DNA of 35,357 bases from assembly GCA_021298155.1 (NCBI GenBank), contig JAJTEN010000022.1, forward strand, positions 1 through 35,357. The letters are read 5' to 3'. This DNA comes from Sphingobacteriales bacterium. GTDB taxonomy: Bacteria; Bacteroidota; Bacteroidia; UKL13-3. Below, in pieces: positions 1 to 35,357 of this stretch. The notes beneath the pieces were generated by a model, which saw only the letters and a list, made by a program, of their open reading frames with translations, was not told where the DNA came from and searched no databases. The position numbers and the translations under genes are program-made. The first letter of the stretch is position 1, and each line of letters opens with the position of its first letter.

Positions 1-1
1 A

Positions 2-1294
2 GATACAATTACAGTTGTAAAAAATGCAACACGTTTTCATAATAACCAACCCATAGATGGAACAGCTGAGAGAATTATTGCACCAGTAAATAAAAAAATA
101 ACCATTGGGTATTACGACTCTAGCTATGCTGTTCCAGTGTTGAAATGGCAAACCATATGCGATACCATACCTGTTCAAAATGTAAATGCAACTGTATATT
201 CTAACACAAACAATATTGTTTTTGCAAGTGGATTTTATGACCAAAACGGACAATATATAGACAAACCTAGGAAGTTTACAGATGCCATCAGAGTCCCAAC
301 AATCCATTTTCGCACAAATGATGGCAAAAGCTTTGTATACCCTATTTATAAGGGCGGCTTAAAAGGGCCAGTAATAGAAGTATCATTTAAAAGTGGGGGA
401 AATTATAATATGTTTATGAGTGGAACTGGCTTTAACACAGAAACTGGAAGATACTTCAGTGTAGAATCAGTAGTGCCAGCAAAAGACATAAAATTAGATG
501 CACAAAACCATTTTAAATTTGAAAACGATTTGTTTTATACCAATCAATTTTTCTTTTTCAAAACCATTGAAGTGGGTTGTGGTTTCGGCGCAATTAATTG
601 GAACACAAAAAATATTGACCTATTAAACTTTGATATCAACTACGCAATCAGCACAAAACACCAGTATATATGGGGCTCCTTTTCGCCATTTAAACCAAAC
701 AACGAAATTAGATTAGCAGGTTTTGTTGGTGAAGATGAAGCCAATATTATGATTACTCTTGACCATTCATTGAATAGATGCGAAGGTAAACCAGTACTTT
801 ACAAAAAATCAGAGAAAATAAACCTTTGTAATTACATTATTAACCCATACACTTTCAATGTAGACTACAATACAGATGACTTTTTGAGTAAATATACATT
901 TGCACCGCTGGAAGTAACCACAGATTTAATTTGCAAAACAGGCAGTAAGGTTACACTTCCCGACCAAACTATCAATTTTAGAAGAGAAGGTTGTCCAGAT
1001 ATTACCGGAAAACTTTACCTAAACGGTGGAAAAGGAAAATATTCCCTTTTGCCTAATGTAGAATATACCATGTTTGTTTACAGTCCTTATAACCAGCAAG
1101 AACTATCGAACAAATTTACATTGGCTGAGCAAAAATCTCAGCAAATAATGGGAATCATTAAAGATCAAAATGGAATTGTTAAAGATACCGCCTATATTGG
1201 AACCATGCTATTTGATGCTACCAATAGAAAATATAAACTTCACGTAGACTTATTTAATAAAGTTTTCAATTATAAAATACCCGGATGTAATTAA
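2..1294 (+). CDS. Hypothetical protein, 5' end outside window (partial)
   Basis: The frame is open from base 2 to the TAA at 1292-1294, about 430 residues. The GTG at 137 is an internal codon, because the upstream reading continues without a stop and gives plausible protein sequence (about 45 extra residues). The protein is rich in Asn, Thr, Lys and aromatic residues in alternating short strands, as in an exported beta-rich protein, and has a few cysteines. Near the C-terminus is an Asp-Ile-Thr-Gly-Lys-Leu stretch followed by Gly-rich turns, which could be a small beta-sandwich, but I recognise no family. The signal peptide, if there is one, is outside the window. The 3' end lies one base from the convergent 99-aa gene. 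Function unknown. Confidence 0.75.
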   Translation, partial: DTITVVKNATRFHNNQPIDGTAERIIAPVNKKITIGYYDSSYAVPVLKWQTICDTIPVQNVNATVYSNTNNIVFASGFYDQNGQYIDKPRKFTDAIRVPTIHFRTNDGKSFVYPIYKGGLKGPVIEVSFKSGGNYNMFMSGTGFNTETGRYFSVESVVPAKDIKLDAQNHFKFENDLFYTNQFFFFKTIEVGCGFGAINWNTKNIDLLNFDINYAISTKHQYIWGSFSPFKPNNEIRLAGFVGEDEANIMITLDHSLNRCEGKPVLYKKSEKINLCNYIINPYTFNVDYNTDDFLSKYTFAPLEVTTDLICKTGSKVTLPDQTINFRREGCPDITGKLYLNGGKGKYSLLPNVEYTMFVYSPYNQQELSNKFTLAEQKSQQIMGIIKDQNGIVKDTAYIGTMLFDATNRKYKLHVDLFNKVFNYKIPGCN

Positions 1295-1295
1295 C

Positions 1296-1595
1296 TCAAC
1301 TGCGATATTGCAAACGCGTGAGGGCTTTTTGCTCCGCGCGTTTGTAAATTAAATTGGCCAAACCAGGCGCAATTACGGCAGCATCACTCCCCGCAAAAAG
1401 CGCTTTTACTTCATGCTCATTCACATCAATCCGGTACAAAATATTCCACAATTTCTCCAAATCATGCAACAAGAGCTGAACCAAAGCCTCTGTTAAGGCA
1501 GATTTTATTTCAGCTTCATTGCGCCCCATCACCCCAGAAAAGTCATTTGCTAACAACTCCTGTGTAAGCGCAATGGCCTGCTTTTGCTTATCCAT
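1296..1595 (-). CDS. Small conserved-looking hypothetical protein, 99 aa
   Basis: An ATG at 1595 opens a 99-residue ORF ending in TGA. The predicted protein looks wholly alpha-helical and soluble: it begins with Lys/Gln-rich sequence, has a Leu-rich helix around residues 35-55 containing a Leu-Leu-Leu-His-Asp-Leu-Glu stretch, and ends in a basic tail. There is no signal peptide or membrane segment. A good Bacteroidota -7 element (TATATTTG, 1605-1612) lies just upstream, which supports it as a real gene. It is divergent from aconitase and convergent with the preceding gene. I do not recognise the family. Confidence 0.7.
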   Translation of the reverse strand: MDKQKQAIALTQELLANDFSGVMGRNEAEIKSALTEALVQLLLHDLEKLWNILYRIDVNEHEVKALFAGSDAAVIAPGLANLIYKRAEQKALTRLQYRS

Positions 1596-1604
1596 TTTTT
1601 ATTT

Positions 1605-1636
1605 CAAATATACCCCTTAAAAAAGATCTTGCCGAA
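1605..1636 (-). promoter_or_regulatory. Predicted promoter of the 99-aa gene
   Basis: On the minus strand TATATTTG (1605-1612) matches the Bacteroidota -7 consensus TAnnTTTG exactly. A TTCG 20 bases upstream (1633-1636) is a 3-of-4 match to the -33 TTTG. That TTCG lies inside the half-site TTGGTTCGG (minus strand, 1632-1640), which resembles the palindrome upstream of aconitase. Confidence 0.45.
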
Positions 1637-1736
1637 CCAAGTTTGTAAAACCTTTGAAATCACAAAAATTTATCCATGAAAATTAAGAAAAAACAGAAAG
1701 ATTCAGTTAATTTGCGGCAATTTTAGCAGGCAAATC

Positions 1737-1750
1737 TTGGTTCGAACCAA
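1737..1750. promoter_or_regulatory. Perfect 14-bp palindrome upstream of aconitase
   Basis: TTGGTTCGAACCAA is its own reverse complement and lies 41 bases upstream of the aconitase ATG. An imperfect copy of its context (ATCTTG...CGAACCAA) occurs about 105 bases upstream at 1627-1640. Near-identical sites occur before groES (29679-29692) and scoB (34398-34411). The position suits an operator for a dimeric regulator near the -33 region. No convincing -7 element was found between it and the ATG; TATTGTTT at 1762-1769 is the nearest. Function is inferred. Confidence 0.45.
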
Positions 1751-1791
1751 AATTGCTGAAGTATTGTTTACATTAAAAAGAAACATAAAAT

Positions 1792-4059
1792 ATGGTATTT
1801 GATTTAGAAATGATTAAAGCGGTATACAGCCGCATGGACGAGCGAATTGCAGCCGCCAGAAAAGTAGTGAACAAACCGTTAACCTTGGCCGAAAAAATAT
1901 TATACAGCCATTTAACAGAAGGAAATGCCTCACAAGCCTACGAAAGAGGTAATAGCTACGTAGATTTTGGTCCAGATAGAGTTGCCATGCAAGATGCAAC
2001 CGCCCAAATGGCATTGCTTCAATTTATGCAAGCAGGTAGACCTAAGGTTGCTGTGCCTTCTACGGTGCATTGCGATCACTTAATTACCGCAAAAGTAGGC
2101 GCAGAGCAAGATTTAGCTCATGCCAACAAAGAAAGTAAAGAAGTATATGATTTTTTAGCCTCGGTTTCTAATAAGTACGGAATCGGATTCTGGAAACCAG
2201 GAGCTGGTATCATTCACCAAGTTGTACTTGAAAATTATGCATTTCCTGGTGGTATGATGATTGGAACCGACTCTCACACTGTAAATGCAGGTGGTTTAGG
2301 TATGTTAGCGATTGGTGTTGGTGGTGCAGATGCCTGTGATGTAATGGCGGGCCTACCTTGGGAACTTAAATTCCCTAAACTAATTGGTGTTAAATTAACC
2401 GGAAAATTAAACGGTTGGACTGCCCCAAAAGATGTAATTTTAAAAGTAGCAGGTATATTAACGGTAAAAGGTGGAACAGGTGCTATTGTAGAATATTTTG
2501 GTGATGGCGCTACCAATATGAGCTGTACCGGTAAAGGTACAATTTGTAATATGGGTGCCGAAATTGGCGCAACTACTTCTACTTTTGGATACGATGAAAG
2601 TATGGAAAGATACTTGCGCGCCACAGGAAGAAATGAAGTTGCAGATTTAGCCAATGGTATTAAATCACATTTAACGGGAGACCCAGAGGTATATGCCAAC
2701 CCAAGTGCTTATTTTGATCAAGTTATCGAAATTAATTTGGATGAGTTAACACCACATTTAAATGGACCTTTCACCCCAGATTTGGCAACTCCTGTTTCTG
2801 AAATGAAAGAGGCAGCAGCCAAAAATGCTTGGCCGCTAAAAGTAGAATGGGGATTAATTGGTTCTTGTACCAACTCTTCATATGAAGATTTATCGAGAGC
2901 CGCCTCTATTGCCAAACAAGCCGTAGAAAAAGGATTAGTTACCAAAGCAGAATTTGGTATTAACCCAGGTTCGGAACAAGTAAGATTTACCGCAGAAAGA
3001 GATGGTTTGTTAAAAACCTTTACCGACCTTAATGCCAGTATTTTTACAAATGCTTGCGGACCATGTATTGGTATGTGGGATAGAGTTGGTGCAGAAAAAG
3101 CAGAGAAAAATACCATTGTGCATTCGTTTAATAGAAACTTTGCTAAACGTGCAGATGGCAATCCAAATACCTTTGCATTTGTGGCCTCTCCAGAAATGGT
3201 TGCAGCTATTGCCATTGCCGGAGATTTGTCTTTCAACCCAATTACCGATACCCTTACCAATAATAAAGGTGAACAGGTAAAATTGGATCCACCATCTGGA
3301 GATGAATTACCTACAAGAGGTTTTGCCGTAGAAGATGCGGGTTATATTGAACCTGCAAAAGATGGCTCACAGGTTAATGTGGCTGTATCACCTACATCAG
3401 ATCGCTTGCAATTATTAGATCCATTTGCAGCTTGGGAAGGTACAAACCTTACTGGACTAAAATTATTAATTAAAGCAAAAGGTAAATGTACTACCGACCA
3501 TATTTCAATGGCTGGACCATGGTTAAAATACCGCGGTCACCTCGATAATATCTCAAACAACATGTTGATTGGCGCAGTAAATTATTTTAATGAAAAAACC
3601 GACAGCGTAAAAAATCAACTTACGGGAGAATACCAATCAGTGCCAAAAGTTCAACGCGCATACAAAGCACAAGGTATTGGATCTATTGTTGTTGGAGATG
3701 AAAACTATGGAGAAGGTTCATCAAGAGAGCATGCGGCTATGGAACCTCGTCACTTAGGCGTAAGAGCTGTTTTAGTAAAATCTTTTGCTAGAATTCACGA
3801 AACTAACCTTAAAAAGCAAGGTATGTTAGCACTTACTTTTGCCGATAAAAGTGATTATGATAAGTTCCAAGAAGATGATCTAATAGATATTATTGGGTTA
3901 ACAGAATTTGCTCCAGGAAAACCATTAAGCATGAAATTAACACATGCAAATGGAACCAGTGATACTATTTCAGTTAATCATACCTATAACGATCAGCAAA
4001 TAGAATGGTTTAAAGCGGGTGGTGCCTTAAATATTATTCGCAAACAAGTTGCAGGATAA
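1792..4059 (+). CDS. acn: Aconitate hydratase, mitochondrial type
   Basis: This is the TCA-cycle aconitase, which interconverts citrate and isocitrate through a [4Fe-4S] cluster. At 755 residues it has the length of the mitochondrial-type family rather than the roughly 890 of AcnA. Cluster ligands are visible as Cys359 (in SCTNSS) and Cys422/Cys425 (in ACGPCIG); the spacings of 63 and 3 match mitochondrial aconitase. The N-terminal domain has VHCDHL and a GTDSHT loop. The C-terminal swivel domain holds [15 protein letters not shown] with the catalytic serine. The ATG at 1792 follows an A-rich leader (AACATAAAAT) with no Shine-Dalgarno sequence, as is usual in Bacteroidota. It is a single-gene unit with the palindrome at 1737-1750 upstream and a strong terminator downstream. 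Identification is secure. Confidence 0.98.
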
Positions 4060-4080
4060 TTAGCAGCAACATCAACTACA

Positions 4081-4121
4081 AAAAAAAGCCCCGTTTGCAA
4101 ATGCAAACGGGGCTTTTTTTT
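4081..4121. terminator. Bidirectional intrinsic terminator between acn and the S8 protease
   Basis: The perfect 11-bp stem GCCCCGTTTGC (4088-4098) pairs with 4103-4113 across the loop AAAT. It is preceded by an A-run (4081-4087) and followed by a T-run (4114-4121), so it works in both directions between two convergent genes. Confidence 0.93.
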
Positions 4122-4135
4122 GTAAGGCCTTGTAA

Positions 4136-5731
4136 TTATGGAAGTGTAATCTCTCCTTTGGTAACTTTATCTGCCAATATTAAGGCCTCATAGGCATTAA
4201 CAATTGCGCCAGTAATAGAAATATCGCTAAGACGTGCTTTATTTTTTGTACCCGGAATCAAAATTTTCTCATTACACGGCACTGCGCTTTTTAGCAATAT
4301 CTGCTTGGTTTGAGCAGCTGTTAAATTGGGATAATTTTGGCGAACCAATGCAGCAACACCAGCAACTACTGGAGATGCCATACTGGTACCATCAAAATCT
4401 TTATACAAGCTTCCCGGTACAGTTGAATGAATGGCTACACCCGGCGCAAAAACATCTACCTCATTTTTACCATAATTAGAGAAGCTTGCAACCCGCCCCT
4501 TTTTACCTTTTTTATATCCAGAAGCACCAACCTCAATCCAGTTTGGCACTGAAGTGGTAGTCCCAATAAATTTAGGTGAAGGGAAAAACTTGTTTTGTGC
4601 TAAATTTTCAGATTCATTGCCTGCTGCATGAACCAATAACACATCCTTACTTAAGGCATAAGCAACAGCCTCATCAACCACTTGCTTATTTGGTGATAGC
4701 TTCTTACCAAAACTCATATTAATTACCTTTGCACCATGGTCAACAGCATACCTAATTGCATTCGCAATATCTTTGTCTCGCTCATCACCATTTGGCACCA
4801 CACGCAATGTCATAATTCGCGCCTCTCCGCATATCCCTTTTATACCCGTATTATTGGTTCTGTCTGCCGCAATAATTCCAGCCACATGGGTTCCATGATC
4901 TGTGTTTGGCGCATCAACCTGGTTGTTGCCATAAAATCGCTCATTCACATTTGCATAATTATCGCCTACTAAATTCCTTGGATCAAACTCCATATTTAAG
5001 TTAAACTCAACCATGGTTTTTAGTTGCTTCTCTGCTTCACTAAATTGTTGCATAACAGGAGACTTTTCTAAACCACCAGTTTTAACAATGTATTTAGCAA
5101 TCATTAAAATTCGTTTATCTTGCTTTTCTGTAACCTTAATCTCATTCATCTGCGCTATTGTTGGATTCTTGCTACCTGTTCTTTCAATCATTTTTTCTAC
5201 CATAGAAACAATGGTTTTAAACTGCTGGTATTGGCCATTTAACTCGCTAAAGTTTTTATCATACAAATCGCGGGCTGTTAAATACATTTCTCTTTCATCA
5301 TCATTTTTAAAGTTTGGTAATTCACCCTCTTTTAAGCCCAGACCTTTGTATGCCGCTAATACCCTCACATATTCATAGGTGTCTTCTGACACATTTCCAG
5401 CAGAACCACCAATAAAATTCCATCCATGTACATCATCAACATAGCCATTTTTATCGTCGTCTATGCCATTACCAGGAACTTCTTTTTCATTAACCCATAA
5501 AATACTTTTCAAATCTTCATGTTGAACATCTGTTCCCGCATCAATAACTGCAACAATAATTTTCTCTTTATTCTTAGCAATTGGCAACTCTTTGTAAGCA
5601 CGCTCTGTACTTACTCCCCAAACTTTATCTTGCTTTACATCTAAATTAAACCAATTTTCTGGTGCAGCTTTTTGTGCAAATAATTGAAAAGAAGTGACTA
5701 GCGCTGTGGCTAAAACTGTTAAAATTCTCAT
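4136..5731 (-). CDS. Subtilisin-like serine protease (S8 family), exported
   Basis: The 531-residue protein starts with a Sec signal peptide ending near Ala19-Gln20. The S8 catalytic triad is present: Asp64 (VIDAGTDVQHEDL), His279 (DHGTHVAGI) and Ser450 (DGTSMASPVVAG). The oxyanion Asn372 is in AAGNESEN. Asp64 and His279 are more than 200 residues apart because a charged, mostly helical insertion occupies about residues 117-275; in classical subtilisins this distance is a few tens of residues. There is no obvious pro-domain (about 35 residues separate the signal peptide from the catalytic fold) and no C-terminal type-IX sorting domain. It is probably periplasmic or surface-associated. It is monocistronic, convergent with acn and divergent from the small membrane protein and symporter. 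The substrate is unknown. Confidence 0.93.
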   Translation of the reverse strand: MRILTVLATALVTSFQLFAQKAAPENWFNLDVKQDKVWGVSTERAYKELPIAKNKEKIIVAVIDAGTDVQHEDLKSILWVNEKEVPGNGIDDDKNGYVDDVHGWNFIGGSAGNVSEDTYEYVRVLAAYKGLGLKEGELPNFKNDDEREMYLTARDLYDKNFSELNGQYQQFKTIVSMVEKMIERTGSKNPTIAQMNEIKVTEKQDKRILMIAKYIVKTGGLEKSPVMQQFSEAEKQLKTMVEFNLNMEFDPRNLVGDNYANVNERFYGNNQVDAPNTDHGTHVAGIIAADRTNNTGIKGICGEARIMTLRVVPNGDERDKDIANAIRYAVDHGAKVINMSFGKKLSPNKQVVDEAVAYALSKDVLLVHAAGNESENLAQNKFFPSPKFIGTTTSVPNWIEVGASGYKKGKKGRVASFSNYGKNEVDVFAPGVAIHSTVPGSLYKDFDGTSMASPVVAGVAALVRQNYPNLTAAQTKQILLKSAVPCNEKILIPGTKNKARLSDISITGAIVNAYEALILADKVTKGEITLP

Positions 5732-5758
5732 TTGTTAGGTTAGTTTTATTAGGGCAAT

Positions 5759-5766
5759 TATATTTG
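5759..5766 (+). promoter_or_regulatory. -7 promoter element for the small membrane protein/symporter operon
   Basis: TATATTTG matches TAnnTTTG exactly and lies 32 bases upstream of the ATG at 5799. This would start transcription just before the 43-aa ORF, so the ORF would be the first gene of the message. No TTTG is found at the ideal spacing; one at 5731-5734 is 24 bases away. Confidence 0.4.
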
Positions 5767-5798
5767 ATGTTTCGCTTAAACCCTAAAAAAATATACTA

Positions 5799-5930
5799 AT
5801 GGTAGAAATTGATGATAAACAGCCCATTTTACCCAAACCAGATTCGTTTCAAAGAATTTATTGGCTGCTCATTGCATTTTTAATCGCTCAAATTATCATT
5901 TATTACCTTTTAAGCATACAATTAAAATGA
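5799..5930 (+). CDS. 43-aa single-helix membrane protein, coupled to the symporter
   Basis: The ATG at 5799 opens a 43-residue ORF whose TGA (5928-5930) overlaps the symporter ATG (5927-5929) in an ATGA arrangement, typical of translational coupling. The N-terminal 19 residues are polar and acidic with prolines (MVEIDDKQPILPKPDSFQR). A strongly hydrophobic stretch follows at about residues 21-40 (start IYWLLIAFLIAQ), then a short tail ending in Lys. The predicted form is one transmembrane helix. I know no name for it. Small helper membrane proteins encoded just before SSS transporters are known in other bacteria (for example YhdT with PanF), so an accessory role is plausible but inferred. It is easily missed because of its size. 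Confidence 0.72.
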   Translation: MVEIDDKQPILPKPDSFQRIYWLLIAFLIAQIIIYYLLSIQLK

Positions 5931-7609
5931 GCGCATTAGATTGGTTTGTACTCATTTTTTCTTTGGTTGGAATCGCTGCATATGGCATATATAAAAGTAG
6001 AGGCGCCACCAACATCGAAAATTATTTGAAAGGCGACCGAAGTATTCCTTGGTATATGGTTGGCCTTTCTATTATGGCAACGCAAGCCAGTGCCATCACT
6101 TTTTTATCGGCACCCGGACAAGCCTACACAGATGGAATGCGCTTTGTGCAGTATTATTTTGGACTCCCAATTGCGATGATCGTGATTAGCATGTTCTTTA
6201 TCCCTATCTATAACAAATTAAATGTTTTTACTGCCTATGAGTTTTTAGAAAAAAGATTTGATCAGAAAACTAGGGTTTTTACTTCGGTACTTTTTTTAAC
6301 CCAAAGGGGGTTGGCTTCTGGACTCACCCTATACGCTCCTAGCTTAATATTATCTGCCCTATTGGGTTGGAATATTTACTATACCAATATATTTATTGGA
6401 GGCATTGTTATTCTCTATACCGTTGCCGGCGGTTCTAAAGCAGTTAGCTACACCCATTTGCAACAAATGACCATTATTTTTATTGGAATGTTTATCGCAG
6501 CCTACATGATTGTTCATTTGTTACCTCCTGAAATTGGATTTACAGATGCCATAAAAATGGGAGGCAAATTGGGTAAAATGAATATAATAGATCTAAACTT
6601 CGACCTCAACAATAAATATACAATTTGGAGTGGATTAATTGGTGGTTTTTTCTTAGCCTTATCGTATTTTGGAACAGACCAATCTCAGGTTTCTAGATAT
6701 ATTAGTGCCAAAGATTTAAAACAAAGCAGAATGGGACTCCTAATGAATGGGTTTATTAAGGTTCCCATGCAATTTTTCATCTTATTGATTGGTGTATTAC
6801 TCTTCGTTTTTTATCAATTTAAACCTGCTCCATTATTCTTTAACAACAATGAAACACAAAAATTAGAGGCCAGCAAATACGCATCAGACTGGCTTAAAAT
6901 TAAAACAGCAGATGAAGCCTTGCAAGCGGGTTGCCAGAAGGCAGCCTTCGGTCTGAACCAAAGCATACAAGCAGGCGATGAATGGGCAATAAGCAAACAT
7001 CAAGCGTATTTGGTTCAAACAGAAAAAGAAAGATTGGTTCTTAAAAAACAAGCCACCGATTTAATGTTACGCAACGATCCTAAAGCAGAAACCAATGATA
7101 CCAATTATATCTTTTTAAGATATGTAATTGATTACCTGCCGCACGGACTTATTGGCTTATTAATTGCCGTAATTTTTGCGGCCTCTATGCAAAGTAAATC
7201 TGCCGAACTTAATGCCTTAGCTTCTTGCAGCATTGTAGACATATACCAACGTAGTTTTAAAAAGGATGCCAGCAACGAACATTATTTAAAAGCATCTAAA
7301 TGGACTACCGCTTTATGGGGCATTTATGCCATTGGAGTGGCCATGTTTGCGAATAAATTAGGCAGTTTAATTGAGGCGGTAAATGTACTTGGTTCTCTTT
7401 TTTATGGAACCATTTTGGGTATATTTTTAGTCGCATTTATGTTTAAAAACATTGTGGGCGCAAGCGCATTTTATGCAGCTATAATTACCGAACTAGTAGT
7501 TTTAGCGATGTATTTCTTTACTGATATCAGCTTTCTTTGGTTCAACCTATTTGGCAGTGTTTTGGTTGTTATTCTCAGTTTTATTTTTCAATGGGTTAAA
7601 CCAAAATAA
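5927..7609 (+). CDS. Sodium:solute symporter (SSS family)
   Basis: The 560-residue inner-membrane transporter belongs to the SSS (SLC5-like) family. Evidence is the multiple hydrophobic helices, the early segment RSIPWYMVGLSIMATQASAITF typical of the family's Na+/substrate-site region (about residues 40-60), and the later GTDQSQVSRYISAKD segment. A long hydrophilic loop of roughly 110 residues (about residues 295-405, rich in Lys, Gln and Ala) separates the helices around VLLFVFYQF from YVIDYLPHGLIGLL. This loop is longer than in most members. The ATG at 5927 is preferred to the in-frame TTG at 5861 because the family N-terminus (hydrophobic helix after MSALDW) begins there and because of the overlap with the small ORF. 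The 3' end overlaps the convergent comB gene by 22 bases. The substrate cannot be told from sequence. Confidence 0.93.
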   Translation: MSALDWFVLIFSLVGIAAYGIYKSRGATNIENYLKGDRSIPWYMVGLSIMATQASAITFLSAPGQAYTDGMRFVQYYFGLPIAMIVISMFFIPIYNKLNVFTAYEFLEKRFDQKTRVFTSVLFLTQRGLASGLTLYAPSLILSALLGWNIYYTNIFIGGIVILYTVAGGSKAVSYTHLQQMTIIFIGMFIAAYMIVHLLPPEIGFTDAIKMGGKLGKMNIIDLNFDLNNKYTIWSGLIGGFFLALSYFGTDQSQVSRYISAKDLKQSRMGLLMNGFIKVPMQFFILLIGVLLFVFYQFKPAPLFFNNNETQKLEASKYASDWLKIKTADEALQAGCQKAAFGLNQSIQAGDEWAISKHQAYLVQTEKERLVLKKQATDLMLRNDPKAETNDTNYIFLRYVIDYLPHGLIGLLIAVIFAASMQSKSAELNALASCSIVDIYQRSFKKDASNEHYLKASKWTTALWGIYAIGVAMFANKLGSLIEAVNVLGSLFYGTILGIFLVAFMFKNIVGASAFYAAIITELVVLAMYFFTDISFLWFNLFGSVLVVILSFIFQWVKPK

Positions 7610-8316
7610 TTAACAATATACTCTCCATCCATCTCTGGTACAAAGGAGTAAAGATCTTGTTGTAGGCAAAAAGACACATCATCTGTTTGAACATGTAACA
7701 AGGTAAATCTTTTTGCATGTGAACTCTTCCGAACAATTTCTTCTATATTGTTTTGGTATTGTAAAAATAAACAATGGGCAGACAATGCAGCGTCATCTTC
7801 TATTTCAAAATGAGCCAACAATTTATCTATGAGCGCACCTCCAAATAATGTATCTTCTAAATTATATTTATCCTTCCATCCAGCACACAATAAAACCAAA
7901 TCTTTATCTAATGTTATAATGTGGTTTGCTAGTGCTGTGATATTTAAAAAAGATCCAATCAAAATTTTATAGGGCTCCATCGCTTTAGCCATTTTAATTG
8001 CCTTGGTTCCGTTGGTTGTGGTAAAAGCAATATTTTTACCTGCTAAGAAAGGGTTTTCATATTCAAATGGCGAATTACCCATATCAAATCCAGGAACCTT
8101 CACTGCATTGCGTTCAGCCGCAATAATAAAATCAAAGTCTTTAAACATCTTACATTCATCTGGAGAGGCAATAGGCAAGATTTTATTTACCCCAGTATGA
8201 AAAGCAACACACATCGTGGAAGTGGCTCTCAAAATATCTATCACTACTACTGTTTTACCTTGTAAATTATACCAAGGTAATAAAGCCGGAGAATGTATAA
8301 GCTCTATTTTTTTCAT
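7588..8316 (-). CDS. comB: 2-phosphosulfolactate phosphatase family protein (ComB-like)
   Basis: The 242-residue protein has the ComB family motifs: VVIDILRATST near residue 25, GNSPFEY near residue 80, TTNGTKA near residue 100, and LCAGWK...LEDTLFGGAL near residues 140-160. In methanogens ComB dephosphorylates 2-phosphosulfolactate during coenzyme M synthesis. Bacteroidota do not make coenzyme M, so the substrate here is uncertain. The start is the ATG at 8316; the TTG at 8322 lies inside the T-run of a terminator and is unlikely. The gene is downstream of gcvT on the same strand but separated by that terminator. It overlaps the symporter 3' end. Confidence 0.85.
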   Translation of the reverse strand: MKKIELIHSPALLPWYNLQGKTVVVIDILRATSTMCVAFHTGVNKILPIASPDECKMFKDFDFIIAAERNAVKVPGFDMGNSPFEYENPFLAGKNIAFTTTNGTKAIKMAKAMEPYKILIGSFLNITALANHIITLDKDLVLLCAGWKDKYNLEDTLFGGALIDKLLAHFEIEDDAALSAHCLFLQYQNNIEEIVRKSSHAKRFTLLHVQTDDVSFCLQQDLYSFVPEMDGEYIVNYFGLTH

Positions 8317-8320
8317 ATAC

Positions 8321-8348
8321 AAAAAAAGTGCAAGCTTTCACTTGCACT
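8321..8348 (-). terminator. Intrinsic terminator after gcvT, just before comB
   Basis: On the minus strand AGTGCAAG (8341-8348), loop TGAAAG and CTTGCACT (8327-8334) form an 8-bp stem followed by seven Ts (8321-8327, the first overlapping the stem). It lies between the gcvT stop (8365) and the comB ATG (8316). comB therefore depends on read-through, or on a promoter inside or before the hairpin. Confidence 0.8.
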
Positions 8349-8364
8349 CCAATTATTTTGCTGG

Positions 8365-9441
8365 TTATAAAAATGGAACCTTTACCACTTTTGCCTTAAT
8401 GGCCTTATCTCTAATATCTATAAATATCTCTGTGTTGGCTTTAGAAAAGGCCGTTGCAATATACCCCATACCAATTCCTTTATTTAAGCTTGGCGATTGA
8501 GTGCCTGAAGTAACTTCTCCAATAACATTTCCTTCGGCATCTTTTATCGCATAATGCTGACGAGGAATTCCTCTATCAATCATTTCAAAACCCACTAATT
8601 TCTTGGCAGGACCAGCTTCTTTGATGGCTTTGTGGTGTTCATGATTTACAAAGGCTTTGGTAAATTTTGTAATCCAACCTAAACCCGCTTCAATGGGTGA
8701 GGTTTCATCATTGATATCATTACCATATAAACAGAACCCTTTTTCTAAACGCAAGGTATCACGTGCACCCAAACCAGCAGGTTGAATATCAAATTCTTTA
8801 CCTGCCTCAAACAAGGCATCCCATAATTTCTTTGCATCTTTATTCCAAACATATAACTCAAAACCTCCAGCACCAGTATAACCTGTATTTGAAATAATAA
8901 TATCCTCACAACCTGCAACAGAACCAGTTTTAAACGTGTAATACTCCATGCTACTCAAATCTACTGAGGTAAGTTTTTGAATCACTTTAATGGCGTTCGG
9001 ACCTTGTACCGCAAGCAAACTTAAATCATCGCTCATGTTGGTCATTTCTACACCAAAAGTATTATGCTGGCTTATCCAATTCCAGTCTTTTTCTATATTA
9101 CTTGCATTCACAACCAAATAATACTCCGTTGCCGAGTAGCGATAAACCAATAAATCATCTACAATACCGCCTTTATCATTTGGCAAACAAGAATATTGCA
9201 CTTTACCGTCGGTAAGCACAGAAGCGTCATTACTGGTTACCAACTGAATTAAATCTAACGCCTTTTCGCCAACCAATTTAAATTCGCCCATGTGGCTTAC
9301 ATCAAAAACACCAACACTATTTCTAACCGCATTATGTTCTTGAATTAAATTTTGATACAAAACAGGCATATTATATCCAGCAAACTCTATCATTTTAGCC
9401 CCTAAGGCAACATGTAGATCATTGAGCGTAACGTATTTCAT
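8365..9441 (-). CDS. gcvT: Glycine cleavage system aminomethyltransferase (T protein)
   Basis: GcvT transfers the methylene group from the aminomethyl-lipoyl H protein to tetrahydrofolate and releases ammonia. The 358-residue length fits the family (about 360-375). Visible signatures are [11 protein letters not shown] near residue 45, the folate-binding region with VQGPNA near residue 140, [13 protein letters not shown] near residue 190, [16 protein letters not shown] near residue 230, and the C-terminal domain with [19 protein letters not shown]. The other gcv genes are not adjacent. It starts at ATG 9441, 56 bases downstream of the lptD stop on the same strand, and ends in its own terminator. 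Confidence 0.96.
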
Positions 9442-9497
9442 TATTTATTAAACTTTAAATTTTAGTGATTCGAATTAAACTAAAAAACTTGAGAAAA

Positions 9498-12203
9498 TTA
9501 AATCCTTCTATTATCAAACCAATCTTTGCGTCTCGGTATTTTTAAATCGCTTAAAACAGCTGATTTTACTTGAATGTTAAAAATAAAATATTGGTTCCCA
9601 AAAGCGCTTAGGGGAGTCCATGCAAAGGTAAACTGCCAACAATGCAACTCCCGCCTAAGGTCAACTCCCAAATGAGAAATTTTCTTTTGGGTAAAATCGT
9701 ATCCACTGTTAAAATTTAAATACCAATTTTTTGTGGGTGTTAGCGTCCCATTAAATGAAAGGGTTTGAACATATTTTTGAATGTTTGGATTAAGCAGGGA
9801 GGTATAAGAATAATTTACGGTATAATTAACGCTCAAACTCCACGGCATGGCTTGATCCAAAAAATTCTCATCAAGCATTTCTTTTTTGCGTTGCTCTAAT
9901 TTCTTCTCATCCTTGGTCTTAAACATCTCCGGATTTAAACTCGCACCTATACCTAAATTGGCATTGGTAATTACACCAAATTTATTTTGTTCAGAGAAAT
10001 AAAATCTATTCACTCGCCTATAGGAAGAATTTCCATTTATGGTTACCACTTCATTAACGTATGGATCTAAAGTTGCTCCACCATTTAAATTAATTGTTTT
10101 AAACAAGGTTGTGCGCCATGAAATAGGGATGGTGCTTAAATGCATAGAATCTGCAAATATGTTATAAGAACCACCAAATCGTATACTTTCAAAAATCTTT
10201 ACTTTTTCTATTTTCATGGAAGTATCCTTCCCTTTTTTCCACTTAATTTCAAAATTATTATCAACGCCAAAATTAATATTGCCTTGTCTGCCTCTACCAG
10301 GCCCACCAAAAAGAGAATTTTCAAAACGAGAATATTGGGAGGTTCTACCTGTGGTATCCATTTTCACATCGCGGTAATATCCATAATTGGCCTTGCTAAA
10401 ATCTGGCACATAACTAAAACTCAAATCTGGGTTAATCACATGCCTGATGGCTTGAATTCGCGTCTTTTTAAATTGCACCATTCCATAAAATCGAGTCGAC
10501 AATCCACCTCTCACAGCATATTGATACGCGCGTTCAAATCCATTAACGTTTGAAGAACGAACAATTTTTTGTTCTTCATCAAATTTCTTATCAATGGTTT
10601 TTAATGTCCACACCTCAGTATAATCTGCACCTACACTCAAAGTGTAGAACTTAAATAAATTGAATGAATTTTGAATCCCAATAGTATGTCTAGCGCCATT
10701 GCGCATCACCGAATCGAAGTACAATTTAGTATCAGCTGCACTTCTGTTTCTAAACAATAAGGTATCTTTTGTATTAATAAGGTTCTGAACCGACCCTAAA
10801 TAATTCACTGAAGTTTTTTCATACCATTTATCTGCAGTAGGTTTCCATTTTGGTTTAAAAGGTTGAAAAGAGGCCACAGAAAAGGTTAAATCAGGTAATG
10901 TTACCGCTAAATCTCTGGTTTGGGTATTTTGAGAGGCACGCGTAGTTGCATTTAAATTATACTTTCCATTCGCAAAAGACTTGGAAAAGTTAACCGATGA
11001 ATTAATGTTATTGTTGAATGCGGTATTATTGGTTGAATAGGTATTAAATGCCAAATATTGGTTCCCAACTAAATTTACATCTGCACCAAAAGATGTCCCT
11101 GGTCGGGCTTTTTGATCCATAGTATGGCGCCAATTAATATTGAAGGTATTAAATTCTTGATAATTGGGATCTTCCGGCATCCCGTTTTTATTATAGGCAA
11201 AATTGGCGTTCAGATTACCTTGGTAATGATATCGGTTATTGTAATTCATCCTTCCACCCAACTGCCAACTTAAATTAGCATATATATCGCCCAAAATGGC
11301 TAAATCAGCCTTTTCTCCTAAACCCAAATAATACCCACCTTGCCTCAAGAAAAAACCACGCCCGGCTGCATTTCCATAGGCAGGAATTATAATGCCAGAT
11401 TGCTGTCCACGTTTCAAGGGGAAAATTCCGAAAGGTACAACAAGCGGAGTTTTTACCCCAGCAATGGAAAGATTTGCCAAACCTGTTATTACCTTATTAC
11501 CCGGAATTACCTTAAGTTTTTTGGCATTAATCGCAAAATGCGGCTCGTGCTCATTACAAGTGGTGTAATAACTATTTCTAATGTAAAAATTATTAAACTC
11601 ATCTCGCTTTACCCGCTCCCCCTGAATAAATCCTTCTCCTTCTTGGGTCCTGAAATCGCGCATTAAGCCTCGCTTCGTTTGATAATTAAAGGTAACTTCA
11701 TTGATATTATAGGTATCAGCACCTTGTTTAAACTGTGGCGTATTTACCACATTACCTGCACTATCCTTTTCTCCTACTGCATTTACTAAATTTTTATCTA
11801 GATTAATGGTAATGCGTGCCGACTTCATTTCATAATTCTCAAAATAAATTTCGGCACTCTTATACAAGGTAGCTAATTTGTCGTTAGCCAGGTAAACAAT
11901 AGAGTCTTTTGCTTTATATTTTACCTTGTCTTTTATGGCAGAAGCATTTCGAGGAAGGTAGTTACTATCCACCAAATTGGAATCTGAAACCACAATAGTA
12001 TTGGTTTTTGGAGAATCAGAAAGATTATAAAAACCTGTTTGATTGATAGTTAAATGATAATTATTTGCTTTATTTGTAGCGATATCCAACAAAGTGTTTA
12101 TTTTTGTAGGGATGCTAACAAATCGTGCATGTGCATGATTAGCAACCGTTAAAAATAAACAAACGGTTAACATCAAATAAAAATGCCGCCTAGGCATTAA
12201 CAT
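9498..12203 (-). CDS. lptD: LPS-assembly outer-membrane protein LptD (Bacteroidota type)
   Basis: LptD with LptE inserts lipopolysaccharide into the outer leaflet of the outer membrane. From the ATG at 12203 the protein has 901 residues with a signal peptide (MLMPRRHFYLMLTVCLFL...) cleaved after an Ala-His-Ala motif near residue 26. An upstream in-frame TTG at 12242 would put 13 polar residues before the signal peptide, so I reject it. An N-terminal OstA-like beta-jellyroll region (about residues 60-230, with KGLMRDFRTQEGEGFIQGERVKRD-type strands) is followed by a long beta-barrel rich in alternating aromatic residues and Asn. A short Cys-containing stretch (YYTTCNEHEPHF) precedes the barrel. 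The gene heads lptD-gcvT and is divergent from the amidase with only 8 bp between starts. lptE lies 12 kb away. Confidence 0.9.
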   Translation of the reverse strand: MLMPRRHFYLMLTVCLFLTVANHAHARFVSIPTKINTLLDIATNKANNYHLTINQTGFYNLSDSPKTNTIVVSDSNLVDSNYLPRNASAIKDKVKYKAKDSIVYLANDKLATLYKSAEIYFENYEMKSARITINLDKNLVNAVGEKDSAGNVVNTPQFKQGADTYNINEVTFNYQTKRGLMRDFRTQEGEGFIQGERVKRDEFNNFYIRNSYYTTCNEHEPHFAINAKKLKVIPGNKVITGLANLSIAGVKTPLVVPFGIFPLKRGQQSGIIIPAYGNAAGRGFFLRQGGYYLGLGEKADLAILGDIYANLSWQLGGRMNYNNRYHYQGNLNANFAYNKNGMPEDPNYQEFNTFNINWRHTMDQKARPGTSFGADVNLVGNQYLAFNTYSTNNTAFNNNINSSVNFSKSFANGKYNLNATTRASQNTQTRDLAVTLPDLTFSVASFQPFKPKWKPTADKWYEKTSVNYLGSVQNLINTKDTLLFRNRSAADTKLYFDSVMRNGARHTIGIQNSFNLFKFYTLSVGADYTEVWTLKTIDKKFDEEQKIVRSSNVNGFERAYQYAVRGGLSTRFYGMVQFKKTRIQAIRHVINPDLSFSYVPDFSKANYGYYRDVKMDTTGRTSQYSRFENSLFGGPGRGRQGNINFGVDNNFEIKWKKGKDTSMKIEKVKIFESIRFGGSYNIFADSMHLSTIPISWRTTLFKTINLNGGATLDPYVNEVVTINGNSSYRRVNRFYFSEQNKFGVITNANLGIGASLNPEMFKTKDEKKLEQRKKEMLDENFLDQAMPWSLSVNYTVNYSYTSLLNPNIQKYVQTLSFNGTLTPTKNWYLNFNSGYDFTQKKISHLGVDLRRELHCWQFTFAWTPLSAFGNQYFIFNIQVKSAVLSDLKIPRRKDWFDNRRI
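12073..12106 (+). promoter_or_regulatory. Possible amidase promoter inside lptD
   Basis: TATTTTTG (12099-12106) is an exact -7 match, with TTTG (12073-12076) upstream at a long spacing of 22. It lies about 105 bases before the amidase ATG, within lptD codons. It is weak because AT-rich coding sequence yields such matches by chance. Confidence 0.25.
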
Positions 12204-12211
12204 ATTATCAT

Positions 12212-13060
12212 ATGAAAAAATATAGCTCAATTTTGGAGACAAATCTAAAGAAAGTATTGAATTTACAGAAACTAGAAATTATTGTGCCAATTTTGCTTGT
12301 TCTATTTTTCTCTGCCTATTCAATTCCAAGCAAAAAGAAAACATTCAAAAACACCGCATTTACTGTGGTAATAGATGCCGGACATGGCGGTCACGACCCA
12401 GGTTGTATGCATGATGGGGTTAAAGAAAAAGAAGTTACCCTTGCCATTGCGCTGGCAATTGGAGCAAAACTCAAAGAACAATCGCCCGAAATAAAAATTA
12501 TTTATACCCGTGCTGGAGACCATTTCATCAGTTTATGGGAGCGTGCAGCCATAGCCAACAAAAACAACGCAGATTTATTTATTTCTATCCATTGTAATTC
12601 TACAAAAAACGTATCTGTTAGTGGCACAGAAACCTTTGCTATGGGATTAAATCAAAGCGCAGGCAATCTAGATGTAGCAAAAAGAGAAAATCAAGTGGTT
12701 TTATTGGAAGATGACTATCTAACCAGGTACGAAGGGTTTGACCCTAATTCTCCTGAGTCGCATATCTATTTTTCACTGTCGCAAAATGCCCACATGGAAC
12801 AAAGTATTTCATTGGCCGCAAAAGTAGAAAACCAAATAAGTGAGAAAATGAAAAGACCAAGCAGAGGCGTTAAACAAGCGGGCTTTGTAGTGCTTTGGAA
12901 AACCAAAATGCCCAGTATTTTAATTGAAACCGGATTTCTAAGTAATACCCAAGATAGGCTATTTTTAAAGAGTAAAGTGGGCGTTAGTAAAATGGCAGAA
13001 GGGATTGTAAACGCCATTTTAGAATACAAAAAAACCTACCAAACATCTCCCTCTAAATAA
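12212..13060 (+). CDS. N-acetylmuramoyl-L-alanine amidase (Amidase_3)
   Basis: This zinc amidase cleaves the bond between MurNAc and L-Ala in peptidoglycan. The protein has 282 residues. A hydrophobic segment at about residues 22-38 after a basic start serves as signal peptide or anchor. The Amidase_3 domain runs from about residue 51 to 272. Zinc ligands are His58 (DAGHGG), a Glu in KEKEVT (Glu72 or Glu74) and His127 (SIHCN); the catalytic Glu239 is in IETGF. An insertion around residues 145-200, with NQVVLLEDDY, resembles that of Bacteroidota homologues and may gate the active site. mlaD follows 53 bases downstream on the same strand, an order I recall as common in this phylum. lptD is divergent. 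Confidence 0.95.
   Translation: MKKYSSILETNLKKVLNLQKLEIIVPILLVLFFSAYSIPSKKKTFKNTAFTVVIDAGHGGHDPGCMHDGVKEKEVTLAIALAIGAKLKEQSPEIKIIYTRAGDHFISLWERAAIANKNNADLFISIHCNSTKNVSVSGTETFAMGLNQSAGNLDVAKRENQVVLLEDDYLTRYEGFDPNSPESHIYFSLSQNAHMEQSISLAAKVENQISEKMKRPSRGVKQAGFVVLWKTKMPSILIETGFLSNTQDRLFLKSKVGVSKMAEGIVNAILEYKKTYQTSPSK
12240..12271 (-). promoter_or_regulatory. Predicted lptD promoter inside the amidase coding region
   Basis: On the minus strand TAGATTTG (12240-12247) is an exact TAnnTTTG, with TTTC (12268-12271) 20 bases upstream as a 3-of-4 -33 match. Transcription would start near 12235, about 30 bases before the lptD ATG, inside the first codons of the divergent amidase gene. Confidence 0.5.
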
Positions 13061-13089
13061 GATAAATTAGTATAGCTTCTCAAATTCAT

Positions 13090-13097
13090 TATTTTTG
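13090..13097 (+). promoter_or_regulatory. -7 promoter element before mlaD
   Basis: TATTTTTG matches TAnnTTTG exactly and lies 16 bases before the TTG start of mlaD, which would give a very short leader. No TTTG occurs at the expected -33 position, so mlaD may also be transcribed from the amidase promoter. Confidence 0.35.
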
Positions 13098-13113
13098 CTA
13101 AAAAGTATTTGTT

Positions 13114-14088
13114 TTGAAAATAACTAAAGAATTTAAAATTGGCTTATTTGCAGCCTTCTCATTAGGAGCCCTTTATTTTGGATACAACTTTTTAAGAGGA
13201 AAAAGAATCTTTTCTTCCCTAAACACCTACTATGTTACCTACAATAAAATAGATGGAATTGTTAAATCTACCCCAATTTATTTCAAAGGACTTAAAGTTG
13301 GACAGGTTGAAAAATTAAGTTTAATAAGAACAGATAGTTCTAACCAAATATTAGCTACCTTACTCATAGACAACAAAATAATCCTTTCTAAAAGCAGCGA
13401 AGCCATGATTGTGAGCATGGATTTACTTGGAGGAAAAGCCATCTCATTGAATATTCCTTCATTGGTTGATCCAATTTTTGAAGGAGATACACTCATTGGC
13501 TCCGAAGAAACCAGCTTATCGGCATCCATCTCAGAAATGATAACGCCAGTAAAAGATAAAGCAGAAAATGTAATGGTTTCTTTAAATCATGTTTTGGGAG
13601 AATTTGAAAAAGTATTGGCAAATGGTGGAACCAAAAACCTGTCAAATGGCATAGAAGATTTAGCAGGCATCTTAAAAACGCTCAATCATACAAGCAAGCA
13701 ATTAGACGCTATTATTCTTGCAGAAAAAAGCAAGATTAGCAACATAACCAATAATGTTGAGGCATTAAGCTATACACTTAAAAACAACAAAAACGATATC
13801 GATAATAGCATTAAAAATTTTAGATCTATCTCAGATTCTTTAGCGGCATCCCCTTTAAAATCAACCATCGAACAGTTGAACCAAACCAGTATTCTTTTGG
13901 CTCAAATTACGAAGAAAATTGACAATGGCGATGGAACTGCTGGTAAGTTAATTAATGATAAAGAATTATACGATAACCTAAATAAATCTTCAAAAGAACT
14001 GCAAATTTTATTAAAGGATTTGCACGAACGCCCAAGTAGGTACGTAAATATTTCTGTGTTTGGAGGAAAAAAAGACAAGAAGAAATAA
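13114..14088 (+). CDS. mlaD: MlaD/MCE-family lipid transport protein
   Basis: The 324-residue protein has one N-terminal transmembrane helix (about residues 8-25) and an MCE domain (about residues 37-115, with VTYNKIDGIVKSTPIYFKGLKVGQVE), then a long helical region with coiled-coil character ending in a Lys-rich tail (GGKKDKKK). MCE proteins form hexameric rings that move phospholipids between inner and outer membranes. The MlaE permease and MlaF ATPase are not in this window. The start is a TTG (TTGAAAATAACT), chosen because family N-termini begin with Met-Lys-Ile and there is no suitable ATG. It follows the amidase and is convergent with the TolC-like gene, 20 bases away. Confidence 0.92.
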   Translation: MKITKEFKIGLFAAFSLGALYFGYNFLRGKRIFSSLNTYYVTYNKIDGIVKSTPIYFKGLKVGQVEKLSLIRTDSSNQILATLLIDNKIILSKSSEAMIVSMDLLGGKAISLNIPSLVDPIFEGDTLIGSEETSLSASISEMITPVKDKAENVMVSLNHVLGEFEKVLANGGTKNLSNGIEDLAGILKTLNHTSKQLDAIILAEKSKISNITNNVEALSYTLKNNKNDIDNSIKNFRSISDSLAASPLKSTIEQLNQTSILLAQITKKIDNGDGTAGKLINDKELYDNLNKSSKELQILLKDLHERPSRYVNISVFGGKKDKKK

Positions 14089-14108
14089 TCGTAAACGACT
14101 ATTTTCAT

Positions 14109-15416
14109 TTACTTGCCTAGCAATTTTCCACTCAATCTTTCTAATTCAATTTCGCTTAATTTAGCCTCATAGGCAGCTTGAAGTTTTCTTTGCATGCTTT
14201 GCATATAATTAACTTCTGCTACACGCAAATCATTGATACTTAGCAAGCCGTTTTCTTGTTGTTCTCTTGCCAAATCATAATTTTCTTTTGCTAAATTCAC
14301 ATTGGCTTCTTCAATCTGAAAGAATGCCATGTTTGTTTTAACATTCTCGTAGGCCTGTGCAATAGCGATTTCTAATTTTAACAACGAATCTTTATAATAT
14401 AATTCTGCCGAGCGTTGGTTTATCTTAGCAATCCCAATTTTTCTATCCAAATCAAACCCATTAAAAATAGGCAAGTTAACACCAAAACCGTAATGTAAAC
14501 CCCTATTGTTTGACGATTGTAAAAATCCTGCTTCAGATACTTGTTGATTATACGTATACCCGGTCTTCAACTGCACACTAGGATACCTATCTCCTTTCAA
14601 TTCGCGTATACTGGTATGTGCAATTTCTCTTCCCAATTGAGTGGCTTGTACCCCAATATTGTATTGCATGGCACTTTCTTTAAATGCCTCAAATGAAACC
14701 AAATCAGACGCCACCCAAGTATCAGAAACCTCAAAATTAAAAGTGGTTTGTAATCCCAATAATTGCAGTAAGGCAAGTTTGTTGTTTTTATATAAAGCTT
14801 CTAATCTTCTCACATTAGCTTGGTCTGCATGTAAATTTACCTGCACATTTAACACCTCAGATTTAGCACTTTTACCTGCAGCAACTTTGGCTTTTGCCAC
14901 TGTCAAGCGTTTCTCGCCAAGCGCCAATAATTGCGATGCAATGAGCAATTGTTCTTTAGCTAAAAGTGCATCTAAATAAGTCCGCGCAACCTTACTTAAG
15001 GTATTTTCTATCTGTTGTTTTAATCGCAACTTCCCCAAGGCTTCTAACTCTGCTAAACGTCTTTTGGTAGCAAACATTTTCATTCCGTTAAAGAGCGTCC
15101 AATTCATTTCCACTCCTGCCTGTAAAGAATTACTTTTAGCAGCATCTCGGTTATTTTCTGCACCACTTAAAAACTTTTGTTTGGTATCTACCACTTGATT
15201 ATCTTGGTTCACAACGCCATTCACCGAAGGCAGCATGCCTGCATTACCTATCACATTATTTTTTTTAGTAATGTCAAAATCATTGGCTGCTATCTGAATA
15301 GAAAAATTATTCGCCAATGCCAATTCGTAGGCTTGCTTTAAGCTTAAGCTTGTTTGGGCCTGAACCAAGTGATTAATACATAAACAAACCAAAAAAATAC
15401 GCCAATTATTTCTCAT
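14109..15416 (-). CDS. TolC-family outer-membrane efflux protein
   Basis: This 435-residue outer-membrane channel component starts with a signal peptide (MRNNWRIFLVCLCINHLVQA, then QTS). It shows the internally repeated OEP pattern: LSLKQAYELALANN near residue 25 and a second repeat with long heptad helices, including an Asn-Leu-Pro-Ile-Phe-Asn-Gly-Phe turn near residue 315. The ATG at 15416 lies inside the end of the RND gene (11-base overlap), so the two are co-transcribed and probably coupled. It completes the tripartite pump with the fusion protein and RND transporter. Confidence 0.95.
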   Translation of the reverse strand: MRNNWRIFLVCLCINHLVQAQTSLSLKQAYELALANNFSIQIAANDFDITKKNNVIGNAGMLPSVNGVVNQDNQVVDTKQKFLSGAENNRDAAKSNSLQAGVEMNWTLFNGMKMFATKRRLAELEALGKLRLKQQIENTLSKVARTYLDALLAKEQLLIASQLLALGEKRLTVAKAKVAAGKSAKSEVLNVQVNLHADQANVRRLEALYKNNKLALLQLLGLQTTFNFEVSDTWVASDLVSFEAFKESAMQYNIGVQATQLGREIAHTSIRELKGDRYPSVQLKTGYTYNQQVSEAGFLQSSNNRGLHYGFGVNLPIFNGFDLDRKIGIAKINQRSAELYYKDSLLKLEIAIAQAYENVKTNMAFFQIEEANVNLAKENYDLAREQQENGLLSINDLRVAEVNYMQSMQRKLQAAYEAKLSEIELERLSGKLLGK

Positions 15417-18400
15417 CTATAACCTCCTCCTTGTGTAATTGTGTTCTATCTTTATTTCCACTGAATAATTGATACACAACTGGAATAACATACAGCGTTA
15501 AAAATCCCGAAAATAATAATCCACCAATAATTACCATACCCATAGAAACCCTACTTTTTGCACCCGCACCCAATGCCAAGGCAATGGGTAATGCTCCCAA
15601 AATAGTAGCCAAACTTGTCATCATAATGGGCCGTAAACGAGAAACAGCAGCTTCTTGCACCGCTTGCAATTTTGGGAGTCCCTGCTCGCGTTTCTGATTG
15701 GCAAATTCTACAATTAAAATTCCATTTTTGGTAACTAAACCAAGCAAAACAATAATGCCAATCTGACTAAATATATTAAGGGTTTGGTCAAAATACCACA
15801 AACTAATTAAAGCCCCTGCTAAAGCAAGAGGCACTGTAAACATAATTATAATAGGGTCTCTAAAACTCTCGAATTGAGCTGCCAACACCAAATAAACGAG
15901 CAATAGGGCTAAAATAAAAGCAAAAGATGTATTAGAAGAACTTTCCGCAAAATCTCGTGAAGGTCCGGCCAAATCTGTTGTAAAACTCTCGTCTAACACC
16001 TCCTCTTTTATGCGCTCCATTTCTGCTATTCCATCGCCAATGGTTTTTCCAGGCGCTAAACCTGCCGAAACGGTGGCCGACTTATATCTATTATAATGAT
16101 ATAATTGGGGCGGACTACTCTGTTCACTTACTGTTAAAAAATTATCTAATTGAATCAATTCGCCTTTATCGTTTCGCACGTACAAAGATTTTAAATCAAC
16201 TGGCTCATCGCGGTATTGCCGCTCTACTTGACCAATTATTTGATACTGTTTACCGCTTTTATTGAAATACCCATAACGCACACCACCATAGGCAAATTGT
16301 AGCGTTTGCGCTACCTGTTGAATACTAACGCCCAGGTCTTTTGCCTTCTCTCTATCAAATGATATCGCTAATTCTGGTCGGTTAAACTTAAGATTAACAT
16401 CTACCCCTTGAAATATTTTGCTGGAACCCACTTTTTCCAGAAACTTGGGCAAATCGGATTGAATTTTAGAAAAATCTTGATTTTGTAAAATAAATTGAAC
16501 CGGTAAACCAGAACGAGAACCTCCACTTCCACTGATTGTTTGATCCTGAATTACAAAAGCGCGAGCGCCAGTTAAGCTCATTAAATTTTGCTGCAGTTTT
16601 TGCGCAATTTGTTGCTGACTCCTACCTCGTTCATGGGGTTCAGTTAAAATAACCCGAACAAAACCCGTATTCATTGCTCCACTACCTGTAAAACCAGGAG
16701 CTGTAACCACCAAGGTTAAACGCTTTTCTGGAATAGAATCATCTAATAAGGTAGAAACTTCATTCATGTACCTCTCCATAAAATCATATGAAGTACCTTC
16801 TGGAGCCGTAGCACTAATTCTCATCCAACTTCTATCATCTAGCGGAGATAACTCAGATTGCAAGTTCGTTCCAATTAAAAAAATTAGGCAAATACTCACG
16901 CTTACAATTACCCAAACAAGCCATTTTTTATCAAAGAAAAACGAAAGAGAATTGGCGTAGGCATTATTTAAACGCACAAAATAAGGTTCGGTCGACTCAT
17001 AAAACCGAGAGTGCTTGCTTCCCTTGCGTTGTAAATAAACATTTAAAACAGGCGTTAAAGTAAGGGAGACAAAAGCAGAAATCATCACCGCACCAGCCAC
17101 CACAACACCAAATTCTCTGAACAAACTGCCTACAAAACCCTGGATAAAAATGATTGGAAGAAAAACCACAGCAAGGGTTATTGAGGTAGCAATTACAGCA
17201 AAAAATATCTCATTGGTACCTGCTATGGCTGCCATTCTCGGACTCATTCCTTCCTCCATTTTCTTGAAAATGTTTTCTGTAACCACAATTCCATCATCTA
17301 CAACCAAACCCGTTGCCAATACAATGGCCAATAGGGTTAAGATATTGATGGAATAACCAAATAAATACATAATAAAAAAGGCACCAATAAGCGACACCGG
17401 AATATCAACCAAAGGCCTGAAAGCAATTAACCAATCTCTAAAAAATAAGAAAATAATTAAAACCACCAGTAAAAAGGCAATGAACAAGGTTTCTACCACT
17501 TCATCAATGGAGGTGCGCACAAAGCGTGTATTATCCAATGCAATATCCATTTTGATGTCTGCAGGAATATCTAATTTTAGGAGTTCGTAACGTTTATAAA
17601 ACTCATCTGCAATTTCGATATAATTGGCTCCAGGTTGCGGAACCAAACCCAATCCAATCATCGGAACACCCTTAGATTTTAAGCCAGTTTCCTCATTCTC
17701 TGCTCCTAAAATAGCATAACCAACATCAGACATGCGAACAATTTGCCCGCCTTCTGATTTTAATACAATCCGATTAAACTCCTCTTCATTGCTATACCTA
17801 CCAAATGTTTTAACAGATAACTCGGTGTTGTCTCCAGTAATTTTACCACCGGGCAATTCAATATTTTCTCGGTCTAAGGCTGCTTTAATATCTAAGGGTG
17901 TTAATCCAAATGCACTTAATTTATTTGGATCGATCCAAAGCCGCATTGCGTATTTTTTCTGACCCCAAATTTGAATATTACTTACACCCGGAATCGTTTG
18001 TAAGCGCTCCATTACTACATTCTCAGCATAGTCATTCAATTCAAATTTTGATCGCGAATCACTTTGTAAGGTGAGTGATACTATTGCATCAGAGTTGGCA
18101 TCTGCCTTGCTTACAACGGGAGGAGCATCAATATCTTGGGGCAATTGCCTAACTGTTTGAGACACTTTATCACGCACATCATTGGCAGCCTCTTGCAAAT
18201 CATAATTAAGGTTAAACTCTACGGTAATTATACTACTGCCCTGATTGCTAGAAGAACTAATAGACCTAATACCTGCAATTCCATTAATAGCTTTTTCAAG
18301 TGGCTCTGTAATTTGAGATTCAATAATATCCGGATTTGCACCCGTATAATTGGTTCGAACAGTAATAATTGGAGGATCAATGCTAGGATACTCTCTAACC

Positions 18401-18498
18401 CCTAAAAAATCAAACGAAATGGCGCCAAATAGAATAATAAGAATAGAACAAACTACCGCAAAAACAGGTCGGCGAATGGCAATACTGGCTATACTCAT
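15406..18498 (-). CDS. RND efflux transporter, hydrophobe/amphiphile type (AcrB-like)
   Basis: This 1030-residue proton-driven inner-membrane pump is the usual HAE-1 length. It starts MSIASIAIRRPVFAVVCSIL and has two sets of transmembrane helices flanking large periplasmic loops. The proton-relay pair of aspartates is visible in GLVVDDGIVVTENIF (about residue 405). The C-terminal half has PIMMTSLATILGALPIALALGAG. The start is one base after the fusion-protein stop, and the end overlaps the TolC-like start by 11 bases. Substrate range cannot be read from sequence; drugs, bile-like compounds or cell-envelope lipids are all possible. The gene order fusion protein-pump-channel is the standard operon. 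Confidence 0.97.
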   Translation of the reverse strand: MSIASIAIRRPVFAVVCSILIILFGAISFDFLGVREYPSIDPPIITVRTNYTGANPDIIESQITEPLEKAINGIAGIRSISSSSNQGSSIITVEFNLNYDLQEAANDVRDKVSQTVRQLPQDIDAPPVVSKADANSDAIVSLTLQSDSRSKFELNDYAENVVMERLQTIPGVSNIQIWGQKKYAMRLWIDPNKLSAFGLTPLDIKAALDRENIELPGGKITGDNTELSVKTFGRYSNEEEFNRIVLKSEGGQIVRMSDVGYAILGAENEETGLKSKGVPMIGLGLVPQPGANYIEIADEFYKRYELLKLDIPADIKMDIALDNTRFVRTSIDEVVETLFIAFLLVVLIIFLFFRDWLIAFRPLVDIPVSLIGAFFIMYLFGYSINILTLLAIVLATGLVVDDGIVVTENIFKKMEEGMSPRMAAIAGTNEIFFAVIATSITLAVVFLPIIFIQGFVGSLFREFGVVVAGAVMISAFVSLTLTPVLNVYLQRKGSKHSRFYESTEPYFVRLNNAYANSLSFFFDKKWLVWVIVSVSICLIFLIGTNLQSELSPLDDRSWMRISATAPEGTSYDFMERYMNEVSTLLDDSIPEKRLTLVVTAPGFTGSGAMNTGFVRVILTEPHERGRSQQQIAQKLQQNLMSLTGARAFVIQDQTISGSGGSRSGLPVQFILQNQDFSKIQSDLPKFLEKVGSSKIFQGVDVNLKFNRPELAISFDREKAKDLGVSIQQVAQTLQFAYGGVRYGYFNKSGKQYQIIGQVERQYRDEPVDLKSLYVRNDKGELIQLDNFLTVSEQSSPPQLYHYNRYKSATVSAGLAPGKTIGDGIAEMERIKEEVLDESFTTDLAGPSRDFAESSSNTSFAFILALLLVYLVLAAQFESFRDPIIIMFTVPLALAGALISLWYFDQTLNIFSQIGIIVLLGLVTKNGILIVEFANQKREQGLPKLQAVQEAAVSRLRPIMMTSLATILGALPIALALGAGAKSRVSMGMVIIGGLLFSGFLTLYVIPVVYQLFSGNKDRTQLHKEEVIDEK

Positions 18499-18499
18499 A

Positions 18500-19558
18500 T
18501 TATTTACCTTTACCTACTTTAACTTTTATGCCATTTTTCATGTACATAATCCCATCTACTATCAGCGAATCTCCTGAATCTAATCCTTCAACTATTTCAA
18601 TTTTATTTTCATTTCTAAATCCAGTCTTCACCATTTTCTCAACCGCTGAGTCACCTTGCACAATAAATACTTTTTGACCTTTTAACACGGGCACTAGAGA
18701 CTGAGTAGGAATCATAAAACTCTCCTTATTCGCGGCTAATTTCAATGAAATATTGGCAAACAATCCGGGCATCAATAAGGCATGCTTATTATTACAAATC
18801 GCTTTCATAGATACACTTCGTGTGGCTGCAGATACTGCGGCATCGCGCGCATAAATTTTTGCTTTATACTTTTTATCAGAGCCAGACACATCAAAACTAA
18901 TGCTATCTCCAACCCGAATCAGTGAGGCATATTTTTCTGGAATGCTAAAAGCTACTTTCAAAAGCTGATCATCTTGCAAACTAGCAATTAAATTATTGGG
19001 CTGCACAAAAGCGCCTTCACTCAAATTTCTCAAACCAATAGTTCCAGCAAAAGGAGCGCGCAATTCTGTTTTTCTAATTTGCTCACGAATCAATTCAATA
19101 TCTGCATCTATGCTCTGCTTTTCATTAACTGCCATATCATAATCTGCTTGCGATATGGCTTCTTTTTTTAACAAAATTGAATTTCGCAATACATTATCGT
19201 CTCGTAATTTTTTGTTGGCTATTGCCTTTTTTAGTTGCGCTTGCAAATCGGCATCATTTAATTTCAATAATAATTGCCCTCTTGTAACCCTTGCACCTTC
19301 CGTAAAGTAAATGGCTTTTACCAATCCTGCAGTTTCACAATATAAATCTACTTTCTCATTGGCTTGTATGGTTCCACTAACTTTGTAATACGGACTCACA
19401 TATTCTGGCTGAACCAATTGTATACTCACTTGTATTGGCATTTTATTATTCCCACCTTTGCCATTTGCAGCCGCGTCTTTTTTGTCTGCACAAAAAAACT
19501 TAGGCACCAATAAAACCACCAGTAATCCCAATACTATTCCAACATTTTTAACTTTCAT
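18500..19558 (-). CDS. RND periplasmic membrane-fusion protein (adaptor)
   Basis: The 352-residue HlyD/AcrA-like adaptor joins the RND pump to the outer-membrane channel. An N-terminal hydrophobic segment (about residues 6-20) acts as signal or anchor; the following Cys (KFFC) is not a good lipobox. A barrel-sandwich domain (IQANEKVDLYCETAGLVKAIYF near residue 65 and LRAPFAGTIGLRNLSEGAFV near residue 170) flanks an alpha-hairpin (about residues 105-165). The beta-barrel and membrane-proximal domains follow. The stop codon is one base before the RND start. It is 60 bases downstream of the MFS gene, so it may share the TonB receptor/MFS transcript or have its own promoter. Confidence 0.95.
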   Translation of the reverse strand: MKVKNVGIVLGLLVVLLVPKFFCADKKDAAANGKGGNNKMPIQVSIQLVQPEYVSPYYKVSGTIQANEKVDLYCETAGLVKAIYFTEGARVTRGQLLLKLNDADLQAQLKKAIANKKLRDDNVLRNSILLKKEAISQADYDMAVNEKQSIDADIELIREQIRKTELRAPFAGTIGLRNLSEGAFVQPNNLIASLQDDQLLKVAFSIPEKYASLIRVGDSISFDVSGSDKKYKAKIYARDAAVSAATRSVSMKAICNNKHALLMPGLFANISLKLAANKESFMIPTQSLVPVLKGQKVFIVQGDSAVEKMVKTGFRNENKIEIVEGLDSGDSLIVDGIMYMKNGIKVKVGKGK

Positions 19559-19596
19559 TTTTTACAATTTCGCTATTCAATAATAAAATATAATAC

Positions 19597-19614
19597 ACAA
19601 TACGCTTGTATTGT
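19597..19614. terminator. Weak hairpin between MFS and fusion-protein genes
   Basis: ACAATAC (19597-19603), loop GCTT and GTATTGT (19608-19614) form a 7-bp AT-rich stem. On the plus strand it is followed by a T-run; on the minus strand, the direction of transcription here, it is followed by T-rich but interrupted sequence. It lies 4 bases after the MFS stop. It may partly terminate or process the transcript. Confidence 0.35.
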
Positions 19615-19618
19615 TTTT

Positions 19619-20809
19619 TTAAGCGGCTACTTTCAACTGTTGAGACACTAAAATCCGCACAAAAAAATAGGTAATAATCATTATAAATGCCCCGCCAATA
19701 TAGGGCAATCCAAAATGCATATCGTACAAAACACCTCCTAAAATGGGACCAATAACGCGAGCCAAACTGCCAAAAGATTGATTCATTCCCAAAACTTGTC
19801 CCTGTTCAAATTTATCTGCAGTTTGAGAAATTAAAGAAGAAATGGCAGGCGTAATACAGCCATTCGCAAAAGCAATAAAAATAATACTAATTAATTGGAG
19901 TAAGAAATAAGAAACCGGAACAAATGGTATACTACACAATCCAATAGCCATGGAAATTGCACCCATGAGCAATAATTGTTTCTCCCCAAATCTTTTATTT
20001 AGTATTCCTACTAAACCGCCCTGCACAATTGCAGATGAAAGTCCCATAAACATAAACACAAAACCCACTTGCTTTTCATTTAATAAATAATGTTCAATCC
20101 ATAAAATAGCTAAGGTTACCTGCATCATAGCGAAAGAGGTAATAAATAAAAAATTGATGGTAAATAGCTCTCTTATAATTGGCTTTTTAAGTTCTATAAT
20201 TAAATCGGCAACGGGCTTAAACCTAAATTTTTTAGTATGTTGCTTTTCTTTCATTGATTCTGGCAAAAACGCATAGGCCAATAACCAATTCAATGCACAA
20301 AGTGTGGCGGCAAAATAGCCAACAAGGGTAACACTACCTGCTCCACTCAAACTTTTGAGAAATCCACCTGCGGGTGGACCAAAAATAAATCCTAATCCGA
20401 AAGCCGCACCTATTAGTCCCATATTTTTTGCACGATCCTTTGGCTCAGTAATATCTGAAATATAAGCCTGAGCGGCAGAAATATTGGCTGAACCTATGCC
20501 AGCAAAAATTCTAGAGATAATTAAAAACCACAAACTACTGGTAAATGCAAAAAAGACATAGGCCAACATGGTAATAAAAATACTGATAAGCATTACCGGT
20601 CGCCTTCCAATTTTATCGCTTAATGTACCCCAAAAAGGGGCAAAAACAAAATTCATTAAGGAGTAAATACCAGCAATTACGCCAATTTGCAAAGAAGTAG
20701 CCTGAAGTTCTAAAGCAAAAATGGGTAAAATGGGAATAATCAGACCAAAACCAAGTAGGTCTATAAAAATAGTAACAAAAAGTACAAAAATGGGTGAGCG
20801 GTTTTTCAT
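19619..20809 (-). CDS. MFS transporter, TetA/drug:H+ antiporter-like
   Basis: From the ATG at 20809 the protein has 396 residues, starting MKNRSPIFVLFVTIFIDLLG and with about 12 hydrophobic helices, typical of the DHA1/Tet subfamily. MFS motif A is clear after helix 2 (GTLSDKIGRRPVM), and a motif-C-like Gly/Pro-rich segment (GAAFGLGFIFGPPAGG) is in helix 5. An upstream ATG at 20824 would add MLLCN, which is less likely. The gene begins 20 bases after the TonB receptor stop (5 if the upper start is used), so they form an operon. Context suggests export of a compound linked to the TonB ligand, or general drug export. The substrate is unknown. Confidence 0.92.
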   Translation of the reverse strand: MKNRSPIFVLFVTIFIDLLGFGLIIPILPIFALELQATSLQIGVIAGIYSLMNFVFAPFWGTLSDKIGRRPVMLISIFITMLAYVFFAFTSSLWFLIISRIFAGIGSANISAAQAYISDITEPKDRAKNMGLIGAAFGLGFIFGPPAGGFLKSLSGAGSVTLVGYFAATLCALNWLLAYAFLPESMKEKQHTKKFRFKPVADLIIELKKPIIRELFTINFLFITSFAMMQVTLAILWIEHYLLNEKQVGFVFMFMGLSSAIVQGGLVGILNKRFGEKQLLLMGAISMAIGLCSIPFVPVSYFLLQLISIIFIAFANGCITPAISSLISQTADKFEQGQVLGMNQSFGSLARVIGPILGGVLYDMHFGLPYIGGAFIMIITYFFVRILVSQQLKVAA

Positions 20810-20829
20810 GTTGCAAAGAAGCATTATTC

Positions 20830-23187
20830 TTAGAACATTACCCGCAATTGGATATTATAACTGCGCATCGCATCTATTTTTGTTGGCCGCATAGCATATT
20901 CTTCATTACTTAGGTTGTTGATTAAAAACGCCAACCTACTTTGCTCAGTTACTTGATAGGAAACCCGTACATTATGAATCAAATTTGCGGCACCTGCCCT
21001 GTCGAAAAACGATTTGATAGTAGGCGTAAATACCAAAAAGAAAGGGTCTATTTTTTCATAAGTACTAAAATAATTAAAAGCATACCCAATCATACATTTT
21101 TTCCAACCCGCTTCAATATCCCATTTCGCTGTAGTTCTATTTCTATAAGGCAAGAGCGCATGATAATACTTTGCGCTATCCAATCCTCCCATATTATCAA
21201 AAAAAGCAGTGGTATAATTGCCCCAATCCTTCATTCGTGGATCATCTGTAATGCTTACGGGCATAGAATAGGTAAATCCACCTAGCGTTCGTATAAGCAC
21301 ATCTCCTATTCTACCCTCTCCAGTTAGGGTAATTTCAAATCCAGCCGTTCTGGTTTGACCAATATTTGCAGCCTTGAACCCAATACGTTGAAAAATAGGA
21401 ACATTAGGATAATCAACGGAAGATAGCCATTGCCCAAATCGAAACTCTATCATACTATCAAACTCTTGATTAAAAATGGCAAAATCTAATGCACCTGAAA
21501 AGTTACCCAACTTAAATCCTTTCTGTATGCCAATTTCGGCTGTCCACCCTTTTTCTGAAACCAAATTTGGATTTGGAAATATCCTCAAATCGGCTGCTTT
21601 GTCTTCTACATATTTTTCGCCAATCGTTGGGAATCGATAGCCCTCAGAATAATTGGCCCTAATGAAGGTTTTTTCTGTAAACTGATAATTGGCACCTATT
21701 CGTTTTAACAAACCAGTTCGATCTTGAAAATCACCCAATCCATTAAGCTCATACCTTCCTCCTAACACAAAGCTCCAGCGTTTATACCTATAATCGAGTT
21801 GAGAAAAACCTGCTGCACTAAATCCAGCAAATTCTCCTTTATACACATTGCCTACCGCCCACAATGAAGTTAAATAAGATCCTGCAGTTAAATCTAAACC
21901 TTTGCATACAGATGCTTTTAAATTGTAATCAAAAGCATATAAGTTGGCAATGGCATCATTATCCTTGGGAAATAAATCTCTATCCACAAAGCGCTTAATT
22001 TGATACATCCTAACTTTAAAGGTTTGAACTGTTTTCCCCAGGCTCAACTCGGCATGCGGATCAAACGAAACTATCCGGTAGAAATCATCCACTACATAAT
22101 TATCAAATGGCTTCAATGCGCCAGAATCTGCATCTTGCCAAATAAAAAACCGACCGGCTTTTTCAATCATCGTATTCACATTCAATCCAAAGTTAAAATT
22201 TTTGCTAACCCTATAGCGGGTTTTCAAATAATTTCTGGCCCGAAATGCATCATTAAATTGAAGGTGACTATGAGAACTATTTAAGTTGCCGGCAAGCACC
22301 AAATCAAATTTCCCCCAACTTTGCTTATGACTATAAAACATGCCTGCATTGGATGGCTGCGTAGATGGCGACCACCAAATAAGTTCTCTTCTGCGTGGAT
22401 TATCTAAAACCCCTTGGTAAAACTGAAGCTTTGTTTGCGGTTTTTTGGTTCCCCAACCTGTGCGCACATTAACCGTTCCGTTGAGCGCAGATGAACCATA
22501 TAAAACAGAAGCAGAGCCCTTAATAACCTCAATTTGCTCGGCAGATTCTATTGGCAAGAATGTCCAACGTACATCTGCCAAATCTGCTCCAAGCAGCGGC
22601 ATATCATCTAATAATACAGCCACCCTGCTTCCCGTATTATAACTAAACCCTACACCCCCTCGAATGGTAACCTGCCCATCTACTACCATTACGCCCGGAA
22701 CTTTATTAAGAACCTCAGACAAATCTGTGGCATTTGAATTCGCAATTAAATAAGGTTGAATAATATTCACAGAACTTACCTCGCGGGCCACTTCTTTTGC
22801 ACTGCGAGATCCAGAAATAACGAGCTGACCCAATTGATTCACAAATGGTTCAAGCAACACTTGAAAATCTTTTTTCCCAGATAACAATTCCTCAAATGCG
22901 TGATTGTAGTTTTTATACCCAATTCTACTTACTTTAATTTGGTGCTTACCAGGCTCAACCTTAAACGAGAAAAAACCAGCAGAATCAGTAAGTGCGTTAA
23001 ACTTTTTATCTAATACTACCGAGGTTCCTGGAAGTGGTTTTAGGCTTTGCTCATCCAAAACAACTCCACGAATCAATAAATGCTGACCCAAGCCAAGAAA
23101 ACTTTGCAGGATTAAAATAGGCAGTATGAAAAGGATTTGTTTAAATTTCATCGATTTGTAGCTTGGTAAAAATAATAATTTCTTCAT
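20830..23187 (-). CDS. TonB-dependent outer-membrane receptor
   Basis: This 785-residue receptor takes up a ligand through the outer membrane using TonB energy. After the signal peptide there is a carboxypeptidase-regulatory-like domain (about residues 38-115, RGVVLDEQSLKPLPGTSVV), a plug domain (about 125-240, with DLSEVLNKVPGVMVVDGQVTIRGG and EQIEVIKGSASVLYGSSALNG) and a 22-strand-type barrel ending in the terminal Phe. The signal peptide looks best from the second Met (ATG at 23151, MKFKQILFILPILILQSF); the ATG at 23187 adds 12 residues. No SusD partner is present, so a polysaccharide system is unlikely. A siderophore, metal or vitamin ligand is more likely. An 11-bp inverted repeat lies just upstream, shared with citrate synthase. 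Confidence 0.94.
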   Translation of the reverse strand: MKKLLFLPSYKSMKFKQILFILPILILQSFLGLGQHLLIRGVVLDEQSLKPLPGTSVVLDKKFNALTDSAGFFSFKVEPGKHQIKVSRIGYKNYNHAFEELLSGKKDFQVLLEPFVNQLGQLVISGSRSAKEVAREVSSVNIIQPYLIANSNATDLSEVLNKVPGVMVVDGQVTIRGGVGFSYNTGSRVAVLLDDMPLLGADLADVRWTFLPIESAEQIEVIKGSASVLYGSSALNGTVNVRTGWGTKKPQTKLQFYQGVLDNPRRRELIWWSPSTQPSNAGMFYSHKQSWGKFDLVLAGNLNSSHSHLQFNDAFRARNYLKTRYRVSKNFNFGLNVNTMIEKAGRFFIWQDADSGALKPFDNYVVDDFYRIVSFDPHAELSLGKTVQTFKVRMYQIKRFVDRDLFPKDNDAIANLYAFDYNLKASVCKGLDLTAGSYLTSLWAVGNVYKGEFAGFSAAGFSQLDYRYKRWSFVLGGRYELNGLGDFQDRTGLLKRIGANYQFTEKTFIRANYSEGYRFPTIGEKYVEDKAADLRIFPNPNLVSEKGWTAEIGIQKGFKLGNFSGALDFAIFNQEFDSMIEFRFGQWLSSVDYPNVPIFQRIGFKAANIGQTRTAGFEITLTGEGRIGDVLIRTLGGFTYSMPVSITDDPRMKDWGNYTTAFFDNMGGLDSAKYYHALLPYRNRTTAKWDIEAGWKKCMIGYAFNYFSTYEKIDPFFLVFTPTIKSFFDRAGAANLIHNVRVSYQVTEQSRLAFLINNLSNEEYAMRPTKIDAMRSYNIQLRVMF

Positions 23188-23195
23188 TTTTTAAA

Positions 23196-23225
23196 ACTAT
23201 TTGTTTAAATAGTCAAACAAATAGT
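23196..23225. promoter_or_regulatory. Operator-like inverted repeat between TonB receptor and citrate synthase
   Basis: ACTATTTGTTT (23196-23206) and its exact complement AAACAAATAGT (23215-23225) are separated by 8 bases that contain a further AAATAGT, so the motif recurs three times. It lies 9 bases upstream of the TonB receptor ATG at 23187 (45 upstream of 23151) and 44 bases upstream of citrate synthase. It overlaps the predicted -33 of citrate synthase. The position suits an operator controlling one or both divergent genes. Confidence 0.55.
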
Positions 23226-23232
23226 AATTTAG
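23200..23232 (+). promoter_or_regulatory. Predicted citrate synthase promoter
   Basis: TTTG (23200-23203) and TAATTTAG (23225-23232; one mismatch from TAnnTTTG) are 21 bases apart. This gives a leader of about 30-35 bases to the ATG at 23270. The -33 lies within the left arm of the inverted repeat. Confidence 0.4.
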
Positions 23233-23269
23233 CGGGGTTATTATTTCACAACAAAGATTACAAAATAAA

Positions 23270-24586
23270 ATGGGCACATTAAAGGAAAAGTTTATTGAAA
23301 AAGCATTACCGTTGTCGGTAGAAATTAAACAATTTGTTAAAGAAAACGGACAAATCCCGCTCGGAGAATTTACAGTTGAAGATGTATATGCGGGACAAAA
23401 AGGTATAATCGGTTTGCTTACAGAAACTTCCTTATTAGATGCCAATGAAGGAATTCGCTTCAGGGGATATTCTATTCCAGAATTAAGACAACAATTACCT
23501 AAAGTACCAGGTGGTACAGAACCATTGCCTGAAGGATTATTTTATTTAATGTTATTAGGTGAATTGCCTACCTACGACGATGTACTAGAAATACAAGCAA
23601 ACTGGAGAGCTCGCGCAGAAGTACCTGCACATGTGTATGCCGCTATAGACGCTTTACCAATTACTACTCACCCTATGACTCAGTTTAGCATCGGTATTAT
23701 GGCTATGCAAACAGATTCAGTATTTGCGAAAGCATACAGAGATGGGATCAATAAGAAAGATTATTGGGATCCAACTTATGAAGATGTATGTAATTTATTA
23801 GCCCGTTTACCCTACGTGGCAGCCTATATTTACAGAAGAACATACAAAGACAATGTGCATATCCCAGCTAACCCTGAGTTAGATTGGGCAGGAAATTTTG
23901 CACATATGTTGGGCTACGACCAAGTTGAATTTTATAAATTAATGCGTTTGTACCTTACCATTCACGCAGATCATGAAGGAGGAAATGTTTCGGCTCATAC
24001 CACGCATTTAGTTGGATCGGCTTTGAGTGATCCTTATTTATCGTTTGCAGCAGCAATGAATGGATTAGCAGGACCATTACACGGATTAGCCAACCAAGAG
24101 GTAATCCGTTGGATATTTGAAATGCGCAATGAAATTGGTAATTCACCAAGCAAGGAGCAAATTGCAGATTATATTCACCAAACGCTTAAAAACGGCAAGG
24201 TGGTTCCTGGTTACGGACACGCAGTACTAAGAAAAACGGATCCGCGTTTTATCGCGCAACAAGAATTTGCAAAAACATACATGGCCGATGATGAGTTGGT
24301 TAATATTGTTTGGAATATTTATGAAGTGGCACCTCCAATTTTAGAAGGAACTGGAAAAATTAAAAACCCATGGCCAAATGTAGATGCACACTCTGGCGCA
24401 TTGTTATTGCATTATGGCTTAAATGAATACGACTTTTTTACCGTACTATTTGGAGTAAGCCGAGCTTTAGGCGTAATGGCCTCTTTAATGTGGGATAGAG
24501 CTTTAGGCTTACCTATTGAAAGACCAAAATCTGTTACTTACGAGTGGCTAAAAAATACCATTGAAGCCAAAAAAGCGAAAGCATAA
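23270..24586 (+). CDS. gltA: Citrate synthase, mitochondrial-like type
   Basis: This enzyme condenses acetyl-CoA and oxaloacetate to citrate, the entry to the TCA cycle. The 438-residue sequence resembles eukaryotic mitochondrial citrate synthase rather than the NADH-inhibited hexameric GltA of Gram-negative bacteria. Catalytic residues are visible in GPLHGLANQEV (His, about residue 267), VPGYGHAVLRKTDPR (His, about 313) and NVDAHSGALL (Asp, about 368). There is no N-terminal zinc-binding extension. The ATG follows an A-rich leader. It is a single-gene unit with its own terminator, divergent from the TonB receptor. The symbol is used loosely for citrate synthase. Confidence 0.97.
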   Translation: MGTLKEKFIEKALPLSVEIKQFVKENGQIPLGEFTVEDVYAGQKGIIGLLTETSLLDANEGIRFRGYSIPELRQQLPKVPGGTEPLPEGLFYLMLLGELPTYDDVLEIQANWRARAEVPAHVYAAIDALPITTHPMTQFSIGIMAMQTDSVFAKAYRDGINKKDYWDPTYEDVCNLLARLPYVAAYIYRRTYKDNVHIPANPELDWAGNFAHMLGYDQVEFYKLMRLYLTIHADHEGGNVSAHTTHLVGSALSDPYLSFAAAMNGLAGPLHGLANQEVIRWIFEMRNEIGNSPSKEQIADYIHQTLKNGKVVPGYGHAVLRKTDPRFIAQQEFAKTYMADDELVNIVWNIYEVAPPILEGTGKIKNPWPNVDAHSGALLLHYGLNEYDFFTVLFGVSRALGVMASLMWDRALGLPIERPKSVTYEWLKNTIEAKKAKA

Positions 24587-24600
24587 ATTAATCGCATTAT

Positions 24601-24638
24601 AAAAAAAGGAGCTTGGTTAAAACTAAGCTCCTTTTTTT
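24601..24638 (+). terminator. Intrinsic terminator after citrate synthase
   Basis: GGAGCTT (24608-24614) pairs with AAGCTCC (24625-24631), with extra pairs inside the loop. It is preceded by seven As and followed by seven Ts (24632-24638). Confidence 0.9.
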
Positions 24639-24672
24639 GTGAGCATCCCCGTGTAAATTTCATTTTAAATTG

Positions 24673-24680
24673 TACTTTTG
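24673..24680 (+). promoter_or_regulatory. -7 element of lptE, near-leaderless
   Basis: TACTTTTG is an exact TAnnTTTG only 6 bases before the lptE ATG (24687). If it is used, transcription would start at or within a few bases of the start codon. The -33 region (CGTG) is poor. Confidence 0.4.
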
Positions 24681-24686
24681 ACATGT

Positions 24687-25199
24687 ATGAATAGCATAAG
24701 AAAAATAAATGGCATATGTTTATTATTGGTAGCCTTCACCTTTGCTGGCTGCGGCGTATATACGCAAAGTGGCGCCTCAATTCACCCAGATGCTAAAACA
24801 TTTAGTGTTTCATATATTGTAAACAGCGCAAGCATTGTTGCCCCTACTTTGAGTCAGACGCTCACAGAAAGAATCAAAACAAAATTTATTAATGAAACGC
24901 CTTTAAAACTTACCAATGAAATTGGCGACTTACATTTTAGTGGCAAAATAACTGCCTATGTCACAGCCCCAATCGCTATTCAAGGAAATCAAGCCAATGC
25001 CTTAAACCGACTAACATTAACGGTAGAAATAACTTGCGACAATAAATTAGAGGAAGATAAATCATTTTCCCAAACATTTAGCAACTTTACAGATTTCGAT
25101 GCGCAACTCAATTTTGCCACCATTGAACAAGATTTAATCGGAAAAATTTGTGACGGCATGGTTCAAGATATTTTCAATAAAGCTTTTATTAACTGGTAA
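24687..25199 (+). CDS. lptE: LPS-assembly lipoprotein LptE (Bacteroidota type)
   Basis: LptE is the outer-membrane lipoprotein that plugs LptD and helps deliver LPS. The 170-residue protein has a lipoprotein signal peptide with lipobox Phe-Ala-Gly-Cys (Cys22), then the family pattern of this phylum: GVYTQSGASI after the lipobox, a VAPTLSQTLTERIKTKF helix, a GDLHFSGKITAY strand, an AIQGNQANALNRLTLTVEI strand and the C-terminal VQDIFNKAFINW. The ATG at 24687 is preferred to the in-frame TTG at 24678, which overlaps the promoter element. It leads a plus-strand group with the acidic hypothetical protein and secG. Confidence 0.93.
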   Translation: MNSIRKINGICLLLVAFTFAGCGVYTQSGASIHPDAKTFSVSYIVNSASIVAPTLSQTLTERIKTKFINETPLKLTNEIGDLHFSGKITAYVTAPIAIQGNQANALNRLTLTVEITCDNKLEEDKSFSQTFSNFTDFDAQLNFATIEQDLIGKICDGMVQDIFNKAFINW

Positions 25200-25292
25200 A
25201 TACTGCATTTTAAGGCATTAATTGGCCATTACAAACGAGATACGTTGACATAGCTGCAATTTTTAATTATATTGCTCAACAAAATTGTAAAA

Positions 25293-27080
25293 TTGAATAA
25301 ATACGACTTTACATCATTGGTTAAATCTCCCAAAGATATTGGAGAGAAAGACATAGATAATTTAAAGGAATTGACCAAGGAGTTCCCTTATTTTGCTGTG
25401 GCTCAAAACCTATTGGTTAAAGCCTTTCACAATACCAATCATTATGAATATGAAAAGCAGCTAAAACAAGCTGCCTTGCAAGCGGGTAACAGATCTGTAT
25501 TGTACAATTTGGTTCACGACTTGCCACTAGAGACTGATAACACTGATTGGCTTTCTGAAAGTCTTGATAATATTCAATTAGAATCCCTTCCATTTATCCA
25601 ACCAGAAATTGCAGCGCCACCTACTGAACCAAAGATAGACCCACTGGTTGAGGCAGAAACCCCAGCAGCAGAGCCAAGCGAAGAAAATAAAACAGAAGCA
25701 ATTTTTGAGGCCCTAGAAACACCTGTTATTGAAATTATTGAAGACTCAGTTGAGGAAATAACTGGGGAGGTTATTGAAGAAACTGTAGTGGAAACAATAG
25801 CAGAAACTATTGAAGAAACTGTAGCTTTAGTAATAGAAGAATCGCCCGTAGAAGCAATAACAGAAACCATTGAAGAAACGGCTGACTTAGTATTTGAAGA
25901 AACCATTGAGGAGAAAATTGTTAACCCAATTACAGCAATTAGTGAAGAAATACTAGAGAAGGAATTAGATGTACAAACATCAGAATCTTTGAGTCCACCC
26001 AAAGACAAATTAGTAATTCATGAAAATGAAAAACTAATACAGCCAACTGGTAAGTTTGAAAAATTTATTCCAAAACCTAAGCCAAAGCAAGCAACTATTA
26101 CGGATAACACACCTGAGTCGGATTTGGATGAATGGGGCATAGAGGTACCATCTACTACAGTTGTCAACAGCTTACCGGAAATTTCGGCTGAGTTACCTGA
26201 AACCAATGCAAGTGAGGAAGAACTTAACACACAAGAAACACCATCGCTTCATTCATCCGCAGAGGAAGTTGAAACAGCCAATACGGATAGTTCCTTTTTA
26301 GATTGGATAAGTCAAAAAGAGTCACTTGAGTCTATCAAAGAGACACCGGTGGAAACAAGCAATGAACCCATAAAGGTTACATCCGTTGAAGATGAAAGCT
26401 TTGTAAGCCAATTTCAACTCAAATTAGCTGAGCAAGCGCAATTCGATCTAGCCCAAAATATTCATGCCATTAAACAAGAAGTGCATGAAACCAATGCGAT
26501 AGAGAGCAAAACAAGTCATGAAACAACGCCAGCTGGTTCTGGCTCATCGCTAAAAAGTTTGGAAAACTATGAAGTAAATGAATTTTTAGCACCATTGTAC
26601 TTGCAGGTGACCTATAGCGATTCATTATTTGAGGAATCATTTGGCGAGGTGTTTGAAAAACAACAAGATTCAAAGCAAATAAGTTGGACAGAACCCTTCG
26701 TTGCATTAAAGAAGGAGGAGAACTTTACAGAAAACCTTCCAGATATTCAGGAGATTAAACCAAAAATAGCAGATTTACCAGCACCTAAAATAGCCCGCGA
26801 TCCAGAAACAGTGGAATCTATACTTGATAAATTTATTCGAGAAAACCCAAGTATAGCGCGCCCAAAAAGCGAGTTTTATAGTCCGGTAAACATGGCCAAG
26901 CAAAGTGCCGAAGAAAGCGAAGAGATTGTGAGTGAAACCCTTGCAAAAATTTATACCAAACAAGGCCTATTTAAAAAGGCCATAATGATGTATGAAAAAT
27001 TAGGGTTGCATTATCCCGATAAATTCACTTATTTCGCAGCCCTGATAGAACAAATAAAATCAGCACATAATATAGAATAA
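25293..27080 (+). CDS. Large acidic hypothetical protein with repeat region
   Basis: About 595 residues from the TTG at 25293 ([13 protein letters not shown]...); a TTG at 25272 would add seven residues, and no ATG is available. The N-terminus (about residues 1-80) is a helical domain with [32 protein letters not shown], resembling TPR-like helices. A long low-complexity acidic region (about 90-370), rich in Glu, Thr, Ile and Val, has near-repeats of an Ile-Glu-Glu-Thr type. The C-terminal 45 residues ([24 protein letters not shown]...) form a single TPR-like helix pair. There is no signal peptide or membrane helix, so it is probably cytoplasmic. It lies between lptE and secG, and is 4 bases from secG, so co-transcription is likely. 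Function unknown. Confidence 0.85.
25791..25910 (+). repeat. 60-bp tandem coding repeat, two copies
   Basis: Two units, 25791-25850 and 25851-25910, share roughly 80% identity over their first 51 bases (GAAACAATAGCAGAAAC... and GAAGCAATAACAGAAAC...). They encode 20-residue acidic repeats (Glu-Thr/Ala-Ile-...-Ile-Glu-Glu-Thr). Weaker copies flank them at 25741-25790. This points to expansion by slippage or unequal exchange. Confidence 0.75.
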
Positions 27081-27084
27081 GAAT

Positions 27085-27459
27085 ATGTTAACAGTAGTTT
27101 TAATTTTAATCGTAGTAGCTTGTTTGTTGCTTACGTTATTGGTTTTGATTCAAAACCCTAAAGGTGGCATTGCCGCCAATTTTGTTGCTCCAAGTCAGAT
27201 TGTAGGAGCAAAACGAAGCACAGATTTAGTGGAAAAAGCCACCTGGATTATGGCAGTAGCCTTGGTTACTTTGTCTTTGCTTTCAAACTTTTTTCGTCCT
27301 ACCACAAATGGAGTTGACGTAGCTACCGAGTCTAGAATTAAAAATTCTATTGAAGAACAAACTGTGCCAGCAGCGCCAATGGCTCCTCAACCTGCTCAAA
27401 CTGCTCCTGCACAAGCTGAACAAGCTCCTGCACAAGCTGGCGATGCACCTGCGCAATAA
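27085..27459 (+). CDS. secG: Protein translocase subunit SecG
   Basis: SecG is the small non-essential partner of SecYE in protein export. The 124-residue protein has two hydrophobic helices (about residues 2-22 and 52-70) joined by the conserved cytoplasmic loop LIQNPKGGIAANF...QIVGAKRSTDLVEKATW, which is diagnostic. The C-terminal tail from about residue 90 is Ala/Pro/Gln-rich with repeated Pro-Ala-Gln-Ala, an extension beyond the usual bacterial SecG. The start is 4 bases after the preceding stop, and a strong terminator follows. Confidence 0.94.
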   Translation: MLTVVLILIVVACLLLTLLVLIQNPKGGIAANFVAPSQIVGAKRSTDLVEKATWIMAVALVTLSLLSNFFRPTTNGVDVATESRIKNSIEEQTVPAAPMAPQPAQTAPAQAEQAPAQAGDAPAQ

Positions 27460-27480
27460 GCGTTAGAAGATAATACAATA

Positions 27481-27517
27481 AAAAAAGCCTGTTTCTTGCA
27501 AGAAACAGGCTTTTTTT
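27481..27517. terminator. Bidirectional terminator between secG and the anti-sigma/barrel gene
   Basis: A perfect 24-base palindrome at 27487-27510 (arms GCCTGTTTCTTG and CAAGAAACAGGC) is flanked by six As before and seven Ts after. It serves both convergent genes. Confidence 0.93.
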
Positions 27518-27529
27518 ATTGCTGTAAAA

Positions 27530-29041
27530 CTAAAAACGTTTGCGTAAAAAAACGTTTAAACCAATAAGTGCCGGACGCTGCTGAATCCAATTTTGATTAT
27601 CAACCATACTATGAAGTCCAATCTTAAATTGTGGCATTAACCCAATAGATGCGCTGCTATTTAGCCGCATAGATACATTGGGAGAAAAGCTTGCAAAAAA
27701 CACATCCTTAAATTTAGGAAATGCATCTTTTCCATCTGCTAATAATAGTCCAACACAACTCGGATCTGTTAAATAGGCATTAACCAAATTTAACCTTCCA
27801 TAGCTAAACCCACCTGTTAGTCCGAATTGAAAATCACCATCCGTTTTAAATAAATAGCTAAGTTGAATGGGAATTTCAGTGAAGCTATATTTACTCTCCA
27901 AGGTATTGCCCTTACCGGCCATTATTGAATCGGAGGCGTGCAGATATTGATTAACTGGCTGTACCCGCGTTGGATTCGTTTGCATGGCTGTTGCAACGTT
28001 AAAATTTACACGTTGACTAAAAGAGGTGATACCTATACCGGCAGATATGAGCCAAGATCTACCCGCATGAAAATTCACTAGAAATGCGCCAGAAAAATCG
28101 AAGGCAGCCTTATCTGTTTCTTTACGTAAGGCATAAGATTTATCCAAATCATAGCTAGACGCCGTTGGCTTACTCAAATTCATGTATGATTGATGCATGC
28201 CACCCATAGCAGTGATGGAAAATTGCGTAAAGGTTTCTTCAGGCTCCATATAGGTATTTCCCCTAAAAATTTGTTCGCCCGCAAAACTATCCGTTTGGCT
28301 TGATACCATATTTTTTGAAGCCATTATTTCTTTGGGTTCAGGCATGGCTGCTTTTATTTCTTGCCCGCTACCAGTAGGAATAGCTTGAGCAATTTCTGTT
28401 TTACCCAAAATTTCAGTTACCTGATTGCTTATTACTGCACCTGCAGCGAGACGACCTACTTCATTTGCAGCAGTATCTGGCGTGGCCACATGAGTTGACT
28501 GTTTAAGTCCATTTCCGCTAGCTCTGCGCATAGCAGGCTTACTCCAACTCACCTTCACTGTAGCAATTTCTGAGCGCAAACTATTTTTTGGCTGTAGGCC
28601 TTTTTCTGCTGGCAAATGGGTTTCACGTTTGGGTTCAGACCGCTTAAACTTAATACCTTGCTTGCCCATTTTGGGTAATCGTTGATTAGCGCCTTCTGAG
28701 TGGCTAGCAAGTATTTTTTCTTCTTTAAGAATTAGGTTGGGTTGATGTAGAAGATACCCTGAACCAAAAGACAATATGGCGAGCAGAGCGAGACTACCAA
28801 ACCAGAGCAAGCCACGTTTTTTGCGAGCGCTTGGCAATTGCGCCTCCACCTTGCCCCAAACTTCCTCACTGGGGTGCACCATAAAATTTTCTAATTTTTC
28901 TTGCAAGAGGGGTTCAAAAGAATTGGCCGGCATATTTTGCTCAATTCTATCCCACAAAGCATCAGACGGCTTCCATTCGGAACCATCGAGTTGCTTTTTC
29001 AACTTCTCTTCAAAACTATTTGGCTTCTTCAAAGGGTTCAT
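27530..29041 (-). CDS. Putative anti-sigma factor/outer-membrane beta-barrel fusion protein
   Basis: 503 residues. The cytoplasmic N-terminus (1-75) carries two copies of a short helical motif (residues 10-38 and 42-70; pattern Phe-Glu-x2-Leu ... Pro-Ser-x3-Trp-x2-Ile/Val-Glu-x3-Pro). A basic Arg-Lys-Lys-Arg precedes one transmembrane helix (about 77-98), which places the N-terminus in the cytoplasm. A long polar linker (about 100-270) leads to a C-terminal region of amphipathic strands with typical barrel endings (GGFSYGRL, a final Arg-Phe). The gene overlaps the ECF sigma gene by 26 bases. Known pairs of this kind in Bacteroidota suggest it holds the sigma factor at the membrane. How one chain could span both membranes is unclear. 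Confidence 0.75.
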   Translation of the reverse strand: MNPLKKPNSFEEKLKKQLDGSEWKPSDALWDRIEQNMPANSFEPLLQEKLENFMVHPSEEVWGKVEAQLPSARKKRGLLWFGSLALLAILSFGSGYLLHQPNLILKEEKILASHSEGANQRLPKMGKQGIKFKRSEPKRETHLPAEKGLQPKNSLRSEIATVKVSWSKPAMRRASGNGLKQSTHVATPDTAANEVGRLAAGAVISNQVTEILGKTEIAQAIPTGSGQEIKAAMPEPKEIMASKNMVSSQTDSFAGEQIFRGNTYMEPEETFTQFSITAMGGMHQSYMNLSKPTASSYDLDKSYALRKETDKAAFDFSGAFLVNFHAGRSWLISAGIGITSFSQRVNFNVATAMQTNPTRVQPVNQYLHASDSIMAGKGNTLESKYSFTEIPIQLSYLFKTDGDFQFGLTGGFSYGRLNLVNAYLTDPSCVGLLLADGKDAFPKFKDVFFASFSPNVSMRLNSSASIGLMPQFKIGLHSMVDNQNWIQQRPALIGLNVFLRKRF

Positions 29042-29579
29042 TTAAAATCTGGTAATGTTTGGCCAATAAACCTTGCATGTATTGCTTGGCGCGCGAATAC
29101 TGCGATTTACTGGTACCAATGGCTATATTTAATCTTTCAGCAATTTCTTTGTGTGTATATCCTTCTATGGCATATAAATTAAAAATGACCCGATATCCTT
29201 CGGGCATGTGTTGAATGAGTGCCACAATTTCTTTGGCAGTAATTTTCTCTAAAATCTCATCATGAAAAGGAGCATCAAAATTTTCTCGATCTAAATCTTC
29301 TTGAAATTTGCGACTTCTATGCTTGTAGTGATTAATGGCATTAAAAACCATAATTCTGCGCACCCAACCTTCAAAACTACCTTCAAATTTAAACTTTGAA
29401 ATTCCTTGGAACACCTTTAAAAACCCCTCCTGAACCATATCTTCGGCCTCTGCCCTATCTTTTGCATAACGCATGCAAACCCCAAGCATTTTTGCCACAA
29501 AATGCTCGTAAAGTGCTTTCTGACTTGCTCTGTCACCTGCCAAACAACCTTTAATAATATTTGATTCGTTATACAACAT
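29016..29579 (-). CDS. ECF RNA polymerase sigma factor
   Basis: The 187-residue sigma-70 family protein has region 2 (about residues 20-90, with DRAEAEDMVQEGFLKVFQ and FEGSFEGWVRRIMVFNAINHYK) and region 4 (about 118-175, MPEGYRVIFNLYAIEGYTHKEIAERLNIAIGTSKSQYSRAK with its helix-turn-helix). The ATG at 29579 gives the family's usual start. It is the first gene of a two-gene operon with the overlapping anti-sigma/barrel gene, and probably activates its own operon and other envelope genes. It is divergent from groES. No promoter motif of ECF type can be assigned with confidence. Confidence 0.96.
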   Translation of the reverse strand: MLYNESNIIKGCLAGDRASQKALYEHFVAKMLGVCMRYAKDRAEAEDMVQEGFLKVFQGISKFKFEGSFEGWVRRIMVFNAINHYKHRSRKFQEDLDRENFDAPFHDEILEKITAKEIVALIQHMPEGYRVIFNLYAIEGYTHKEIAERLNIAIGTSKSQYSRAKQYMQGLLAKHYQILNEPFEEAK

Positions 29580-29678
29580 GCCTGAGTGCTTACTTAGAAA
29601 GTCAAACTATTCCCCTTTTTGGTTGTCTATTAAACTGCAATTTATTCATTTTTTTTATTGCCTTTGCCATTTTTTCAA

Positions 29679-29692
29679 TCGGTTTGAACCAA
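29679..29692. promoter_or_regulatory. Near-palindrome upstream of groES
   Basis: TCGGTTTGAACCAA is identical to the site upstream of scoB (34398-34411) and differs at two positions from the perfect palindrome upstream of acn. It is 36 bases upstream of the predicted groES -7 element, a position suited to an activator, and lies between the divergent sigma and groES genes. Confidence 0.45.
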
Positions 29693-29727
29693 AAAGGTGA
29701 AAAACTGTCAGCATTTCCCTGTTGGCA

Positions 29728-29735
29728 TAGCTTTG
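29728..29735 (+). promoter_or_regulatory. -7 promoter element of groES
   Basis: TAGCTTTG matches TAnnTTTG exactly. The -33 region is poor (ACTG at 29704-29707, spacing 20), which would fit a promoter that needs an activator. The leader to the ATG at 29780 would be about 40 bases. Confidence 0.45.
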
Positions 29736-29779
29736 GATAAGTTGGGATGTTCAATAAAACATTAAAAAGTAAAAAGTAT

Positions 29780-30067
29780 ATGTCAGTAACATTAAAACCA
29801 ATTGCAGGAACCCAGAACAGAGTAATTGTTCAGGCTGCACCAGCAGAAGAAAAAACTGCTTCAGGAATCATTATCCCAGACACCGCTAAGGAAAAGCCGC
29901 AAAGAGGAACCGTAATTTCTGTAAGTGAAGTAGACGAAAAAGGTAATAAACCTGCGGTAAAAGTTGGCGATACCGTGCTATACGGAAAATATGCCGGAAC
30001 AGAAATTAGCGTGGATGGCAACGATTATTTAATTATGCGTGAGAGTGACATTTTTGCCACTATTTAA
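29780..30067 (+). CDS. groES: Co-chaperonin GroES (Hsp10)
   Basis: GroES forms the heptameric lid of the GroEL chamber. The 95-residue protein has the classic pattern: [16 protein letters not shown] at the N-terminus, the mobile loop around [19 protein letters not shown] (about residues 20-38), and [14 protein letters not shown] near residue 65. The ATG at 29780 is chosen because it gives the family length; an ATG at 29747 would add 11 basic residues ([11 protein letters not shown]). It is 33 bases upstream of groEL in the usual operon. Confidence 0.96.
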
Positions 30068-30094
30068 TTTTAATCCCAAACAAAAATTTATTAA

Positions 30095-31738
<1,644 letters not shown>

Positions 31739-31740
31739 GA

Positions 31741-31775
31741 GGCTATTAGCCTTTGGCTATTGGCTTTTAGCTTTT
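31741..31775. repeat. Five-unit heptamer array after groEL
   Basis: The 35 bases divide exactly into five 7-mers: GGCTATT, AGCCTTT, GGCTATT, GGCTTTT, AGCTTTT (consensus RGCYWTT). The array lies directly between the groEL stop and the terminator hairpin. Confidence 0.7.
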
Positions 31776-31781
31776 ACAAAA

Positions 31782-31812
31782 AAATCCTGTGGCTTTGCCA
31801 CGGGATTTTTTT
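31782..31812 (+). terminator. Intrinsic terminator after groEL
   Basis: ATCCTGTGG (31784-31792) pairs with CCACGGGAT (31798-31806), with one G-T pair, across loop CTTTG. It is followed by a T-run. Its end is 25 bases before the start of the serine hydrolase. Confidence 0.85.
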
Positions 31813-31836
31813 GTTTTGAATATCGTATATTCGTGT

Positions 31837-32985
31837 ATGCGTAAATTTTTTCTGATCCTAATCTTCCTTCTTATTGGTTCGGCCATGATTATACAATTAA
31901 GTGGCAACCAACATATGTATCGTGCATTGGCTATGACCATTTTTCGTGGCCAAATGGGACCACAGATTGATGAATTACATGATTTTCCAACTCGAAAAAT
32001 TACAATTGGAAATCCTCAGCCTTGGCCTGTTGCTGCACGTTTTGGTTCGGCCAAAATAAATAGTGAACTGCTAAATAAGGCTATCAGTTATAAAACTACA
32101 GCATTAGTGGTAATTAAAAACGATAGCTTGTTATATGAACAATATTTTGATGGCTACGATAAAGACCGCGTGAGCAACTCATTTTCTATGGCCAAGAGTT
32201 TTACCTCATTACTTATTGGCAAAGCCATTCAGGAAGGTTTAATTAAAGATATTGATGCGCCTATTGGCCAATTTTTGCCCGATTTTAATGTGGCTCCTTA
32301 TGATAAAATAAGCATTAAACATTTGCTGTGCATGAGCTCTGGATTAGACTTTAAAGAAAGCTATGGAAGTTTATTTGGATGGCCAGCAAAAGCCTACTAT
32401 GGTTCAGATGTAAACGCCACTGTTTACCATGCTCCCAAACTACATGAACCGGGCACTACTTATGAATACAAGGGCGGCGATACCCAGCTATTAGGGATGA
32501 TTTTAGCGGAGGTAATAAAACCCAAAACAGTAAGCGAATATGCCAGTGAATTATGGAAAAAAATGGGCGCTGAAAGCAATGCTTATTGGAGCTTAGACCA
32601 AGAAAATGGCATGGAAAAAGTAAGCTGCTGCTATTATGCTAGCGCCAGAGATTTTGCGCGTTTCGGGAAGTTATTAATGCAAAAAGGCAAATGGCAAAAC
32701 GAGCAACTTATTGATAGTAATTTTATAGAAGCCAGCATAAAACCGGGAAACAACCTCACCAAATCAGGCAAACAAAATTCAGAATATGGCTTTCAATGGT
32801 GGCTGGTAAATTATAAGGGAAAATCTGTTTGGTACGCGCGAGGCATTAAAGGTCAATACGTGTTTTGCATACCAAGTGAACAAATAATTATGGTGCGGTT
32901 AGGACATTTAAGAGCAGAGAAAAAAGGAGAAGAAATTCCACAAGACGTATTTGATTACTTAGATATCGCGCTCAGCACCCAATAA
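31837..32985 (+). CDS. Serine hydrolase, class C beta-lactamase family
   Basis: The 382-residue protein starts with a hydrophobic signal or anchor helix (MRKFFLILIFLLIGSAMIIQ). The nucleophile motif Ser117-Met-Ala-Lys120 is in SNSFSMAKSF. A tyrosine motif at about residues 209-211 (Tyr-Glu-Tyr before KGGDTQLLG) replaces the Tyr-x-Asn of true AmpC enzymes, resembling the 6-aminohexanoate-dimer hydrolase/esterase branch. A Gly-Ile-Lys-Gly-Gln near residue 345 is the third motif. A peptidase, esterase or amidase on envelope substrates is more likely than beta-lactam resistance. The ATG at 31837 is preferred to a TTG at 31789 because that one lies inside the groEL terminator. Confidence 0.9.
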   Translation: MRKFFLILIFLLIGSAMIIQLSGNQHMYRALAMTIFRGQMGPQIDELHDFPTRKITIGNPQPWPVAARFGSAKINSELLNKAISYKTTALVVIKNDSLLYEQYFDGYDKDRVSNSFSMAKSFTSLLIGKAIQEGLIKDIDAPIGQFLPDFNVAPYDKISIKHLLCMSSGLDFKESYGSLFGWPAKAYYGSDVNATVYHAPKLHEPGTTYEYKGGDTQLLGMILAEVIKPKTVSEYASELWKKMGAESNAYWSLDQENGMEKVSCCYYASARDFARFGKLLMQKGKWQNEQLIDSNFIEASIKPGNNLTKSGKQNSEYGFQWWLVNYKGKSVWYARGIKGQYVFCIPSEQIIMVRLGHLRAEKKGEEIPQDVFDYLDIALSTQ

Positions 32986-32999
32986 CAATCGGGCTGAAC

Positions 33000-33422
33000 C
33001 TAGTCTCTTACATCTACTAAATATTCTACGTTTTCAGGCGAATTTCCGGTGATTTTTACTAAGCCTTTTTTGCCTTTTCTGGTTAAGATAACCAAGCCTT
33101 CTTTATTGGTACCAATATAATCGTAGATTGGATCTAAAAGTATTTCACCTTGTTCGTTGATTAAACCAAGAAGTCCAACATTTTCTACCCTTGCCAAACC
33201 TTTTTCGAATGGATAAACTTGGTCGAATTCTGGTTTAATTACCTCTTCGCCTTGCATATCTATAAAACCCATTTTACCGTTTTTTACTACCTTGGCGCGA
33301 CCATTTTTAAAAGGATAAATTACATCATACCCTTTCAACATTTTACCTCCTACTCTTTTCTGAGCGAAGGCATCCATATCTGCAAAACAAAAAACTGCAA
33401 GTACTATTAAGATTATTCTCAT
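33000..33422 (-). CDS. Exported WG-repeat-like protein, degenerate repeats
   Basis: The 140-residue protein has a signal peptide ending Ala-Phe-Ala, then Gln. Two clear beta-repeats follow (YDVIYPFKNGRAKVVKNGKMGFIDMQGE and FDQVYPFEKGLARVENVGLLGLINEQGE), then a partial third. They match the WG-repeat pattern except that the Trp of Trp-Gly is replaced by Met, Leu or Lys. The ATG at 33422 is used; a GTG lies directly before it. It is convergent with the serine hydrolase (14 bases between stops). Role unknown. Confidence 0.85.
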   Translation of the reverse strand: MRIILIVLAVFCFADMDAFAQKRVGGKMLKGYDVIYPFKNGRAKVVKNGKMGFIDMQGEEVIKPEFDQVYPFEKGLARVENVGLLGLINEQGEILLDPIYDYIGTNKEGLVILTRKGKKGLVKITGNSPENVEYLVDVRD

Positions 33423-33494
33423 CACGTGGCGAATTTAATTTATTTCGCTAAAAAACAAAGTTTGTGCCAGATATTTTCTCATATTAAAATCGGC

Positions 33495-33719
33495 TTAAAC
33501 CTTATTTTTCAGAGGCTCAAGCAGATGTTCCAATCCGTTTAACCTAATTTCATAAAGTGTTTCTAATTGCTGACCCAATTTACCCTTGGGAAAACCATTG
33601 CGTTGAATCCATTCTAAATAATGAACAGGAATATGCATCAATAGAGTGCCTTTATATTTTCCATAAGGCATTTTGGTTTGCACAATGCCTAGTAAAATAT
33701 CTTGCGCACTATATTCCAT
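33495..33719 (-). CDS. DUF3820 family protein, 74 aa
   Basis: This small soluble protein has the DUF3820 signature: Met-Pro-Tyr-Gly-Lys-Tyr-Lys-Gly near residue 18, an IPVHYLEWIQRNGFPKGKLG stretch at about residues 30-50, then a Leu-rich C-terminal helix. The family has no established activity. It starts 18 bases after the scoB stop on the same strand, so it is probably co-transcribed with scoB. Confidence 0.9.
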   Translation of the reverse strand: MEYSAQDILLGIVQTKMPYGKYKGTLLMHIPVHYLEWIQRNGFPKGKLGQQLETLYEIRLNGLEHLLEPLKNKV

Positions 33720-33737
33720 TTGATTTACATTTAAAAA

Positions 33738-34391
33738 TTACAATACCATTTCGGGTATTTCGCCAGCAACCACTAATCTACCAATGGTTTTTTCTTTGAT
33801 ATAATCTACCGAAACGCCAGGCGCTCTTTCTAATAAAACAAAGCCTTCTGGGCCAATATCAAATACCCCTAATTCGGTTACTACTTTTTTTACGCAGCCC
33901 AAACCTGTAATGGGCAAAGTACATTTACTTAATAATTTAGATTCGCCAGCCTTATTTACATGCTGCATAGCCACAATAATATTTTTGGCCGAAGCCACCA
34001 AATCCATTGCGCCACCCATGCCTTTTACCATTTTACCCGGTATTTTCCAATTGGCTATATCGCCATTATCTGCCACTTCCATGGCCCCTAAAACGGTAAG
34101 GTCTACCCTACCACTGCGTATCATTCCAAAGCTCATGGCCGAATCAAAAAAACTAGAACCTACCGTGGTAGTAACCGTTTGCTTGCCCGCATTTATTAAA
34201 TCGGCATCCACCTCTTCTGGGTATGGAAACGGACCAATACCCAACAATCCGTTTTCCGATTGTAAAATTACCTCAATACCAGTCGGCACATAATTGGCCA
34301 CCAAAGTAGGAATTCCAATACCTAAATTTACATAATATCCGTCTCTCAACTCCTGCGCAATGCGCTTTGCAATACCAAATTTATCTAACAT
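33738..34391 (-). CDS. scoB: 3-oxoacid CoA-transferase subunit B
   Basis: This subunit carries the catalytic glutamate of succinyl-CoA:3-ketoacid CoA-transferase (or acetate CoA-transferase). Glu46 is in QSENGLLGIG. Other family features are GIGIPTLVANYV near residue 25, LGAMEVADNGDIANW near residue 105 and KGMGGAMDLV near residue 125. The 217 residues fit subunit B. Subunit A normally precedes it, but here the upstream neighbour is the divergent mdh, so the partner must be encoded elsewhere. The near-palindrome (34398-34411) lies 7 bases before the ATG. The DUF3820 gene follows. Substrate identity within the family is not certain. Confidence 0.93.
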   Translation of the reverse strand: MLDKFGIAKRIAQELRDGYYVNLGIGIPTLVANYVPTGIEVILQSENGLLGIGPFPYPEEVDADLINAGKQTVTTTVGSSFFDSAMSFGMIRSGRVDLTVLGAMEVADNGDIANWKIPGKMVKGMGGAMDLVASAKNIIVAMQHVNKAGESKLLSKCTLPITGLGCVKKVVTELGVFDIGPEGFVLLERAPGVSVDYIKEKTIGRLVVAGEIPEMVL

Positions 34392-34397
34392 ATTTTT

Positions 34398-34411
34398 TCG
34401 GTTTGAACCAA
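34398..34411. promoter_or_regulatory. Near-palindrome at the scoB transcription start
   Basis: TCGGTTTGAACCAA is identical to the 14-mer upstream of groES. It sits between the scoB -7 element (34414-34421) and the ATG (34391), covering the likely start of transcription, a position that would suit a repressor. Confidence 0.45.
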
Positions 34412-34413
34412 GG

Positions 34414-34421
34414 CAAATGTA
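34414..34421 (-). promoter_or_regulatory. -7 promoter element of scoB
   Basis: The minus-strand TACATTTG is an exact TAnnTTTG, 22 bases before the scoB ATG. The -33 position (GTAG, minus strand) is poor. Confidence 0.45.
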
Positions 34422-34516
34422 AAAAAATAATGCTCAATTTCTACTAGCTGCAGAAGGAATTCTTGAGCAGGAATTTATTTAAAATGAAATCCCTTAAAAT
34501 ATGCCAGAGAAATTAC

Positions 34517-34547
34517 TTTGAAGTAGCATTTATACTGCTTACTTTTG
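34517..34547 (+). promoter_or_regulatory. Consensus Bacteroidota promoter of mdh
   Basis: TTTG (34517-34520), exactly 19 bases, then TACTTTTG (34540-34547): both elements and the spacing match the consensus for the primary sigma factor of this phylum. The leader would be about 35 bases to the ATG at 34587. This is the best promoter seen in the window. Confidence 0.75.
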
Positions 34548-34586
34548 TCGGATTAAAAAATTTAAACACTTAAATAGTAAGATACA

Positions 34587-35357
34587 ATGACTAAAGTTTC
34601 TGTAATTGGTGCAGGTGCCGTTGGCGCAACCACTGCCGATGTTATTGCCTACCGTGAATTAGCCGATGAGGTGGTTTTATTGGATGTAAAAGAGGGATTT
34701 GCTGAAGGTAAAGCCCTTGATATTTATCAAACTACTTCTTTATTGGGTATGAAAACCCGCGTTACTGGTACCACAAACGATTATAGCAAAACCGCTGGTT
34801 CAGATGTGGTAGTTATTACCTCAGGTATTCCGCGTAAACCGGGCATGACGCGCGAAGAACTTATTGGAACCAACGCCAATATTGTAAAAACAGTTTCTGA
34901 AAATGTATTAAAACATTCGCCTAATGCCATTATTGTGGTTGTTTCTAACCCAATGGACACCATGACATACTTAGCTTTAAAAGCAACTGGCTTGCCAAAA
35001 AATCGCATCATTGGTATGGGTGGTTTATTAGATAGCGCGCGTTTTAAAGGGTATTTAGGCTTAGCCTTGAACCAACCAACTGCCGATATTCAAGGAACGG
35101 TAATTGGCGGTCATGGTGATACCACTATGATTCCTTTAACCCGTTTAGCTACTTTAAATGGTGTACCTGTTTCAAATAAATTAAGCGCAGCGCAATTAAA
35201 AGAAATTTCTGATGCTACTATGGTGGGCGGTGCTACTTTAACCAAATTATTAGGCACTTCTGCTTGGTACGCGCCAGGTGCTGCTTCTGCTTTATTGGTA
35301 GAAAGCATCGTTCGCGACCAAAAGCGTGTAATGCCTTGCTGCGTTTCTTTAGAAGGC
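34587..35357 (+). CDS. mdh: Malate dehydrogenase, 3' end outside window (partial)
   Basis: This NAD-dependent enzyme oxidises malate to oxaloacetate in the TCA cycle. The first 257 residues are present and open to the window end. The LDH-like MDH type is indicated by the dinucleotide fold (VIGAGAVGATTADVIA), an Asp at the end of strand 2 (VLLDV), the substrate loop IPRKPGMTREEL with its arginines, VSNPMDTM, the catalytic Asp/Arg in LLDSARF, and the catalytic His in GGHGDTTM. The start follows the A-rich GATACA and the consensus promoter. It is divergent from scoB. About 55 C-terminal residues are missing. Confidence 0.96.
   Translation, partial: MTKVSVIGAGAVGATTADVIAYRELADEVVLLDVKEGFAEGKALDIYQTTSLLGMKTRVTGTTNDYSKTAGSDVVVITSGIPRKPGMTREELIGTNANIVKTVSENVLKHSPNAIIVVVSNPMDTMTYLALKATGLPKNRIIGMGGLLDSARFKGYLGLALNQPTADIQGTVIGGHGDTTMIPLTRLATLNGVPVSNKLSAAQLKEISDATMVGGATLTKLLGTSAWYAPGAASALLVESIVRDQKRVMPCCVSLEG

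Follow-up and report, generated by a model that had tools for sequence, protein, structure and literature searches.

A conserved one-helix membrane protein gene that travels with SSS symporters in many Bacteroidota

The human SGLT proteins, which are drug targets, have bacterial relatives in the SSS symporters. Some of these symporters are encoded beside small membrane subunits with two helices (DUF4212/TIGR03647, DUF485/YjcH and DUF997/YhdT); the protein described here resembles these in its position beside an SSS symporter gene but has one helix rather than two. For the human SGLT2, passages of PMC10803289 describe a single-helix partner, MAP17 (PDZK1IP1), that touches TM13 of the symporter mainly through its extracellular half and whose absence lowers thermal stability; how MAP17 supports SGLT2 is still an open question in the sections of PMC12605011 and PMC10803289 that we drew on. 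Small single-helix proteins that act on transporters also include AcrZ, MgtS, MgtR and SgrT (excerpts of PMC10710835), although these act on transporter families other than SSS, and those excerpts give no example of a one-helix partner of an SSS symporter.

We analyzed a 35,357-nt stretch of DNA (the window), which is one contig of a Bacteroidota genome of 2.5 Mb, in which a 43-aa ORF runs directly into the gene of an SSS symporter (Table 1).

The small gene and the symporter that follows it

The small protein (MVEIDDKQPILPKPDSFQRIYWLLIAFLIAQIIIYYLLSIQLK, 43 aa) has an acidic N-terminus with prolines, followed by a single hydrophobic stretch, and its stop codon (TGA, 5928-5930) and the start codon of the symporter (ATG, 5927-5929) overlap in an ATGA, all as described in an earlier, sequence-only reading of the window. 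The -7 promoter element that this reading had placed 32 nt upstream is also there: TATATTTG lies exactly 32 nt from the start codon of the small ORF, inside the 67-nt gap to a divergent S8 peptidase gene that is a neighbor only, and it fits TAnnTTTG, the Bacteroidota -7 promoter consensus. In every one of the 19 loci that represent the window's genus and its nearest relative, TAnnTTTG occurs in the 90 nt ahead of the small ORF, whereas mononucleotide shuffling of these upstream stretches gives it in 10%; TATATTTG occurs in 18 of these loci, and L042 carries TATTTTTG. The -33 half of the promoter is weak, with TTTG at 5731-5734, 24 nt from the -7 element.

The downstream gene encodes a member of the SSS family, with scores above the cut-offs of both profiles (PF00474, E 3.5e-38, 132 bits against a cut-off of 22.8; TIGR00813, E 2.3e-71, 241 bits against 184) and a LeuT-type fold. 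On its AlphaFold2 model (pLDDT 80.4, pTM 0.76) we counted 13 membrane helices, and Foldseek placed SiaT closest (5nva, E 1.7e-17, TM-score 0.74/0.87), with SMCT1, NIS and SGLT1/2 as the next matches; by sequence, the closest solved proteins are SiaT, the multivitamin transporter, SMCT1, NIS and vSGLT. The model has helices at residues 307-314, 319-349 and 352-383 in the region of a helical hairpin inserted between helices 8 and 9, and both this insert and the EL3-type loop would be periplasmic. At its 3' end, the symporter gene meets a PF04029 2-phosphosulpholactate phosphatase family gene (7588-8322, minus strand) tail to tail, the two overlapping over the last 22 nt of the symporter gene.

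Table 1. Coordinates of the small gene, its symporter neighbor and associated features in the window
Feature	Coordinates	Strand	Basis
TATATTTG, Bacteroidota-type -7 promoter element (TAnnTTTG)	5759..5766	+	Seen; recurs in 19/19 close loci
43-aa one-helix membrane protein ORF	5799..5930	+	Read in the window sequence; conserved in relatives
Tyr21 codon, kept tyrosine at helix start	5859..5861	+	Kept in 109/109
Membrane helix with one conserved face	5859..5924	+	Conservation moment
ATGA overlap, small-ORF stop and symporter start	5927..5930	+	Seen; same junction in 106/120 distinct loci
SSS sodium:solute symporter, 560 aa	5927..7609	+	PF00474, TIGR00813, AlphaFold2 model, Foldseek
EL3-type loop, symporter residues 198-232, after sixth helix	6518..6622	+	Covariation
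Symporter M218 codon	6578..6580	+	Suggestive covariation with end of small helix
Symporter I220 codon	6584..6586	+	Suggestive covariation with end of small helix
Helical hairpin, symporter residues 307-383, between helices 8 and 9	6845..7075	+	AlphaFold2
S8 peptidase gene, divergent neighbor only	4136..5731	-	PF00082, E 1.3e-52; start codons 67 nt apart

The small protein of the window matched no Pfam or NCBIfam family. When 109 members from related loci were searched, Pfam returned weak matches to 39 families, with at most 6 of the 109 members per family and a best E value of 3.4e-4 (ABC2_membrane_2) among the 25 families listed, and NCBIfam returned 25 weak families, with at most 8 members in any one and a best E value of 0.018. 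We took these scattered matches as hydrophobic look-alikes. Membership in DUF4212, DUF485 or DUF997 was rejected, as none of the three was matched by the 109 members at E <= 0.1 among all 25 NCBIfam families and the 25 of 39 Pfam families listed. A profile of the small protein run against PDB chains picked up only hemocyanin pieces up to E 10, with no MAP17, and among the titles and abstracts listed by searches of an open-access library none describes the small ORF or the gene pair.

Occurrence, linkage and the choice of partner

To a family set of 64 genomes (symporter in 34 at E <= 1e-60; 30 loci taken), we added 25 class-level loci and 80 named loci, the latter including Chitinophaga, Larkinella, Fluviicola, Flavihumibacter and Arachidicoccus; dropping 15 of the resulting 135 loci for duplicate symporter starts left 120. 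A one-helix ORF is present at the symporter start in 109 of these 120 distinct loci and overlaps it as ATGA in 106 (107 if the start in L156 is placed two codons earlier), the loci not being independent because Chitinophaga is over-represented. The sequence-only reading had looked to close relatives for a decision, naming conservation of the ATGA junction as support and a missing or frameshifted ORF as refutation; the 19 loci fetched for the window's genus and the relative nearest to it all have an intact small ORF ending in ATGA, with identity to the window protein ranging from 84% down to 19%. One further genome of the same genus (G003, 84% complete) gave no symporter match, and no small ORF of this kind adjoins the start of the other SSS gene in the window genome.

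Eleven of the 120 loci have no nearby ORF. In one of them the small gene lies one gene further upstream (L055), in another it lies about 94 nt upstream of the symporter (L071), and a third is the pair of genome G142, apparently split by contig ends (L074); no small ORF was found in the other eight, of which L058 has only 184 nt of upstream sequence and L130, L136 and L152 were checked at the locus only. The symporters at the 11 loci are 565-581 residues long with C-terminal tails of 17-29, compared with a median tail of 23 in the 109 loci having the small ORF, and none of them showed an extra C-terminal helix. As symporters that lack it have normal length, the small ORF is dispensable in some lineages.

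As a control, we looked for overlapping small hydrophobic ORFs at 204 other long ORFs of the window and the 80 named loci, finding 7, all of which look by eye like one coherent other gene pair that is apparently real. That the ORF arose by chance and has no function, as its shortness and lack of a known family match might suggest, is refuted by this control together with the 109/120 conservation and by the linkage in 118 of 121 genomes, the dN/dS values and the helix-face conservation described below, and we give it next to no credence.

A different one-helix ORF overlaps the start of a gene whose product begins MN(T/S).(E/L)..I.GT..M in L105, L109, L111, L114, L118, L134 and L149 (-). This uncatalogued small membrane gene of Chitinophaga and relatives lies, in L104, near a LuxR-type response regulator gene and a DUF2911 gene; at a guess, the pair may be a sensor kinase pair.

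To follow the small gene through whole genomes, we used a profile that is blind to the symporter, built from the 109 small proteins, on 395 genomes of the class (E <= 0.01). The profile found the small gene in 181 genomes, and the symporter was found in 202. Linkage was counted on the matches listed, which cover 149 and 150 genomes with 121 common to both lists: in 118 of these 121, the small gene immediately precedes the symporter in the same orientation, at gaps of -1 to 193 nt. One of the three exceptions is G142, where the pair again looks split by contig ends. In the other two, G168 and G257, which belong to one genus (L212, L213), the small gene comes after a PIG-L gene, and the symporter is found on a different contig, with no such small ORF within 400 nt upstream of it; these are the only clear unlinked cases among the 121 genomes listed and are a real exception to symporter linkage. 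Conversely, 29 genomes have the symporter but no small gene among the matches listed, and inspection of 20 of them revealed a diverged one-helix ORF in 14 and, in one (L250), a one-helix ORF that forms the last part of a longer frame; the other five have no small ORF upstream of the symporter.

When the search was run at phylum level, 119 of 395 genomes gave a match, 35 of which belong to other classes, and a symporter was found downstream by BLAST at 18 of 20 loci fetched from other classes. At L278 (G463), an intact small ORF overlaps a broken symporter gene of which only the start and end are left, and at L274 (G686) the symporter reads as two frames, each case reflecting a broken gene or an assembly error; at L291, no symporter was seen at the locus. 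Among the matches listed from the class and phylum searches, we saw no natural fusion of small protein and symporter; one 753-aa open frame (G201:C34, E 2e-4) is among the profile matches. Two points of the sequence-only reading are modified by these results: the coupling overlap is real and widely kept but not essential, given gaps of up to 193 nt and the two unlinked genomes, and the ORF stands upstream of orthologous symporters across the class and in other classes but is missing from some relatives that have the symporter. Together, these results demonstrate that the small ORF is a real gene travelling with the symporter in many Bacteroidota, a conserved gene of about 40 codons that occurs over several classes of a phylum and has no Pfam or NCBIfam model.

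In many relatives (L103 and L104, for example) the gene order is PIG-L deacetylase, small gene, symporter, which raises the question of whether the small protein might belong to the deacetylase, for instance as its membrane link. A C-terminal PIG-L motif lies just upstream in 61 of 120 loci, a motif count that is too low as it misses cases such as L103; Pfam confirms PIG-L in both full-length upstream proteins tested (L103, L104), and two upstream fragments have a ThuA-like C-terminal part that falls below the Pfam cut-off. The two unlinked genomes keep the small gene with PIG-L and not with the symporter. However, the 19 loci of the window's genus and nearest relative showed no PIG-L motif upstream. 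In the window genome, an 846-aa PIG-L gene that shares the C-terminal motif sits on contig C16 (L253:1384-3924) ahead of a gene that looks like der, and the small ORF has remained beside the symporter. This separation and the adjacency kept in 118 of 121 listed genomes point to the symporter as the partner and make the deacetylase a highly improbable one. The PIG-L neighbor suggests, for its part, that the symporter substrate could be an amino sugar or a deacetylation product.

Selection, the conserved helix face and covariation

The low dN/dS that the sequence-only reading had asked for was observed: of 35 usable pairs, 34 have a ratio under 1, and the median is about 0.2. These 35 are the pairs, out of 5886, that passed a filter for usable synonymous distance, and they share members. 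The lone pair above 1 (1.39) differs by very few changes. Between the window and its four nearest relatives, pS is 0.62-0.87, which is near saturation, and pN is 0.11-0.28.

Most family members are 31-50 aa long. Of 246 sequences, 245 retain the tyrosine that opens the helix (109/109, and 136/137 in an additional set of 140 loci, 137 of which yielded a pair); this tyrosine is followed by exactly 22 residues in 109 of 109 sequences and preceded, four residues earlier, by Trp or Phe in 105. Conservation then recurs along one face, at Y+0, 3, 7, 11, 14, 18 and 21 (Y21, L24, L28, I32, Y35, S39 and L42 in the window). The conservation moment is largest at 100 degrees; 0 of 20000 permutations reach its observed value, and 1 of 20000 does so without the tyrosine. 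Smaller sets of 56 and 21 sequences gave the same helical pattern. A helix that meets only lipid is not expected to show one-sided conservation with a 100-degree period.

The same features bear on whether the peptide matters at all, given that the ORF could be a translated leader that only feeds ribosomes to the symporter start, its peptide having no role. The ATGA junction in 106 of 120 loci would suit such a leader, as would the synonymous codons, of which in 12 chosen pairs the small ORF retains a larger share (309/387) than the first 45 codons (321/451) or the rest (3712/5549) of the symporter, so that an RNA-level signal may exist too. A leader does not account for purifying selection on the protein, the kept tyrosine, the fixed length after it or the helical conservation pattern, and the gene persists across gaps of up to 193 nt (54 nt in L153), with an ORF in between (L055) and unlinked in two genomes. 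We therefore consider a leader without a working peptide highly improbable.

Lys and Arg average 2.1 in the 12 columns before the tyrosine versus 0.8 in the last six residues, an excess that favors an N-in/C-out topology, although this argument is weakened by the frequency of Lys/Arg at Y+19 (65/109). Judged by charges and length, the small protein is probably oriented N-in/C-out.

To look for contacts between the two proteins, we ran covariation analyses on 109 and later 244 pairs (148 effective sequences). In both runs, the top mutual-information link joined Y+17 of the small protein to symporter residue 218. With the 244 pairs, this link lay above the maximum of each of 150 within-clade shuffles, whichever of two clustering levels was used, and Y+18/220 came second at the tighter level. 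An uncorrected co-change test on the tree, with p values that are small but inflated by long branches, ranked Y+18/220 fourth and Y+17/218 89th; with correction for branch rates, Y+18/220 ranked first (p 3e-4) and Y+17/218 32nd (p 0.004), no single pair being significant after correction for 12194 tests. In the branch-rate corrected test, the EL3 loop had the top observed/expected ratio (1.15) for the C-terminal third of the helix, and the periplasmic side of an EL3-type loop fits the N-in/C-out topology favored above. These signals are only suggestive of an outer end of the small helix near the EL3 loop.

Proposed role and comparison with known systems

We propose that the small ORF probably encodes a dedicated single-pass subunit of the Bacteroidota 13-helix SSS symporters with a SiaT/SGLT-like fold. 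The small ORF would be read just ahead of the symporter, and the ATGA would let terminating ribosomes restart on the symporter gene. The short N-terminus would stay in the cytoplasm, the helix would cross the membrane once and the chain, from its charges and length, would end just within the periplasm. One face of the helix would pack on the symporter, its outer end perhaps near the EL3 loop, as the covariation hints. A stabilizing or regulatory role, which the sequence-only reading had drawn from analogous small partners, is suggested here by a linkage that outlives changes of neighbor and by the one-sided conserved face.

If the role were regulatory, the small protein could inhibit the symporter or steer its turnover, like MgtR, MgtS and SgrT. 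Excerpts of PMC10710835 describe one-helix proteins of similar size doing so for other transporters, but production from the same message and in fixed order with the symporter would suggest steady pairing over condition-dependent control, and we regard such a regulator as unlikely. A scaffold helix is most likely, ahead of a switchable inhibitor: as a dedicated subunit, the small protein would be a fixed helix that helps the symporter to fold, persist and cycle, as MAP17 does for SGLT2.

More tentatively, and with appreciable doubt, the small protein could be a phylum-wide, independently evolved counterpart of MAP17, or a fourteenth helix supplied in trans, which binds near the EL3 loop, is needed for the folding and cycling of the symporter and acts downstream of PIG-L when a deacetylated amino sugar or a related product is taken up. 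The in-trans idea draws on SGLT-type relatives, which have a fourteenth helix built in that would run in the same in-to-out direction. With 13 helices counted on its model, the window symporter would have no counterpart of SGLT2 TM13.

The pair is small, bacterial and available in hundreds of natural versions; with its distinct conserved helix face and existing operon, it would open to direct testing how one added helix supports this fold. In MAP17, as proposed here, a single helix pairs with a symporter of the SSS fold (SLC5; human SGLT2 and SGLT1), and SGLT2-MAP17 structures are among the best fold matches of the window symporter model. By contrast, the window pair is bacterial and coupled through ATGA, and the small protein has no sequence match to MAP17 PDB chains, in a comparison to which a single helix contributes little. 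The best reading is that the small protein would work like MAP17 while being unrelated to it. As a one-helix, ATGA-coupled partner of SSS symporters that occurs in several classes and has no family model, it appears to be a new variant among the known transporter partners.
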